Assembly (NCBI GenBank): GCA_021824145.1
Contig: JAKALM010000007.1
Span: 1 to 64,000, forward strand
DNA length: 64,000 nt
Reading direction: 5' to 3'
Source of the DNA: Bacteroidota bacterium
Lineage (GTDB): Bacteria > Bacteroidota > Ignavibacteria > Ignavibacteriales > Ignavibacteriaceae
Position 1 is the first letter of the stretch. Each line of letters opens with the position of its first letter. This document shows positions 1 through 64,000 of the stretch, in pieces. Under the pieces are notes generated by a model that was given only the letters and a program-made list of their open reading frames with translations, was not told where the DNA came from and did not search any database. A program made the position numbers and the translations under genes.

Positions 1-394
1 CCAGATTCCATCATCTATTCCTTCCTCCAATGTTCCAAAACTCCATAATTCCTTTTTTCCCTTTGCTCTGCAACTTCATCCATCTTCCATGTTACATCTT
101 CCATACTTCCGCTCTTCTTTTCCCTCCTAGAATCCAGAAATACAAGTAAATCTCTGAATGTACTCTGAATATACTCCGAATATACTCTGAATGTACTGTA
201 AAAGGCATGTACTCCCTATGCACTCGGTTGGTACTCTCGATATCTGCTCAGATTTCTCTTTTCCATCTTCCATTATTCCAGTTTGAAGTCTGCGGTTTCC
301 TGTCTCACTTTTCCTCTTCCTTGTTCTCTATTCGATATTCAATTCTTCCAACATCTGGTATTTAGCATCCTAAATCTAGAATCATAGACTTATT
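1..394. other. Pyrimidine-rich noncoding region downstream of the amidase gene
   Basis: No gene is visible. The plus strand is dominated by short C/T words such as TTCCATC, CTTCCAT and ATTCC repeated irregularly, so an RNA read from the minus strand (the direction of the amidase gene ending at 395) would be a purine-rich tail full of GGA triplets. A similar stretch lies downstream of lipA near 42341-42523. A short 11-bp tandem repeat sits inside at 152-195. No hairpin terminator was found. Confidence 0.6.
152..195. repeat. Four tandem copies of an 11-bp unit
   Basis: Units at 152-162, 163-173, 174-184 and 185-195 read CTCTGAATGTA, CTCTGAATATA, CTCCGAATATA and CTCTGAATGTA. After a break, CTC-starting words ending in TA or CA continue less regularly to about 235. 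The period is not a multiple of three and no reading frame crosses it, so it is not a coding repeat. Its function is unknown; a spacing close to one DNA helical turn would suit a protein-binding array, but slippage alone could also make it. Confidence 0.85.
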
Positions 395-2764
395 TCACTT
401 TAACAGAATAAGTTTTTTTGTTGCTGTATATTCTCCAGCCTTTAATTTATAGAAATATACTCCGCTTGCCAGATTGCCAGCATTAAATTCTATGCTGTAT
501 TTCCCTGCGTGCTTCTCTTCATTTACCAGTACCGCTACTTCTCTTCCTAATATATCATAGACCTTTAATGTAACTAATGATGTACGTGCAATAGCATATG
601 AAAAATTAGTAGTAGGATTAAATGGATTCGGATAGTTTTGATTTAATACATATAATATAGGCATATCATCATTCTTTACATCTGTCGGAGAAGAATAAAA
701 CTGTGCATCTTCTAAATAGATTGCACCAGAAGAGGTTCCATTCATATTTTTATTCAGCGCAAATGAATAATACATAATATCTCCATTTGCATTAAATGAA
801 GGCAGCTTAATATTAATAAATCTCCAGCCAGTCCAGTTTATTGAATCTGCAAAAACATTATAAGAATATGCTGGATTATCTGCTAAATTCATTTCGAAAT
901 AATTATTGCTTAAATCTCCAAACAACCATAAACCGAATTCAATATCTCCTGATGGTTTTACTGTTACAGTTTTAGAATTGCTAAGCATTAAACTCCCCGC
1001 ACCGTTTGTATTAAACTGATAGCTTATTTTACCAGAATTAGAACCATTAATTTTTCTGTCGCTTGCTAGTTCAAACTTAGTTAGCAAAGTATCAACCCCA
1101 AACATATTTACTTGAAAACCATTTAACGATTCAAAATCATTTATAATTGTTCCAGTTATATTTTGCTGCGGCTCCGTCTTAAAGTTTATTTCATATTGTT
1201 CGACAAGAGGAATGTTATCCATATCAGCAATTCCACCGCCAAGAACAATCTTATAATTTGAATCGGGATTTAATATGTTTGCAGGCTCAAAGTAAATAAA
1301 TCCTTTTCCATTTTCTGTGAATACTTTTGCATTTTTAACTGAGATTCTTGTGTTAGAAGAGTTGTATAAATTAATTTGATTAGCTAGTGACCCTGTATTT
1401 ACTGCTGCGTCAAATGCTAATCTTATCTGAACCGTAGTACTAATATTTTCTTGGTTATTTGAAGGATAATTTTTCTCTAGTACAAGTCTGTTTCTATTCT
1501 TCGTAATAAAAGAAAATGAATAATTATTTTGAATAGAAACATTCCACTTGCTCTTTGCCCCAGTTGAAATAGTTACTTGGTAATTTGCTGCTTTATCAAG
1601 TGGAATTGTTGGTGTGAATACAACAGTTTTATCTCCATCTTCCCAAGTAAATATTCCTTTAGTATTAGGATAAATTGAAAATGAACTTTCTACAGCTGAT
1701 CTGTTCATTACTCTATTGAATGATACTTTTATTAATGTGCTAGTCTTTATGCTGTCTGGTGAATTAATTGGGTAATGCGAAACGACTAAAGGAGCAATTG
1801 TAGTATCATACTGAAGATACTTATCTGCAAAAGTTGTAGAATTTGCCAATATATTAACTGTTGCCGAATCCTTAAAATAGTTATCACATTCATAAATCAA
1901 TTTATATTGCCCAGGAGCTAAGCTGTCAAACAAAAAGAATCCATTATTTAATGAGTCGCCTTTAAATACAATATTTCCTGGCTGCAAAGTTACTTTAATA
2001 TTATTTAGCGGTTTTATATCATCACCTTTTGAAGTAATTCCATAGTAAGTAACTTTTTGCTCAGGGTCTCTAACTAAGCCGGCTATCATTCCTGTTTGTA
2101 TTGGAGTTAAGTTAAAATAAGATATGAATGCTTTTACAATTGCCCACGCTTCGTGTTTTTTATATGCAAGATTCCTAAGCCTCCACGATTCCGGAACATA
2201 ATCATGAAAAGAACCTTCAGATAACGTTCCAGGCATATTCAATCCCTTAAATACTCCCAAATAAGGTTTACCAGTTCCGTAAAAATCATAATCCCCAGCT
2301 ACCATCTTGCTAGTTGTTCTATGAGCTTGATAGATTTCATTCACAACATAATTTGCCATAGTCAAAGCTCCGGCATATGTAGGTAAAGTATTCTTCCCTT
2401 GGAATAATACTAAAGTATAATTTGATTTTGCATCATAAGCATTACTATGTATAGAATGAAAGTAATCAACATTATTCGAATTAGCTATTTCTACAATTTG
2501 TGAAAGTGGAAGATCATCAGCCGTGGTATTTGTAGTTCGAGTCATTATTACATCTGCATTAAATCCTTCAAGTAAATCTCTTACAAATAATCCTTTATCT
2601 AAATTTCCATCTGATTCCCAAAATCCTGTCTCCTGTATAAACCTGTCATTTGAATCATGCCCGCCATGGCCAGGGTTTATGCATATTTTAATATTGCTAA
2701 AATCTTGTGCACTTATTATCGAAGAGAATACAATTATACAAACAAGAGTTATAATCTTTTTCAT
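395..2764 (-). CDS. Secreted N-acetylmuramoyl-L-alanine amidase with T9SS sorting domain
   Basis: Zinc amidase (Amidase_3 family) that would cut the amide bond between N-acetylmuramic acid and the stem peptide of peptidoglycan. Residues 1-19 are a signal peptide. The catalytic domain (about 25-220) shows PGHGGHD with His33, Glu50 and His106 in IHSN as likely zinc ligands, and Glu183 in LSEGSF as likely catalytic glutamate. It is followed by a carboxypeptidase-regulatory-like repeat (about 240-310), two Ig-like domains (about 320-530), a jelly-roll-like region (about 545-690) and a C-terminal T9SS type A sorting domain starting NYPNPFNP. The ATG at 2764 is preferred to an upstream in-frame TTG because AGGGGA lies just before it. 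The T9SS tail implies surface attachment or release, so the target could be foreign cell walls as well as its own. Confidence 0.85.
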   Translation of the reverse strand: MKKIITLVCIIVFSSIISAQDFSNIKICINPGHGGHDSNDRFIQETGFWESDGNLDKGLFVRDLLEGFNADVIMTRTTNTTADDLPLSQIVEIANSNNVDYFHSIHSNAYDAKSNYTLVLFQGKNTLPTYAGALTMANYVVNEIYQAHRTTSKMVAGDYDFYGTGKPYLGVFKGLNMPGTLSEGSFHDYVPESWRLRNLAYKKHEAWAIVKAFISYFNLTPIQTGMIAGLVRDPEQKVTYYGITSKGDDIKPLNNIKVTLQPGNIVFKGDSLNNGFFLFDSLAPGQYKLIYECDNYFKDSATVNILANSTTFADKYLQYDTTIAPLVVSHYPINSPDSIKTSTLIKVSFNRVMNRSAVESSFSIYPNTKGIFTWEDGDKTVVFTPTIPLDKAANYQVTISTGAKSKWNVSIQNNYSFSFITKNRNRLVLEKNYPSNNQENISTTVQIRLAFDAAVNTGSLANQINLYNSSNTRISVKNAKVFTENGKGFIYFEPANILNPDSNYKIVLGGGIADMDNIPLVEQYEINFKTEPQQNITGTIINDFESLNGFQVNMFGVDTLLTKFELASDRKINGSNSGKISYQFNTNGAGSLMLSNSKTVTVKPSGDIEFGLWLFGDLSNNYFEMNLADNPAYSYNVFADSINWTGWRFINIKLPSFNANGDIMYYSFALNKNMNGTSSGAIYLEDAQFYSSPTDVKNDDMPILYVLNQNYPNPFNPTTNFSYAIARTSLVTLKVYDILGREVAVLVNEEKHAGKYSIEFNAGNLASGVYFYKLKAGEYTATKKLILLK

Positions 2765-2770
2765 TTTTAA

Positions 2771-2776
2771 TCCCCT
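2771..2776 (-). promoter_or_regulatory. Ribosome binding site AGGGGA fixing the amidase start
   Basis: AGGGGA lies six bases before the ATG at 2764 and overlaps the stop codon of the upstream gene. This supports the ATG rather than the TTG seven codons earlier and suggests translational coupling to the upstream propeller gene. Confidence 0.6.
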
Positions 2777-3716
2777 ATTCTTCAATCTTTAATTTTAATA
2801 ATAAAATTTTACCATCATAAGTGTTTGCAACAATCTCACTTCCATCAGAAGACCAATCCGGATACATTTCATAAATATCATTTGTATCAGTTAACCTAAA
2901 TTTCAAATTACCATCAGCAGATGCTGCATAAATATCAGAGCTTATTACGCTGAGACCATTATCTTTATCAACCATGTAAGAAATCCATTTACCATCCGGC
3001 GACCATTTAGGATAATTTGCATAGCCAAGATAAACCAATATCTTCCCATTTAAATCTGATATATAAGTACCTTTTCCAGCTAAAGTAAAAAGTAGTTTTG
3101 TTTTATCTGGCGATAGTGAAGGCCATATATAATTACCTTTCCCAAGAGGAGCCAATATTTTCTTTATATTTCCTTGGTACAATGCAATTTTAGAATTTTC
3201 TATTTGTACAAAAGAACTAGTTGAAGTTAATTTATTTGATTTCTGTTTCAGTGTTTTGCTCTCAAAACTTCTTAAGCTTTTCTGTACAGTATAAAAAATA
3301 TTTCCTCCGCCAATAATCTTCGGAGTTGATACATCTCTTTTATCCGCTATTATCGTCTTCACATTTAACGAATTTAAATCGCACGCTTTAATCGATGAAT
3401 ATTTCCTTTTATTAATATATCGATCTGATCTATAATAGACAGAATTATTATTTATATCTATTGCAAATTCATATCCAGCGCCATCGTCATCAGTAAGCTT
3501 AGTAATGGAATTATCTGTTGTAGTTAAAAGATATAATCCCTTATAATTTGATTGAGTAAAGAAAACCTTATTATTATCTGATGAAAATTTCGGATAATAA
3601 AATTCACCGTTGCTTAAATTTGTTAACTCTGAAACATTTACAACTGATATTCTTTGCCCAATTATAAATGTATTAGATAATAATAAAAGAATTATGATTT
3701 GAATAAGTTTTTTCAT
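2775..3716 (-). CDS. TolB-like WD40 (PD40) beta-propeller protein, secreted
   Basis: A 313-residue protein with an N-terminal signal peptide ending near IIGQ (about 20) and no lipobox. The rest is a run of PD40-type propeller strands with the usual pattern of F/W-S-x-D: YPKFSSDNNK, WPSLSPDKTK, YPKWSPDGKW and YPDWSSDGSE. This resembles the propeller domain of TolB but lacks TolB's N-terminal domain, so Tol-Pal membership is not supported. It probably works in the periplasm or on the cell surface as a binding scaffold. It ends 10 bases before the amidase start, so the two are probably co-transcribed; a supporting role for the amidase is inference from position only. Confidence 0.75.
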   Translation of the reverse strand: MKKLIQIIILLLLSNTFIIGQRISVVNVSELTNLSNGEFYYPKFSSDNNKVFFTQSNYKGLYLLTTTDNSITKLTDDDGAGYEFAIDINNNSVYYRSDRYINKRKYSSIKACDLNSLNVKTIIADKRDVSTPKIIGGGNIFYTVQKSLRSFESKTLKQKSNKLTSTSSFVQIENSKIALYQGNIKKILAPLGKGNYIWPSLSPDKTKLLFTLAGKGTYISDLNGKILVYLGYANYPKWSPDGKWISYMVDKDNGLSVISSDIYAASADGNLKFRLTDTNDIYEMYPDWSSDGSEIVANTYDGKILLLKLKIEE

Positions 3717-3836
3717 TTTGAATCCACCATTTAAAAATTAATTAAATATTTTCCCAGTTGATCTAAATTAAAATAATAATGCAAAATTATATTTGGGCTT
3801 TTTCATATCCAAAGATAATTTATAAAATTATTTTAT

Positions 3837-4496
3837 TTAAGAATTATTATTTCCTAAAATCTGTCTTTCGATTCCGGCTATTTTATCCAATCTCTTTTGA
3901 TGTCTTCCACCAGCAAAGTTAGTCTTTAGCCACGTCTCTATAATTGATCTTACAGTTTCCTCTCCGATGGATTTTGCACCTAAGGTTAAAACATTTGCGT
4001 TATTATGTTCTCTTGCACTTTTTGCCGTAAATTCATTGTAACAATTTGCTGCTCTAATACCAAGTAATTTATTTGCAGTTATTGCAGAAGGATTGCCGGT
4101 TGCATCTATAATAACTCCAAATGCGGCTTCTTTAATTTTTACTTTCTTGGCTACAGCATATGCAAAGTCTGGATAGTCGCACGCATTTTCATCATAAGTT
4201 CCTACATCAATAATAAAAAAGCCATGTTCTGATAATATCTTCGCTGCAAAGTTTTTCAATTTAAACCCCGTATGGTCTGAACCAATTGCAATAACCTTAG
4301 ATTTATCCATTTCTTCATGCGGATTTTCAATTGGATCAATTATGCTCGCTTCTTCTCTCTTGGAGATTTTTATTCCCAGTTGTTTGATCTTATCTTTTGC
4401 CGAAGGAGTAAAAATAACTTCACTTGTAAATGGAATAACTCTAATCCCACTCTGGTAAATTTTTACAACATCATGTTCGGTTATTAATTTCTTCAT
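3837..4496 (-). CDS. RpiB/LacAB-family protein with EutQ-like N-terminal domain
   Basis: A 219-residue protein. Residues about 67-215 match ribose-5-phosphate isomerase B: GSDHTGF (72-78), CDYPD (106-110), REHNNANVL (162-170) and GGRHQKR (196-202). The loop that holds the catalytic cysteine in E. coli RpiB (ICGTG) reads IDATGNP here, with Asp131 at the cysteine position; the alternative catalytic glutamate of actinobacterial RpiB is also absent (serine there). Residues 1-45 (MKKLITEHDV... FTPSAKDKIKQLGI) resemble the start of EutQ and related microcompartment proteins. RpiB-like proteins occur in sugar-phosphate-utilising microcompartment loci, but no shell gene is visible here. It may be an isomerase with changed chemistry or a sugar-phosphate-binding protein. 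ATG at 4496 is chosen over a TTG two codons earlier. Confidence 0.75.
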   Translation of the reverse strand: MKKLITEHDVVKIYQSGIRVIPFTSEVIFTPSAKDKIKQLGIKISKREEASIIDPIENPHEEMDKSKVIAIGSDHTGFKLKNFAAKILSEHGFFIIDVGTYDENACDYPDFAYAVAKKVKIKEAAFGVIIDATGNPSAITANKLLGIRAANCYNEFTAKSAREHNNANVLTLGAKSIGEETVRSIIETWLKTNFAGGRHQKRLDKIAGIERQILGNNNS

Positions 4497-4550
4497 CTGC
4501 AATTAAATTAATTTGAATTCAAAATCATTTTTTGTCTAAAGATTTCACAA

Positions 4551-5618
4551 TTATAAATGCTCTGTTATTTTATTTATCTTCAGATGATCCACAACCTTCT
4601 TTACTTCTTGGGTTTTATCTCTCCTACAAATTAATAAAGCATCTTTAGTATTTATGACTATTAAATTTTCTGCTCCGATTACCGCAGTAAATTTCTCCGG
4701 TGAATAAATATAAGAATCCACTGTCATTTCGGTATAAACGCTTCCTATTGTTGTATTGCCTTCACCATTTTTTTCTGACAATTGATAAACTTCTTCCCAG
4801 CTGCCAACATCACTCCAAGAAAATTCACCTTTTGTTAAATATACTTTTTGTGATTTCTCCATTATACCATAATCAATAGAAATATTTCTCAGCAAACCAT
4901 AAACATTTGTTAATGTGCTTTCATATTTTGCTGTGCCAATCTCAGCTTTAATGCTTTCAAGTCCTTCATACAATTCTGGCATTAATCTTCTTATTTCATC
5001 AATTATTACATCAACACGCCAAATGAACATTCCACTGTTCCAGAAAAAATCTCCACTTTCCATAAATCTTACTGCGGTTGCATAATTCGGCTTCTCCGCA
5101 AAAGTTAATACTTTATGAATTTCTTCTTCAAATGGTTTTTCATCTATTTGAATATATCCATAACCAGTTTCGGGACGAGTAGGTTTTATTCCAATAGTAA
5201 CAAGTCCTTCGGAATTATATGCAAATTTTACAGCTCTTTTTAATGTTTCATGGAACGATTCAATATCTTTTATAATATGGTCGGCTGGAAGAATTATTGT
5301 TACTCCGTCTTTTGTTTTATTGCCGATAATTGTTGCTGCTAATCCAATGCAAGCCGCAGTATTTCTACCGAATGGTTCTTCAATAATATTTTCTATGGGG
5401 ATTTGCGGAAGCTGAGCAGCAATTTCATCCTTTTGTATTTTGTTAGTGATAACATAAATATTTTCTTTTTCTACTATACCATATAATCTATTAACTGTAT
5501 CTTGAATCATGGTATTATTACCAAAAATTTTAAGAAGCTGCTTTGGAGTTTTCTCTTTGCTTCTAGGCCAAAATCTAGAACCAACTCCTCCCGCCATTAC
5601 AACAGCATAAACCTTCAT
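4551..5618 (-). CDS. manC: Mannose-1-phosphate guanylyltransferase
   Basis: Makes GDP-mannose from mannose-1-phosphate and GTP for surface polysaccharide and glycoprotein sugars. The nucleotidyltransferase signature MAGGVGSRFWPRS (8-20) followed by TPKQLL (24-29) is intact, with EPFGRNTAACIGLA near 82-95 and ILPADHII near 105. At 355 residues it is the short single-domain type, without the C-terminal phosphomannose isomerase domain of bifunctional enzymes. The start directly abuts the stop of the upstream unknown gene, indicating one transcript from alanine racemase onward. Product confidence is high; the exact symbol (manC, rfbM or algA-like) is less certain. Confidence 0.88.
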   Translation of the reverse strand: MKVYAVVMAGGVGSRFWPRSKEKTPKQLLKIFGNNTMIQDTVNRLYGIVEKENIYVITNKIQKDEIAAQLPQIPIENIIEEPFGRNTAACIGLAATIIGNKTKDGVTIILPADHIIKDIESFHETLKRAVKFAYNSEGLVTIGIKPTRPETGYGYIQIDEKPFEEEIHKVLTFAEKPNYATAVRFMESGDFFWNSGMFIWRVDVIIDEIRRLMPELYEGLESIKAEIGTAKYESTLTNVYGLLRNISIDYGIMEKSQKVYLTKGEFSWSDVGSWEEVYQLSEKNGEGNTTIGSVYTEMTVDSYIYSPEKFTAVIGAENLIVINTKDALLICRRDKTQEVKKVVDHLKINKITEHL

Positions 5619-6500
5619 TTAACTTATTTCCTTAATTTTAAGAGTGTGTATTTTTTTGCCGAACTCTTCGGCCCTATTAAGATAATTTGTTATATCAACT
5701 TCTTTATTTTTTATAACTGCAACTATCACTATTAAGCACGCACGGATAGCTTCAATTACATCGCGTCCAGGCATCAATTCTCTTGTTCGTATAAGAAGAA
5801 GTGATTTTGCAATTATGTTATGCATATTAGAAATTATTTCAAAACCAATTTTTGCAGAAATATCACCATTAGTCTTTATCAATTTAGCATAGCCTAAAAG
5901 TTCTTCGGGATTAAATTCATTTTTGGAAAGATTCTTCAGCATATTATCAATTGATTTAATTGGCTTAAGTATTTCTCGTTCATAATTCTGGAAAAAGATA
6001 TCCTCCTCATCTTTCTCTTCTTCCATTATTAATTTTTCTTTTATTACTTCAGTTTCTGGTTTTACAAAAACATTATCATCAGGCTTTCTCTTTGAAAGAT
6101 CGACACTTATTCCAGAATCATCTTTGGCTTTTTCCCCAATTTGATCTTTAGGACTTTCATTAATTTTATCCATCGCTTTCTTTAAAGTTGCGGGATTTAC
6201 CATGTCCAGCATATGACTTAAATCTTTTATCAAATATTGACTGTGTTCTTTGAATTTCTCAGATAACTTAAATAAATCAACTTGGCCTTGAGTTAAAAAA
6301 TTATAAATCTCATTTAAGCGTATTGCCAAAGTAGAAAGCTCTGTAATTTTTTTCATCCCTTTCAAATCATTAGCAAGATTTTCAGATTTAATAATTGATT
6401 CACGCAGCAATGCAACAACTTCTATTTTCTCTGTACTTAACCGCAGATTATTTGAAGCTGCCGATATACTTTGAACAATATATTGTTTAATAAGATCCAT
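5619..6500 (-). CDS. Unknown helical protein between alr and manC
   Basis: A 293-residue soluble protein that I do not recognise. It has two mainly alpha-helical blocks (about 1-115 and 165-293) joined by a charged, low-complexity linker (about 118-165) rich in Lys, Asp and Glu. There is no signal peptide or membrane segment. The first block contains FKEHSQYLIKDLSHML, faintly like a four-helix phosphotransfer or dimerisation bundle, but this is not enough to name it. It abuts the alr stop upstream and the manC start downstream with no spacer bases, so it is almost certainly made together with these envelope enzymes and may regulate or scaffold them. Confidence 0.7.
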   Translation of the reverse strand: MDLIKQYIVQSISAASNNLRLSTEKIEVVALLRESIIKSENLANDLKGMKKITELSTLAIRLNEIYNFLTQGQVDLFKLSEKFKEHSQYLIKDLSHMLDMVNPATLKKAMDKINESPKDQIGEKAKDDSGISVDLSKRKPDDNVFVKPETEVIKEKLIMEEEKDEEDIFFQNYEREILKPIKSIDNMLKNLSKNEFNPEELLGYAKLIKTNGDISAKIGFEIISNMHNIIAKSLLLIRTRELMPGRDVIEAIRACLIVIVAVIKNKEVDITNYLNRAEEFGKKIHTLKIKEIS

Positions 6501-7634
6501 CTAATTTTTATAAATTCTTGGTACACGATTACTTATACTGCAAGTTATTTCATATGGAATTGTATTGAGAATTTTTCCCCAATCCCATGCATTTATTTCT
6601 AGGTTATTTCCCTTTCCAAGCAAAGTTACCTTATCACCTATTTTCACATCATCATCATTTATTTCAAACATAATTCTATCCATTGTTACTCTACCAATGA
6701 GATTATAAATTTTATTATTTATAATTGCCTTTGCTTTGTTTGTCAAATTGCGTGCAAAACCATCTGCGTATCCAATAGGTACAGAAATTATTTTTGTTGT
6801 ATGTTTAGCCTTAAATAGCCTGCCATAGCTTACAGTTTCATTTTTATTTATTTCTTTTATACTTGCAACTCTGGAATACAAAGACATAACAGGATAAATA
6901 GGAAAAGATTCTGAAGTTTCTTCAGAAGGATAATAACCATATAAAGAAATTCCTGGACGAACCATATCGAAATAACTTCCTGGCATATCTAATATTGCAC
7001 CGCTGTTTGCTGCATGCGCAAGTCCATAGTTAATATTTCTTTTTTTTAGTTCATTTAACAAATCATTAAATCTTTTCAATTGCAGATTAGCGAAAGTTTT
7101 ATCTGCTTCATCTGAAGTTGCAAAATGAGTATAAACACCATCTATTAAAAAGTTTTTATTCTTAGAAAGCTTTTCAATAAAAACTGCAGCTTTATCAAAT
7201 TTAATTCCTAATCTATTCATGCCCGTATCAACTTTAACATGAACTTTAATCTTTATTTCTCTACCAGCTTTAGAAATAAATTTCCTTTTCGCATTCATCA
7301 AAATATTTAGATGTAAATCATCAAAAACTGTTGGAATAATTTTATACTCAATTACGTTTTCAGCCTCACTTTTTTCAAAAGGCTCAAAAACTAATATTGG
7401 TTGTTTAATTCCAAGTTCACGAAGTTCAATGGCTTCATCGCAAATTGCTACGGCAAAATACTCCGGTTCACTCCCTTTTAAAGAATTTAAGGAATTAACA
7501 ATTTCTTTTACCCCATGGCCATATGCATTTGCTTTTACAACTGCCATGACCTTTGCGCGACCGACCTTCCTTCTTATATTAATATAATTCTTTTTTAAAT
7601 TCGAAAGATTTATAACTGCATTTGTAGGGCGCAT
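6501..7634 (-). CDS. alr: Alanine racemase
   Basis: PLP enzyme interconverting L- and D-alanine, supplying D-alanine for peptidoglycan. AVVKANAYGHG carries the PLP lysine (Lys34), VSYG gives the opposite catalytic tyrosine (Tyr270), and VPIGYADGFAR and RVTMDRIMFE are family motifs. The 377-residue length is normal. The ATG at 7634 is preferred to a TTG one codon upstream. It is the first gene of the minus-strand envelope group and is divergent from nuoA, so a promoter should lie in 7635-8001. Confidence 0.95.
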   Translation of the reverse strand: MRPTNAVINLSNLKKNYINIRRKVGRAKVMAVVKANAYGHGVKEIVNSLNSLKGSEPEYFAVAICDEAIELRELGIKQPILVFEPFEKSEAENVIEYKIIPTVFDDLHLNILMNAKRKFISKAGREIKIKVHVKVDTGMNRLGIKFDKAAVFIEKLSKNKNFLIDGVYTHFATSDEADKTFANLQLKRFNDLLNELKKRNINYGLAHAANSGAILDMPGSYFDMVRPGISLYGYYPSEETSESFPIYPVMSLYSRVASIKEINKNETVSYGRLFKAKHTTKIISVPIGYADGFARNLTNKAKAIINNKIYNLIGRVTMDRIMFEINDDDVKIGDKVTLLGKGNNLEINAWDWGKILNTIPYEITCSISNRVPRIYKN

Positions 7635-8001
7635 CAAAACATAATTTATTTAATTGTTAGCAAAATATAATTTTTATAGAAGTTATAATCAATTAGATGA
7701 TTAATTAAACATTTTATAAAAATTAATTTTGATGATATGAAAAGAACTTTTAATTTAATAATTATAATATGAAATGTTGTTCTCTTTAATGAGAAAACTT
7801 TCAGAACGTTCATTCTTACAATTGAAAATTTGAATTGAATTTCAACTTAATGAATATGTAACATCAACAAAATAAGAAATTATATATTTGGCATATATAT
7901 TGTCATAGTTTGTGCAATTTATAAAATATAATTAATTCAAATTTTTAATTTATTTTATAAAACAAGGCTTTAAATATTTTCACAAGTAAATAGAATAAAT
8001 A
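7635..8001. other. Divergent intergenic region alr / nuoA
   Basis: About 370 very AT-rich bases separating two outward-reading operons; it must carry promoters in both directions. TATATTTG near 7883-7890 fits the Bacteroidota -7 element TAnnTTTG on the plus strand, but I see no convincing -33 partner at the right spacing. No small gene or strong hairpin was found. Confidence 0.5.
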
Positions 8002-8433
8002 ATGTTAACAGATTTCGGCAGAATTTTTGTCTTCATGTTGGTCGCTGTTTTTTTTGTAACAGTAGCAATAATAGCTTCTAAATTTATTCGACCCTCAAGG
8101 CCCTCACATGAAAAATTACTTACTTATGAATGCGGAGAAGATACAATTGGTTCTCCATGGGTTAAATTTAACATAAGATTTTATGTTGTTGCTTTAATAT
8201 TCTTAATCTTCGATGTTGAAATTGTATTATTAATTCCTTGGGCATTAGTATATAAAGAATTTGGATTTGGAGGCTTTTTAATCGGAGCTATTTTCCTAAT
8301 TCTACTAGGCTTGGGAATGGTTTATGAATGGCGTAAAGGTGATCTCGAATGGGCAAAACCTAAAATCGTCCCTCCTGTTTTAAAGAAAGTTCCTTCCTTC
8401 ACTGAAGTAGAAGTACAAGCAGAGGAAAGTTAA
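8002..8433 (+). CDS. nuoA: NADH-quinone oxidoreductase subunit A
   Basis: Small membrane subunit of complex I, 143 residues with three membrane helices (about 8-29, 60-82 and 88-110). The conserved loop YECGEDTIGSPWVKFNIRFY (43-62) is intact; it carries the conserved cysteine of the quinone-entry region, and FDVEIVLL follows in helix 2. It is the first gene of the eleven-gene nuo operon. The C-terminal tail after about residue 113 is charged and a little longer than usual. Confidence 0.96.
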   Translation: MLTDFGRIFVFMLVAVFFVTVAIIASKFIRPSRPSHEKLLTYECGEDTIGSPWVKFNIRFYVVALIFLIFDVEIVLLIPWALVYKEFGFGGFLIGAIFLILLGLGMVYEWRKGDLEWAKPKIVPPVLKKVPSFTEVEVQAEES

Positions 8434-8498
8434 TGATTAAAGTTAGTACTTGGAACCATCAACTTAATAAAAAAGAATTTGAATTATGGGATTATTAG
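8433..8498 (+). CDS. Possible 21-codon micro-ORF bridging nuoA and nuoB
   Basis: The nuoA stop and an ATG overlap as TAATG, and the reading frame from that ATG runs 21 codons (starting [10 protein letters not shown]) to a TAG inside the first codons of nuoB. The arrangement could bring ribosomes to the nuoB start by coupling, since the 52-base gap otherwise lacks a clear Shine-Dalgarno sequence. Such an ORF can arise by chance; its conservation is unknown. Confidence 0.25.
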
Positions 8499-8977
8499 AT
8501 AAACAGTTTTCACAAGACAGCATAGTGATTGCTAAAGTAGATGACCTTCTTAATTGGGCTCGCTTATCATCACTCTGGCAAGTTGGATTTGGTTTAGCAT
8601 GCTGTGCAATTGAAATGATGGCAACATCAGCTTCACATTATGATTTTGATAGGTTCGGAGTAATACCACGCCCTTCTCCTCGTCAATCTGATGTAATAAT
8701 TATTTCTGGCACGGTTACATTAAAGATGGCAATTCGAATTAAAAGACTATATGAACAAATGCCAGATCCAAAATATGTAATTTCGATGGGAAGCTGCTCA
8801 AATAGCGGCGGGCCGTATTGGGAACATGGTTATCACGTTTTAAAAGGAGTTGATAGAGTTATTCCAGTTGATGTTTATGTCCCGGGTTGTCCTCCCAGGC
8901 CAGAGGCTTTATTAGAAGGTTTATTAAAACTTCAAGATAAAATAAGAAATCATTCATCCGTAAAGAAGTCAGCATGA
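8486..8977 (+). CDS. nuoB: NADH-quinone oxidoreductase subunit B
   Basis: Peripheral-arm subunit carrying the terminal [4Fe-4S] cluster N2 that passes electrons to quinone. The four ligand cysteines are present: the adjacent pair Cys39-Cys40 in [10 protein letters not shown], Cys104 in MGSCSNSGG and Cys134 in VPGCPPRPE. The 163-residue length is typical. It overlaps nuoC by four bases (ATGA). Confidence 0.97.
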
Positions 8978-9504
8978 AATCAGCACAAGAAATTTTTGAT
9001 TTATTAAAAACAAAATTTGGGGATTCAATAATTGAGTTGGTATCAACTCAACCAACCGAACCATTCATAATAATAAATCCAACCGAAATTGATAAGGTTT
9101 GCTTTTTCTTAAGAGACGATGAGGAATTATTATTTGATAATCTTATGAATCTTTCTGGTGTAGATGATGCCAATGGAAAAAACATTTCTGATGGAGATGG
9201 AGCTACAAAAATTGAAGGCGGAACATTAAGCGTTTATTACCATATTGAATCTACAAAACTTAGACATAAATTAGTTTTAAAAGTATCTACACAAAGAGAA
9301 AAACCAGATGTTGCTTCTGTAGAACAAATTTGGCGGCATGCAGATTGGCATGAACGTGAAGCATTCGATTTATTAGGAATTAATTTCCTTAATCATCCCG
9401 ATCTTAGAAGAATTTTAATGCCTTATGATTGGGAATTTGGCTATCCATTAAGAAAAGATTACAGCAATCCTGAATTTTATCAAGGAATGAAAGTACCATT
9501 TTAA
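8974..9504 (+). CDS. nuoC: NADH-quinone oxidoreductase subunit C
   Basis: The 30-kDa-type subunit of the complex I Q-module, 176 residues. The signature [13 protein letters not shown] and the following [20 protein letters not shown] are intact. It is encoded separately from nuoD, unlike the fused nuoCD of some Gammaproteobacteria. It starts inside the nuoB stop codon, and nuoD begins 27 bases after its end. Confidence 0.96.
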
Positions 9505-9531
9505 TGTTCAAATTATAAAGACAAATTCTAA

Positions 9532-10683
9532 ATGATTATTGATACAGAAAATAATGTAAAAGCACAAAATGGTTTAAGAACCGAACACATGGTATTAAAC
9601 ATGGGGCCTCAACATCCTTCTACTCACGGAGTTTTGAGGTTGGAACTTGAACTTGAGGGAGAAATAATAAAAAAAGTCATTCCTCATATTGGATATCTTC
9701 ATCGTTGTTTTGAAAAACATGCCGAAGCAATGTCTTATCCGCAAGTAGTTCCATATGTTGATAGAATGGATTACCTAGCAGCAATGTATAATGAATTTGG
9801 ATATGCTGTTGCTGTTGAAAGGCTTCTTGGTATTCAAGTTCCGGAAAGAGTTGATTATATACGAGTAATAATGGGTGAACTTCAACGAATTGCTTCTCAC
9901 CTTGTAGCTATCGGAACTTACGGAATGGATATTGGAGCTTTTACTCCTTTCCTTTATTGCTTTAGAGACCGTGAAAAAATATTAAGTTTATTCGAAATGA
10001 CTTGCGGCGCTCGCTTGCTTTATAATTACATTTGGCCAGGCGGTTTATCACATGATATTCATCCTGATTTTATAAGATCTACAAAAGAGTTCGTTAAGTA
10101 TTTCCGTCCTAATATAAAAGAATTGAATGACCTTCTTACAAACAATAAAATATTCATAGATCGTACAGCAAATATTGGAATTCTTCCTGTTGAAACTGCA
10201 ATCAATTATGGCATCACAGGACCAAATCTTAGAGCAAGCGGTTTGAAATGGGATTTAAGAAAAGATGATACTTATTCTATTTATAATAAATTTGATTTTG
10301 ATATTCCAGTTGGACAAGGATTGCAAGGAACTGTCGGCGATTGTTGGGATAGATACTATATTAGAGTTTTAGAAATGGAAGAGAGTCTCAAAATTATTGA
10401 GCAAGCAATTGATCAAATTCCGGAAGGTGATGTTACTTCAGCTATTCCTAAAAGAATAAAACCACCTGTTGGACAAATATATTCGAGAGTTGAAAATCCA
10501 CGCGGAGAACTTGGGTATTTTATTATGAGCAATGGTTCAGTTAATCCTTTTAGAGTAAAAGCAAGAGGCCCATCCTTTGTTCACCTTGGAATAATGGATG
10601 AATTATGCAAAGGACACATGGTTGCAGATATTATCGCAATCCTTGGCAGTATTGATATAGTTTTAGGAGAAGTAGACAGATGA
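9532..10683 (+). CDS. nuoD: NADH-quinone oxidoreductase subunit D
   Basis: The 49-kDa-type subunit, 383 residues, which forms the quinone-binding pocket with NuoB. NMGPQHPSTHGVLRLELEL near the N-terminus holds the conserved histidine at the quinone site, and RASGLKWDLRKDDTYSIY and VKARGPSFVHL are family motifs. The hydrogenase-type nickel cysteines are absent, as expected. It overlaps nuoH by four bases. Confidence 0.97.
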   Translation: MIIDTENNVKAQNGLRTEHMVLNMGPQHPSTHGVLRLELELEGEIIKKVIPHIGYLHRCFEKHAEAMSYPQVVPYVDRMDYLAAMYNEFGYAVAVERLLGIQVPERVDYIRVIMGELQRIASHLVAIGTYGMDIGAFTPFLYCFRDREKILSLFEMTCGARLLYNYIWPGGLSHDIHPDFIRSTKEFVKYFRPNIKELNDLLTNNKIFIDRTANIGILPVETAINYGITGPNLRASGLKWDLRKDDTYSIYNKFDFDIPVGQGLQGTVGDCWDRYYIRVLEMEESLKIIEQAIDQIPEGDVTSAIPKRIKPPVGQIYSRVENPRGELGYFIMSNGSVNPFRVKARGPSFVHLGIMDELCKGHMVADIIAILGSIDIVLGEVDR

Positions 10684-11753
10684 CATACGATTTTTTCTAT
10701 AAATTATTTGGCAGCCAAGTAGTAGCAGCAATTATTCAAGGATTGTTACCGCTGTTTGTTTTCATTCTCCCCTTTGCAGTCTTTGCTGTTTGGCTTGAGA
10801 GAAAAGTTTCCGCACACATGCAAGATAGATTAGGTCCAATGCGCGTAGGTTGGCATGGATGGCTTCAAACCATAGCAGACATTTTAAAATTATTACAAAA
10901 AGAAGATATTATTGCAAGCGAAAATGATAAGCCACTATTCAATATTGCTCCGCTTCTTGTATTTATTGGAAGTTACGCAGCATTCGCAGCAATTCCATTT
11001 TCAAGCGCTTTTATCGGGTCGAACTTAGACTTGGGAGTATTTTTTATAGTTGCTGTTTCAGGATTAGTTGTAGCAGGAATTTTAATGGCTGGCTGGGCTT
11101 CTAACAATAAATATTCTTTACTGGGCGCAATGAGATCAGCAGCTCAAATTATCAGCTATGAAATTCCAACTATCCTTGTAATAGTTACAATAGTAATGGT
11201 AACCGGAACGTTAAACTTAAACACTTTAAGTGAAATGCAAACCGGTCACTTCTGGAACTGGATGATTTTGGGTGGACCAACTTTAGGAGTAGCAAAGTTT
11301 TTAATGATTCCATTTATGATTATTGGCTTTGTTATAATTTACATTAGCTCTCTTGCAGAAGTTAATAGAACACCTTTTGATATTCCTGAAGCTGAATCGG
11401 AACTAGTTTCTGGTTATCATACTGAATATTCGGGAATGAAATTCGCAATGTTCTTTTTAGCAGAATATGCTAATATGTTTGCTGTATCAGCTGTAGTTGC
11501 AGCACTATTTTTTGGCGGATATCAATCACCAATTGGTTATTTGGGAAATTTAATAGGAATAAAATGGCTTATTCCTATTGAACAATTATTCTGGTTTACA
11601 GCCAAAGGATTGTTCTTTGTATTTGTTCAAATGTGGCTTAGATGGACCTTACCAAGGCTGCGAGTCGATCAACTAATGGCAGCTTGCTGGAAATATTTAA
11701 TTCCTATAGCATTTGTCAATTTAATTATTATTGGCTTAATAACTCTAATGTAA
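10680..11753 (+). CDS. nuoH: NADH-quinone oxidoreductase subunit H
   Basis: Membrane subunit joining the Q-module to the proton-pumping arm, 357 residues with about eight helices. VWLERKVSAHMQDRLGPMR (43-61) and AEVNRTPFDIPEAESELVSG are the two conserved signatures, including the acidic residues of the E-channel. It follows nuoD with a four-base overlap and precedes nuoI by four bases. Confidence 0.97.
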   Translation: MTYDFFYKLFGSQVVAAIIQGLLPLFVFILPFAVFAVWLERKVSAHMQDRLGPMRVGWHGWLQTIADILKLLQKEDIIASENDKPLFNIAPLLVFIGSYAAFAAIPFSSAFIGSNLDLGVFFIVAVSGLVVAGILMAGWASNNKYSLLGAMRSAAQIISYEIPTILVIVTIVMVTGTLNLNTLSEMQTGHFWNWMILGGPTLGVAKFLMIPFMIIGFVIIYISSLAEVNRTPFDIPEAESELVSGYHTEYSGMKFAMFFLAEYANMFAVSAVVAALFFGGYQSPIGYLGNLIGIKWLIPIEQLFWFTAKGLFFVFVQMWLRWTLPRLRVDQLMAACWKYLIPIAFVNLIIIGLITLM

Positions 11754-11757
11754 AAAG

Positions 11758-12315
11758 ATGAGAGAATATTTAAAAAACATATGGACTGCAATAATTACAA
11801 TTTTGATTGGAATGAAAATTACTTTCAAACATCTTTTTGTTCCTGCAGTTACAATTCAATATCCTGATGTAAAACCACAATTACCTGAAAGAGAAAGAAA
11901 TCGTCTTTATGTTAATATGGACGATTGTATTGGCTGCGATCAATGTGCGCGGGCTTGTCCGGTAAATTGTATTTCAATTGAAACAGTAAAAGGATTACCA
12001 ACAGAAGATCTTGGAAAAACTTCTCAAGGAAGAAAAAAAGCTTTGTGGGTAACTAATTTTACAATTGATTTTTCAAAATGCTGCTATTGCCAATTATGTG
12101 TTTTCCCATGCCCCACCGAATGTATTTATATGACTGATGTTTATGAATTTTCGGAATATGAACGTGGAAATCTTATTTATAATTTTTCAACCTTAACACC
12201 GGAAGAAGCTGAGCAGAAAAAAATTAATTATGCTCAATTTGAAGCTGATAAAGCTAAAGAAAAAGCTGCTAAAGCAGCCGCTCCGGTAAATACATCTGCT
12301 CCAAAGGAACAATAG
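11758..12315 (+). CDS. nuoI: NADH-quinone oxidoreductase subunit I
   Basis: Ferredoxin-like subunit with two [4Fe-4S] clusters (N6a and N6b): CIGCDQCARACP (57-68) and CCYCQLCVFPCP (108-119), followed by the partner cysteine of the pair. It is 185 residues long. The N-terminus has an amphipathic helix that would lie on the membrane, and the Ala/Lys-rich C-terminal tail (about 155-185) is an unconserved extension. If NuoEFG are truly absent, this cluster pair would be the entry region for electrons from another donor such as ferredoxin. Confidence 0.96.
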   Translation: MREYLKNIWTAIITILIGMKITFKHLFVPAVTIQYPDVKPQLPERERNRLYVNMDDCIGCDQCARACPVNCISIETVKGLPTEDLGKTSQGRKKALWVTNFTIDFSKCCYCQLCVFPCPTECIYMTDVYEFSEYERGNLIYNFSTLTPEEAEQKKINYAQFEADKAKEKAAKAAAPVNTSAPKEQ

Positions 12316-12319
12316 AAAA

Positions 12320-12808
12320 ATGACAATATACGATTTAATATTTTATTTGTTTGCTGCAATAACTGTCATCTCAGCTTTTTTTGTTGTTACTACAAGAAAC
12401 ATTGTTTATTCAGCTTACTATCTTCTTTTCACTTTTTTTGGTGTTGCAGGAATTTATGTTTTACTTGGAGCTGACTTTATAGCAGTTGTTCAACTAGTTG
12501 TTTACGTTGGCGGAATATTGATCTTACTTCTATTTGGCGTAATGTTAACTAACAGAATTACCAACGTTCAAATTAAAACTGGAACTATAAAAATAGCTCC
12601 CGCTGCCATAGGAGTTGCACTTTTTGCAGGTATACTTGGTGCAGCATTACTTAAGACAAACTGGAAGACTATAAATTCAGAAATTCCTATTTCAACAACT
12701 CATACTTTGGGTTTACTTTTAATTCAACAATATGCAGTAGTATTCGAACTGCTTGGAATTCTTCTTTTAATAGCGCTGATTGGTGCTGCATCAATGGCGC
12801 GTAAATAA
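12320..12808 (+). CDS. nuoJ: NADH-quinone oxidoreductase subunit J
   Basis: Membrane-arm subunit of 162 residues with five predicted helices. AYYLLFTFFGVAGIYVLLGA and FIAVVQLVVYVGGILILLLFG are characteristic; the latter covers the helix-3 region with the pi-bulge. It sits four bases after nuoI and six before nuoK. Confidence 0.95.
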   Translation: MTIYDLIFYLFAAITVISAFFVVTTRNIVYSAYYLLFTFFGVAGIYVLLGADFIAVVQLVVYVGGILILLLFGVMLTNRITNVQIKTGTIKIAPAAIGVALFAGILGAALLKTNWKTINSEIPISTTHTLGLLLIQQYAVVFELLGILLLIALIGAASMARK

Positions 12809-12814
12809 TTTATT

Positions 12815-13132
12815 ATGAATATGACACAAATAGGTTTAAATCATTTTCTTTTTGTTAGCACAGTACTTTTCTGTTTAGGAATTTTCGGAATCATTACTAG
12901 AAAAAATGCTGTAATGGTTCTGATGGGAATTGAACTAATCTTAAACTCAGCTAACATTAATTTCATTGCATTTGCAAAATACGGCAACTTTGGGTATCAA
13001 GGACAAATCATGGCTTTGTTCGTAATTATTCTAGCCGCCGCAGAAGCCGCTATTGCACTTGCAATTGTTCTGAATATTTATAAAACATTCTCAACAGTCA
13101 ATGTTGATGAAATTGATACTATGAAGGATTAG
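12815..13132 (+). CDS. nuoK: NADH-quinone oxidoreductase subunit K
   Basis: Three-helix membrane subunit of 105 residues. GIELILNSANINFIAF and AAAEAAIALAIVL carry the two buried glutamates of the proton path. The start could be the ATG at 12815 or the ATG two codons later. It is separated from nuoL by one base. Confidence 0.96.
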   Translation: MNMTQIGLNHFLFVSTVLFCLGIFGIITRKNAVMVLMGIELILNSANINFIAFAKYGNFGYQGQIMALFVIILAAAEAAIALAIVLNIYKTFSTVNVDEIDTMKD

Positions 13133-13133
13133 C

Positions 13134-15260
13134 ATGACAGGGAATAATTTGATACAAATTGCTTTAATAATTCTTTTTCTCCCTCTGCTGGGATTTACCG
13201 TTACTCTTTTCTTAGCCAAAAAAGTTAAGAAGATTTTTCTCTTCGAAACTTTTATTTTAATAGTTTCATTTATTCTTTCTGTAGCTCTTGTCTTCTTTAA
13301 ATTGAATTATTTTTCGCAAACTACTTTTACCGGAGAAGTAAATTGGATTAACCTTGGCTCAATTAGCATTGACCTTGGAGTAATGGTAGACAACATCGCT
13401 GTTCTAATGATTTTTGTAGTATCGCTAATAAGCATGCTGGTGCATCTTTTTTCTATCGCTTACATGCATGGAGACAAAAGATACAATCGTTACTTTGCTT
13501 ACCTTGGCATCTTCACTTTCTCAATGAATGGTATCGTTTTTACACACAACATTTTGATGATGTATATCTTCTGGGAACTTGTTGGCCTTTCATCTTATTT
13601 ATTGATTGGATTTTGGTTTGAGAAAAAATCTGCTTCAGATGCTGGTAAAAAAGCATTTATTGTTAACCGCGTCGGCGATCTCGGATTCTTTTCTGGTATT
13701 TTGATTCTATTTGCAACTTACCACACATTTACATTTGATAAAATATTTCACCAAATTTCTCTAGGAGTAATTCCATTCAACAGCGAATTTTGGCTAACAG
13801 TTACAGGTATTTTGATTTTTGCAGGTGCTATCGGAAAATCAGCTCAATTTCCTCTTCATGTTTGGCTGCCGGACGCTATGGAAGGCCCAACCCCAGTAAG
13901 TGCTTTAATACATGCTGCTACAATGGTTGCCGCAGGAGTTTATCTTATAATCAGAGTCTTCCCTATTCTAACCGGAAATGCTCTTGAGTTCATTGCTATT
14001 ATAGGTGCTCTATCTGCATTCATTCCCGCTACTATTGCAATTACCCAAAATGATATCAAAAAAGTTTTAGCTTATTCAACTGTAAGTCAGCTTGGTTATA
14101 TGGTAATGGCACTTGGAGTTGGCGCTTATAAGTTTGCATTCTTTCACCTTGTAACCCACGCATTCTTTAAAGCTGCTCTCTTCCTTGGTTCCGGCTCAGT
14201 TATTCATGCAATGCATCATGAGCAAGACATCAGAAAGATGGGCGGACTAAGAAAGAAACTTCCATTAACTTATGCAACATTTTTAATTTCTACTTTAGCA
14301 ATTTCTGGAGTTCCATTAACTTCTGGCTTTTTAAGTAAAGATGGAATTCTTGCTGGTACTTTTGCATTTGGTAATTTAACAGGACAATGGTTCTTCGCAT
14401 TTGTAGGTTTCCTTGTGGCCTTAGTAACTGCTTTCTACATGTTCCGTTTGGTTATATTAACCTTCCATGGAGAACCACGAGATAAAGAGAAATTCGATCA
14501 TGCTCATGAATCTCCTTTTGTTATGGTAATGCCCCTGGTTGTACTAGCTACTCTTTCAATTTTTATTTGGTATACGCCAAATCCGTTTAATCCCGAACAA
14601 GGTTGGTTTTTATCTAAATGGGTAAAAGCACCAACAATTGTTACTCCGCAAGATGCTCGTTATTCTTTCTTAAAATCTGACGAAATAAAACCAGAAGCTA
14701 ATGTTCCAACTGTTCAAAATGTTCCGGCACAAACAACACAAGAAATAAATGGTTCGGAAGAAGAAGTTACATTTTCAAAAACATATACAGAAGCAATGGA
14801 ACATGCACATATTCCAGCAATGATGCTCTCGCTTGGACTAGCTGGAATCGGAATTCTTTTTGCTTTCATGTTCTATCAATGGAAGAAATTGGATCCGGAC
14901 AAACTTGCTGAAAAGATAAATCCGCTTTACAAACTATCTCTTAACAAATGGTACTTCGATGAAATTTATGATGCAACTTTTGTTGCACTAACATTGGGTA
15001 TAAGTAAATTGTTTGCTTGGTTTGACAATTACATTATTGATGGAATTGTTAACGGTTCTGCTGCTTTAACAAAACAAGTTTCAAATTTCAGCGGAAAATT
15101 TGACAATATTGTTGTAGACGGTGTTGTAAACGGTGCGGCATATTTAAGCGGAATTGTCGGCTTGATGTTCAGAAGATTACAAACAGGTAAAGTTCAAACA
15201 TATATTGTATTAGTAGTGTTCTCATTAGTAATTATATTATTCATATTTAAGTCATTTTAG
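13134..15260 (+). CDS. nuoL: NADH-quinone oxidoreductase subunit L
   Basis: Largest antiporter-like proton-pumping subunit, 708 residues. It has YIFWELVGLSSYLLIGFWFE (residues about 143-162) with the key glutamate, LPDAMEGPTPVSALIHAATMV in the discontinuous helix region, and the long C-terminal lateral helix after about residue 600. A polar segment around residues 500-555, rich in Glu, Thr and Pro, interrupts the C-terminal half and looks like a lineage-specific loop. It is not closely similar to the MrpA-type paralogs seen elsewhere. Confidence 0.96.
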   Translation: MTGNNLIQIALIILFLPLLGFTVTLFLAKKVKKIFLFETFILIVSFILSVALVFFKLNYFSQTTFTGEVNWINLGSISIDLGVMVDNIAVLMIFVVSLISMLVHLFSIAYMHGDKRYNRYFAYLGIFTFSMNGIVFTHNILMMYIFWELVGLSSYLLIGFWFEKKSASDAGKKAFIVNRVGDLGFFSGILILFATYHTFTFDKIFHQISLGVIPFNSEFWLTVTGILIFAGAIGKSAQFPLHVWLPDAMEGPTPVSALIHAATMVAAGVYLIIRVFPILTGNALEFIAIIGALSAFIPATIAITQNDIKKVLAYSTVSQLGYMVMALGVGAYKFAFFHLVTHAFFKAALFLGSGSVIHAMHHEQDIRKMGGLRKKLPLTYATFLISTLAISGVPLTSGFLSKDGILAGTFAFGNLTGQWFFAFVGFLVALVTAFYMFRLVILTFHGEPRDKEKFDHAHESPFVMVMPLVVLATLSIFIWYTPNPFNPEQGWFLSKWVKAPTIVTPQDARYSFLKSDEIKPEANVPTVQNVPAQTTQEINGSEEEVTFSKTYTEAMEHAHIPAMMLSLGLAGIGILFAFMFYQWKKLDPDKLAEKINPLYKLSLNKWYFDEIYDATFVALTLGISKLFAWFDNYIIDGIVNGSAALTKQVSNFSGKFDNIVVDGVVNGAAYLSGIVGLMFRRLQTGKVQTYIVLVVFSLVIILFIFKSF

Positions 15261-15287
15261 GTTGTAAATATTTTAGGTAAATAGACA

Positions 15288-16889
15288 ATGCAAAACTTTC
15301 CTATATTATCGTTCATTACATTACTTCCAATACTTGGAATGGTTATAATTTTATTCATTCCTAAGAAACAGGAAATAGTAATCAAAAGTACCACACTCGC
15401 TATTACTGCTATTCAACTAATAGCTGCAATTATTCTTTTAAAAAACTTCAACTATGCGTTAGGTGGTGTAAACGATCCTTCTTCTTTTCAGTTTATTGAA
15501 AAATTTAGATGGATTGATATCACGGGTTTTTCCTGGATTGGAAGAATTAAAATTGATTACTTCATGGGAATTGATGGAATAAGCGTTCCACTCGTTTTAC
15601 TGACGGCAATTATCTCCTTCATTGCAACACTATCTTCATGGACGATAAATAAATCGGTAAAAGGATATTTTGCAATGTTCCTTTTATTAGATACCGGAAT
15701 GATGGGTGTATTTGTTGCGTTAGATTTCTTCCTCTTCTACATTTTCTGGGAATTGATGCTTCTCCCAATGTATTTCTTAATTGGAATCTGGGGTGGACCA
15801 CGAAGAGAATATGCAGCAATCAAGTTCTTCCTTTACACTCTATTCGGAAGTATTTTTATTTTGATTGTAATGATTGCGTTATACTTCAGCACAACGGAAG
15901 TTCTTGCTGACGGGACAAAAGTTTTCACATTCAATATGCTTTCAATGATGAATCCACAGAACTTTACTGCAACTGGAATTCTATCTCCACTAAATCCGAA
16001 TAATCTTAGACTAATAGCATACATTGGATTATTTGTAGGTTTTGCAATTAAAATACCTATGTTCCCTTTCCATACTTGGCTTCCAGATGCACACGTTGAA
16101 GCACCAACTGCAATCAGTGTTATTCTTGCCGGTGTTCTTTTAAAAATGGGAACTTACGGAATCTTGAGAGTCTGCTTCCCTATTTTCCCTGAAATTACTC
16201 GTCAATTAGTTTGGTACATTGCATTGTTTGGAATGATTAACATTATCTATGGTGCACTTTGCGCATTAGCTCAAAAAGATTTTAAGAAGATGATTGCTTA
16301 CTCATCAATTTCTCACATGGGACTTGTTCTTCTCGGAATGGCTTCACTTAATTCGATGGGAATTACTGGAGCAGTCTTCCAGATGTTTAATCACGGAACA
16401 ATTACTGCAATGCTATTCTTAATTGTTGGTGTTATATACGACCGTGCTCATACAAGAGGTCTTGATGAATTTGGCGGACTTGCAACACAAATGCCAATTT
16501 ATGCTGGCTTTACAACTCTCGCTTTCTTTGCAGCAATTGGTTTGCCTGGCTTAAGCGGCTTTGTTTCTGAAGCTTTCGTTTTCTTAGGCGCATTTGGGTT
16601 CACAAGCATAAGAACTTTAACAGTTATTTCTACACTTGGAATTCTTCTAGGTGCCGGCTATATGCTATGGGCGATGCAGAGAGTTTTCTTAGGAAGCTTA
16701 AAAGATAAATGGGCATCGCTTAAAGATTTAACTTTTAGAGAATATGCAATGCTTGTTCCGTTAAGCTTAATTGTACTTTTCTTAGGCATTTATCCAGCAA
16801 CAATGCTCAATTTGATGAATTCATCAGTAAATGCAATGGTGAAATTCATGGCAAATGCTCAAACAATGTATGGTTCATTATTGCATTGA
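15288..16889 (+). CDS. nuoM: NADH-quinone oxidoreductase subunit M
   Basis: Antiporter-like proton-pumping subunit, 533 residues with about fourteen helices. FYIFWELMLLPMYFLIGIWGG carries the key glutamate, and PFHTWLPDAHVEAPTAISVILAGVLLKMGTYG-type sequence follows (about 264-290). A loop with many polar residues near 205-235 is slightly longer than in E. coli. It starts 27 bases after nuoL and ends 28 before nuoN. Confidence 0.96.
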   Translation: MQNFPILSFITLLPILGMVIILFIPKKQEIVIKSTTLAITAIQLIAAIILLKNFNYALGGVNDPSSFQFIEKFRWIDITGFSWIGRIKIDYFMGIDGISVPLVLLTAIISFIATLSSWTINKSVKGYFAMFLLLDTGMMGVFVALDFFLFYIFWELMLLPMYFLIGIWGGPRREYAAIKFFLYTLFGSIFILIVMIALYFSTTEVLADGTKVFTFNMLSMMNPQNFTATGILSPLNPNNLRLIAYIGLFVGFAIKIPMFPFHTWLPDAHVEAPTAISVILAGVLLKMGTYGILRVCFPIFPEITRQLVWYIALFGMINIIYGALCALAQKDFKKMIAYSSISHMGLVLLGMASLNSMGITGAVFQMFNHGTITAMLFLIVGVIYDRAHTRGLDEFGGLATQMPIYAGFTTLAFFAAIGLPGLSGFVSEAFVFLGAFGFTSIRTLTVISTLGILLGAGYMLWAMQRVFLGSLKDKWASLKDLTFREYAMLVPLSLIVLFLGIYPATMLNLMNSSVNAMVKFMANAQTMYGSLLH

Positions 16890-16917
16890 TAAAATTTCCG
16901 AAATAATAATTTAATGA

Positions 16918-18438
16918 TTGATTAAAGTGAATACGAATAATTTAAATTATCTTGTCAACAGTTTATACTTAATTAAGCCTGAATTAGTAATCTCGGCAAT
17001 TATTGTTCTATTGGTACTTGTCGATTTAATTATGCTGAAGAATAAAAAACTTCTTCCGTACATTTCAATCGCTGGACTTCTTATTGCAGGTTACTTTATC
17101 ATTGAGCATTTTGAAACAAACTCATTTGCATTTTCAACTAGCAGCAGTGCTGGAATGTTAATAGTAGATCCATTCGGAAATTTCTTTAAACTTCTAATTG
17201 TTTTTGCTTCTATTTTGGTAGTTCTTTTTTCAGTTACTTCTGTTGAAATTAAAAATAGCTTAGACAGGCATGGAGAATATTACGCTCTTATTTTCGGAAT
17301 GATTCTCGGAATGATGTTTATGGCTTCTGCTTCAGATTTAATCGTTATTTATATTTCACTTGAACTTGTTTCATTATCATCCTATGTATTAGCTGGTTTT
17401 ACCAAACAATCGCTTAGAAACAGCGAAGCATCATTAAAGTATGTTATTTATGGTGGAATTTCTTCTGGAATAATGTTATTCGGAATTTCAATTATTTACG
17501 GAATTACCGGAAGCACAAACCTTTACGAAATAAATTCTCTAATTCAAGCTCCTCAAGTTCAAAGCTTAACTTTTCTGCTTGCAGGAATTTTAATTTTTGT
17601 CGGAATCGGTTATAAAATTTCAGCAGCGCCATTTCATTTTTGGACACCAGATGTTTATGAAGGCGCTCCAATTCCAATTACAGCTTATCTATCTATTGCC
17701 AGTAAAGCTGCAGGATTTGCTTTATTAATTAGGTTTATAAAAGTTACATTTATTCAATCAATCGATCCAGAAGGATTCTGGCATTTGCTTTCAATAATTG
17801 ATTGGAAATCATTTATAATAATTATTTCCATATTGACTATGACTCTTGGAAATTTTGCTGCTCTCTGGCAATCTAACATGAAACGACTACTTGCCTATTC
17901 AAGTATTGCGCATGCAGGATATTTACTTTTAGGATTAGCCGTAATGTCAAATGAAGGAATAACTGCTATTTTAATTTATTTTGTTGTATACGCTTTTATG
18001 AATCTTGGAGCTTTCTTTGTAGTAATGTTAATTGCAAATAAAATTGGCAGTGAAGAACTAGATGATTATAAAGGCTTAAGTAGTTCAACTCCATTCCTTG
18101 CAGTTTCACTTTCCATATTTTTAATCTCGCTTACAGGTTTGCCTCCAACGGCAGGATTCATCGGAAAGCTTTACATTTTTATTGCATTGATTGATGCAAA
18201 AATGATTGTTGTTGCAGTAATAGCACTTCTCAATACAGTTGTATCATTATACTATTATGTCAAAGTTTTGAAACACATGTTTCTAGATAAATCTGAAAAG
18301 GAAATCCCCGCAATATCAACTTCATATGCATCAGCTGTCTTGCTTATTGCAATTTTAGCCCCAGTTCTTGTATTTGGAATCTATTTCACTCCTTTAGTTG
18401 ATCTTGCTAAAAGCTCAATTACGCTTTTAGGTTTTTAA
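16918..18438 (+). CDS. nuoN: NADH-quinone oxidoreductase subunit N
   Basis: Third antiporter-like subunit, 506 residues. IYISLELVSLSSYVLAGF holds the conserved glutamate and APFHFWTPDVYEGAPIPITA is diagnostic of NuoN. The start is uncertain: TTG at 16918 or GTG at 16927. An ATG at 16914 is out of frame and stops after three codons. It is the last gene of the operon; a strong terminator follows 19 bases after the stop. Confidence 0.95.
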   Translation: MIKVNTNNLNYLVNSLYLIKPELVISAIIVLLVLVDLIMLKNKKLLPYISIAGLLIAGYFIIEHFETNSFAFSTSSSAGMLIVDPFGNFFKLLIVFASILVVLFSVTSVEIKNSLDRHGEYYALIFGMILGMMFMASASDLIVIYISLELVSLSSYVLAGFTKQSLRNSEASLKYVIYGGISSGIMLFGISIIYGITGSTNLYEINSLIQAPQVQSLTFLLAGILIFVGIGYKISAAPFHFWTPDVYEGAPIPITAYLSIASKAAGFALLIRFIKVTFIQSIDPEGFWHLLSIIDWKSFIIIISILTMTLGNFAALWQSNMKRLLAYSSIAHAGYLLLGLAVMSNEGITAILIYFVVYAFMNLGAFFVVMLIANKIGSEELDDYKGLSSSTPFLAVSLSIFLISLTGLPPTAGFIGKLYIFIALIDAKMIVVAVIALLNTVVSLYYYVKVLKHMFLDKSEKEIPAISTSYASAVLLIAILAPVLVFGIYFTPLVDLAKSSITLLGF

Positions 18439-18457
18439 AGTAATTCTATAATCTTAA

Positions 18458-18487
18458 AAAAAACCCGCTTCTTCAAGCGGGTTTTTT
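18458..18487. terminator. Bidirectional intrinsic terminator after nuoN
   Basis: A perfect 13-bp stem, AAAAAACCCGCTT / AAGCGGGTTTTTT, with a CTTC loop. A T-run is present on either strand, so it can end the nuo operon from the left and the membrane-protein gene at 18531 from the right. Confidence 0.93.
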
Positions 18488-18530
18488 ATTATCATTTAAA
18501 ATACTTTTATAATATTTACAATCATTTTTA

Positions 18531-19202
18531 TTAAACCAATTTTGTTGAGAATATAAATCTTTTTATTATTAAAAAGATGGAAATATAAATTGAAATTATT
18601 CCAACAATATAAATATCCCAGTGAAAATAAGTAGGAACATATCGTGAATAAATAAGTGCTAAAGAATTATTTATTTCAGCTGATATAGAAATTTTATTTG
18701 ATAGATTTTCAATTATAAATTTCGCATAATCCCATATAAAAGAAATAAATATTAAAACTGCTCCAAGATAAATTAAAAGCCATTCATAAATTCTTAATTT
18801 AAAATTTGAATTGTTTTTTTGAGTGTACAAAATAATTAGCGATAGACAAATCATAGTTAGAGAAACAATGATTGGAGAAATTACAGGTCCAACCCACGGC
18901 ACCGGAATTAAGAAAAGAATATCCCATGTAAAAAAAGATGAAGGCCAATTTAAAATAATTTTTAATCCGATATAATAAACAATGTCCCAAACAGCAAAGC
19001 TAAAAAGAAAGAAAGGGAAAATTTGATTTTTATTATTTGCTGTCAACCAAGCAACTGAAAGGAGCATTATTAGAGTGCAAACTTCCCGAAATAATTCAAT
19101 ATTAATAATTTGCTCAGATATTACAGCCAATGGGAACTCAAACCCATTTGGATAATAAATCTTTCTTAAATACACCACAACGATGGATTCAAATATTCCC
19201 AT
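18531..19202 (-). CDS. Multi-pass membrane protein of unknown function; true start probably further upstream
   Basis: From the ATG at 19202 this is a 223-residue protein with about six membrane helices, including AWLTANNK... FAVWDIVYYIGLK, PVPWVGPVISPIIVSL and a WDIYIVGIISIYISIF-type helix near the C-terminus. The N-terminus starts in the middle of a hydrophobic helix (GIFESIVVVYLRKIYYPNG), and the same frame stays open upstream to a TAG at 19248-19250, adding IIKKKLILLVIYSIS. That looks like the missing half of the first helix, but no ATG, GTG or TTG lies there. An ATT start at 19244, a codon error or a recent mutation are possible. I cannot assign a function. Confidence 0.7.
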   Translation of the reverse strand: MGIFESIVVVYLRKIYYPNGFEFPLAVISEQIINIELFREVCTLIMLLSVAWLTANNKNQIFPFFLFSFAVWDIVYYIGLKIILNWPSSFFTWDILFLIPVPWVGPVISPIIVSLTMICLSLIILYTQKNNSNFKLRIYEWLLIYLGAVLIFISFIWDYAKFIIENLSNKISISAEINNSLALIYSRYVPTYFHWDIYIVGIISIYISIFLIIKRFIFSTKLV

Positions 19203-19571
19203 CGATATTGAATAAATAACTAAAAGAATTAATTTCTTTTTAATGATCTAAACCTTAAAAATAATTAATTGATAATTTTGCCTTAAGTAGATAATTTACA
19301 AACAGTGCAATTCTAATCTAAGTTAAAATTTATTCCAAGTTCGGTTAAATTTAAGTAATTCAATTTCAGTATATATATTGTCATCAAAAATCATACATCC
19401 TCATAAACTTTCATTTCAGAATTTTCATCTAAATAAGTAAAAATAAATTACCAAACACAAATACTAACTAAAATTTTAATCTAATTTGATTAATAAAAAA
19501 GGAGCTTAACTTAAAATATAGAAATAAATTTTAAGTTAACTCCTTATACGATGAGAAAAAAGAAATGATAA
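19203..19571. other. Intergenic region between trxB and the membrane-protein gene
   Basis: About 370 AT-rich bases. The right end carries the trxB terminator (19492-19545). The left end (19203-19247) is probably the upstream part of the membrane-protein coding region. Between them I see no gene, repeat or clear promoter. Confidence 0.5.
19492..19545 (-). terminator. Intrinsic terminator after trxB
   Basis: Long stem with arms at 19499-19517 and 19528-19545, pairing AAGGAG and TTAACTTAAAAT with one bulged base. On the minus strand it is followed by TTTTTTATTA. It ends the thioredoxin-like / trxB transcript. Confidence 0.85.
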
Positions 19572-20522
19572 CTAAACTTGGTGTAGTACTTTCAAATTAT
19601 TAATATATTCTACTGCACTTAAAGCAGCAATTGTTCCATCAGCAACAGCAGTTGTTATCTGACGATATTTTTTCTTAATTGAATCCCCCGCTGCAAAAAC
19701 TCCAGCTACATTTGTTTCTAAATTTTCATCGGTTACAATTTCGTTCCATTTGTTTAACTCAATCAAGCCATTAAACATTTCAGTATTTGGTTTGTATCCA
19801 ATAAAAATAAACACACCATCAATATTCATTTCAGAAATATCATTAGTCCTTTGATTTTGAATCCTAACCTTTATTAGCGATTCATCACCAATAAATTCTA
19901 TTATCTTAGATTCCATAATAAAATTTATTTTAGTATTTCTTTTTGCTTCTTCAACAGCTTGAGGAAACGCTTGGAAATTATCGAACTGATGTACAATAGT
20001 GACTGAAGCTGCATATTTAGTTAAAGAAACTGCTTCTTCCAATGCAGAATTTCCTCCACCTACAACAATTATATTTTTGTCTTGGAAAAAATCTCCATCA
20101 CAAGTTGCACAATAGGAAATTCCCTTTCCTTTAAAATTATCTTCACCTAGAACACCTAATGAACGTGAACGCCCCCCGGTGGCTAAAATAATTGCTGCAG
20201 CAGAATAGACTTCTTTGTTATTCACTTCTACTGTTTTGATGTCACCTTCAAAATTAAGATTAGTTATTCTAACATTAGATTTGATTTTGCAGCCAAAATT
20301 TTTCGCCTGATTCTTCATAATATTTGCTAATTCATAACCGCTAATACTTTCAACTCCCGGATAATTAGCAATTTCATGTGTTAGAATCATTTGTCCACCA
20401 GCAGTTCCTTCATTCAATATTAGAGTATTCATCTTTGCACGAGATAAATAAATACCTGCCGTTAATCCGGCAGGGCCTCCTCCAATAACAATAACATCAA
20501 AATTATAATTGTCCATATTCAT
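19572..20522 (-). CDS. trxB: Thioredoxin-disulfide reductase
   Basis: FAD- and NADPH-binding reductase, 316 residues. FAD motif GGGPAGLTAG (14-23), redox pair Cys138-Ala-Thr-Cys141 followed by DGDFF, NADPH motif GGGNSALEEA (155-164) and the second FAD motif GVFAAGDS near 285 are all intact. It lies 24 bases downstream of an atypical thioredoxin and is probably its dedicated reductase. It is of the low-molecular-weight type. Whether NADPH is really the donor cannot be told with certainty: after GGGNSA the region QFDNFQAF lacks the HRR-type arginines usual for NADPH binding, so a ferredoxin- or flavin-dependent variant is possible. Confidence 0.9.
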   Translation of the reverse strand: MNMDNYNFDVIVIGGGPAGLTAGIYLSRAKMNTLILNEGTAGGQMILTHEIANYPGVESISGYELANIMKNQAKNFGCKIKSNVRITNLNFEGDIKTVEVNNKEVYSAAAIILATGGRSRSLGVLGEDNFKGKGISYCATCDGDFFQDKNIIVVGGGNSALEEAVSLTKYAASVTIVHQFDNFQAFPQAVEEAKRNTKINFIMESKIIEFIGDESLIKVRIQNQRTNDISEMNIDGVFIFIGYKPNTEMFNGLIELNKWNEIVTDENLETNVAGVFAAGDSIKKKYRQITTAVADGTIAALSAVEYINNLKVLHQV

Positions 20523-20546
20523 ATATAAGTTTAATTTGGTTATTAA

Positions 20547-20894
20547 TTATTCTTTACCAAAATTTTTGTTTAATATATCAGTAACTTGTTCCATCGTTTG
20601 AATACTGCTAGTTGCTTTAACAACTTTACCATTTTTAAAATAAACAGTAAAAGGTATTCCATAAAAGTTGCGGCATTCTGGCAAATTAGTTATAACATGT
20701 GAATGAGGAGCATCAAACTCTAAATCTCTAAATGCTACATGTTTGTATTCTCCTTCAATTTCTTCCATTATTCCATAAACAGGAATGCACATAGGTCCCA
20801 TTCTTCCGCAGCAAATCATTACATTTTCATTTTGCTCAATAACATTTTTAAATTCTTCCTCAGATAAAATGTGTTTAAGGTTTGTTCGTAACAT
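20547..20894 (-). CDS. Thioredoxin-fold protein with atypical active site
   Basis: A 115-residue cytoplasmic thioredoxin-fold protein. The usual WCGPC is replaced by a longer element, ICCGRMGPMCIPVY (27-40), with Cys28, Cys29 and Cys36. The GIPFTVYF segment keeps the cis-proline next to the active site, and KNGKVVK matches the usual last strands. Similar CCGxMGPMC proteins occur, from memory, in anaerobes and sulfate reducers, but I cannot give a proven role. It is the first gene of a two-gene operon with trxB and is divergent from the cysteine desulfurase gene. Confidence 0.75.
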   Translation of the reverse strand: MLRTNLKHILSEEEFKNVIEQNENVMICCGRMGPMCIPVYGIMEEIEGEYKHVAFRDLEFDAPHSHVITNLPECRNFYGIPFTVYFKNGKVVKATSSIQTMEQVTDILNKNFGKE

Positions 20895-20959
20895 TTTCTA
20901 CCTTTCTAACTTTAGTTAATTTATTTTAATTGAATTATAATTATTTTAAGTACTTTACT

Positions 20960-20973
20960 ATACGATGGTATAA
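20960..20973. promoter_or_regulatory. Candidate operator in the thioredoxin / cysteine desulfurase divergent region
   Basis: TATAC-GATG-GTATA is a 5-4-5 dyad placed between divergent redox and Fe-S genes, a position where an Rrf2/IscR-like or other redox regulator would be expected. No matching regulator gene is in the window, so this is only a candidate. Confidence 0.3.
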
Positions 20974-21096
20974 AAAGAAATTGGTTTCAACAAATTTTAA
21001 ATTAGTTTGTTTTTTTAACTATTTTTTTTACTATTATTATTTGAAAATTGAAAATCAAACAGAAAGTTTTTCATCTTTAATGCTAAAACGACAACG

Positions 21097-22272
21097 ATGA
21101 AATTTCCGATTTATTTAGATAACCATTCCACAACTCAGTTGGATCCGGAAGTATTTGAGGCAATGAAACCTTACTTTATAGAAAAATACGGAAACGCCTC
21201 AAGTAAAAATAATTCCTTAGGCTGGGAAGCTGAAAGCGCTGTTGAATATTATAGAAAGATATTTGCAGATTTTATTAATGCCGATTCTAAAGAAATTTTT
21301 TTTACGAGTGGAGCGACTGAATCAATAAATCTAGCTCATTTCGGAATTGCTGAATCGTACTCAAAAAAAGGATTTCACATAATATCATCAATTATAGAAC
21401 ATAGTGCTAGCTTTGATTCTCTTAAAATGCTTGAGAAAAAAGGATTTGAAGTTACTTATTTACCAGTAGATAAAAATGGTTTTATTGATTTGGATCAATT
21501 AAAAGATTCAATTACTAGTAAAACTATTTTAGTTTCAATAATGACTGCTAATAATGAAATTGGTACAATTAATAATCTTTCAAAAATAGGACAAATCTGC
21601 AGAGAACACGAGGTTATTTTTCACACAGATGCTTCTCAAGCTTTAGGTAAAATTCATTTTGATGTAGAAGAAAATAGCATTGATGTAGCATCCTTTTCTG
21701 CACATAAAATTTATGGACCCAAGGGAGTAGGAGGAATTTATATAAGGAATAGAAATCCAAAGATTAAAATTTCACCTCAAATTTTTGGTGGTAAACAAGA
21801 AAATGCTATACGGCCAGGTACTTTAAATGTGCCTGGCATAGTTGGATTTGGAAAAGCAGTTGAAATTTGTTCTCGAGTAATGGAAGATGAATATTATAAA
21901 ATTAAAAACTTGCGCGATAAATTATTAAAGGAATTGTTGTCCCAAATAGAAGATGTTACAATAAATGGTTCGATGGAAAATAGATTACCAAATAATTTAA
22001 ATTTATTGTTCAAATATGTTCGCTCGAGTGATTTTTTATCTAACTTAAAAGAAATTGCAGTTTCAACCGGTTCAGCTTGTAATTCGTCATCATTAAAACC
22101 TAGCCGAGTATTAAAAGCCATAGGTTTGTCGGATGAACAAGCCAATTCCTCAATAAGAATTGGACTTGGCAGATTTAATACAGAAGAAGAGATAGACTAC
22201 TCAATAAACAAAATTGTTGAAGTAGTAAAATTTTTAAGAAATATATCTATTCAAAAAAAATTAGAATTATAA
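21097..22272 (+). CDS. iscS: Cysteine desulfurase (IscS/NifS family)
   Basis: PLP enzyme that takes sulfur from L-cysteine as a persulfide for Fe-S cluster and other sulfur pathways. Family motifs: YLDNHSTT (6-13), [10 protein letters not shown] (71-80), [10 protein letters not shown] (176-185), [10 protein letters not shown] with PLP Lys204, and [10 protein letters not shown] with the sulfur-accepting Cys328. Length 391. It heads a plus-strand group with an unknown small protein, an A-type carrier and superoxide dismutase. A scaffold (IscU or SufU) is not next to it, so sulfur delivery partners must be encoded elsewhere. Confidence 0.93.
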
Positions 22273-22329
22273 TTTTCCAATTTAGATTACACTTTAGTAA
22301 ATTGGATTATAATTTGATTTTCATTAACT

Positions 22330-22656
22330 ATGTTTAAATTTTTAACTAATAAAGACAGGAATACTTCAGTGGAATATTTGAATTTGATTACTGATGATTA
22401 TAAAATTTTTCTACAATTTTTAAAAGCAAAATATCCAATGTTTCATAATTCTAATTTTTTCTTTAGGGACTTACAATTTGGAATTGTAAAGTATTTAGAA
22501 AACAAAGGGACAAAAATTAGGTTTGATGATGCCGAAGTATTAGCAAATAAAGTTGGTAAATTTTTAGAAGATAATGGAATTTTTATCAAAGTAAATAAAA
22601 ATGCATGGAAATTGAATTATCCAGAATTTGTGATACCGGTTTCAGTAAAGTCGTAA
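22330..22656 (+). CDS. Small unknown protein between iscS and the Fe-S carrier gene
   Basis: A 108-residue soluble protein, basic and rich in Phe, Lys and Asn, with no cysteines and no signal peptide. I do not recognise a family. Predicted secondary structure is mainly helical (about 10-65 and 70-92) ending in a short beta segment. It lies 57 bases after iscS and 88 before the A-type carrier on the same strand, so it is probably co-expressed with Fe-S assembly genes. With no cysteine it is unlikely to be a scaffold; an accessory or regulatory role is only inference. Confidence 0.65.
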   Translation: MFKFLTNKDRNTSVEYLNLITDDYKIFLQFLKAKYPMFHNSNFFFRDLQFGIVKYLENKGTKIRFDDAEVLANKVGKFLEDNGIFIKVNKNAWKLNYPEFVIPVSVKS

Positions 22657-22744
22657 TTGAAAAATATCATTACAAAAGTGATTTAAAACTAAACATATAA
22701 TAATAATTTTATTCATATTTATTTTATAGATAAGGAATGTTGAA

Positions 22745-23095
22745 ATGGATAATATTCATTTAGAAACTGAAATTAAAATAACTGATAAAGCTGCAAATGA
22801 AGTAAAAAATATTATGGTCGAAAATAATGTTCCAGATAATTATGGTCTTAGAGTTGGTGTTAAAGGCGGCGGATGTTCTGGATTAACCTATACACTTGGT
22901 TTTGACGCCGCAAATAAAGATGGAGACACTATTATTGAACAAAAAGGAATTAAATTATTTGTTGATGGGAAAAGTTTATTTTATTTGTCGGGTACAGAAT
23001 TAGATTTTACTGATGGCTTAAATGGTAAAGGATTTGTTTTCAACAATCCAAATGCTTCTAAAACTTGCGGATGCGGTGAATCATTTAGTGTTTAA
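22745..23095 (+). CDS. A-type iron-sulfur carrier (IscA/ErpA family)
   Basis: A 116-residue HesB/YadR-type protein that holds and passes on Fe-S clusters. All three ligand cysteines are present: Cys44 in GGGCSGLTY and Cys108/Cys110 in TCGCGESF. The sequence alone does not separate IscA, ErpA and SufA, so no symbol is given. It is placed after the cysteine desulfurase, consistent with a minimal assembly group. Confidence 0.92.
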   Translation: MDNIHLETEIKITDKAANEVKNIMVENNVPDNYGLRVGVKGGGCSGLTYTLGFDAANKDGDTIIEQKGIKLFVDGKSLFYLSGTELDFTDGLNGKGFVFNNPNASKTCGCGESFSV

Positions 23096-23197
23096 CTAAT
23101 TAAAATTCAGAACGATATAAATCACTATAATTAGTTTTAATTGAATCTTTATTTCATTTTTTACATTTCAAAGAAAAATATTTTAATAATAAATTAT

Positions 23198-23202
23198 GGA
23201 GG
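23198..23202 (+). promoter_or_regulatory. Strong ribosome binding site of the superoxide dismutase gene
   Basis: GGAGG six bases before the ATG at 23209. Most genes in this window have no recognisable Shine-Dalgarno sequence, so this strong site suggests high expression of the dismutase. Confidence 0.7.
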
Positions 23203-23208
23203 ATAAAA

Positions 23209-23817
23209 ATGGCTAAATTTGAACTTCCCAAATTACCATATTCGTATGATGCACTTGAACCGTACATTGATAAAATGACAATGGAAATTCATTACACAAA
23301 ACATCATAATGCATATATTACAAATTTAAATAATGCAATTGCCGGAACTGATTTAGAAAATAAATCATATGAAGAATTATTTAAAGAAGTTTCAAAATTT
23401 CCTGCTGCAGTAAGAAATAATGGCGGCGGCGGATATAACCATACATTATTTTGGAATATAATGAAAAAAAATGGCGGAGGTAAACCAAATGGTGCATTAG
23501 CTGATGCTATTAACGCCGCTTTTGGAAATTTTGAAGAATTTAAAAGTAAGTTTACAAATGCTGCTGCAACCAGATTTGGTTCAGGATGGGCATGGCTTAT
23601 TGTTCAAAATGGAAAATTAGTTGTATCTTCAACTCCAAATCAAGACAATCCACTTATGGATGTTGCTGAACAAAAAGGTACACCAATTTTAGGATTAGAT
23701 GTTTGGGAGCATGCCTATTATTTGAAATATCAAAATAGAAGGCCAGAATATATAGAAAATTGGTGGAATGTTGTCAATTGGGATGAAGTAGCAGCAAAAT
23801 TTTCTTCAGTAAAATAA
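23209..23817 (+). CDS. sodA: Superoxide dismutase, Mn/Fe family (Mn-like)
   Basis: Converts superoxide to oxygen and hydrogen peroxide in the cytoplasm. Metal ligands His28, His78, Asp164 and His168 (in DVWEHAYY) are present, with 202 residues in total. Gly74 and Gln145 (in NQDNPLM) sit at the positions that are typical of manganese enzymes, so Mn or cambialistic use is more likely than strict Fe. It follows the Fe-S carrier gene and is closed by a terminator shared with atpC. Confidence 0.93.
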
Positions 23818-23834
23818 TTTAATATTATTTAAAA

Positions 23835-23868
23835 TGTAAAAGGATAGAATTAAATCTATCCTTTTACA
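23835..23868. terminator. Bidirectional terminator between sodA and atpC
   Basis: A perfect 14-bp stem, TGTAAAAGGATAGA / TCTATCCTTTTACA, with a six-base loop between convergent genes. T-rich sequence follows in both directions. Confidence 0.9.
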
Positions 23869-23892
23869 TATCTTTTCCTATTCCTCTAAAAA

Positions 23893-24318
23893 TTATTTCT
23901 GAATTAGATGAAAATATTTTTCATAAAAATTAATTCTGTTATTTGCTCTTGCTAACGCTGCTTCAGCTCTCTGAATATCAATTTTAACTGTATTTTTATT
24001 TGCTATTCTTTCCTTCGCTCTTTCAAAAGCATTTTTAGCTCTTTGAATATCCAAATCATCAACAGATTCAATTGAATCAGCTAAGATTCTAATTTTATTA
24101 TTTAGTACCTCAATTGTTCCGCCACTTGTCGAAAAATATTCCACCTTCTGATTGTCAACTTCAACTTTAATTATTCCTATTTCGAATGTACTTATTAGTG
24201 GGGCATGATTAACAAGAACCTGAAAGCTACCAATTGAACCAGGTACAGTAACAGATTTTACATTCGACGAATAGGTTAATTTTGCTGGCGTTAATATTTC
24301 TAAATTAATTTCTGTCAT
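23893..24318 (-). CDS. atpC: ATP synthase F1 subunit epsilon
   Basis: Central-stalk subunit of 141 residues. The N-terminal beta-sandwich contains VTVPGSIGSFQVLVNHAPLI (24-43), matching the family signature for the epsilon barrel. The C-terminal half (about 85-135) is the helical hairpin that can inhibit ATP hydrolysis. It is two bases downstream of atpD. No other atp genes are nearby, so the remaining F1Fo subunits are encoded elsewhere. Confidence 0.93.
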   Translation of the reverse strand: MTEINLEILTPAKLTYSSNVKSVTVPGSIGSFQVLVNHAPLISTFEIGIIKVEVDNQKVEYFSTSGGTIEVLNNKIRILADSIESVDDLDIQRAKNAFERAKERIANKNTVKIDIQRAEAALARANNRINFYEKYFHLIQK

Positions 24319-24320
24319 TT

Positions 24321-25733
<1,413 letters not shown>

Positions 25734-25853
25734 TTACCTATAAAGATTTTAAATTAAGTGTGTAAATTTAATGATACAAGCAGGATTTTACAAATATATT
25801 TGCAGTAAATTAATCTTTAATTTTCTTGTAATTTATGTGTTTAATGATGGCAA

Positions 25854-28205
25854 CTATTTAAGAAGTATTAATTTTTTAGCTGAATTGTAATCATTAATCT
25901 TTAATAAATATAAGTAGATTCCGCTAGCTAAATTTTTATTTGCTGCATTAAATTCAATTTCATATAACCCAGCTGGTTTATTCTCATCAACTAAAGTTTC
26001 AACTTCCCTTCCTAGCATATCAAAAATTTTCAATGAAACATGACCTTCTTCTGCAATTTGATATTTAATTAAAGTTGATGGGTTAAATGGATTTGGATAA
26101 TTTTGAAATAATTTAAAACTATGAATTTCATTATTTTTATCACCACTGACTTTAGTAGGGACAAAAAATGTTCCGGTGCCTCCCGCATCGGCATATCTTT
26201 GTTTAAAATCTTGTAAATATTGATTTGCAATTTTAGCATCGTGAATAATTAATGTATTCTCATCATTTTCATTCTCCGCTGCCGATGACCAATTATGTGA
26301 ACCTGTTATAACAATCGGATCACTATTCCAAGTTTCGGCATCTATAATTCCATATTTATCATGTAATACACTCCCAGGATTTGGATGCATATCTGCAAAT
26401 GTTGAAAGATATGAATATTCGCTGCCGTTATCATTGATATTATTTATAACACCCCTAATATCTTTTACAGTGCTTGAATTCCTCATCTTAATTGCATCTG
26501 CAATATCATTTCTTGTAACAGTATATTGTGCCATATAAATATCATGATCGGAAGAATTTATTGCATTTATTATTTTACTTGTTGTTCCATCGGATGGACT
26601 AAAATATAAATATATAGTTCTACCGCCTATTGTAAATGTATGTTGAGTATTATCTGATTTTTGATTTCCGAATTTTGCATTTGCAGAACTGGGAGTATCG
26701 CCAGAACTTCCCCACATCTCTTCAAATTCTTTTTGATATGCTTTTGTTATGGTTGGATCGTTAATTTCAACAACATTATTTTTCCAATTGAGTTCGGTTG
26801 CAGTTACATTCCAAGAGCCTGTCCACAACCAATCATTTGCATCTATTGTATCTCTGGCATCGAAAACAAAAAATTTATTATGCATTATTCCTGGAAGTGT
26901 AGAAGAATCAGGTGGTCTTTGACTAATTAGAATACCAGCAGAAATTAATGATTGCATACTATTCTGAATCGGATTTGAAGTACTTCGGTGGTCATATACT
27001 ACTCGAATTTTTACACCCCTATTTTTTGCAAGAATTAATGCATTCGCAACTTCAGGCATATCTTGAAAACTGTAAACAGCCATATCTATTGAATAATTCG
27101 CTTTATTTATTCTATCAATTAGCTTTTGTCTATAATCTACATTACCTAATGCTGCATTCCCCGGATACGCCAATGTTGTATCAACAGGATAATTAAAATA
27201 AATATTAATTTTACCTAATGTAGGATTCGAAGAAACGGTTGTAACCGATTGAATATCACTTTCACTAGTTCCATTAGAGTTCGTGGAATATACTTTAAAA
27301 TAGTAAGTTGTTGATTGTTTTAGTCCATCAATTTTAATTTTATGGAATGTAGTATCTTCATTTACACTAATTGAATCCAACTCAAGCGAAGTTGTCAATC
27401 CATATTTTATTTTACTATCTCCGCTCCTAGCCGTGTTGAAAAAAACTGTAAAGGAAGAAGTATCTATATCGGAAGCTAACACAGGTGTTAAAATTAATGG
27501 CGCTCCGTTGGTTACAATATCTAGAATAAATCTTGGTAAAATTTGATAACCAGAATTGTATGGTGTTGCATTTTTATATTGACTTACAATTCCAATTAAA
27601 TCAACTTTTCCTGAGGGAATTGGTGTTCCAATAATAGTCGTTGCATTATTATCTATTCTCAAACCTTGAGATAATGTACCAGAAGGATCTGATATATCAT
27701 AATTGTATCCGCTTGTTCCTCCATTAAAATTTCCCGTGCCAGAAATGGTTACATTATTTATTCGAACAAGTTTACTTTCATATTCTTCTACACCATTCCA
27801 CGATTGGTTCATAATTTGGGAAAGCGTAACAACTTCAGGATCAACTGGATGATTTGAAGAAATTACATTAATTGTGCATCCAGTGAAATAATTCATTTCA
27901 GCCAAACCGTTATAATTACTTAGATTTCCTGATATTATTACTGAATCGCCAATATTCATTTTAGAAAAATACCCGCTGCCGTATAAAGCCACGCCCCCAG
28001 TTTCATCTTGAATTGATCCTGGACCGCTGCTTCCAAATTGGTTAGTTGATGTTATAATTCCTGTTATTGTAAATGTTTTTCCAACATTTAATGGCACTCC
28101 GTTTTTATCATTAATACGTACGCTATCAATTGAAGTTATTGTTTGGGAATATAATTCCAGAGTTATCGATAAAACTATAATTAAAATAGAATTAAATTTT
28201 TTCAT
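25854..28205 (-). CDS. Secreted phospholipase D-like protein with two HKD motifs and T9SS sorting domain
   Basis: A 783-residue exported protein. In order: signal peptide (1-20), an OB-fold region like those of extracellular nucleases (about 22-235), a fibronectin type III domain (about 240-330), a PLD domain with two intact HKD motifs (MHNKFFVFD with downstream GSWN; LHDKYGIID with GSHNWS), and a T9SS type A sorting domain (YPNPFNPSTLIKYQ onward). The HKD pair normally forms one phosphodiesterase site that cuts DNA or phospholipids. The OB-fold partner favours an extracellular nuclease but does not prove it. It is the last gene of the seven-gene surface operon, overlapping the preceding gene by four bases. 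Confidence 0.82.
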   Translation of the reverse strand: MKKFNSILIIVLSITLELYSQTITSIDSVRINDKNGVPLNVGKTFTITGIITSTNQFGSSGPGSIQDETGGVALYGSGYFSKMNIGDSVIISGNLSNYNGLAEMNYFTGCTINVISSNHPVDPEVVTLSQIMNQSWNGVEEYESKLVRINNVTISGTGNFNGGTSGYNYDISDPSGTLSQGLRIDNNATTIIGTPIPSGKVDLIGIVSQYKNATPYNSGYQILPRFILDIVTNGAPLILTPVLASDIDTSSFTVFFNTARSGDSKIKYGLTTSLELDSISVNEDTTFHKIKIDGLKQSTTYYFKVYSTNSNGTSESDIQSVTTVSSNPTLGKINIYFNYPVDTTLAYPGNAALGNVDYRQKLIDRINKANYSIDMAVYSFQDMPEVANALILAKNRGVKIRVVYDHRSTSNPIQNSMQSLISAGILISQRPPDSSTLPGIMHNKFFVFDARDTIDANDWLWTGSWNVTATELNWKNNVVEINDPTITKAYQKEFEEMWGSSGDTPSSANAKFGNQKSDNTQHTFTIGGRTIYLYFSPSDGTTSKIINAINSSDHDIYMAQYTVTRNDIADAIKMRNSSTVKDIRGVINNINDNGSEYSYLSTFADMHPNPGSVLHDKYGIIDAETWNSDPIVITGSHNWSSAAENENDENTLIIHDAKIANQYLQDFKQRYADAGGTGTFFVPTKVSGDKNNEIHSFKLFQNYPNPFNPSTLIKYQIAEEGHVSLKIFDMLGREVETLVDENKPAGLYEIEFNAANKNLASGIYLYLLKINDYNSAKKLILLK

Positions 28206-29290
28206 TGTCTTAAATCCGTAGAAAGTACAAATCGTAGAATTCTGTTATTTCCGGTATCCGCCACATATAAAATTTGATCGAAATACGCGACAGAATATGG
28301 CCCATTAAAAACTGCTGGTCCGCCAAAAGATTGCAGCTCATCTCCGAAAGGCGAAAATTTAAAAACACTATCCTTTTGTGCATCAGCAACAAAAATATTT
28401 CCAGCATCATCCAGACAAGATCCTTCTGGCTTTCCAAACTTATTTGGAGTCATAAATGCACCACCATCCGATGGAGTTAATCTAGCTTGATAATCTGCTG
28501 AAACAGCTGTAATAACATAAGTTAGCCATTGTGTTTTTAAACTGTTATTACCGGTTAATGTAATTATTATATCTATATTTTTTTTATTAAAAGAAGTTAT
28601 TGAACTAATTTGATTTGCAGAAACTAATCCCGAACTTAACGGATCAATATCGGGAATTCTTCCAATCAATGTATCCCCCACACCGCCGCCAAAGAGTTCT
28701 TTAGGACTGAAATATAAAATCGAATTATCAGGATCTATAAAACTTGAATTATTAGGCCCTGTTCTTGTTACATAGAAAGTGTTATTATAAAAAACAGCTA
28801 CGCCTGTATATTGTCTATTAGGGAAATTTAAATCAACCGGACGAGGCAATAGCATTGTTGCTGGTGCAGATCCTATTTGATGTTGTGCTGAAACTAAATC
28901 TAATTTAAATACTGCAGAATATGTTTGTGTCTGTCCGTTTACAACAGTATCAAACTGTGCACAAACTATCAAATTCAATTTATAATCTTCCGCCAATGCA
29001 ACCGGTCTTTTTATGTGTCTTGTTCCTAGAATGTTGCCATTAAGGTTCATCATTACTATACGATCGTTATAAGTATCTGCAACGTAGATGAACGGTTCTC
29101 TACCAATTATAATTGCTTGTGGTTTATTAAATCCTTCCCAAACTGGATTTAATTGAACATAAACTGTATCACCAGCAATATTGGCATTTCCACTATTTTG
29201 GTTAAGCTGACTTATATCAAACTTATCGCCACAGCTAATTATAAATGGCAACAATAAAATTAAAATCAATATAAAATTTTTATGCTTCAT
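28202..29290 (-). CDS. Propeller lipoprotein (NHL-type repeats)
   Basis: A 362-residue lipoprotein: the signal ends in a lipobox FIISC with Cys20 as lipid anchor. The mature part carries NHL-like repeats such as PFIYVADTYNDRIVMMN, GNIFVADAQKDSVFKFS and ILYVADTGNNRILRF, forming a six-bladed propeller. Such propellers bind ligands or partners, and some are enzymes, but no catalytic residues can be named. It overlaps the neighbouring genes on both sides by one and four bases, so it is translated together with the PorV-like and PLD-like genes. Confidence 0.8.
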   Translation of the reverse strand: MKHKNFILILILLLPFIISCGDKFDISQLNQNSGNANIAGDTVYVQLNPVWEGFNKPQAIIIGREPFIYVADTYNDRIVMMNLNGNILGTRHIKRPVALAEDYKLNLIVCAQFDTVVNGQTQTYSAVFKLDLVSAQHQIGSAPATMLLPRPVDLNFPNRQYTGVAVFYNNTFYVTRTGPNNSSFIDPDNSILYFSPKELFGGGVGDTLIGRIPDIDPLSSGLVSANQISSITSFNKKNIDIIITLTGNNSLKTQWLTYVITAVSADYQARLTPSDGGAFMTPNKFGKPEGSCLDDAGNIFVADAQKDSVFKFSPFGDELQSFGGPAVFNGPYSVAYFDQILYVADTGNNRILRFVLSTDLRQ

Positions 29291-30270
29291 TAAAATCCTA
29301 AAATGATTGAAAATCTTTGCGCAGAACCTAATTTTTCAAAATTAGAAAATGAATAATCAACAGTGCATTGCGCAATTCTAATAGGAATATTTACTCCCAA
29401 TCCTAAAGTATAATTTTGTTCATCTACATTGAACTTATAACCGCCTCTTAAGAAAATTATATTCTTCCAGCTATATTCAACACCTGTCGATACATTTTCA
29501 CTATTATCATTTGGATGGTTTAGCTGAATGGAAGTTGTAATCTTATTATCATCTGTTTGATAAGGTTCAAAAGCAAAACCAATCCTGAAAATAGTTGGAG
29601 GAGAAAATGCTTGCCAATCTGATTTTTCTCGTTTTCCTATTAAAACAACTTTTCCATCTGGCGCTAATTGATTTCCGAAATTAGAAACAGCAACAGCAAA
29701 TCGAGTTGTTCCTAATCCTGTCCAATAATACGTTCCTAAATCAATCATAACTCCGCGCATTTTTAATTTATCTAACGTCTCTTCAATATATCTTACTGTT
29801 CCACCGAAACTAAATTTGTCAGTCATCTTTCTAGAATAAGTAACTGCAACAGCAATATCTCCGTAACCGAAATATTCACCAGTACCAAAAGGTGAAACTT
29901 CTGTAGTTACAGGCATATCTTGAGTTGAAAGCGAAGTGAGTGCAATCCCGAAAGCATTAGTAGCATCAAGATGGTAAACTGCACCTAAAAAATCATGATT
30001 TATATCGACAACCCAAATATTATGTGAAAACATAATTTGATCATTATCGAATTGGACAAGTCCGGCAGGATTCCAATACAATGCTGAGACATCATTAGCA
30101 ACAGCAACAAATGCATCGCCCAATGAAGAAGCTCGGCTTCCAACTCCAATTTTTAAAAATTGTGCGGTGGAAATTCCAGCACGCTGTCCTCCAAGAGTTG
30201 GAAATAACTGCGCAAATGAATTATTGTTAAATAATATTGGAAATAATATAATTAAAAATATTTTTTTCAT
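29290..30270 (-). CDS. PorV/PorQ-type outer-membrane barrel protein (UPF0164-like)
   Basis: A 326-residue outer-membrane protein. After the signal peptide (1-20) the conserved start TAQFLKIGVGSRASSLGDAF and ALYWNPAGL matches PorV and its relatives, which carry cargo for type IX secretion or act as fatty-acid-transporter-like barrels. The C-terminus ends in a phenylalanine (IILGF), as outer-membrane barrels do. The start at 30270 is chosen because it gives a clean signal peptide and falls two bases after the receptor gene ends; a longer open frame upstream is not credible. It is paralogous to the protein at 59832-60866. Confidence 0.82.
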   Translation of the reverse strand: MKKIFLIILFPILFNNNSFAQLFPTLGGQRAGISTAQFLKIGVGSRASSLGDAFVAVANDVSALYWNPAGLVQFDNDQIMFSHNIWVVDINHDFLGAVYHLDATNAFGIALTSLSTQDMPVTTEVSPFGTGEYFGYGDIAVAVTYSRKMTDKFSFGGTVRYIEETLDKLKMRGVMIDLGTYYWTGLGTTRFAVAVSNFGNQLAPDGKVVLIGKREKSDWQAFSPPTIFRIGFAFEPYQTDDNKITTSIQLNHPNDNSENVSTGVEYSWKNIIFLRGGYKFNVDEQNYTLGLGVNIPIRIAQCTVDYSFSNFEKLGSAQRFSIILGF

Positions 30271-30272
30271 AA

Positions 30273-33077
30273 TCAAAACTTTAAACTGAATCCTAATTTT
30301 ATATTTCTCCTTGTTAAATAGCGTGAAGGATCGTATGGATAAGGAGAAATTGGTGCTTGTAAATCCGGGTATTTGGGATCGTTCCAAGTGTATGGAACCG
30401 GGTCTCCGCTTTGATATGCTTTGCCAGTTGCCGGATTTATTATTGCAGAATTTTGAGAATCTAAAAGATTATTTACTTCAACTATCAAAGAAAAATTTAA
30501 TCCGCCAAGTTTAATGTACTTTTCAAAGTTGAGATCAATCCAAAACCAATTTGCTCCAATTTTTGTATATAAATCAGTAGTTGATGCAATATAAATTGGC
30601 CTGCCCTGGTTATCGTAGCCAGTAAAGTATGCCGGTGTATATCTTTTGCCAGACTCAAAGAAAAATCTTAAATATAAATTGTAGTCATCCAAAATCCCTC
30701 TTCCAAAACCGAAGAATCCTTCATCTTTACCAACATAAAAATTTGTTGTTAATGATGCCGTCAATGGGCGATCCCATGGCATGTATTTTTCTTTTACTGA
30801 TTCATTTATATCTCCCTGCAAAACTAAAGCTCCTTCATCAGCAGAAGAGCTTTTGCCAGTAACGATTGCATAAGAAGCTGAAAGTGTTCCGTTAAACCAA
30901 TTACCAATTCTTTTTTTGAATTCAACTTCAACACCTCGTGAACGTGCATAATCTGAATTTACATATGTGACAAAACTTTTTGTAATAAATCTTGCTGATG
31001 TTAATTGCACTGATCTAGTATTTATGTAATCGAAAATATCTTTGTAATATGCTGTAACTGTTAAAACATCGTTTGGAGTAAATTGTGTCTTCAATCCAAG
31101 TTCGTATGCAACAGTTGTTTCGGGATTCAGATCCGGATTTCCAAATTGCTGAAATGAAGATTGTGCATTCATCGGATTTAACTTTGCATAAACAAACTGC
31201 GGCCTTGGCCATTTGCTGAAATGTCCGTATGAGAAAAATAACGTTTGATAATTTGAAACCGGATGTGAAATTCCTAAACGCGGACTTAATCGTGCTTTCC
31301 ATCTTCTATTTCCAAACCAGCCGAATGTATCATTCTTATATGCTTGCCTTGTTTGATTCGGAATTGTTACAACATCAGGATTGTTCACTGCATCGTCAAC
31401 ATATTTTCCGGGGAACCAATAATCCAATCTCATTCCAAAATTCAAAATCATTCCGCTGAAGTTTATATTATCCTGAGCATAAAAATCTCCAATTGCCGGA
31501 TAAACTTTGTAGATATCATTATTCAAGCCTAAAGTTCCAATCCATGGCTGATAAATATCTACTACTTGCATTTCCTGCAATTGTAATTGGAATCCAGCTT
31601 TGAATTTATTTTTCTCATCGAAAAAACTTGTTACATCACCTTTTAAAGAGTATTCTTCAACATAATGATCATGCCATGTGTACGGATTTCCATAATCCCA
31701 AAATCCATCACCTGGAATTACACCAATTGTATCATGCCCCAAATTAAAATATTGAATTGGGAAATTTGGAATGTCTTTAGGTTGAGTATACTGGTTCCAA
31801 TTTCTGCCATTTGCATCGGCTCTTAAATTTGAATAAAAATATCCTAAAGATAATTCGTAATATGTTTTAGCATTTAATGTATGCGTAAGCGTTAACGAAT
31901 GGTATTTATTATCATGTGTAAAAGTATTTGCCTGATTTAAGATATTTTGAAATTGATATTGATATCCAGGGCTTGATTCAACATACTCTAAATTTGTTTG
32001 TAGGGTTCCGGTATTTTGGCTTATCGAAACTGACTGATTAAATGAATAAGATAATTTAAAGGTTGGTGAATATTTATAAGTTAGTTTACCATTCCAATAC
32101 CAGTTGTTACTTAGATCTGGTGCAAACTTAGTTCCGTAAAAAGTTGATGAATACAGTCTCTGCGGTTTTGTTTTAAAATAACCCTGAGTAATTCCATCAG
32201 AAAAACCGACATAAAAATTACCAAAGAACGTAATTTTGCCTGGAATTTTTATTCCAAGTGCAGGTAGTATTGTAGTAGTTATTGGTTCTGGACCTCCGAG
32301 ATCAGCTTCCATAACTTGAGTATTAAAGACGTGAAACGAAGATGGATTTCCTAAATTATCTCTTTTGTAAGAGATATATCCGCTATAAGTATCACCGCCT
32401 TCTTTAGTTTTAACATTCACAACTCCAGAAGTAGCCTGTCCGTATTCAGCATTATAACCACCAGTTATAACTTCAACCTCTTCAATTGCATTTGCACTTA
32501 ATTGAAGTCCAAATCCGGTACCAGCCAAAGGATCTTGAACAGAAACGCCATTTAATAAAAATGCGTTTTCATATGTTCTGCCGCCACGGATGTGAATTTC
32601 ATTATCAGAATTTACAACACCGGCTTGTTGAGATACAACATCCGAAACATTTTCTACAACAGCATTTTTAATATCATCGGCAGAGATAACTGTTTTGCTC
32701 TGAGTTTCATCAACTTCAAGCAACGGCTTCGAACCAACAACAACAATATCATGGTCCAATGTTAATGCTGATTCTGTCATCTTCACATTTAATTCTTTTG
32801 TCTTATCAGCATCAATTTTGTAACCGGTATATTCAACTGTTTTGTATCCAATGAAAGAAATTGAAATTGTATAGCTGCCGGGTGCAATATTGGAAATTGT
32901 GAAATGCCCGTTGATATCTGTAGCAGCGCCGTAATAAGTACCCTTTAATAATATGTTAACTCCAATTAAAGGTTCATTCTTTGCAGCATCTATAATTTTA
33001 CCGGTTAGTTTTCCGTTACCTTGACCAAAGATTGAAACAAAACTTATTAATATAAAAATCAGTAAATATTTTTTCAT
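30273..33077 (-). CDS. TonB-dependent outer-membrane receptor
   Basis: A 934-residue receptor: signal peptide, a carboxypeptidase-regulatory-like domain (about 22-105, with GKIIDAAKNEPLIGVNILLK), a plug domain (about 130-235, including EIHIRGGRTYENAFLLNGV and the TonB-box-like ETQSKTVISADDI) and a 22-strand-type barrel ending in KLGFSLKF. These import large nutrients or interact with surface partners. No SusD partner is adjacent, so it is not a canonical SusCD pair; its partners would be the lipoprotein and secreted proteins of the same operon. The substrate cannot be told from sequence. Confidence 0.9.
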   Translation of the reverse strand: MKKYLLIFILISFVSIFGQGNGKLTGKIIDAAKNEPLIGVNILLKGTYYGAATDINGHFTISNIAPGSYTISISFIGYKTVEYTGYKIDADKTKELNVKMTESALTLDHDIVVVGSKPLLEVDETQSKTVISADDIKNAVVENVSDVVSQQAGVVNSDNEIHIRGGRTYENAFLLNGVSVQDPLAGTGFGLQLSANAIEEVEVITGGYNAEYGQATSGVVNVKTKEGGDTYSGYISYKRDNLGNPSSFHVFNTQVMEADLGGPEPITTTILPALGIKIPGKITFFGNFYVGFSDGITQGYFKTKPQRLYSSTFYGTKFAPDLSNNWYWNGKLTYKYSPTFKLSYSFNQSVSISQNTGTLQTNLEYVESSPGYQYQFQNILNQANTFTHDNKYHSLTLTHTLNAKTYYELSLGYFYSNLRADANGRNWNQYTQPKDIPNFPIQYFNLGHDTIGVIPGDGFWDYGNPYTWHDHYVEEYSLKGDVTSFFDEKNKFKAGFQLQLQEMQVVDIYQPWIGTLGLNNDIYKVYPAIGDFYAQDNINFSGMILNFGMRLDYWFPGKYVDDAVNNPDVVTIPNQTRQAYKNDTFGWFGNRRWKARLSPRLGISHPVSNYQTLFFSYGHFSKWPRPQFVYAKLNPMNAQSSFQQFGNPDLNPETTVAYELGLKTQFTPNDVLTVTAYYKDIFDYINTRSVQLTSARFITKSFVTYVNSDYARSRGVEVEFKKRIGNWFNGTLSASYAIVTGKSSSADEGALVLQGDINESVKEKYMPWDRPLTASLTTNFYVGKDEGFFGFGRGILDDYNLYLRFFFESGKRYTPAYFTGYDNQGRPIYIASTTDLYTKIGANWFWIDLNFEKYIKLGGLNFSLIVEVNNLLDSQNSAIINPATGKAYQSGDPVPYTWNDPKYPDLQAPISPYPYDPSRYLTRRNIKLGFSLKF

Positions 33078-34600
33078 AAAGTCAAACCAAAATCTTGAAA
33101 GAATACTTTATAAAACAGATTCTTAACGTTTGCATTTCCGCTGTTACATTTATGCAAAGGCAATCCGATGAAAAACATTTTTTTCTGAGAATCTGTAAAG
33201 CCGATATATCCCTTCATTTCATTGTTTGGGAAATAATAGATCGGATTACCGCCCAAAGGATTAACATAAAAAGATTTTACTCGAAATACATTTCCTGTTA
33301 GCGTTAAATCTGGATAGCCTGTTTTGGATGCATCTGTAACTTTCGTGTTGCTGTAAAGTGTAAGTTTTGCATCGCTTGAATCTGCGCTTATTGGCAAGAA
33401 TCCTTGAAGTACATTAAGATCAATGTTCTGAGGGAACTGCATCGAGAATGCAATTTTTCCTCCGGCAGTAATATAGCTTTGAGTTGTTGCACTTAATAAA
33501 TCCAGCGATGGATTGTTATCTGTATACCAAAAGACGTATTTAAATAATTTCAACGTCAATAAAAAAGTAACATTTAAGAAAGGCGGAGTTTGACTATGAA
33601 AATTATAGACATCATATTTATTGTTAAGTCCTAAACTGTCCAATACCGATGAATAAAACGAAGGTGCATTATCAGGTGTAACATAATCATTAACAATAAG
33701 GAAATTACCTTTAGGTTTTTTAACGTACCAATTTTTCCCTTCACCGGGTAATGAAATAAAGCTTGATTTGGCACCCGAAATATCTTCTGCTTGAACAAAC
33801 ACCTTATTATTTCCGTTTAATTTAAGGCCTGGAAGTTTTTGTGAAAAGAGATTAGATTCTAATCCACCTATAAGTATATCTGCACTTGCAGTTGATGAAC
33901 TGAAATCATTTGTACGGATAGAAATATTTCTTACAGCGCCATCAAGGGAAACAATATTATTAGGATTTGTAGTGTCATTCAACGCTACATTTATTTTAAT
34001 TATTGTCGCGTCTCCGTCTATATCGCTTGCAACCCAGCCAAACGTCATTGCGGGAAACGAAGTGTCTGGAAGTACTGTTAGTTGATCCCATGCAATTGTC
34101 GGCGCTGAATTTTTTATAGGAAAATTAATTGATGCCGGATGAGGATCAATCAAACCGATATCTACAAAATCTTCTCCGGAGTCCCAAACACCGTTTCCAT
34201 TCTTGTCAGTAAATGGTTCCGGACCATAATCAATTCCATTTTGGAAAACATCTTTGTCATAAACTCCATTTCCGCCGTTATCAACCGCAGAAACCTGGAA
34301 TGTATAATTTGTATCTGTTACACCAATCTGTAAGGCAAACAAACTATCATTTGATTTTGTAAAATTCCAATGCTTGCCGTCCCACGAAAAATAATATCCA
34401 ACAATAAATCCATCAGGATCGTCTCCCCACCAATGTACATCAATTTTACTCGGCTGCCTGCTTATTGACGAATCAGGATATAAAAAGATTCCTGTTTTGG
34501 GCGGTTGGTTGCCGATTGGATTATTCACCATGTCCTTAAAACATGATGATAATAATAATGCTAAAGAAATTATTGATATTATTTTAACAGTTTTAATCAT
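33074..34600 (-). CDS. Lipoprotein with extracellular-type repeats, unknown function
   Basis: A 508-residue lipoprotein with lipobox LLLSSC (Cys20). The N-terminal part (about 40-120) looks like a fibronectin type III domain (VHWWGDDPDGFIVGYYFSWD), then a calcium-loop-like segment DKNGNGVWDSGED (about 133-145) and a C-terminal region (about 290-500) with alternating beta and helix, including a possible flavodoxin-like stretch (GNFLIVNDYVTPDNAPSFY). I do not recognise the family. It overlaps the receptor start by four bases, so it is the best candidate for a surface partner of the receptor. Confidence 0.7.
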   Translation of the reverse strand: MIKTVKIISIISLALLLSSCFKDMVNNPIGNQPPKTGIFLYPDSSISRQPSKIDVHWWGDDPDGFIVGYYFSWDGKHWNFTKSNDSLFALQIGVTDTNYTFQVSAVDNGGNGVYDKDVFQNGIDYGPEPFTDKNGNGVWDSGEDFVDIGLIDPHPASINFPIKNSAPTIAWDQLTVLPDTSFPAMTFGWVASDIDGDATIIKINVALNDTTNPNNIVSLDGAVRNISIRTNDFSSSTASADILIGGLESNLFSQKLPGLKLNGNNKVFVQAEDISGAKSSFISLPGEGKNWYVKKPKGNFLIVNDYVTPDNAPSFYSSVLDSLGLNNKYDVYNFHSQTPPFLNVTFLLTLKLFKYVFWYTDNNPSLDLLSATTQSYITAGGKIAFSMQFPQNIDLNVLQGFLPISADSSDAKLTLYSNTKVTDASKTGYPDLTLTGNVFRVKSFYVNPLGGNPIYYFPNNEMKGYIGFTDSQKKMFFIGLPLHKCNSGNANVKNLFYKVFFQDFGLTL

Positions 34601-34630
34601 TTACAGTACTATCTACTTTCACAAAATTTG

Positions 34631-34670
34631 GAATCAATTGCAGCATTGAATTTCTCCAATGCTGCTTAAT
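34631..34670 (-). terminator. Hairpin downstream of the second surface-operon gene
   Basis: Arms GCAGCATTG (34640-34648) and CAATGCTGC (34657-34665) form a 9-bp stem in the 71-base gap before the next gene. The T-run after it is weak, so it may attenuate or process the transcript, giving less of the five downstream genes, rather than end it. Confidence 0.5.
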
Positions 34671-34671
34671 T

Positions 34672-36840
34672 TTACTTCAACAACATCATCTTTTTAACTT
34701 GATAGAAATTACCTGCATTTATACTATAGAAATATACTCCAGAGCTTAATTTACCAGCATCAAAGCTTACTTGGTAAGTTCCTGGTAATTTCTGTTGATT
34801 TACCAATGTCTCTACTTCCTGACCGAGAATATTAAATATCTTCAACGTTACCATGCTTTCTTTTGGAACGGAAAACCTTATAATTGTTGAAGGATTGAAA
34901 GGGTTTGGATAGTTTTGCTCAAGTGTAAAAGTCTTTGGTGCTTTTGCTTCAAGTTCTTTTATATCAGTCGGAGTAAAGCCGATAAAATCATCAGCTTTTC
35001 TTGGACATAATTTATAATTACTATAAGAATAGTAAAGTATACCTTGAAGTTCAGTAAACTTCGAACCTGTGGTTATTCTTATTTTATTAGGATTGTTCGC
35101 AAAGTTTGCATCCCAAAAGTTTTCATAATTATTATTTCCATCCTGTAAAGAAATTCTTGTTGAGTCTCCGCCGTTTCCATCGCTTACAAACATTTCACCG
35201 TAATTATTATTTACGCTCGAAACGTTCGGGCCAGGATTTCCGTCTGCATTTTCTCTAACTACAGTTACATTTTTATAATTGATTAAAACACTTTCCCATT
35301 GCTCAGCAGCAACTGTGCTGTTGTAGCTTCTTCCAATAGTTCCGGTTGGTACAGTTACTGAAGCTGGAATTGGATTTCCATGAGAGTTTACGGTAATATT
35401 TGTTAAAGAATCGATTGCAGTTACACTATAATTTTCTTGAATTCTTCCAGTAAGTGTAATGCTGTCACCGGCTTTTAATTTTAGAACATCAACACCTTTC
35501 AACCCTAAAGTACCGATCATAATTCCAGTCCAAGGACCGCTGCCGTCTTGCATGTAAACACGTTTTGGATAATTGCTTGAATACAATCCAGCATAATCTG
35601 AAGTATCAGCAGTAACAATTCCGCTGATTGTAACATAATATCCATTATATGAACTATAACCGCTTCCGAATGGACTGTATTGAACATCGCGAATTTTTAA
35701 AGGTTCATTTAGAACCTGAAAGAAATAATTACCTTTTACTGTATCGCTTGGAGTATAACCAGTTAATCCAAGATTATCATTTGCAGTAACAAAATAATCT
35801 ACAAGCGTAGAATCTGTGCTAATTCCATTTATAACTGCTGTATATAGTGTAGTATCATTTAAAGATTTAGTCATCGGAATTGTAACTCTAGCTTGATTAC
35901 CAATTTTATAATGCAATGCTGCATTCATAACATGACCGCTTCCGCCAAGAATTTTAGCCGAAATTGTAACTTGTTGATTTGTACCTACTTGTATTTTATC
36001 TCTCAAAATGTTTGATATAAGTGGCGGAGTTAGAGTTATATAAATATCATTTGGATATAAAGGAATTATTTCAAATGTTCCGTTATAATATGAAATTATT
36101 CCTCTAATCATATTTATGGGTGTACCGTCTGCCGGTGCCTGGTATGTAGACCATGGCAGTTTATAATTTAATCTGAAATATCTGGATTGTGGATAAGCAA
36201 TTAAATAATTTCCATTTGCATCATAAATATTGAATTGCCCAGTAGTGGTATTTCGATTTGCAGAAATTACATTATGAAGTTCCACATACATTCCGGAATA
36301 TTTTAAAGCTTCATTAATACTTTGCCCGTTATTCATAAAATCTGTAACTGATAACTGGATTGGGTCTGGACGCTTTGGAAGTTTTCCTAAAATATTTACT
36401 GGCGTAATAGGATTAAGCAACGTCATCAATTCATTTGTTTGGCCATAAGGTGTAACAACTCCAGTCAGCTCAACAACATCTGAAGTATCTAATAGGTCAA
36501 AAAATGTACCCTGGCTTGCAACAGTGGTATCATTTTGAAGTACATTTAATCCAGCCCAAAATTGACTAGAGTTAGTATCTTGAATATAAATTCCCCATCG
36601 AGCGCCGTAATACATTATTGGAGTTCTTAAAGAGTCTACTGAAGGATCAACCAATGGTCGAACCATAACTACGCCTCTAACTCTTACAGTATCATTAGCT
36701 AATGGTGAGTTTACAAATCCCTTTGTAGCAACTGAATCTATGTATTGAATATCATGAATTGAAACTAAAGGATATTGGGATTGAGCAAAAGCTAAACCCA
36801 CTATCGAAATTAAAGTGAGCAGTAGTAATCTAATTCTCAT
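34672..36840 (-). CDS. T9SS-exported protein with two OB-fold domains (DUF5689-like)
   Basis: A 722-residue secreted protein: signal peptide (1-19), an OB-fold-type domain (about 25-265) like that seen at the N-terminus of extracellular nucleases, an Ig-like segment (about 275-375), a second OB-fold-type domain (about 385-640) and a T9SS type A sorting domain (about 650-722, NYPNPFNPSTIIRFS, ending MLLK). No nuclease domain follows the OB folds, so it probably binds nucleic acid, sugar or protein. The C-terminal PLD-like protein of the same operon carries a similar OB-fold region. Confidence 0.78.
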   Translation of the reverse strand: MRIRLLLLTLISIVGLAFAQSQYPLVSIHDIQYIDSVATKGFVNSPLANDTVRVRGVVMVRPLVDPSVDSLRTPIMYYGARWGIYIQDTNSSQFWAGLNVLQNDTTVASQGTFFDLLDTSDVVELTGVVTPYGQTNELMTLLNPITPVNILGKLPKRPDPIQLSVTDFMNNGQSINEALKYSGMYVELHNVISANRNTTTGQFNIYDANGNYLIAYPQSRYFRLNYKLPWSTYQAPADGTPINMIRGIISYYNGTFEIIPLYPNDIYITLTPPLISNILRDKIQVGTNQQVTISAKILGGSGHVMNAALHYKIGNQARVTIPMTKSLNDTTLYTAVINGISTDSTLVDYFVTANDNLGLTGYTPSDTVKGNYFFQVLNEPLKIRDVQYSPFGSGYSSYNGYYVTISGIVTADTSDYAGLYSSNYPKRVYMQDGSGPWTGIMIGTLGLKGVDVLKLKAGDSITLTGRIQENYSVTAIDSLTNITVNSHGNPIPASVTVPTGTIGRSYNSTVAAEQWESVLINYKNVTVVRENADGNPGPNVSSVNNNYGEMFVSDGNGGDSTRISLQDGNNNYENFWDANFANNPNKIRITTGSKFTELQGILYYSYSNYKLCPRKADDFIGFTPTDIKELEAKAPKTFTLEQNYPNPFNPSTIIRFSVPKESMVTLKIFNILGQEVETLVNQQKLPGTYQVSFDAGKLSSGVYFYSINAGNFYQVKKMMLLK

Positions 36841-36856
36841 AAAATTACTCTCTTTC

Positions 36857-38974
36857 CTATTTAATTATTAAAAACTTTCCTCTCTTAATATTACCAGTTT
36901 TTATATCTTTAACGGTAAATAGATATAACCCGGTAGCAATTGCTTGATCATTGTTTGTCAATAAATCCCACGCATCTTCCCCGCCAGTCATCACCTGCTT
37001 TCCATCGCTGGCATAAGTTTGAAACCATTTTAAGCTCGATCCATTGCTGTTCTGATGATGTTCAATATTTTTTACAATATCACCGGAAAGCGTGTAAATC
37101 GTAATTTCACAATCCGAAGGTAGATTATAGAAATAAATTTTTCGTAAACGTTCTGTGCTTCCATCCCAAATTGCATTTCCATAATATGGATTCGGATAAA
37201 CTCCAACTTCAGCTTTATCATCATTATTAGGAAGCGTTCCTGGAAGAACTCTATTTAAGGAAGCAAGCGGACTCGATTCTAAGCTTTCTAAATTATTAGC
37301 GGGATCGCCTTTATCGAAAGCTGTTACTGCAAATAAATATTGCCAGCCATTTAATAAATTATCAATATCAAATCTGTAATAATATTTTGTTGTATCATCT
37401 GGGAATGTTACTGGATCTTTTAATTCAACTTTTGAAAATCCAGTATTGTAACCAATTGAATTTCCTGCGCTGTCAAATTGCGCAAGTAGTACCAAGGATG
37501 ATCTATTATCTTGTGCAAGATTTAAATCATAACCAGCTTCGGTCCTGTAAATTTTGTAACCTTCAAAATCTCTTTTGCCTGAAATTGGATCGACAGAATT
37601 TTCAGATCTTTTATTCCAATAAATACTTACTTTTTGATTTTCTGGCACAACTTTAACGACAGGAACTTGCGGAGGTGCCGGTAAAATATATCGTGTAATA
37701 ACTCCATTGCCATCTAAATCTTCACCAGGGTCTAATTTACCGTTTCTATTCCTATCTTCTCCGTAATATGCACGCAAAGCCCATTCAGCATTTGAATATA
37801 AATTAAGTTTCTGTTCAGGGCTATCAAGTGTTGAAGGATCGCTTCCATATTTTTTTGCGCATACAATTGCATATACAACATTAATTGAATCACCCGGCGC
37901 AATACGTTTAAAATCTCCTTTAGTTATTAATACTGATCTATTGGATGGAGTTTTTAAACTTGCTGGGTCAACACCTTTATTATATCTATTAGTACCGCCA
38001 AAATATCCTTGCATTTTTCTATAACGATCAATATCGTTTGTTGGCGAAAAGAAATTTGGGTCAGAAGTATTTTTATATTGCCAGCTTACAAAGTTTACAG
38101 AAGTTAAAGTATCTTCGCCAACAACAAATGCACTGTCAAGTGTTGGCGTAGATCCCAAAAACTGAATTCCTACATAACTATTTGTATAACCTGGATCGCC
38201 GTCTGCGTCAAATTCATAAGCAATTTTCATTGAATCGCTGTAACCATCACCGCCATGAGTAAAGAATGGAGCGCCTGTTCTTGGCGAAGTAATTTTTGTA
38301 TTTCGAACTACAGCATCTGTCCATAATCCAACATAAACACTGTCAATATATTTATTAGTCACATTTTTAATTGTGTAATTCATGATGACAAAGAAATCTG
38401 CAAACGGATAATTCCAGGCATAACATTCTTGATGAACTGCTACACCTAACGGATTATGATCTTGAATCACTTCACCGTTTTGAAGAACTAAATTTGTGTC
38501 AACATAATCCATTACAAAATCTTGGTGAGAAACTGCGGAAGGGTCGTAATATCTAGAATCTAAAAGTGAAGACCTTTCTATAATTTTACTGCCTGGTGCA
38601 TTTGTAAATTCAAATCCGCCGCCGCGAGTAGAAACTGATGAAGCATCAACTGAGCCTGTAGAAACAAAAGGACCGACTCTCCCTTTTCCCAGTGAATCAT
38701 TGCTTATAAAACCGCCAATCCACAAACCGCCGTCAAAAATATGTTCGATGCCGCTGCCTAAAGGATATTCACAGCTTGGTTGTTGCGGCCAAAGTGCAAA
38801 TCCGTTTCCATACATTCCAAAGTTTGTAACTGTTAGACCAATACTGCCAACGTTTGTGTATTTGGAATTATCGTCATCGAGTTTTTTATTTAACTTTTTA
38901 TCTCCGCCATCAGGGCGAAAAGCAAAAGTTATTAAAGCTAATAATAGAACTAAAAATTTAAATTTTGATTTCAT
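36857..38974 (-). CDS. Large T9SS-type secreted protein, first gene of the surface operon
   Basis: A 705-residue exported protein with signal peptide (about 1-19), a long N-terminal domain with many aromatic and Gly/Asp residues (YAWNYPFADFFVIMNYTIKN, GGLWIGG), a calcium-loop-like RNRNGKLDPGEDLDGNG near 412-428, a fibronectin III-like domain (about 435-545) and a C-terminal sorting domain of the variant type (NPYYGNAIWDGS... ending KRGKFLIIK). The domain order is the same as in the giant protein at 60938-64000, including the RDFEGYKIYRTEAGYD element, so the two are paralogs. Function unknown. A structured leader precedes it. Confidence 0.75.
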   Translation of the reverse strand: MKSKFKFLVLLLALITFAFRPDGGDKKLNKKLDDDNSKYTNVGSIGLTVTNFGMYGNGFALWPQQPSCEYPLGSGIEHIFDGGLWIGGFISNDSLGKGRVGPFVSTGSVDASSVSTRGGGFEFTNAPGSKIIERSSLLDSRYYDPSAVSHQDFVMDYVDTNLVLQNGEVIQDHNPLGVAVHQECYAWNYPFADFFVIMNYTIKNVTNKYIDSVYVGLWTDAVVRNTKITSPRTGAPFFTHGGDGYSDSMKIAYEFDADGDPGYTNSYVGIQFLGSTPTLDSAFVVGEDTLTSVNFVSWQYKNTSDPNFFSPTNDIDRYRKMQGYFGGTNRYNKGVDPASLKTPSNRSVLITKGDFKRIAPGDSINVVYAIVCAKKYGSDPSTLDSPEQKLNLYSNAEWALRAYYGEDRNRNGKLDPGEDLDGNGVITRYILPAPPQVPVVKVVPENQKVSIYWNKRSENSVDPISGKRDFEGYKIYRTEAGYDLNLAQDNRSSLVLLAQFDSAGNSIGYNTGFSKVELKDPVTFPDDTTKYYYRFDIDNLLNGWQYLFAVTAFDKGDPANNLESLESSPLASLNRVLPGTLPNNDDKAEVGVYPNPYYGNAIWDGSTERLRKIYFYNLPSDCEITIYTLSGDIVKNIEHHQNSNGSSLKWFQTYASDGKQVMTGGEDAWDLLTNNDQAIATGLYLFTVKDIKTGNIKRGKFLIIK

Positions 38975-38986
38975 TAAACCCTATTT

Positions 38987-39035
38987 GGGAAATAGATTTT
39001 TCGATGGCCCACCCAATTGTAAATCTATTTAGCCC
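38987..39035 (-). promoter_or_regulatory. Structured 5' leader of the surface operon
   Basis: On the minus strand, GGGCTAAATAGATTT pairs with AAATCTATTTCCC around a 21-base loop containing GGGTGGGCC. The right arm ends about 12 bases before the start codon, next to the likely ribosome binding site AGGG. A repeated element, ATAGGGyTwAAT, occurs both in the 5' arm and at the start codon. It could control translation or be a small riboregulator; it does not match any riboswitch I know. Confidence 0.4.
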
Positions 39036-39215
39036 TATTTTTTTACCTACAGTATTAACTTAATTTAGCTTGATACTTTCAATACCGCAGGTTTATGTTA
39101 AAAACCTTTTAATATTTATTTTTTATAACAATAAGATTCAACTCTTATTTCTTTGACAGCGAAACTACGGAAAATAATTTTAAAACAAAATATTTTTTTA
39201 ATTTTTTTTATAAAA

Positions 39216-40436
39216 TTATTTTATCTCTATTATACAAAATAATCCATGCCCGCATCCAATTCCTTCCGGCAAATTCAATTCGAGATTCCTTAAAACACAA
39301 GCTAGCTGAGGCCCCATAACGCTAGCCCAAAAATTATCTACTGGAAAACGCTGCTGATTTCTAAAAAGCCAAGTTAGCATTTTTAACTCTTCTGAAAGAT
39401 CACTATCAGTTGTTTCAATTAATTCTTTAATTAAGGCATTATTATTCTCAATTAAAGCTTCACAAAGATTTACAACAGTATTCCATTTATTCTGATAAAA
39501 ATTAATTCTCTCCCATACTTTATTAAATTTTTCTTTATGGCAATCAAGAAAAGTAAATTCAGCCCTTAATTCATTTACTCTGCCTTCATAATCTCTATCA
39601 AAAAGTCTGTTTACTTGATAGCGTAATGCTTGGGGATGTGAATTGTAAAAGCCTGTATCGATATGCCTGCCTACAAGAATAGATCGGTCTCTTGTAGTAA
39701 TTTTTATTTGCCTTTTTAATTTAGCTGCAATTTTATTTATCGTTTCTTTCAACGAATCAGCATCCCAAAATTTTACATAATAAGATTCAGCTTCCTCAGT
39801 TCTTATTTTTTTAGGAAGATGCAGCCACGCCATATTGTACGGCAGCATCTCTTCTTTTGTCTCAGCCCAATAAGCTGGCCACTCCGGAGAGTATTTACCA
39901 AACAAATCTAATATCAGATAAGATTTTTCTGATGAATGCGTTATTACTTTCTCAATTAAGGTTTCTAATTCATCGCCAGTTAAATGTGAAGGTGAAGAAT
40001 ATGTTGACATATAAATATCAAATGGTTTTTCATTTATGAATAAATAATCTTTCGAAAGATCTGCTTTTATGAAGTTGATATTTTTTCGATCTCGATAAAT
40101 TTCTTTACCTTGCTTTATCATTGCTTCTGAAATATCCATACCTAAATAAAATTCAACTTGATCAGGAGTTAAAAGAAAATCTTTTTTAGTAGGTCTTTCT
40201 AAAGGAGAAATATGAGTTATCAATTCGAACGCTTCACCGCTTCCACAGCCAAAATCCGCAATCCTAATTTTTTCTTTAATACCAAGTAATTCAACTATTA
40301 CCGGCTTTAATAAGTTTTTAATTGATAAGTCTTCCCAATATTTTCTTACATTATCCTTCTTGCCAAACAAACCGCCGGTTTCACTTCCATAAAAACCTAG
40401 TTTTACTGCTGTTTCAAAAAATTCAGTTTTAATCAT
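39216..40436 (-). CDS. Class I SAM-dependent methyltransferase with unknown C-terminal domain
   Basis: A 406-residue cytoplasmic protein. The SAM-binding motif RIADFGCGSGEAFEL (about 57-71), the acidic loop FYLGMDISEAMIKQG (about 97-111) and the following INFIKADLSKDYLF give a Rossmann methyltransferase fold in the first 220 residues. The remaining 185 residues are helical, with many charged and aromatic residues, and are not recognised. The substrate is unknown. ATG at 40436 is chosen because AGGAG lies at the right distance; the GTG just upstream is too close to it. It stands alone, in a gene-poor region. Confidence 0.75.
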   Translation of the reverse strand: MIKTEFFETAVKLGFYGSETGGLFGKKDNVRKYWEDLSIKNLLKPVIVELLGIKEKIRIADFGCGSGEAFELITHISPLERPTKKDFLLTPDQVEFYLGMDISEAMIKQGKEIYRDRKNINFIKADLSKDYLFINEKPFDIYMSTYSSPSHLTGDELETLIEKVITHSSEKSYLILDLFGKYSPEWPAYWAETKEEMLPYNMAWLHLPKKIRTEEAESYYVKFWDADSLKETINKIAAKLKRQIKITTRDRSILVGRHIDTGFYNSHPQALRYQVNRLFDRDYEGRVNELRAEFTFLDCHKEKFNKVWERINFYQNKWNTVVNLCEALIENNNALIKELIETTDSDLSEELKMLTWLFRNQQRFPVDNFWASVMGPQLACVLRNLELNLPEGIGCGHGLFCIIEIK

Positions 40437-41010
40437 CACTTCTCCTTTTTAACTAATAATGATTTAGAAACTATATCATAATCATCTTGATGAAATTTTA
40501 TCAAGCTTTATTATGCTCAAATTTCAATTTAGAATATTCTTATTAGAATGACAATTCTAAAAAGAAGATTTGTGTTTAAATGGAGTTAATCGAAATTTGT
40601 TAAAATAAGAAAATGATTTCTAATCTCTTACCAATTACTAACTATCAAAGCTAACCACTTGGTTACTTAATGCTGGTATAATTGCAAAGCATGACAATCT
40701 TGGATATCGATATTATATGATAGTCGTATTTATTAAACAGAGCTGGCCTTCTCCTTGTAAACGTAAGCGATTTTTTTAAATGCTTTTTCAGTACAAGTTA
40801 TCATGTAAAATAAAAATCCAATTTACAACAAAATAGAACAACATAGTTTTCAAGACCATATACTCATAACCTTATTTAATTGAATCAACCTTATTAACAC
40901 AACTAAACCAAACACCACAATCTTGTCGACATATTTTATGTATTAACTATTTTTTATTTTCTTTGCCCAAGAATTATTTTATCCTAATGACTTTTAATCT
41001 ATATAAGAAA
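40437..41010. other. Gene-poor region with possible coding debris
   Basis: About 570 AT-rich bases without a convincing gene. The plus strand has one open stretch of about 45 codons ending in a TAA at 40777-40779 (containing NAGIIAKHDNLGYRYY), with no start codon or ribosome binding site. It may be the end of a decayed gene. No repeats or tRNA found. Confidence 0.4.
40442..40446 (-). promoter_or_regulatory. Ribosome binding site fixing the methyltransferase start
   Basis: AGGAG five bases before the ATG at 40436. It would be only two bases from the alternative GTG, so the ATG is preferred. Confidence 0.65.
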
Positions 41011-41685
41011 TTATGTGTTTTTTATTATAGATATCATTAGCCAAGGACTTTGTGAAATATATTTTTTCAGTTTTAATAATTTTTCGATATAAATAAAAAA
41101 TTCAATTAATAGATTATTTGAGTTTAGTTTAAAGGGAAGCCAATAGAATCCTTCAACTGTTTCTACCTTTAAAGTATATTTGCTTAAAAAAGAATTTATG
41201 TCCTCTAAACTATGATATTTGAAATAACTATGATCATTAAATCTATGATATAATTTTCTTAGAAAGAATCTCCAACTGTGGGTATTAATAGTTGAAAAAA
41301 TAAACCGTCCATTATTATTTAAAAGGTTATCAATTTTAGAAAAAAATAAATCCCAATCATTTATATAAATCAAAACCTCAATTGCAAGTATAATATCGTA
41401 TTTTAAGTCGGATTTATATTCCATAAAATTGCAGTGTACTGTTTGTATTTGAGAGTTTTTATTTGAAAGAATATCTAATGCTTCTTTATTGTTATCTAGA
41501 ACAGTAATTTCGTAGCCTAAATTATGAATAGGAATAGCAAACCTGCCAGAACCTCCTCCTACATCGAGTATTTTGCTATTAGGAATTAAAAACTTGTTAA
41601 TAAAACCATATTCAAAATTGAATTTATACTTTCCCATTCTATTATTATAAGAAATTGTGTTTGAGACATCCCATAAATAGCTCAT
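41011..41685 (-). CDS. SAM-dependent methyltransferase (UbiE/Methyltransf_11-like)
   Basis: A 224-residue class I methyltransferase. Motif I ILDVGGGSGRFAIP (about 39-52), the acidic residue at the end of the next strand (EITVLDNN) and motif post-I (DIILAIEVLIYINDW) are intact; the C-terminal part (about 140-224) is hydrophobic and rich in Phe, Lys and Ile. Its base composition is even lower in GC than that of the neighbours and it sits isolated between noncoding stretches, which suggests acquisition by transfer. Substrate unknown; similar genes often modify sugars or lipids in surface polysaccharide loci, but none is next to it. Start at 41685 is preferred because GAGG lies nine bases before it; another ATG is nine bases upstream. 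Confidence 0.7.
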   Translation of the reverse strand: MSYLWDVSNTISYNNRMGKYKFNFEYGFINKFLIPNSKILDVGGGSGRFAIPIHNLGYEITVLDNNKEALDILSNKNSQIQTVHCNFMEYKSDLKYDIILAIEVLIYINDWDLFFSKIDNLLNNNGRFIFSTINTHSWRFFLRKLYHRFNDHSYFKYHSLEDINSFLSKYTLKVETVEGFYWLPFKLNSNNLLIEFFIYIEKLLKLKKYISQSPWLMISIIKNT

Positions 41686-41694
41686 ATTTAACAT

Positions 41695-41698
41695 CCTC
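41695..41698 (-). promoter_or_regulatory. Likely ribosome binding site of the small methyltransferase
   Basis: GAGG lies directly before the ATG at 41694 but at normal distance (nine bases) from the ATG at 41685, which favours the later start. Confidence 0.4.
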
Positions 41699-42028
41699 AG
41701 TTATAAATAAATGATATTTCCTACCTTAGCTATTTGCCTACTTACATGTCCGGCTTTGGTTGATGCACTTAGTCGAATATCTAAGTTTCATTATGTTTGC
41801 TGTCTTACAATCTTTTTCTCTCAAATTTTTAATTTTATTTTTAGTTCTCTCTGTAAGATCACCCTAATCAACCCTGTATCTTAGTTCTATTCATACGATC
41901 AAACTTTCAGCGATTAAAACATAAGTAAAATAATTATATATGTAAATAATAAAATGGAATAAAGGTATAAGATTTATTTAGCTAAATATTATATCATAAA
42001 TACCATAGCCCTATACTTTAAAAACTTT

Positions 42029-42118
42029 CTACGGTGTCGGAGGAGCAGTTGGTGTATCATCGTTGTTACCTTTTCCTTTTGAAAGTCTATCAACAAATTG
42101 TGGAATGATACGCAGCAG
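42029..42118 (-). pseudogene. Possible C-terminal remnant of a lost gene
   Basis: An open stretch of 29 codons ending in TAG reads LLRIIPQFVDRLSKGKGNND and then DTPTAPPTP, which looks like a real charged and Pro/Thr-rich protein tail rather than random AT-rich translation. An in-frame TAA lies directly before it and no continuation is seen in other frames. I do not recognise the family. Confidence 0.35.
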
Positions 42119-42523
42119 TTAATCCCTTGTTAGATATACTTATTGAAAGTTCCTGTAATTAAGTGAAGTGCCGTAAATGAAAAGTAACCTCGATCGCTTT
42201 TTGTAATTTGATTATCCCGAACTTTTATAATACCCAAAATATTAATTATCACACTTATATTAATAAATTTAAGATCAACAAAAAGAACAAGAGATAGATT
42301 TTCGTCTTTTTCAATTGATAGCTTATTTAAATAAAAATTTTATTTCAAGAAGTGATTTGTTTTTTATATCCATTTACCTATTCTCCGATTCCCCATTTTT
42401 CAATCATTCATAATTCAAAATTCATCATTCCCTTTTTAATAATTCCAACATTCCATTCTTTCCAGCATCTAACATCAAGTACACATTTCCCATCTTCCAT
42501 TTTCCCGCCTCCTGCTTGCTGCG

Positions 42524-43489
42524 CTAAAACAACGCTCTCGCCTGCTCGTCTGCGTGGTAAGAGCTTCTTACAAGCGGAGAAGATTCAACAATCTTAAATC
42601 CCATCTTCAATCCTTCTTCCTTATAGAGTTTGAATTCATCAAGAGTAACAAACCGGTCCACAGGAAGATGCATTTTTGTTGGCTGTAAGTATTGCCCAAT
42701 AGTTAAAATATCACAGCCGTGATTGACAAGGTCATGCATCGTTTCAAGCACTTCATCATTTGTTTCGCCAATGCCTACCATTATTCCGCTTTTTGTTTTT
42801 AAGTATTTATCCTTAAACCATTTAATAAGAGCAAGACTTCTTTCATACTTTGCCTGCGGCCTTACAACATGATACAGCCTTGGTACAGTTTCAAGATTAT
42901 GATTTAAAATGTCAGGAGGATTTTTCATAATTATTTTAAAAGCATCAACAACACCTCTGAAATCGGGGATTAAAATTTCCACAGTTGTATCCGGCATACT
43001 TTCGTTAATCAGCTTAACAGTTTCCATAAAGATAGAAGCGCCGCCGTCTTTCAATTCATCTCGATTAACAGAAGTAATAACAACATGTCTAAGTTTTAAT
43101 TCTTTAACAGATTCTGCAACACGCCTTGGCTCATCAAGGTCAAGTTCGGTAGGCATTCCGGTTTTAACATTGCAGAAACCGCAGCTTCTAGTGCAAGTGT
43201 CTCCTAAAATCATAAACGTTGCAGTTCGGTGATTCCAACATTCAGCGATATTCGGACATCTTGCTTCTTCGCAAACTGTATGCAGGTGTTGATTCCTCAT
43301 CAAACCTTTCACATCGCTATAATTTTCACCTTGTGGCAATTTTACTTTTAGCCAATCAGGTCTTTTACCCAACGGCACTTTTACTTTTTCTATTTCTTCT
43401 TTGTATTCTCTTTGATGCTGATTGATTACCACTTTATTTTCCTTAACAATTGTTTCACTTATTGCAGGCAGAAGACCAACCTGATTCAC
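42524..43489 (-). CDS. lipA: Lipoyl synthase
   Basis: Radical SAM enzyme that inserts two sulfur atoms into protein-bound octanoyl groups. It has both cluster motifs: the auxiliary CEEARCPNIAEC and the radical SAM motif CTRSCGFCNV (CxxxCxxC), plus the C-terminal SSYHADE whose serine binds the auxiliary cluster. Length is 321 residues with a start at GTG 43489 overlapping the E2 stop; the first 40 residues are unusually long and may be trimmed. It sits in one operon with LipB, so the octanoylation and sulfur-insertion steps are encoded with the enzyme they modify. Confidence 0.93.
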   Translation of the reverse strand: MNQVGLLPAISETIVKENKVVINQHQREYKEEIEKVKVPLGKRPDWLKVKLPQGENYSDVKGLMRNQHLHTVCEEARCPNIAECWNHRTATFMILGDTCTRSCGFCNVKTGMPTELDLDEPRRVAESVKELKLRHVVITSVNRDELKDGGASIFMETVKLINESMPDTTVEILIPDFRGVVDAFKIIMKNPPDILNHNLETVPRLYHVVRPQAKYERSLALIKWFKDKYLKTKSGIMVGIGETNDEVLETMHDLVNHGCDILTIGQYLQPTKMHLPVDRFVTLDEFKLYKEEGLKMGFKIVESSPLVRSSYHADEQARALF

Positions 43490-45279
43490 ATTTCGTTTAT
43501 GCTAAAGCTTTCGAGAGTATCTTTAATAGATTTGAGAAATCTTCCGCCGAGCATACCATCAACTAAACGATGATCGTGTGAAAGTGTTAATGCCATTGTC
43601 GGTTTAATTGCAATTGTATCTGTTCCTTCAATTTCAACAACCACTGGCTTCTTAACTACGGTTCCAACTCCAAGTATTGCAACTTCCGGCTGATTGATTA
43701 TCGGAGTTCCGAAGATTGTTCCAAATACGCCGTAATTTGTTATTGTAAAAGTACCGTTGGTAATATCATCAGGAGTTAATCTTTTTGTTCTCGCTTTTTC
43801 AGCTAATTCATTTATTGATCGCGCAAGCCCGACAATATTTTTTTCATCTGCATTTTTAATGTTTGGAACAATTAAACCGTTTGGCTCCATTGCAACGGCA
43901 ATACCAAGATTGATGAATTTCTTTTTTACTATTGTTGTGCCGTCAATAGTTGCATTAACTAAAGGAAACTCCTTCAAAGCTTTTATACAAGCATGAGAAA
44001 CAAACGGCATGTATGTAAGTTTAATTCCTTGTTTCCTTTGAATTTCATCTCGGTTAGCTTTTAAGAAATTATAAATTCTCGTCATATCTACTTCAAGCAT
44101 AGCAGAAACGTGTACAGAAGTATCGCGGCTGTTTACCATGTGCTGCATAATTTTCTGCCGCACAATGTCCATCGGAATTCTTTCAACTTCTGAGGATGAA
44201 TATACCGCCTGTACTTTTGATGGTGTTACAGATGGTGAAGATAATACTTCTTGCTTTGTTTCATCAAATATTTGCTGCTGAGTTTCTCGAATATTTGTTT
44301 CTCCGGATTCTGATTTTGTATTATTTCTTTGTTCGATATAATTTAAAATATCTTTTTTAGTTACACGTCCTTCTAAACCTGTGCCTTTTATTTTTTCAAT
44401 CTCTTCAAAGCTAACGTTTTCTTTTCTGGCAATATTCAAAACTAATGGCGAAAGAAACTTTGAAGTACTTTTGTTTTTATTCAAAGAACTATTTCCCACT
44501 TCTTCCTCCTCAAGCGATGTTGCTTTAACAGAAGAAAAATTCTCATGCATTGAAGACGGTAATTCTTTTTTAGTTTTTTCTGCTTTAGTTTCTTTTTGCT
44601 GAACTTTTTTAACTTCAGGTTTTGGTTCACTTATCTGTGTTGTTTTTGCGGCAGTAGTTAATTTTGCAACAACAGTTCCAACTTCAACAGTTTCCTGCTC
44701 TGCTACTAAAATTTCTGAAAGTATTCCATCTGCTGGCGAAGGAACTTCGGTATCAACTTTGTCGGTAGAAATTTCAAATATTGTTTCGTCTTTTTTTACT
44801 TGCTCGCCGACTTTCTTATACCATTTAATAATTGTTCCTTCCATTACCGATTCGCCCATCTTAGGCATTTGTAAATCAATTGAGTCTGAAATGTTTGCTG
44901 AAGGACGAGTTGATTCTATCTTTTCATTCGAAAGAATGCTTTGAGTCTTATCTTCATGCTTAGATGATTCTTCAATTTTATTTTCTTCAACAGCTGGTTG
45001 ATGAACAACTTCTGGCTTTTGCTCACTTGAATCTTTTTTAATTTCTCCATTTGAATCGATAATTGCAACTACAGTTCCTACATCAACGGTATCACCTTCA
45101 TTAAAACGAATTTCAGATAATATTCCTTCCACTGGTGAAGGAATTTCGGTATCAACTTTGTCTGTGCTAATTTCAAAAATTATTTCATCTCTTTTAACAG
45201 CTTCACCTATTTTTTTATGCCATTTGAGAATCGTGCCTTCGCTTACACTCTCACCCATTTTGGGCATGACGATTTCCAT
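43486..45279 (-). CDS. 2-oxoacid dehydrogenase E2 with two lipoyl domains
   Basis: Acyltransferase core of a 2-oxoacid dehydrogenase, 597 residues. Two lipoyl domains (about 1-75 and 130-210) each carry STDKVDTE with the lipoylated lysine (Lys41 in the first). A peripheral-subunit-binding domain (about 285-325, LEGRVTKKDIL) and the catalytic domain with HRLVDG (570-575) follow. Glu/Lys/Thr-rich linkers join them. Which acid it uses (branched-chain, pyruvate or 2-oxoglutarate) cannot be told from E2 alone; the adjacent fused E1 resembles branched-chain types. It overlaps lipA by four bases. Confidence 0.92.
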   Translation of the reverse strand: MEIVMPKMGESVSEGTILKWHKKIGEAVKRDEIIFEISTDKVDTEIPSPVEGILSEIRFNEGDTVDVGTVVAIIDSNGEIKKDSSEQKPEVVHQPAVEENKIEESSKHEDKTQSILSNEKIESTRPSANISDSIDLQMPKMGESVMEGTIIKWYKKVGEQVKKDETIFEISTDKVDTEVPSPADGILSEILVAEQETVEVGTVVAKLTTAAKTTQISEPKPEVKKVQQKETKAEKTKKELPSSMHENFSSVKATSLEEEEVGNSSLNKNKSTSKFLSPLVLNIARKENVSFEEIEKIKGTGLEGRVTKKDILNYIEQRNNTKSESGETNIRETQQQIFDETKQEVLSSPSVTPSKVQAVYSSSEVERIPMDIVRQKIMQHMVNSRDTSVHVSAMLEVDMTRIYNFLKANRDEIQRKQGIKLTYMPFVSHACIKALKEFPLVNATIDGTTIVKKKFINLGIAVAMEPNGLIVPNIKNADEKNIVGLARSINELAEKARTKRLTPDDITNGTFTITNYGVFGTIFGTPIINQPEVAILGVGTVVKKPVVVEIEGTDTIAIKPTMALTLSHDHRLVDGMLGGRFLKSIKDTLESFSINEM

Positions 45280-45363
45280 TCTTAAACTCCTTAAATTTAA
45301 ATTTCAATTTATATAACCTCTTATGTTCCCTTTTCTTTGTGAATAAAAGATTAAGCTTGAGGT

Positions 45364-47493
45364 TCAAAACTCCAATAAATTTTTTATACCTTGATATATT
45401 TGTTCTCTATTTGGAAGAACTGCATTTTCCAATATTGGTGAATATGGAATATGACAATCTTTAGCTGCAATTCTTTTCACCGGTCCATCAAGAAATTGGA
45501 AACAATTATCAGAAATTCTTGCAGCTATTTCCGCTCCAAAACCAGCAGTAAATGTATCTTCGTGAATAACAATTGCTTTATTCGTTTTCTTAATTGAATT
45601 AAAAATTGTTTCCTCATCAAGAGGAATAATTGTTCTAATATCGATTATCTCAACAGAATAACCTTCGTTCTCAAGTTTTTTTGCAGCCAATAAAGAATCC
45701 CACATTGACACGCCATAAGAAACAACAGTAACATCTTCACCTTCACGAACTACTTTTGCTTTACCAAACGGGACCAAATAATCCGAGTCGGGTGAAGGAG
45801 TAGTTGCAAAACTTTGACGGTAGAGACCTTTATGTTCGCAAAATAAAACCGGATCATTCATTCTGCAAGCAGTTTTAAGCAAGCCTTTTGCATCTGCTGC
45901 GTTAGAAGGATACGCAATATAAATTCCCGGAATGTGGGCAAAAATTGATTCAATATTTTGGCTGTGATAAAGTCCGCCATGTATATAGCCGCCAACCGCA
46001 ACTCTAGCAACAACCGGTGAAGTCCATTCATTATTGGATCTATATCGAATTGAAGCAACTTCAGATTTAAATTGCATGAATGCAGGCCAGATATAGTCTC
46101 CAAACTGAATTTCAACAACTGGTTTTAATCCGTACATTGCCATTCCAGTTGCAACGCCAATTATACTTGCTTCGGCTAAAGGTGAATTAAAAACTCTTTC
46201 ACTTCCAAATTTTGTTGATAAACCTTTTGTTGCAGTAAATACACCGCCCTTTGTATCTGCCACATCTTCGCCAAAAACATAAATCTTATTGTTTCTTTCC
46301 ATCTCTTCATGAAGTGCATGATTTATTGCGTCAACCATAACGACAGGCTTGCCCGACGGTTTTGATTTTTCATACTCAAAACTTTCCTTTAATCCGCTTT
46401 CATCAAAAATATTTTTTGTCGCATTATCTGGATTCGGATCCTTCGCATGTGAAGCTTCTTCAGCCGCATTGTTTATTTCATTAATTACTTCTTTTTTAAT
46501 TTGTTCATATTCTTCTTTTGATATGATGCCGTTAGAAATTAATTTTTGAGATAATTTTTCTATTGGACATTTTTTAATTTCTTCTTCCAATTCTTTTGAA
46601 TCTCTATATTTTTTTTGATCATCGGAAGAAGAATGAGATAAAAGCCTAACAACATCTGCTTCAATTAAAGCTGGACCATTTCCATCTTTAATATATTTTA
46701 TAGCTTCCTGCACAATAGAAAAAGATTCTTCGAAATCAGTTCCATCAATTCTTTTATTAAATAAATTGTCATATCCTGTCATCATAGCAGAGATTGAATT
46801 TTCTTTTCCACCGCTTTGCTGTCCAACATGAACTGAGATTGCATATTTATTATTTTCAATTACAAAAAGTACGGGAAGTTTTTCTCGGCTTGCCCAATTT
46901 ACAGCTTCATGAAATTCACCTTGGCTAGTAGTTCCCTCACCGCTGCTGACGTATGTTATATTTCTTTCTCCTTTTTTTACCATCGCAAGTGCAGTACCAA
47001 CTGCATTAAGAAATTGCGTTCCTGTCGGGCTTGATTGTGTTGGTATATTTAATTTCTTTGAGCTCCAATGACACGGCAATTGTCTAGCACCAGTTGCCGG
47101 ATCATCTTCTTTTGCAAAACATTGAAGAAAAAATTCCAAAGGTTTAATTCCAGCAGATAAAATAACAGCAAGATCGCGGTAATAAGGATACAGCCAATCT
47201 TTATTTGGATCCAACGATAAACCAACTGCAGTTTGAATAGCTTCATGACCGGCACCGGCGATGTGAAAATAAGTTTTACCTTGTCTTAACAAGTTCATTG
47301 CTTTATTATCAATATTTCGAGATAAAAGCATTATGCGTAACGCTTTTAATAAAAAATCTTTTTCACTTAAAGGATTACTGCCAACAACCTCTTCATGTTG
47401 ATTTGATTTTCCGTTACTGCCTTGTGTTTTTAAATTTTCAGTCATAATCTGATTATTAGAAGACTCATTTTTTGATGAATTCTTTTTTGACAT
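45364..47493 (-). CDS. 2-oxoacid dehydrogenase E1, alpha and beta fused
   Basis: Thiamine diphosphate-dependent decarboxylase of 709 residues in which alpha (about 40-365) and beta (about 385-709) subunits, usually separate, are joined. The alpha half has the ThDP motif GEGTTSQGEFHE... ending IENNKYAISV, and SHSSSDDQKKYR resembles the phosphorylation-loop region. The beta half has VFGEDVADTKGGVF and IHEDTFTAGFGAEIAARI. Such fusions are known in Bacteroidota and often called 2-oxoisovalerate dehydrogenase-like, but the substrate is not certain. A low-complexity Asn/Ser/Lys N-terminus of about 38 residues precedes the fold. Confidence 0.9.
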   Translation of the reverse strand: MSKKNSSKNESSNNQIMTENLKTQGSNGKSNQHEEVVGSNPLSEKDFLLKALRIMLLSRNIDNKAMNLLRQGKTYFHIAGAGHEAIQTAVGLSLDPNKDWLYPYYRDLAVILSAGIKPLEFFLQCFAKEDDPATGARQLPCHWSSKKLNIPTQSSPTGTQFLNAVGTALAMVKKGERNITYVSSGEGTTSQGEFHEAVNWASREKLPVLFVIENNKYAISVHVGQQSGGKENSISAMMTGYDNLFNKRIDGTDFEESFSIVQEAIKYIKDGNGPALIEADVVRLLSHSSSDDQKKYRDSKELEEEIKKCPIEKLSQKLISNGIISKEEYEQIKKEVINEINNAAEEASHAKDPNPDNATKNIFDESGLKESFEYEKSKPSGKPVVMVDAINHALHEEMERNNKIYVFGEDVADTKGGVFTATKGLSTKFGSERVFNSPLAEASIIGVATGMAMYGLKPVVEIQFGDYIWPAFMQFKSEVASIRYRSNNEWTSPVVARVAVGGYIHGGLYHSQNIESIFAHIPGIYIAYPSNAADAKGLLKTACRMNDPVLFCEHKGLYRQSFATTPSPDSDYLVPFGKAKVVREGEDVTVVSYGVSMWDSLLAAKKLENEGYSVEIIDIRTIIPLDEETIFNSIKKTNKAIVIHEDTFTAGFGAEIAARISDNCFQFLDGPVKRIAAKDCHIPYSPILENAVLPNREQIYQGIKNLLEF

Positions 47494-47518
47494 TACAACC
47501 CTTCTAGGTTAATCATTT

Positions 47519-48214
47519 TTAATTACTCAATTTGATACTGCTTTTTGACAGTTCATCTTTTTGAATACTTTTTACAGTTTCATAGTTAAAAATTTTTTTG
47601 AAGTTCTGAACTAGTAAATCTTTAACTATGAAAATATCTACTTCACTTCCAGTTTCTTTTTGCAAAGATGTAACTCCCTTATCAGAAATACCACACGGAA
47701 TTATTCCAGAAAATAAAGCAAGGTTGGTATTAATATTAAATGCAAAACCATGCATTGTAATCCATCGACTAACTTTTATTCCGATTGCTGCAATTTTCCT
47801 ATCTTTAATCCACACTCCGGTATATTTGGGATTTCTTTCACCAATTATGTTATAGCTTCTGCAAGTTTGAATAATTGTTTCTTCCAATGCTCTTAAATAT
47901 TTATGAGTATCTTTTTGCCAATCATTTAAATCTATGATTGGATAACCAACAATTTGTCCCGGACCATGAAATGTTATATCGCCGCCTCGATCAATATCAT
48001 AAATAGAAATATTGTTTTTTGCCAGAAAGTCATCCGAGCTAATTAGATTTTTTTTATCTGCAACTTTTCCTAATGTATAAGTATTCGGATGTTCAAGTAA
48101 AAATAAAACATCTTGAATTTTTTTATTGTGTCTTAATTCAACAATTTCTTTTTGCAAATCCCAGGCTTCTTTGTAATCGATTAAGCCAAGATCGCAATAA
48201 ATTAATTCTCTCAT
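47519..48214 (-). CDS. lipB: Octanoyltransferase LipB
   Basis: Moves octanoyl groups from acyl carrier protein onto lipoyl domains, the step before LipA. It has RGGDITFHGPGQIVGYPI and the acyl-enzyme cysteine and lysine in PCGISDKGVTSL. Length is 231 residues. It sits between lpd and the fused E1, 25 bases before the latter. Confidence 0.94.
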   Translation of the reverse strand: MRELIYCDLGLIDYKEAWDLQKEIVELRHNKKIQDVLFLLEHPNTYTLGKVADKKNLISSDDFLAKNNISIYDIDRGGDITFHGPGQIVGYPIIDLNDWQKDTHKYLRALEETIIQTCRSYNIIGERNPKYTGVWIKDRKIAAIGIKVSRWITMHGFAFNINTNLALFSGIIPCGISDKGVTSLQKETGSEVDIFIVKDLLVQNFKKIFNYETVKSIQKDELSKSSIKLSN

Positions 48215-48232
48215 TATCTAGCTTTAATAATT

Positions 48233-49636
48233 CTAAATATGTATAGCTTCGCCGTAAGCTTGAGCCGCGGCTTCCATAAAAGCTTCCGCTAAAGTAGGAT
48301 GTGCATGAACTGTTTTTATAATTGATTCACCGGTAGCTTCAAGCGATTTTGCTAATCCGGCTTCTGCTATCATTTCAGTTGCTTCAGAGCCAATAATATG
48401 TACGCCTAATATTTCGCCGTACTTTGCATCAAAAATAATTTTTATAAATCCTTCCCGTTCACCAATTGCAAATGCTTTTCCGCTTGCCATAAAAGGAAAT
48501 TTTCCAACTTTAATTTCATAACCAGATTCTTTTGCTTTGTCTTCAGTTAATCCAACACTTGCAACTTGCGGCTGGCAAAATGTACAGCCGGGAATACTTG
48601 TGTAATCAATATCTTGGACTGTTATTCCTTTTATTTTTTCAACACAATGAATTCCTTCTTGAGATGCAACGTGTGCAAGCCATGGAGGTCCAATTACATC
48701 ACCTATTGCATAAATACCTTTTATGTTTGTTTCGTAAGTAGATTTGTTAACTTTAATATGATTTTTAAAAAGTTCTACTCCAAGTTCTTCAAGTCCAAAA
48801 CCTTCCACATTTCCAGTAACTCCAATAGCATTCAAAACTTTATCTGCAGATAATTCTTTTCTTTTACCATTTGAGTTTATTGTAACTAAAACTTTATTTC
48901 CATTTACAATTGCTTTTTCAACAGAAGTTTTTGTAAAAATTTCGATGCCGCGTTTTTTAAAACTCTTTGCTAAAGTTTCTGATACTTCCTTATCTTCAAT
49001 TGGTAAAATTGTATCCATCATTTCAACAATAGTTACTTTAGATCCTAACACGGAATAAAAGTATGCAAACTCAATTCCTATTGCGCCAGCACCAATAATT
49101 ATCATTTCTTTTGGCACTTCATGAAGAACCATTGCTTCGGAACTTGTAATAATAAATTTTTTATCAACAGGAATTGATGGAAGAACTTTAGGCCTTGCTC
49201 CAGTAGCAATTATAATTTTATCTGCCGAAATTGAATTAATTTTATTTCCATTATTATCTAATATTTCTAATTCATTTGATGATATGAATTTTCCAAATCC
49301 ACGAATGCGATCGACCTTATTTTTTTTTACAAGAATTTCTACATTCTTAGCCATGCGCTCAGCAATATCACGACTTCTTTTAATGATTCTTGTAAAGTCA
49401 AAATCTAAACCTTGCACTTTAATACCAAAATCAGCCGAATGATTTTTTATATTATCATAAATTTCTGCATTTTTTAGAAGAGATTTAGTTGGAATGCAGC
49501 CCCAGTTAAGGCAAATTCCACCCAAGTTATCTTTATCAATTAAAACGGTTTTAAATCCCAATTGGCCAGCTCTAATTGCAGCAACATAACCGCCAGGTCC
49601 GCCGCCTAAAACTGCAATTTGATATTGATTAGACAT
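48233..49636 (-). CDS. lpdA: Dihydrolipoyl dehydrogenase (E3)
   Basis: FAD enzyme of 467 residues that reoxidises the lipoyl arm with NAD. It has GGGPGGYVAA (11-20), the redox pair Cys42/Cys47 in GGICLNWGCIPTKSLL, an NAD motif GAGAIGIEFA and a C-terminal HAHPTLAEAF with the catalytic His. It leads the operon lpdA-lipB-E1-E2-lipA and could also serve other 2-oxoacid dehydrogenases or glycine cleavage elsewhere in the genome. Confidence 0.96.
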   Translation of the reverse strand: MSNQYQIAVLGGGPGGYVAAIRAGQLGFKTVLIDKDNLGGICLNWGCIPTKSLLKNAEIYDNIKNHSADFGIKVQGLDFDFTRIIKRSRDIAERMAKNVEILVKKNKVDRIRGFGKFISSNELEILDNNGNKINSISADKIIIATGARPKVLPSIPVDKKFIITSSEAMVLHEVPKEMIIIGAGAIGIEFAYFYSVLGSKVTIVEMMDTILPIEDKEVSETLAKSFKKRGIEIFTKTSVEKAIVNGNKVLVTINSNGKRKELSADKVLNAIGVTGNVEGFGLEELGVELFKNHIKVNKSTYETNIKGIYAIGDVIGPPWLAHVASQEGIHCVEKIKGITVQDIDYTSIPGCTFCQPQVASVGLTEDKAKESGYEIKVGKFPFMASGKAFAIGEREGFIKIIFDAKYGEILGVHIIGSEATEMIAEAGLAKSLEATGESIIKTVHAHPTLAEAFMEAAAQAYGEAIHI

Positions 49637-49954
49637 AACTAAATAAAATCCTTTAATTATATATTTTTAAGTCAAATATAAGTAAGGCATTAGAAAAATG
49701 AAAATTGAAATGCGCTAACCAAGCTTTAATTATGACTGATAAGTCATTAAATATTTCTGCATCAATAATAATTTCAATCAGTCAGTAATTGCTTTTTATC
49801 ATCAAATCTTAAATAAGAAAATAAAATCTAACATTTTCTACTTTTTGAAAAATTCTTTTTCAATGTTTTGCTTTTATTTCAAATAAAAATTTATATTTTT
49901 AATTGGCAAAGAAATTGATATTTATAAATATCAACTTTTAATCTGGTTGTAAAA
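49637..49954. other. Divergent intergenic region lpdA / merR
   Basis: About 320 very AT-rich bases between two outward-reading operons. The only structured element seen is the perfect palindrome at 49915-49934 near the regulator gene. Promoters in both directions are expected, but none is distinct. Confidence 0.5.
49915..49934. promoter_or_regulatory. Perfect 20-bp palindrome upstream of the MerR gene: candidate operator
   Basis: TTGATATTTATAAATATCAA is an uninterrupted perfect dyad ending 20 bases before the TTG start of the MerR-family gene. MerR-type regulators bind dyads of about this size inside the promoter spacer, often of their own gene. It may therefore control the regulator and the cytochrome genes behind it. 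AT-rich palindromes arise by chance more often than GC-rich ones. Confidence 0.5.
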
Positions 49955-50392
49955 TTGGAAAATTTAGAAAATTATGATTTACCTTTGTTCCCTATAAGCA
50001 GCGCAGCAAAGCTTCTTAATATTTCTGTGCACACATTGAGAATGTATGAGAAAGAAGGATTGATAATTCCATTTAAGAAAGAGTCAAATCATAGGCTTTA
50101 TTCTAAAGCTGATATTAATAGATTAAAATGTATTCGCAAAGCAATTAACGAAAGCAAAATAAGTATAGCTGGAATTAAAACAATATATTCGCTAATTCCA
50201 TGCTGGGAAATAACTAAGTGCAGTGAAGAAGATAGAAATAATTGCTTCGCTTTCAAAGCCCATTCACAACCATGCTGGACTTTTAAGCACGAAATAAACA
50301 CTTGTGCAAATAAGAATTGCAGAAATTGTGATGTCTACATTCAATATGCGGAATGTTCTCAGATTAAAGAGTTGATTACAAGATTTATTTAA
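49955..50392 (+). CDS. MerR-family regulator with cysteine-rich C-terminal sensor region
   Basis: A 145-residue regulator. Residues about 12-80 are the winged-helix DNA-binding domain (SAAKLLNISVHTLRMYEKEGL, then NHRLYSKADINRLKCI). The C-terminal part (about 88-140) lacks the long MerR dimer helix and holds eight cysteines beginning CWEITKC and including QPCW and CANKNCRNC, like CW-type metal- or cluster-binding modules seen in other regulators. It starts at a TTG; no in-frame ATG fits. The gene lies 36 bases before the multiheme cytochrome genes, so redox or Fe-S control of them is likely. Confidence 0.8.
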   Translation: MENLENYDLPLFPISSAAKLLNISVHTLRMYEKEGLIIPFKKESNHRLYSKADINRLKCIRKAINESKISIAGIKTIYSLIPCWEITKCSEEDRNNCFAFKAHSQPCWTFKHEINTCANKNCRNCDVYIQYAECSQIKELITRFI

Positions 50393-50428
50393 TATAAAAA
50401 TTGAATCATTAAACTCTTAAAAAACTAA

Positions 50429-51364
50429 ATGAAAAAAATAATTTTTGCTTTTACTTCGGTAATCCTCTTATCCTTACATCTTTTTGCAAATACAAAGATT
50501 GTTGATGCAAAGGAAATTAATCAAAATTGTTTCCGATGCCACTCAATGGCAACTTTATCTTATAAAGATGAATCAACTGGAATAATAAAAAACCTTGCTG
50601 TAATTCCGGATGAATTTTATAAATCAAATCATAAAAATTTATCATGTATTGATTGCCACTCAAAAGATTTTCAAAAATTTCCGCACGCTGCTAACCTGAA
50701 AAAAGAAAATCTATATTGCTTAGATTGCCATAAGAATGAAGAAAAATTTAAGAAGTTCCACTTTCAAACAATAGAAGAAGAATTTAAACAAAGTATTCAT
50801 TATAAAAAGATGGGCGATAAATTTACTTGCTTCGACTGCCACGATCCGCACAGCTTTAAAATAAATGCAAGGGTTAATCGGGAAATTAAAGAAACTGTCC
50901 TTTATGATAATCAAATTTGTTTGAAGTGCCATGACAATACTTCAACAATTAAAAATTTATCTGGACAGCTTTTGCCGGCCTTGAATGTTTCACATTCGTG
51001 GCTTCCTCATATTGATCTGCATTGGAAATCAGTTCGATGCATCGATTGTCATACTTCTCCTAATGCACCTGGCGTAAGCCATTTAATTTTACCGAAAGAT
51101 CAAGCAGTAAAAAATTGCGTAGAGTGCCATTCGAAGAATTCAATTTTATTGCAGTCGCTTTACAAATTTCAAACAAAGCAGGAAAGAGACAGGGAAGGTT
51201 TTATAAATGCAGTTATCTTGAATAACTCTTATGTAATTGGTGCTACCAGGAATTATTATTTGAATTTACTCAGCTTCATAATTTTTGGAATCGTATTGGC
51301 CGCCTTGTCGATTCATGGAATTTTACGATGGAAATCTCATAAAGGAACTTTAGATGGAAAGTAA
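50429..51364 (+). CDS. Seven-heme c-type cytochrome, membrane-anchored
   Basis: A 311-residue periplasmic cytochrome: signal peptide (about 1-20), seven CxxCH heme sites (CFRCH at 34, then CIDCH, CLDCH, CFDCH, CLKCH, CIDCH and CVECH) and a C-terminal membrane helix (about 270-292, LLSFIIFGIVLAALSIHGIL). Ample histidines suggest bis-His hemes. It overlaps the b561-type gene by 11 bases, and would pass electrons between that membrane protein and the octaheme enzyme. Confidence 0.88.
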   Translation: MKKIIFAFTSVILLSLHLFANTKIVDAKEINQNCFRCHSMATLSYKDESTGIIKNLAVIPDEFYKSNHKNLSCIDCHSKDFQKFPHAANLKKENLYCLDCHKNEEKFKKFHFQTIEEEFKQSIHYKKMGDKFTCFDCHDPHSFKINARVNREIKETVLYDNQICLKCHDNTSTIKNLSGQLLPALNVSHSWLPHIDLHWKSVRCIDCHTSPNAPGVSHLILPKDQAVKNCVECHSKNSILLQSLYKFQTKQERDREGFINAVILNNSYVIGATRNYYLNLLSFIIFGIVLAALSIHGILRWKSHKGTLDGK

Positions 51365-52028
51365 TAAAGAATATTTTTATCCGCTCTGGCTGCGAATTTG
51401 GCATTGGCTTAATGCTCTGCTTTTTCTTTTGTTAATTTTTACCGGTGTAAATATGCAGTATGCAAATCCAAAATCACCAATTATAGAATTTCACACAGCG
51501 GTAACGCTACATAATGTTTCTGGTATTACTCTTACTCTCAATTATCTGTTTTTCTTTATATTGAATTTTGTATCAGGCAATTTCAAACAGTACATACCAA
51601 AGTTTAAGAACTTCATTTCGAATTTGGTGCTTCAAGCAAAATATTATTTAAATGGAATCTTTAAAAACGAAGATCATCCTTTTGAAACTTCTAAAGATCA
51701 AAAGTTCAACCCCCTTCAGCAATTCACATATTTACAAATTATGTATGCAGTTCTTCCTATAATGGTAATCAGCGGTTGGGCGTTACTCTTCCCCGAAGTT
51801 TTGATCAAACAGATTTTTGGTATTTCCGGATTAACATTAACAGATATTGTTCATACAATCGGCGCATTCTTTTTGTCCATATTTATGATAGGACATATTT
51901 ATCTTGCAACTACTGGTAACACCGTCTTAAGCAATTTCAAAGCGATGGTTACCGGCTGGCATCTTTCACATGAGGAAGAAGCAGAATCTCAAATTTTCTC
52001 AACTGAAGAGGTATCTAATGAAAATTAA
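51354..52028 (+). CDS. Cytochrome b561-type di-heme membrane protein
   Basis: A 224-residue protein with four membrane helices (about 12-32, 52-73, 125-145 and 163-185). Histidines suitable for two b hemes lie in WHWLNALL (about 17) and TAVTLHNVSG (about 53) and in IVHTIGAFFLSIFMIGHIYLA (about 166-180), matching the Ni-Fe hydrogenase and formate dehydrogenase b-subunit family. It would link the quinone pool to the two multiheme cytochromes encoded on either side. An extended hydrophilic loop (about 76-118) is longer than usual. Confidence 0.82.
   Translation: MESNKEYFYPLWLRIWHWLNALLFLLLIFTGVNMQYANPKSPIIEFHTAVTLHNVSGITLTLNYLFFFILNFVSGNFKQYIPKFKNFISNLVLQAKYYLNGIFKNEDHPFETSKDQKFNPLQQFTYLQIMYAVLPIMVISGWALLFPEVLIKQIFGISGLTLTDIVHTIGAFFLSIFMIGHIYLATTGNTVLSNFKAMVTGWHLSHEEEAESQIFSTEEVSNEN
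52006..52011 (+). promoter_or_regulatory. Ribosome binding site deciding the octaheme cytochrome start
   Basis: AAGAGG six bases before the ATG at 52018, inside the end of the b561 gene. It supports 52018 rather than an in-frame start 16 codons earlier. Confidence 0.6.
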
Positions 52029-54231
52029 ATATTTTAAATTCCCTAAATCTAAAACCGGCAAACTCATTCTCACACTTGGTGTAATTATTGTGCTTGGCGG
52101 AATTTTCACTCAATTTCTTTATGAACCATTATTTGAATGGTATACCGGTGTTAAAAACGGTAAGCTTACTTACGACTCAAGCGTGAAACTAACAGACGAA
52201 GAATTTAATTCGCTTGCTAAAGAATTGACTTATCAAGATCGTTTGCAGCGCGCCGAAGAAATGACTAAAGATGAAAAAGATCCGTTTACTAGAAAAGTTA
52301 AAATGGAAATGCTGATGAATACTCCTTCGTTTATTCATCAAACCAAATTTAACCATATAAAATATTTCAGAGATGCCGGCATTCGTCAATATAAAGGTCC
52401 AGAAACTTGCTTAAAATGTCATGAAGATATTACAGTTCGTCATTCTGATGGTTCTACATCTAAAGTGAACACGATGGATGATATTGTTAATTCTGTTCAC
52501 TTCCAATTCCAAAGAAGAGCAGCAGGTTTTTCTACTTATGGATTCGATGGCAAACAAGTAAACCAAAATACTCGACCAATTCCCGTCGGCAAAATAGATC
52601 GCGCTTGCGGAATACCAGGCAGCTTTTCATGGACAGGTTGGGCTGAATTAATTAAAACCAAACCGGATAGCCTTCACGGAAAAATTCTTTTAAGAAGCGA
52701 AGGCTGCGGACAATGCCATATTGGGGGCAACTATCAGCCTGCCACAGAAGATATGATGCCATTCGGTAATGTGCCTAAGTCTGCAAAAGAAGGAATTGAT
52801 TGTTTAATCTGCCATTCCCAAACTTATGATATGAATGAAAAATATGTTATAAAAGATAACGTTGGTTTAAGATGGAATGAAGATAGAAGCATGAAAGCAG
52901 CAATGACCGTAACAAAACCAACTAATACAAATTGCTTGTACTGTCATCAGCATAATTTTGGAGGAGATACATATTCAGGAAATGTTGCTGCTCATAATTT
53001 GGGATACAAAAATCCGCGTATACTTCATGCGGGCGCAAAACGCGGTATGCCTTTTAGTCCGGAAGAGGATGTTCATGCAGCAGCAGGAGTGCAATGTTTA
53101 GATTGCCATGTTCCTGAAGGACATAAAATTCCACGCGGAACAAAAGGCACTGATTTAGTAGCTAATGATTTACCAAATAAATCGGTAGCGTGCGAAAATT
53201 GTCATACATCGGCGCCGCATACTAAAAATGAATTGGAACGCGTAATACTTAACGGACACGTTGCACGCGTTGCTTGCGAAACTTGCCACATTCCTTATTT
53301 AAGAGATGATAATGTTGTTCTTCGAGATTGGGTACATCCTACTTATAATAAAGAAGAAGGTATGTACGTTTACACAGATATACTAAAATCCGGTAAGCCT
53401 GATATTGGTTTTAATTATTTCTGGTACAACGGAAACGGAACTTTTCTTGCCGGCGCTTTAGGAAACAATCCTAATAAGTCTGATCGTTATGATCCTTTGA
53501 TGGACCAGATGACAAACATAACTAATCCTGAGGCTCTGCTTGAAATCAAAAACAATGTTAAAAATGATTTTAATATGAATGATGAACAGGCATTAAAATA
53601 TATGCAGGCTGTTACCAATACTCTTTCACAGCTTTCTCCAGGTATGATTGCAGAAAGAGAAAAAGATATTACCGAACATTTAACTTCTGTCAGCAATCTT
53701 GGCGACAGCAAAATTTATCCGTTCAAATTGTTTAATGCTTACATGTATGAAGACATGTCTAATCAAGGCCCGTTTGGAGCAATGATACTTCCATTCGATT
53801 ATCCTACATATTATGAAACCGGTAACTCGCTTGAGGCTATGAAAGTAGCAATTAAGAATCCGATTATTAAAAGAATGTATCAATATCCATTTAAAAAATA
53901 TATGATGGATGATTTTATGCGTTACTTCGGTGTTAAAACATGGTCGGATGTTTATCCCATTGATAATAAAGGAAACCTTAGAAACATTCAGCCGCATTGG
54001 ATGAGACAGTTCGGTACGTTGATGTTAAATCATTCGATAAAAAAAGAAGGGCTTGCTTGCGCTTCATGTCATTCGCCGAACGGAGTGCTCGATTTCAAAA
54101 AGCTTGGTTATTCTGCTGAGAGAATAAAAGACTTAACGCACCTTAAAGAATTAAAATACTTTAAGACAAACACTAAGGAAGTAAAAGTAACTAAAATAAA
54201 TTCAAAAAAAGAAATTCTATCAAAAAGATAA
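52018..54231 (+). CDS. Octaheme c-type cytochrome, tetrathionate-reductase (OTR) family
   Basis: A 737-residue enzyme with an N-terminal anchor helix (about 13-35), then eight CxxCH motifs in the order CLKCH, CGQCH, CLICH, CLYCH, CLDCH, CENCH, CETCH and CASCH. The last is far from the others, near the C-terminus. A conserved-looking segment RACGIPGSFSWTGW carries an extra cysteine without a heme motif, as expected at the active site of octaheme tetrathionate reductases, whose catalytic heme has a lysine ligand. The family can also reduce nitrite and hydroxylamine, so the true acceptor is open. It overlaps the b561 gene by 11 bases and is followed by a terminator. Confidence 0.8.
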   Translation: MKIKYFKFPKSKTGKLILTLGVIIVLGGIFTQFLYEPLFEWYTGVKNGKLTYDSSVKLTDEEFNSLAKELTYQDRLQRAEEMTKDEKDPFTRKVKMEMLMNTPSFIHQTKFNHIKYFRDAGIRQYKGPETCLKCHEDITVRHSDGSTSKVNTMDDIVNSVHFQFQRRAAGFSTYGFDGKQVNQNTRPIPVGKIDRACGIPGSFSWTGWAELIKTKPDSLHGKILLRSEGCGQCHIGGNYQPATEDMMPFGNVPKSAKEGIDCLICHSQTYDMNEKYVIKDNVGLRWNEDRSMKAAMTVTKPTNTNCLYCHQHNFGGDTYSGNVAAHNLGYKNPRILHAGAKRGMPFSPEEDVHAAAGVQCLDCHVPEGHKIPRGTKGTDLVANDLPNKSVACENCHTSAPHTKNELERVILNGHVARVACETCHIPYLRDDNVVLRDWVHPTYNKEEGMYVYTDILKSGKPDIGFNYFWYNGNGTFLAGALGNNPNKSDRYDPLMDQMTNITNPEALLEIKNNVKNDFNMNDEQALKYMQAVTNTLSQLSPGMIAEREKDITEHLTSVSNLGDSKIYPFKLFNAYMYEDMSNQGPFGAMILPFDYPTYYETGNSLEAMKVAIKNPIIKRMYQYPFKKYMMDDFMRYFGVKTWSDVYPIDNKGNLRNIQPHWMRQFGTLMLNHSIKKEGLACASCHSPNGVLDFKKLGYSAERIKDLTHLKELKYFKTNTKEVKVTKINSKKEILSKR

Positions 54232-54247
54232 TTTCTCTAAAACTAAC

Positions 54248-54272
54248 AAAGGGCAAGATTTTCTTGCCCTTT
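54248..54272. terminator. Bidirectional terminator between the octaheme cytochrome and cydB
   Basis: A perfect 11-bp stem, AAAGGGCAAGA / TCTTGCCCTTT, with a three-base loop between convergent genes. Confidence 0.9.
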
Positions 54273-54299
54273 AATATTCAAAAAATTAAAATAAATTTC

Positions 54300-55316
54300 T
54301 TAATAACTTTCCTTAGTAATTTCCACTTTCCCTTTAAAGACGCGATAAATAAATATTGTATAAGCTATAACTATCGGCATTCCAATCAATGCAATAATCA
54401 ACATTGTAAACAATGTTCTTTCTGTTGATGATGAATTATAAATAGTCAAACTATAATTCAAATTTATATTTGATGGAACTAATCTTGGGAATAAACTGAC
54501 TGCCGTTAAACCAATTACAGATGCGATTGTAATTGAAGACAAAATAAATGATAAAAAGAATTTTGCACTTTTAACAACTACAGGCAAATAAAGAACTGAA
54601 CCAAGTAAAAGAATAAACAAAATCCAGAATAATGGATTGTTGAGTATTCTATCAAATAAATATGGTGCTTCAAAAATCGAGAAAAAAGTTGCAACTACAT
54701 AAAGCAGAACAAATATCGTCCATATTTTACTAATCAACTTAATCATTCTGTCTCTAAGTTCACCTTCAGATTTAGTTGTCAAGTAAATTGCTCCATGTAA
54801 AGTGAACATTGATAAACTCAACAAACCAATCAGTATTGAATAAGGATTTAATAAGTCTACAAATGATCCTATAAAATTACCATTTTCATCAATTGGAATA
54901 CCACGTAGAATATTTCCAATTGCTACACCAAATAAAATTGAAGGAAGTAAGCTCCCAAGACCAAAAGCAATATCCCAAAGTTTTTTCCATCTGATTGAAT
55001 TAACTTTTCCACGGAATTCAAATGAAACTGCTCTAAAAATTAGAGCCGCAAGTAAAAGTATAAATGCGATGTAAAATCCACTAAACACTGTTGCATATAC
55101 AATTGGGAACGCCGCGAATAAAGCACCACCGCCAGTAAGCAGCCATACTTCATTTCCGTCCCAAACAGGTCCGATTGCATTCATTTGAATTCGTTTTTCG
55201 CTTTCATCTTTTGTAAAAAGATGAATTACACCAACGCCCAAATCAAATCCATCTAAAATTGCATAGCCAATAATTAGAACACCAACTAACAAAAACCAAA
55301 TTAAATTAAGATCCAT
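54300..55316 (-). CDS. cydB: Cytochrome bd quinol oxidase subunit II
   Basis: Membrane subunit of 338 residues with about nine helices. DGFDLGVGVIHLF and GPVWDGNEVWLLTGGGALFAAF near the N-terminus are family signatures. It overlaps cydA by one base (TAATG). A small third subunit (CydX) was looked for in the short gap to the terminator and not found. Confidence 0.95.
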   Translation of the reverse strand: MDLNLIWFLLVGVLIIGYAILDGFDLGVGVIHLFTKDESEKRIQMNAIGPVWDGNEVWLLTGGGALFAAFPIVYATVFSGFYIAFILLLAALIFRAVSFEFRGKVNSIRWKKLWDIAFGLGSLLPSILFGVAIGNILRGIPIDENGNFIGSFVDLLNPYSILIGLLSLSMFTLHGAIYLTTKSEGELRDRMIKLISKIWTIFVLLYVVATFFSIFEAPYLFDRILNNPLFWILFILLLGSVLYLPVVVKSAKFFLSFILSSITIASVIGLTAVSLFPRLVPSNINLNYSLTIYNSSSTERTLFTMLIIALIGMPIVIAYTIFIYRVFKGKVEITKESY

Positions 55317-56650
55317 TATGATAACACCTCCCTTTCAGTAATGTTTTCTGGACCATGTTTTATTTCTTTTACTAAAAGATATATGTAAAGAATACCAATC
55401 AATAAATAGATTAAGAAGAATAAAATAATTGAAAATAAAAGATCGCCAGGAACTATTGAAGTAGATACGGCATCATGTGTTCGCATTACATGATAAACAA
55501 TCCAAGGCTGCCTTCCAACTTCGGCGGCAATCCACCCAAGCTCGCAAGCGAATATAGGGAATGGTATTGCCCAAATAAAAATTCGCAAAAGCTTTTTACT
55601 TTCCCACAACTTATTTCTATATAATTGGATGCTTCCTAAAGCTGTTAGAAGTATAAACAACATTCCAAGTACAACCATATTATGATACGAAACAAATGTT
55701 ATAAATAAAGGAGGTAAATTTTCTTGCGGAAACTCGTTAATACCTTTCACCTCAGCATTAGGATCGCCAAAAGCTAGCCAGCTTAATAAATTTGGAATTT
55801 CAATTTTAGCTTTCAACTCTGGAGGCGGCATTACAGGGATAGCAAAAACAGCTAACGGTGCTCCACTTTGTGTTGTATATAATCCTTGAATTGCAGCAAA
55901 TTTTTCTGGCTGAAGTTTAGCAACTTCTCTTCCGCTTTCATGTCCAAACGGAAATAATTCTAATAAAGAAACTACTAAACCAAAAATTACTGCAATTTTC
56001 ATTGATTTTTTCGCTAAAACTTCGTGGCGCTTTTTAACAAGAAAATAAGCAGAAACTCCAGCCATCATAAATGAACCGGTTATTAAAGCCGCATCAAATG
56101 TATGGAAAAACCTAATTACAGTTGAAGGATTAAAAACTGCCGCCCAAAAGTCAGTAAGTTCTGCTCTTCCATTTTGAATAATATATCCTGCAGGTGTCTG
56201 CATCCAAGAACCAGCAACGATAATCCAAAATGCAGAAATAGTGGCTCCAATTGCAACCATAAGAATAGCGAACCAATGCACACCCTTAGAAACTTTATTT
56301 CTACCAAAAAGATATAAACCCAAAAATCCGGATTCTAAAAAGAATGCGAAAACACCTTCTGCGGCTAATGGTGCACCAAAAATATCTCCGACAAACTTTG
56401 AATATTGTGCCCAATTAGTACCAAATTGAAATTCCATTACAATTCCACTTGCAACTCCAACTGCAAAAGTTAGTGCAAGAATTTTTCCAAAAAACTTTCC
56501 TATCTTTACATAAACTTCATCTTTCTTTTTCCAACCTAGAGCTTCCACTATTACAAGGAGCCAAGCTAAGCCAATGGAAATTGGAGGAAAAATAAAATGG
56601 AATCCGATAGTCATAGCAAATTGGATACGAGATAATAATACTACATCCAT
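55316..56650 (-). CDS. cydA: Cytochrome bd quinol oxidase subunit I
   Basis: Catalytic subunit of 444 residues reducing oxygen with quinol, using hemes b558, b595 and d. MEFQFGTNWAQYSKFVGDIF and the acidic residues in GAPLAAEGVFAFFLES, the His in IGFHFIFPP, and GRQPWIVYHVMRT are present. The quinol-binding loop is short, unlike the long loop of the E. coli enzyme. The bd oxidase suits low oxygen and fits the neighbouring anaerobic-type cytochrome genes. Confidence 0.96.
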   Translation of the reverse strand: MDVVLLSRIQFAMTIGFHFIFPPISIGLAWLLVIVEALGWKKKDEVYVKIGKFFGKILALTFAVGVASGIVMEFQFGTNWAQYSKFVGDIFGAPLAAEGVFAFFLESGFLGLYLFGRNKVSKGVHWFAILMVAIGATISAFWIIVAGSWMQTPAGYIIQNGRAELTDFWAAVFNPSTVIRFFHTFDAALITGSFMMAGVSAYFLVKKRHEVLAKKSMKIAVIFGLVVSLLELFPFGHESGREVAKLQPEKFAAIQGLYTTQSGAPLAVFAIPVMPPPELKAKIEIPNLLSWLAFGDPNAEVKGINEFPQENLPPLFITFVSYHNMVVLGMLFILLTALGSIQLYRNKLWESKKLLRIFIWAIPFPIFACELGWIAAEVGRQPWIVYHVMRTHDAVSTSIVPGDLLFSIILFFLIYLLIGILYIYLLVKEIKHGPENITEREVLS

Positions 56651-56876
56651 AGAATTACTCCTATTAAAAAATTCGAATATTTTTCTTGAATAGAATGGTT
56701 GATAACAAAATTATATTCTTTCGTCAAAATCTTTAATTTAAGATTAGTGAAAGAATCGGTAATGCCCAAATTGTTTTCTCATTTATAATACTTATGAGAA
56801 AGTATTACAAAGATTATCATAAATTTAATTAATTCCGCATGATAAATAAAATTAATTTGATAAGTTAAATTTTTAG

Positions 56877-57326
56877 TTAAAAAATAAGCTCGCAAGTTTC
56901 TTTAACGGTTTCAAGAACTATAGTTGTGTTTGTTGTTCTTAAAGATTTAATAGCAGCAAATTTAGTTCTTAGTAATTGAGTTAGAGCTTCAGTGTTTTTT
57001 ACTCTTACTTTCACAAGAAAACAATCTTGCCCAGCAACTATATGAACTTCCTGAACTTCATCGATCTTAGATAATTCTTTAGCAGTTTTTTGATCTACAA
57101 TTGGACCATTTGCTTTTACTTCAATGAAAGCAAGAAGCCCTCTATCTACATGGACCGGGTCAATATGTGCAGCGTACTTTTTAATTATTTTCTTTTTTTC
57201 TAACCTCCGAATTCTTTCCAATACTGCAGAAGGCGCCATATTTATTTGCCTTGCAATCTCAGCATTAGGAGTTCTGGAATTAGATTGCAGTATATTCAGA
57301 ATTTTTGAATCTATTTCATTTAACAT
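56877..57326 (-). CDS. Lrp/AsnC-family transcriptional regulator
   Basis: A 149-residue regulator: N-terminal helix-turn-helix (about 5-55, NSRTPNAEIARQINMAPSAV) and C-terminal RAM domain (about 65-140) that binds amino acids and forms octamers. It lies directly downstream of tyrosine phenol-lyase, and these regulators often control the amino-acid gene next to them, so a response to tyrosine or a related amino acid is a reasonable inference. It is separated from tpl by a terminator, giving it its own promoter. Confidence 0.92.
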   Translation of the reverse strand: MLNEIDSKILNILQSNSRTPNAEIARQINMAPSAVLERIRRLEKKKIIKKYAAHIDPVHVDRGLLAFIEVKANGPIVDQKTAKELSKIDEVQEVHIVAGQDCFLVKVRVKNTEALTQLLRTKFAAIKSLRTTNTTIVLETVKETCELIF

Positions 57327-57389
57327 TCGTAATCCTCATTAAGGAATATATATATAATCAATATTAAAACTTTTGTAAGAATTTTTAAT

Positions 57390-57447
57390 TTATAAAAATA
57401 AAAAGTGGGAGTAATAAGATTTTTATTTTTTAAAATCTCACTACTCC
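57390..57447 (-). terminator. Intrinsic terminator after tyrosine phenol-lyase
   Basis: Arms at 57408-57423 and 57432-57447 form a 16-bp stem. Two positions are G-U pairs only if the minus strand is transcribed, and TTTTTATTTTTATA follows in that direction. This confirms both the strand and the end of the tpl transcript. Confidence 0.88.
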
Positions 57448-57463
57448 AACAATTAAGTCTTTT

Positions 57464-58924
<1,461 letters not shown>

Positions 58925-59064
58925 TTAATTGATATATTAGACTATTATTCTGATTTATAAATATATTACCGAATAATCTTCGCAATATTAAAATTAATAT
59001 GAATTTTAGTCAATATTATCTTGCAATTATTTTAACTTAGAAAAGGAATAATATTATTGAATGA

Positions 59065-59772
59065 TTATATGCTATCAAGAAGCAAGAAATTATTTTTTTT
59101 GTAATTCCTATTTGCTTCAAAATTCTTTGATTTGAATTTACAAATTTTGAGTAGAGGGCAAATAGAACATTTGGGATTTGTAGGTTTGCATATTTCTCTA
59201 CCCAACTTTATTAAATTTGTGTGGATAGAGTGTGCAATTTTATCAGGTAAATAATTATTGAGAAGTTTAAATGTTTTATCTGGGGTACTAGTATTTACAA
59301 CCCCAATTCTATTTAATGTTCGATGGACATGAGTGTCTACAGGACAAATATTTCTTCTCATAGAAAACAATAGGACACAACTTGCTGTCTTTATACCAAT
59401 TCCCTTAAACTTAGTCAACTCAGTAATCACTTCTTGGTCTTTCATTTCTTCTAAATAATCTAAAGTAATTTCACCTTTTTCTTCTTTCAAAGTAGTTAAA
59501 AGCTTTTTAATAGATTTTGATTTTTGTTTATTCAACCCAGCAACTCTAATTTCTTTTTCTAATTGCTCAGTTGAAAGCTTTGAAACCGATTCCCAATCAG
59601 CATAATTGTTTTTCAAATTCGTAAAAGCTTTATAAGAATTTTTATCATTTGTATTTTGAGAAAGTATTGTAGCAATTAAAAGATCGACTGGCTTTGGAGG
59701 AATTTTTGAGCGAGGAGGAATACCATATTTTTTTATAAGTAAATCATTAATATCTTTAATTTTATTTTTCAT
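59065..59772 (-). CDS. nth: Endonuclease III (DNA glycosylase/AP lyase)
   Basis: Base-excision repair enzyme removing oxidised pyrimidines, 235 residues. The helix-hairpin-helix LTKFKGIGIKTASCVL with catalytic lysine, the catalytic aspartate in CPVDTHVHR and the iron-sulfur motif C-x6-C-x2-C-x5-C (CKPTNPKCSICPLLKIC) are all present. A basic tail of about 20 residues follows the cluster. It is transcribed alone or from its own promoter, since a terminator lies upstream. Confidence 0.93.
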   Translation of the reverse strand: MKNKIKDINDLLIKKYGIPPRSKIPPKPVDLLIATILSQNTNDKNSYKAFTNLKNNYADWESVSKLSTEQLEKEIRVAGLNKQKSKSIKKLLTTLKEEKGEITLDYLEEMKDQEVITELTKFKGIGIKTASCVLLFSMRRNICPVDTHVHRTLNRIGVVNTSTPDKTFKLLNNYLPDKIAHSIHTNLIKLGREICKPTNPKCSICPLLKICKFKSKNFEANRNYKKNNFLLLDSI

Positions 59773-59782
59773 AAAGTGAAAT

Positions 59783-59813
59783 TATAAAAAAAGAGGAGCT
59801 GAAAGCTCCTCTT
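59783..59813 (-). terminator. Intrinsic terminator after the second PorV-like gene
   Basis: A 10-bp stem AAGAGGAGCT / AGCTCCTCTT with a three-base loop (59791-59813), followed on the minus strand by a run of seven T. It separates the surface-protein locus from nth. Confidence 0.92.
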
Positions 59814-59831
59814 AATTTTGTTTTAAATAAA

Positions 59832-60866
59832 TTATAACTGCAAACCTATATCAATAAATTGCACGCTTTCTAACCTTCCATAAGTAGCCCATCCGTAATT
59901 AAACATTACAACAAATTGATTATTAATTTTGTAATTTACTCCGCCTCCTAATGTTAAACCTTCTTCACTATTTCTCATAAAAAGTGATTTGTAACCTGCG
60001 CGGACAAAAAACATTTCATTGTAAGCAAATTCCAAACCGCTATTCAAATATTCTGTATTGTCATTTGGATGGTTTGCATCAACAGCTCCTGTAAGTCGGA
60101 TATATCTACTTTTAATTAGATTCATTGATAAACCAATTCTAAATGTTAAAGGAAGATCATAGCTATCAGTATTGTATTGAGATAAAATATTATTTGGTCC
60201 AGAGTTCACGTTGTTATTTGGATCAGTATTAAAGAGTAAATCTCTACCAGACATTTGCATTTTAGAACCAAAGTTAGATATGCTTGCTCCAATTACTAGA
60301 TCGTTGAATGGTGTTATATAATAGGTTCCTACATCAACGGCAAAGCCACTTGCACTTTCATTCCAAATAGCTTCTCTAATATATTTTGCTTGAAATCCAA
60401 AAGAAAACCTATCAGTAAGTTTTCTAGCAAACCCGACACCAATTGCAATTGAACTTGCATCCCAATATTCTCCGTTCCCATCAGGGTAATCAAATGTTCT
60501 TACTTTATCTTGAGGAACTGATAATGAAGTAAGATCTGCAAATAATACACCTAAATCAGGAATATTAATTGACGCCGCAGCAAAGTCATAGCTTATATCG
60601 GCAAGCCAATTTGCATGATTGAATGTAACTTGAGAGTTTCCATCTTCATTTGCTAATCCTGCTGGATTATAATAGATAGCATAAATATCATTGCTTAAAC
60701 CAGCATATGCACCACCCATACCAATGGATCTTGCTCCAGCACCAATTTTCAAAAACTGACCAGCAGTAGTACCAACTTTAGCAGTGCTTCTATCTGATTG
60801 TGCAAAAACTAAATTGCTTGTTAATAATAATATACTTGTTAAATAAATTGTTAAAAATTTTTTCAT
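59832..60866 (-). CDS. Second PorV/UPF0164-like outer-membrane protein
   Basis: A 344-residue outer-membrane barrel with signal peptide (1-22). TAGQFLKIGAGARSIGMGGAYAGL and AIYYNPAGLAN match PorV-type proteins, and it is a paralog of the one at 29290-30270 with the same start motif. It follows the giant T9SS-type protein gene by 71 bases, with a hairpin between them, so cargo and barrel are made as a pair here too. Confidence 0.82.
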   Translation of the reverse strand: MKKFLTIYLTSILLLTSNLVFAQSDRSTAKVGTTAGQFLKIGAGARSIGMGGAYAGLSNDIYAIYYNPAGLANEDGNSQVTFNHANWLADISYDFAAASINIPDLGVLFADLTSLSVPQDKVRTFDYPDGNGEYWDASSIAIGVGFARKLTDRFSFGFQAKYIREAIWNESASGFAVDVGTYYITPFNDLVIGASISNFGSKMQMSGRDLLFNTDPNNNVNSGPNNILSQYNTDSYDLPLTFRIGLSMNLIKSRYIRLTGAVDANHPNDNTEYLNSGLEFAYNEMFFVRAGYKSLFMRNSEEGLTLGGGVNYKINNQFVVMFNYGWATYGRLESVQFIDIGLQL

Positions 60867-60900
60867 AATTATAAAATCCTGTTAGTTTGATTTTTCAAAC

Positions 60901-60932
60901 ATGGCTCAGTTAAACTAAATTAACGGAGCCAT
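60901..60932 (-). terminator. Hairpin between the giant surface protein and its PorV-like partner
   Basis: Arms ATGGCTCAGTTAA and TTAACGGAGCCAT form a 12-bp stem with one mismatch. The T-run behind it is poor, so it may lower rather than stop transcription into the barrel gene. The position matches the hairpin at 34631-34670 in the first surface operon. Confidence 0.5.
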
Positions 60933-60937
60933 AAATT

Positions 60938-63900
60938 TTATTTTATAACTGCAAACCTTCCAATTTTTTCACCAATACCTGGCGCATCTACATGGAAGAT
61001 ATATACTCCATATGCAATTCTCTCACCTTCGTAGCTCAATAAATCCCACGAAGCCATACTCGTATTATCGTCTTTCTCTATCGTCTGTACCAATTCACCA
61101 GTGATAGTATAAATTCGAATTGTACATTTAGGAGGAAGATTTCTAAATTGAATTTGTCTATCGCCTCTTGCATCAGTAAATATTCCAGGATTTTCTGCAA
61201 TACTGTAAGCCACATACGGATTGGGAACAACATAAATATTATTAAGATCACTTTTAGCCAAATCAGTTTTGAACTCAGCAGGCACTGTATGATACAAATA
61301 TGTATCTCCAGTTTGAAATGGTTTCAATGTCTTAACTGCAAATACATCACCTGGTTTTGGATAAACAGGAGTAATTCCACTGTTAGGCAAACTAAAATCA
61401 ACCTCATAACTAACTGTAGAACCTGATGCAGTTTGCGGTCTAAGAATTATCGGTTGATCAAAACTCCATCTTGTTAAAGTTTTTGTTCCTGTTTTAACAA
61501 ACAACAAATACTTTGCGGGTTGATTTGTTGTAGTATTAATGATATTAAATGGACAAACAATTTTTACACTTCCTAAATTGGTAATTGCAGTATCACCAGG
61601 ATGCAACCATCCTCCAGTATCAGTGGTATCAAATCCCGTCCATCTAATTTCCCAATCTGCACGATAAGGAACCTTTGGATTTCCTGCCGAAGGTGGAAAA
61701 ACTAGTTTATAATTTATGTTTATTTTGTTATTATTTACATAACCTGAATTTACCGTATCTAGTACAAGCGGATCATTTTGAACTTTAATTCTCAAACCAT
61801 CAAAGCTATTATTTCCATCTTCATTATTAATAAGCTTGCTTTGATAAACTGGATAATATCTATATACAGCTTTAAATATTTCTCCAAGTGGCAACGAACC
61901 TTTTGATGAACCTCTAATTCTTCCATACTGCGAATTTAAAACATATTTTGAAGCATCAACAAGATTATTACCCGAATCAAATAATTGAAAACTTTCTGGA
62001 ATAATATTTGGCTGGCTTAAAGATACAAATACTGTATCATTCGATTTGAAAGTTTCATTTATTCCGGTAGAATCAATTACATTATAAGTTAGAGTGTCAG
62101 AAAATACCACTTTATAAAGTTTATCTTGAACTGCAAGATTATTTAAGACTTGCATTTTAATTTTCCCCGTTGAGTTACCAGTAATCTGTTGAGGTGTTCC
62201 ATCCAAACCTGCCTCAGCATTTTTTACTCCAGATGGCAAAGGGCCAGGGGTTGCTTCTGCAGTATTGACGTCAAATTTAAGTTTGCCAGTAATTGGATCT
62301 TTGGAAATTACTGATTGACATTCAGATGGTGGAATACTAAACTGAATAGATCCCATATCGTAAGAAACTAAAGCATAATAGTATGTAACTCCATTCTGCA
62401 CTGTTGAATCGACAAATTGGTGGACTAAACCAGTGTTGCTGCCAATATAATATTTTACAGCATGGCCAGTATATTCAACTGGAAAGAATCCAGATAGAGA
62501 ATCAACTAAATCCCATTGAGCTCTTTTTCCAGTGTTAGGGTCAAACAAAGCCTGACCTAAAAATGGGGTTCCATTGCCATCAGTAATTGTATAAACATCG
62601 CTAAAATTATAATCTCTGCTTCTATAAAGTTTATAACCTTCAAAGTCATTTATTCGTGTAAATGGATCAAATGATTTTTCAGCTTTTGTATCCCAATAAA
62701 GTGTAACTCTACCATTGCCAGGCACAGCTGTAAGTGTTGGCTTGTCTGGTGGTTTTGCAAATCTGTAGGATGATTCTAAAATTCTTTGAGAAGTTTCAGC
62801 ATTAAGGACTAATGCATCCAGATTATCACCGAATAAAATTGACATTGAAAATCTTTGTGATTGAAGTTTTTCTAATTTCATCGGGCCAGTATCAAAGTTA
62901 AAAATATTATCACCTGGCTGTTGCAATAGTGTTTGGTTTGGATCAATACTATCTGATGAAGCCCATTCCCACATTAATGAATAATTCAATGGAACGTTCG
63001 GTAAGCCGTTTGTATACTGTGCTGCATGGAAAGCAGTTAATCCTAATTGATCTGATTCATTTACATCTCTCATTCCAAAATCTGGTTCAGAACCAGCCCA
63101 TAAATATCCTGGCAGTTTTTCGTCTGATATTGGTTCACCAGCGTCATATTTACCATTTCCATTTTGATCTAGAAACCAAGCCTGAGAAGGTTTACCATCT
63201 CCTTCGCCGTAATCTGGACCTGGATAGTTTGGTGAATTAGGGCCAATTCCATCGATACCAACATCGTCTTTTGATGGATCCCAATCGCCATTTTCATCAC
63301 CAGACCATCTTGGTTTTGGGGCACCATATACTGCGGTGTATTTAGTTACATCAGCTATTCCAGTGGTCAAAGGATATTTTATCCCGTCGATATAATAACC
63401 AGCTGAATTGTATGGACTTTCATCAATAATACCATCATCATCATTATCAATTCCATCAGTAGAATTTGTTGGTGATTCCAAAAATTTCCAACCAAAATAC
63501 CCAGGTACTAATCCGCCCATTCCTTTAAAGTCACTATCCCAAGCATAAACCATACTTCTAGCTCTTTGGTCGTATGCATCAGCAAGCGGACCTTTAGGAG
63601 GAATGAAGAAAGCAAGATCATCGCTGTAATCACTGTAACCGCCTATATGAGGATCGCCATGCATTCCAAAATAAACTTTTGGAAGATCTTTATCGCTCAC
63701 GTTTGTAATTTGATAAACTACAAATAAAATATCTTTAGCTAAGGCATTATTAAACTGAAAGATTCTAACAGCACAATCTAATCCCATACCTCGTTTAGTT
63801 GAATCATTTAAAAATGGATAGTATGGAAATTGCTTATTTGTATAATCATCCATAACGTAATATGCTTCTTCATCAGGTGCCGTTGCTTGATCTCCTAAGA

Positions 63901-64000
63901 AAGCTGGCCAAACATATTTTCCAATTCGAGGATCGTACCAGCTATCCGGCCAAGAATCCGGTTTGCCATCATGGTTATTATCGGGAGCATTTAAAGTAGC
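60938..64000 (-). CDS. Giant T9SS-type secreted protein, 5' end beyond the window
   Basis: A reading frame of 1,020 codons that is still open at the window edge (coding is visible up to 64000), so the signal peptide is not seen. It has calcium-loop-like segments (NHDGKPDSWPD, DQNGNGKYDAGEP, ENGDWDPSKDD), a fibronectin III-like domain with NDFEGYKLYRSRDYN and a variant T9SS sorting domain ending GRFAVIK. It is a larger paralog of 36857-38974. An internal ATG at 63853 should not be taken as its start. Function unknown. Confidence 0.75.
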   Translation of the reverse strand, partial: ATLNAPDNNHDGKPDSWPDSWYDPRIGKYVWPAFLGDQATAPDEEAYYVMDDYTNKQFPYYPFLNDSTKRGMGLDCAVRIFQFNNALAKDILFVVYQITNVSDKDLPKVYFGMHGDPHIGGYSDYSDDLAFFIPPKGPLADAYDQRARSMVYAWDSDFKGMGGLVPGYFGWKFLESPTNSTDGIDNDDDGIIDESPYNSAGYYIDGIKYPLTTGIADVTKYTAVYGAPKPRWSGDENGDWDPSKDDVGIDGIGPNSPNYPGPDYGEGDGKPSQAWFLDQNGNGKYDAGEPISDEKLPGYLWAGSEPDFGMRDVNESDQLGLTAFHAAQYTNGLPNVPLNYSLMWEWASSDSIDPNQTLLQQPGDNIFNFDTGPMKLEKLQSQRFSMSILFGDNLDALVLNAETSQRILESSYRFAKPPDKPTLTAVPGNGRVTLYWDTKAEKSFDPFTRINDFEGYKLYRSRDYNFSDVYTITDGNGTPFLGQALFDPNTGKRAQWDLVDSLSGFFPVEYTGHAVKYYIGSNTGLVHQFVDSTVQNGVTYYYALVSYDMGSIQFSIPPSECQSVISKDPITGKLKFDVNTAEATPGPLPSGVKNAEAGLDGTPQQITGNSTGKIKMQVLNNLAVQDKLYKVVFSDTLTYNVIDSTGINETFKSNDTVFVSLSQPNIIPESFQLFDSGNNLVDASKYVLNSQYGRIRGSSKGSLPLGEIFKAVYRYYPVYQSKLINNEDGNNSFDGLRIKVQNDPLVLDTVNSGYVNNNKININYKLVFPPSAGNPKVPYRADWEIRWTGFDTTDTGGWLHPGDTAITNLGSVKIVCPFNIINTTTNQPAKYLLFVKTGTKTLTRWSFDQPIILRPQTASGSTVSYEVDFSLPNSGITPVYPKPGDVFAVKTLKPFQTGDTYLYHTVPAEFKTDLAKSDLNNIYVVPNPYVAYSIAENPGIFTDARGDRQIQFRNLPPKCTIRIYTITGELVQTIEKDDNTSMASWDLLSYEGERIAYGVYIFHVDAPGIGEKIGRFAVIK

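Follow-up and report, generated by a model that had tools for sequence, protein, structure and literature searches.

The window, which is the whole stretch of 64,000 nucleotides analysed here, contains seven tightly packed open reading frames on its minus strand, running from 38974 to 25854, whose products are exported. The open reading frames lie where the earlier note had put them, and the family scans support its PorV-like barrel, TonB receptor and PLD-like enzyme. The genes, here called g1 to g7, are listed below together with a hairpin and part of a second, paralogous unit.

36857-38974, minus strand: g1, 705 aa
34672-36840, minus strand: g2, 722 aa; secreted protein, OB-like regions followed by a T9SS tail of canonical type A
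34640-34665, minus strand: hairpin in the gap between g2 and g3
33074-34600, minus strand: g3, 508 aa; lipoprotein, judged by eye
30273-33077, minus strand: g4, 934 aa; TonB receptor
29290-30270, minus strand: g5, PorV/PorQ-family outer-membrane barrel
28202-29290, minus strand: g6, 362 aa; lipoprotein, judged by eye, with an NHL beta-propeller
25854-28205, minus strand: g7, 783 aa; secreted accessory protein that has two PLD domains besides OB/FN3-like regions
59832-63853, minus strand: a PorV-family barrel and an NPY protein of module M6, a paralogous unit only partly inside the window

The start of g5 was taken as 30270, where the family profile starts, the position given by the ORF finder (30387) being too early. 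Calculated from these coordinates, the spacings from g1 to g7 are +16, +71, -4, +2, -1 and -4 nt; the description of the genes as overlapping or nearly touching holds for five of them and fails for the 71-nt gap between g2 and g3, in which the hairpin lies. A hairpin of at least eight pairs, differing in sequence, is found in 40 of 49 g2-g3 gaps, the window's included, in a test that covered gaps of 25-300 nt, allowed G-T pairs and used mononucleotide shuffles, and in which related gaps are not independent of each other. The scans for promoters and terminators gave no excess over shuffled sequence (75 sites where shuffles average 82, and 4 where they average 8.5, respectively).

The product of g1 had been described as a large repeat protein, which its structural model contradicts. 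The modelled protein comprises a super-beta-sandwich (residues ~35-375; fold match with Z 19.2, VIA-align on the model), an EF-hand/dockerin-like loop (~407-425) that by eye looks calcium-binding, an FN3-like domain (~440-555) and a divergent T9SS C-terminal domain, here called NPY (~590-705). According to this model, g1 is a glycosidase-type super-beta-sandwich protein that lacks the catalytic barrel. A Pfam scan at E up to 0.1 gave nothing for it, and a sequence search of the PDB returned chance-level matches only. Of the three T9SS-type secreted proteins of the earlier note, g2 and g7 have tails that pass the type A model TIGR04183 (45.2 and 35.2 bits; cut-off 23); the divergent C-terminal domain of g1 scores 16.3 bits with that model. 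Neither g1 nor its paralogs match a type B or type C T9SS model in NCBIfam at E up to 0.1, assuming that the library includes each of these models. The C-terminal domain of g1 itself has no PorZ match at E up to 0.1, and those of seven of its eight paralogs show a weak local match to the PorZ C-terminus (E 9.5e-4 to 4.5e-6), at 18-25 bits far under the PorZ cut-off of 260, which is set for the whole protein. Foldseek searches with g1 and g3 returned mixed Ig-type matches, and the VIA-align domain matches were clearer.

In the AlphaFold model of g3 (pLDDT 88.9), two Ig/FN3-like domains are followed by a C-terminal glutamine-amidotransferase/ThuA-like domain. The first two domains give tandem FN3 matches, and the PDB sequence search likewise returned FN3 domains; the C-terminal domain aligns with chain 8aa2_G of the levan utilisome (Z 11.5 over 184 residues). 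Thus modelled, g3 has the three-domain layout of the levan surface glycan-binding protein, its best structural match being a GH42 enzyme (Z 15.4) and not that protein. In an alignment of 39 rows, residue W358 of the amidotransferase-like domain shows conservation of 90% or more, which is only suggestive of glycan binding. The receptor g4 consists of a CarboxypepD_reg N-terminal domain, which resembles that of a solved SusC homolog, a plug and a barrel; its score with the SusC/RagA family TIGR04056 is 108 bits, under the cut-off of 368. The lipid cysteine of g6, C20, is invariant in 23 aligned sequences. In g7, a PLDc_2 match is found and both HKD motifs are kept, as judged by eye; the match to the nuclease NucT (1.5e-18) lies under that model's cut-off, and partial matches to the ExeM/NucH nuclease model occur in both g2 and g7.

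The barrel g5 belongs to the PorV/PorQ family (NF033709, 225.3 bits; cut-off 90), and its only solved relative by sequence, at E up to 0.1, is the PorV of F. johnsoniae. It is neither a canonical PorV (NF033710, 82.1 bits; cut-off 250) nor a canonical PorQ (NF033711, 85.7 bits; cut-off 220), both of which are encoded elsewhere in the same genome (257.6 and 255.5 bits, respectively). SprA and PorU are also present in this genome, the T9SS search having covered these two, PorV and PorQ. Since g5 is neither of the canonical carriers and such barrels pair with NPY domains, as described below, the operon probably does encode the dedicated secretion-and-anchoring unit that the earlier note had proposed.

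The gene order was examined in relatives, and it is kept in close relatives, in 80 public loci and in distant loci. In the 80 loci, skipping open reading frames with no match to any of the seven genes, the next recognised gene was the expected one in 77/78, 62/64, 54/54, 51/51 and 50/50 cases for the successive steps from g1 to g6. Alignment A2 comprises 71 of the 80 loci, leaving out seven with an incomplete g1 and two others, and alignment A3 every one of the 56 loci in which g3 is full-length. A g5 ortholog occurs in 21 relatives, and the flanks of 20 of them make up the close loci, the one on a contig of 3959 bases being excluded; these loci overlap in part with the 80 public loci and are therefore not an independent set. 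Of the 20 distant loci, which come from other families and classes, 18 have g1-g6 complete and in order. Because this order is conserved, the arrangement is not due to chance, and g1-g6 are a conserved six-gene outer-membrane operon. Conservation of the order was the check that the earlier note had proposed, and its outcome favours the note's idea of a dedicated unit. A g1 ortholog is present in 90 of 296 genomes of the phylum, the other 206 having no g1 match at E 1e-30, and the operon is usually single-copy. By comparison, g7 is a frequent but dispensable neighbour: full-length relatives occur in 12 of the 20 close loci, while in five it is absent and atpD directly follows g6, in one another gene takes its slot, and a clear ortholog is found in only two of the 20 distant loci.

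The association between NPY domains and PorV-family barrels extends well beyond this operon. Across ten genomes, all 82 strong NPY domains have such a barrel within 12.5 kb and all 76 strong barrels lie near an NPY domain, compared with none of the 53 weaker PorV-family rows. In the first four genomes the counts were 38/38 and 32/32, and in the six further ones 44/44 in both directions, with equal counts per genome. The numbers of NPY domains and barrels are equal in nine of the ten genomes, the remaining one having 16 strong NPY domains and 10 barrels, and strong barrels number from 2 to 12 per genome. Only the window's genome went into building the profiles, to which the other nine genomes are thus independent.

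An NPY domain was considered strong at 70 bits or more in the first four genomes and at 65 bits or more in the next six, and a barrel at 160 bits or more; these cut-offs were placed with the gaps in the scores already known (72 to 57, 65 to 50, 163 to 144 and 191 to 145). For the first four genomes, 45 of 131 NPY rows were taken (39.5 bits and above), together with 53 of 74 barrel rows, excluding 20 rows below 39 bits and an 89-bit row that is a second fragment of a gene already counted. For the six further genomes, all 44 strong and 32 of 35 weak barrel rows were used; of the three excluded, one shares sequence with a strong barrel already counted, and for the other two the nearest strong NPY domain is over 180 kb away. 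Among the weak rows are fragments and proteins whose name or score marks them as FadL-like. Plug rows of the first four genomes and NPY rows of the six further ones were all taken.

A TonB plug is found near 35 of the 38 NPY domains of the first four genomes, the only ones covered by the plug counts, against a chance mean of 5.3. Just 34 of the 90 TonB plugs there lie near an NPY domain, so most receptors in these genomes have no such pair. For nine trios of receptor, NPY protein and barrel within a genome, the distance matrices are correlated (r 0.97, 0.95 and 0.92), and these correlations were matched by at most 1 of 20,000 permutations. A tree of the 15 barrels of the window's genome is poorly resolved and did not recover the NPY-linked barrels as one clade. 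In the paralogous unit M6, the barrel spans 59832-60866, its NPY protein starts at 60938 and runs past the window, and its TonB receptor lies beyond. Linkage and co-inheritance show that these genes form a unit, not that their products touch; contact between g1 and g5 is a prediction.

The reading that we favour, with slightly better than even chances, is that the operon encodes a SusD-less TonB uptake complex with a capture protein delivered by the T9SS and tethered by a barrel. In this scheme, g1-g6 would form an outer-membrane "pedal bin" like SusCD or BtuBG, in which g4 would be the TonB-driven channel, forming a complex with the other products and transporting inwards a substrate that may be carbohydrate-like. 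The lipoproteins g3 and g6 would sit around its mouth, g6 being comparable to the BtuG lid. Exported by the T9SS, g1 would escape sortase cleavage and be held at the surface because its C-terminal domain stays bound to g5, as PorZ does on PorQ. Optional surface proteins would be encoded by g7 or by whatever other T9SS cargo gene occupies its slot. No SusD domain was found in the seven proteins, and PF07980 (SusD_RagB) has no match in any of four genomes, the control Bacteroides ihuae being positive. Against this stands the SusCDE operon reported for Melioribacter roseus, of the same group (PMC3534657).

Four known systems come closest to this scheme. Type B substrates likewise have their genes linked to that of their own PorP/SprF barrel, which carries or anchors the substrate (PMC12618676 and PMC9143113); here, in contrast, a PorV/PorQ-family barrel is combined with a type-A/PorZ-like C-terminal domain, and a TonB receptor is usually included. 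The attachment complex of P. gingivalis (PorZ-PorQ and PorU-PorV) also holds a T9SS-exported protein on a PorV/PorQ-family barrel with the C-terminal domain retained, a retention that is predicted for g1, but here there are several pairs per genome, mostly TonB-linked, and a sortase role is not indicated. The levan SusCD utilisome (Bt1760-1763) shares the N-terminal domain of its SusC-like receptor and a lipoprotein in which two Ig-like domains are joined to a ThuA-like one, and differs in its SusD, whereas the present operon has a T9SS super-beta-sandwich protein and a core with no recognised glycoside hydrolase. BtuB-BtuG resembles it in combining a TonB receptor with a propeller surface lipoprotein; here the propeller is of NHL type, the receptor falls outside the B12 family by score, and there are extra T9SS components.

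Further observations speak against this reading. The core of the operon has no recognised carbohydrate enzyme or regulator and is usually single-copy, while polysaccharide loci usually differ in carrying carbohydrate enzymes and regulators; and the super-beta-sandwich and amidotransferase-like folds are common. These genes could instead build a surface structure for adhesion, coat or sensing, the dedicated barrels displaying g1, g2 and optional cargo, and the receptor serving assembly or signalling rather than import. This would fit an operon conserved across unlike genomes with no catabolic genes in its core, and type B substrates, whose cognate barrels are PorP/SprF, have been shown or predicted to be adhesins (PMC12618676 and PMC9143113). 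We consider it unlikely given the TonB plug gene near 35 of the 38 NPY domains of four genomes and the use of the g3 and g6 folds in TonB-coupled capture complexes. A cofactor importer, for example for corrinoids, built like BtuB with its propeller lid BtuG, would account for a propeller lipoprotein beside a TonB receptor, but leaves g1-g5 unexplained. Positions 20000-46000 have no Rfam match at E up to 1, therefore no recognised cobalamin riboswitch, and g4 scores 35.6 bits with a B12 receptor model whose cut-off is 599.7, which makes such an importer very improbable.

Little probability is likewise left to the scheme of the earlier note, in which DNA or phospholipid would be degraded by the PLD enzyme and the products imported. 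The HKD motifs of g7, its NucT and PLDc_2 matches, the partial ExeM/NucH matches and the full-length relatives of g7 in most close loci agree with it; it was set aside because g7 is dispensable, being missing or replaced in several close loci and clear in few of the distant loci that keep g1-g6, so that DNA or phospholipid is not upheld as the target of the core. Hardly any weight falls on an accessory of the BAM dome, with g5 as a FadL-like BamG and g3 and g6 as canopy lipoproteins. Such an accessory would suit a usually single-copy, widely conserved operon, and the Bacteroidota BAM has a 14-strand FadL homolog, BamG, with the surface lipoprotein BamH bound to it. Against this, the one solved sequence relative of g5 is a PorV, g5 has no BamG (NF053685) match in NCBIfam at E up to 0.1, one of its paralogs reaches 31 bits where the BamG cut-off is 250, and more than two-thirds of the phylum genomes lack a g1 match.

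For the lineages examined, we put at even odds the existence of a further T9SS route, by which NPY C-terminal domains are exported and then held by their own PorV-family barrel, usually one per substrate. At about a third of the TonB receptors of the four genomes, these pairs would replace SusD-type lids as the surface half and form a nutrient-uptake complex built by the T9SS. Type A T9SS substrates are described in PMC12618676 as all using a single carrier, PorV. Unlike this picture of one carrier for all, many PorV-family barrels here are each linked to one substrate of their own, and usually to a TonB receptor as well, an association of which we found no account in the open-access literature, as far as its accessible text goes (with few subscription papers and no bioRxiv). 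Should the predicted binding of the pairs hold, the abundance of PorV-like genes in these genomes would have an explanation, one more kind of substrate-carrier specificity would be open to study, and TonB uptake would have a mechanism in genomes that seem to lack SusD. The conserved g1 family also gains likely partners.

The seven genes of the earlier note were all recovered in an ORF check of the window, which places them on the minus strand between 38974 and 25854:

g1, minus strand, first in order, 705 aa: nothing above cut-off (Pfam, NCBIfam)
g2, minus strand, 722 aa: OB-like regions and a type A T9SS tail (Pfam, NCBIfam)
g3, minus strand, 508 aa: lipobox cysteine C20 (N-terminus, by eye)
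g4, minus strand, 934 aa: TonB receptor, CarboxypepD_reg and plug (Pfam, NCBIfam)
g5, minus strand, start corrected to 30270, about 326 aa: PorV/PorQ family (NCBIfam)
g6, minus strand, 362 aa: NHL propeller (Pfam/NCBIfam), lipobox cysteine C20 (by eye)
g7, minus strand, 783 aa: two PLD domains and a type A T9SS tail (Pfam, NCBIfam)

The lipid cysteine C20 is invariant in 57 aligned sequences of g3 and 23 of g6, and the N-termini of g1, g2, g4, g5 and g7 resemble, by eye, ordinary signal peptides.

Among 41 genomes (the window's own and 40 relatives), 22 carry an ortholog of g5 with at least 65% identity, separated by a clear gap from the next matches, which reach at most 42%. Flanks were taken from 20 of the 21 relatives with an ortholog, and in these close loci the order g1-g2-g3-g4-g5-g6 is kept wherever the contig reaches. 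The seven-gene set of the earlier note held for g1 to g6 but not for g7, of which full-length relatives lie downstream in 12 of these 20, once with another T9SS-tailed protein in between; in five, atpD directly follows g6 without g7, in one the slot holds another T9SS-tailed protein, and in two it is cut by the contig end. The slot between g6 and atpD (25854-28205 in the window, and its equivalents in relatives) resembles a site of T9SS-cargo exchange, occupied by PLD-type proteins, longer forms of 1086-1104 aa or another tailed protein, or left empty. The operon of these loci (L038-L057) is closely followed by atpD in 14 of 20 and closely preceded by lipA in seven, a stable genomic setting for surface genes.

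With the g1 alignment as query, a species-genome collection yielded 464 related stretches, of which the best 80 were kept; by title most of these 80 are Ignavibacteria, Ignavibacteriales, Ignavibacteriaceae, Melioribacteraceae or unplaced Bacteroidetes/Bacteroidota and a few are Chlorobiota, and several records are identical to ones among the 20 close loci. In these best 80, counting only the cases reached and skipping ORFs that match none of the seven, the next recognised gene was the expected one for g2 in 77/78, g3 in 62/64, g4 in 54/54, g5 in 51/51 and g6 in 50/50. Across the phylum, g1 has a match at E 1e-30 in 90 of 296 sampled genomes, nearly always a single one. Twenty distant loci from other families were drawn from these 90 (nine from the same class, 11 from other classes), and 18 carry all six genes in order; L163 is without g2 and L166 without g3-g6. 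Neither atpD nor lipA was seen beside the operon in these 20.

The window's genome contains many further PorV-family matches. Around each of eight other barrel genes (PorV/PorQ-family outer-membrane proteins such as g5) the same trio is found, namely a TonB receptor, a large g1-related protein and the barrel. One such unit lies partly in the window:

59832-63853: PorV-family barrel and NPY-type protein, continuing to C1:67383 in the genome; TonB receptor beyond the window

Distances among the nine trios agree between the three genes (r 0.97 for receptor and NPY protein, 0.95 for receptor and barrel, 0.92 for NPY protein and barrel, values reached by no more than 1 of 20,000 permutations), and the trio has therefore been duplicated and inherited as one unit. 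NPY denotes the divergent T9SS C-terminal domain of g1 and its paralogs, which in the alignment opens with PNPY in eight of nine and PNPA in the ninth; g2 and g7 have YPNPF instead. The sixth residue from the end is lysine in eight of these proteins and arginine in the ninth. In F. johnsoniae structures, a lysine near the C-terminus is described as the residue contacting PorV (PMC10994853), and on our reading of the alignment the conserved lysine of the g1-like proteins would occupy the same position.

Four genomes were then searched with a profile of the NPY domain (A5), a profile of the nine barrels (A4) and TonB plugs, with cuts for strong matches set after the score gaps were seen (NPY at least 70 bits, or 65 in the six genomes below; barrels at least 160). 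Each of the 38 strong NPY domains lies within 12.5 kb of a strong barrel, and a plug is near 35 of them, compared with 5.3 by chance; conversely, an NPY domain is near 32/32 strong barrels and a plug near 31/32. None of the 21 weaker PorV-family rows, among them the canonical PorV and PorQ of the window's genome, is near an NPY domain or plug. A strong NPY domain is close to 34 of the 90 plugs, which leaves most receptors without such a pair. Type A tails gave 89 matches in the own genome and at least 150 in each of the other three. In six further genomes from other families, strong NPY domains and strong barrels number 44 each, with matching counts in every genome (12, 11, 10, 5, 4, 2); each domain is near a barrel and each barrel near a domain (44/44 both ways), while 0/32 weaker rows are near an NPY domain. 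The two are at most 2 kb apart in 38 of the 44 pairs and wider in six; the six-gene operon, single-copy in each of these genomes, has g2-g4 between them. Nine of the ten genomes have as many domains as barrels. G018, one of the first four, departs from this with 16 domains and 10 barrels; two of its barrels each adjoin a four-member array of NPY proteins (C1:1742697-1755259 and 2537305-2548257), a hint that a single barrel may handle several related substrates. Across the ten genomes, this linkage is strong evidence for a shared function, not for contact.

As to what g5 and its paralogs do, the genome encodes SprA, PorU, a canonical PorV adjoining PorU and a canonical PorQ, the last two each above their own curated cut-off; g5 is above the PorV/PorQ family cut-off and below both equivalog cut-offs. 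A sequence search of solved structures with g5 (E up to 0.1) gives a single relative, F. johnsoniae PorV. PorZ and PorU of P. gingivalis retain their C-terminal domains and appear to be anchored by PorQ and PorV, respectively (PMC5562754, PMC10202324), and the review among these sources proposes that cognate PorV-like barrels may shield such domains from cleavage (PMC10202324). The C-terminus of the PorZ model is matched by the C-terminal domains of seven of the eight g1 paralogs (E 9.5e-4 to 4.5e-6), at 18-25 bits, far below a cut-off of 260 bits that applies to the whole protein; in the three paralogs that also match the type A model, the PorZ match is the better one. No PorZ match to g1 itself was found at E up to 0.1. 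Type B substrates have established cognate barrels, PorP/SprF, whereas PorV is said to serve every type A substrate (PMC12618676); the NPY-barrel pairs would be the equivalent, within the PorV family, of what type B substrates have. At locus L064 (9250-12401), the neighbour of a canonical PorQ is a protein of 695 aa that has no NCBIfam match at E up to 1e-5 and may be a divergent PorZ.

The predicted folds suggest uptake. The N-terminal domain of the g1 model (pLDDT 84.5) resembles the super-beta-sandwich of glycoside hydrolases and phosphorylases, matching dextran dextrinase (Z 19.2 over 255 residues), a GH116 enzyme (18.9) and cellobiose- and cellodextrin-phosphorylase-type enzymes (about 17). 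Those enzymes also have a helical catalytic barrel, for which the g1 model shows no counterpart. The g3 model (pLDDT 88.9) combines a pair of Ig/FN3-like domains with an amidotransferase/ThuA-like domain. Structural matches of this last domain are GH42 (Z 15.4), amidotransferases (about 14) and a ThuA-like protein (12.9). It also matches a chain of the levan utilisome, 8aa2_G (11.5 over 184 residues), which, from its length and fold, we infer to be the utilisome's glycan-binding lipoprotein. That lipoprotein is described as sitting on the SusC lip and as joining two Ig-like domains to a ThuA-like one that binds levan (PMC7618045). Tryptophan W358 of g3 shows conservation of at least 90% across 39 rows, of which 19 are distant. 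BtuG, a seven-bladed propeller lipoprotein, forms the lid of the BtuB transporter (PMC10404256), and g6 is likewise a propeller, of NHL type. SusD (PF07980) was found in none of the four genomes, with Bacteroides ihuae positive as control; since Melioribacter roseus is reported to have SusCDE (PMC3534657), this absence is not general for the whole group. Given the folds of g1, g3 and g6 and the missing SusD in the four genomes, we favour, with slightly more belief than doubt, a SusD-less uptake complex in which g4 would be the channel and g1, delivered by the T9SS, would be tethered to g5; binding, secretion and import are predicted. Our confidence is slightly reduced because most receptors are without a pair, one genome has unequal counts and the PorZ matches are weak. 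As a guess from the modelled folds, the substrate would most likely be a carbohydrate or glycoconjugate.

The g2-g3 gap is the sole sizeable one in the core, and the window's copy (34601-34671) can form a hairpin of 11 uninterrupted pairs, G-T allowed. With the same gap in relatives, 49 gaps of 25-300 nt were compared, and a hairpin of at least eight pairs is present in 40 of them, compared with 19% of shuffled gaps, although the natural gaps differ in sequence; the hairpin may set the amounts of secreted g1-g2 relative to g3-g6.
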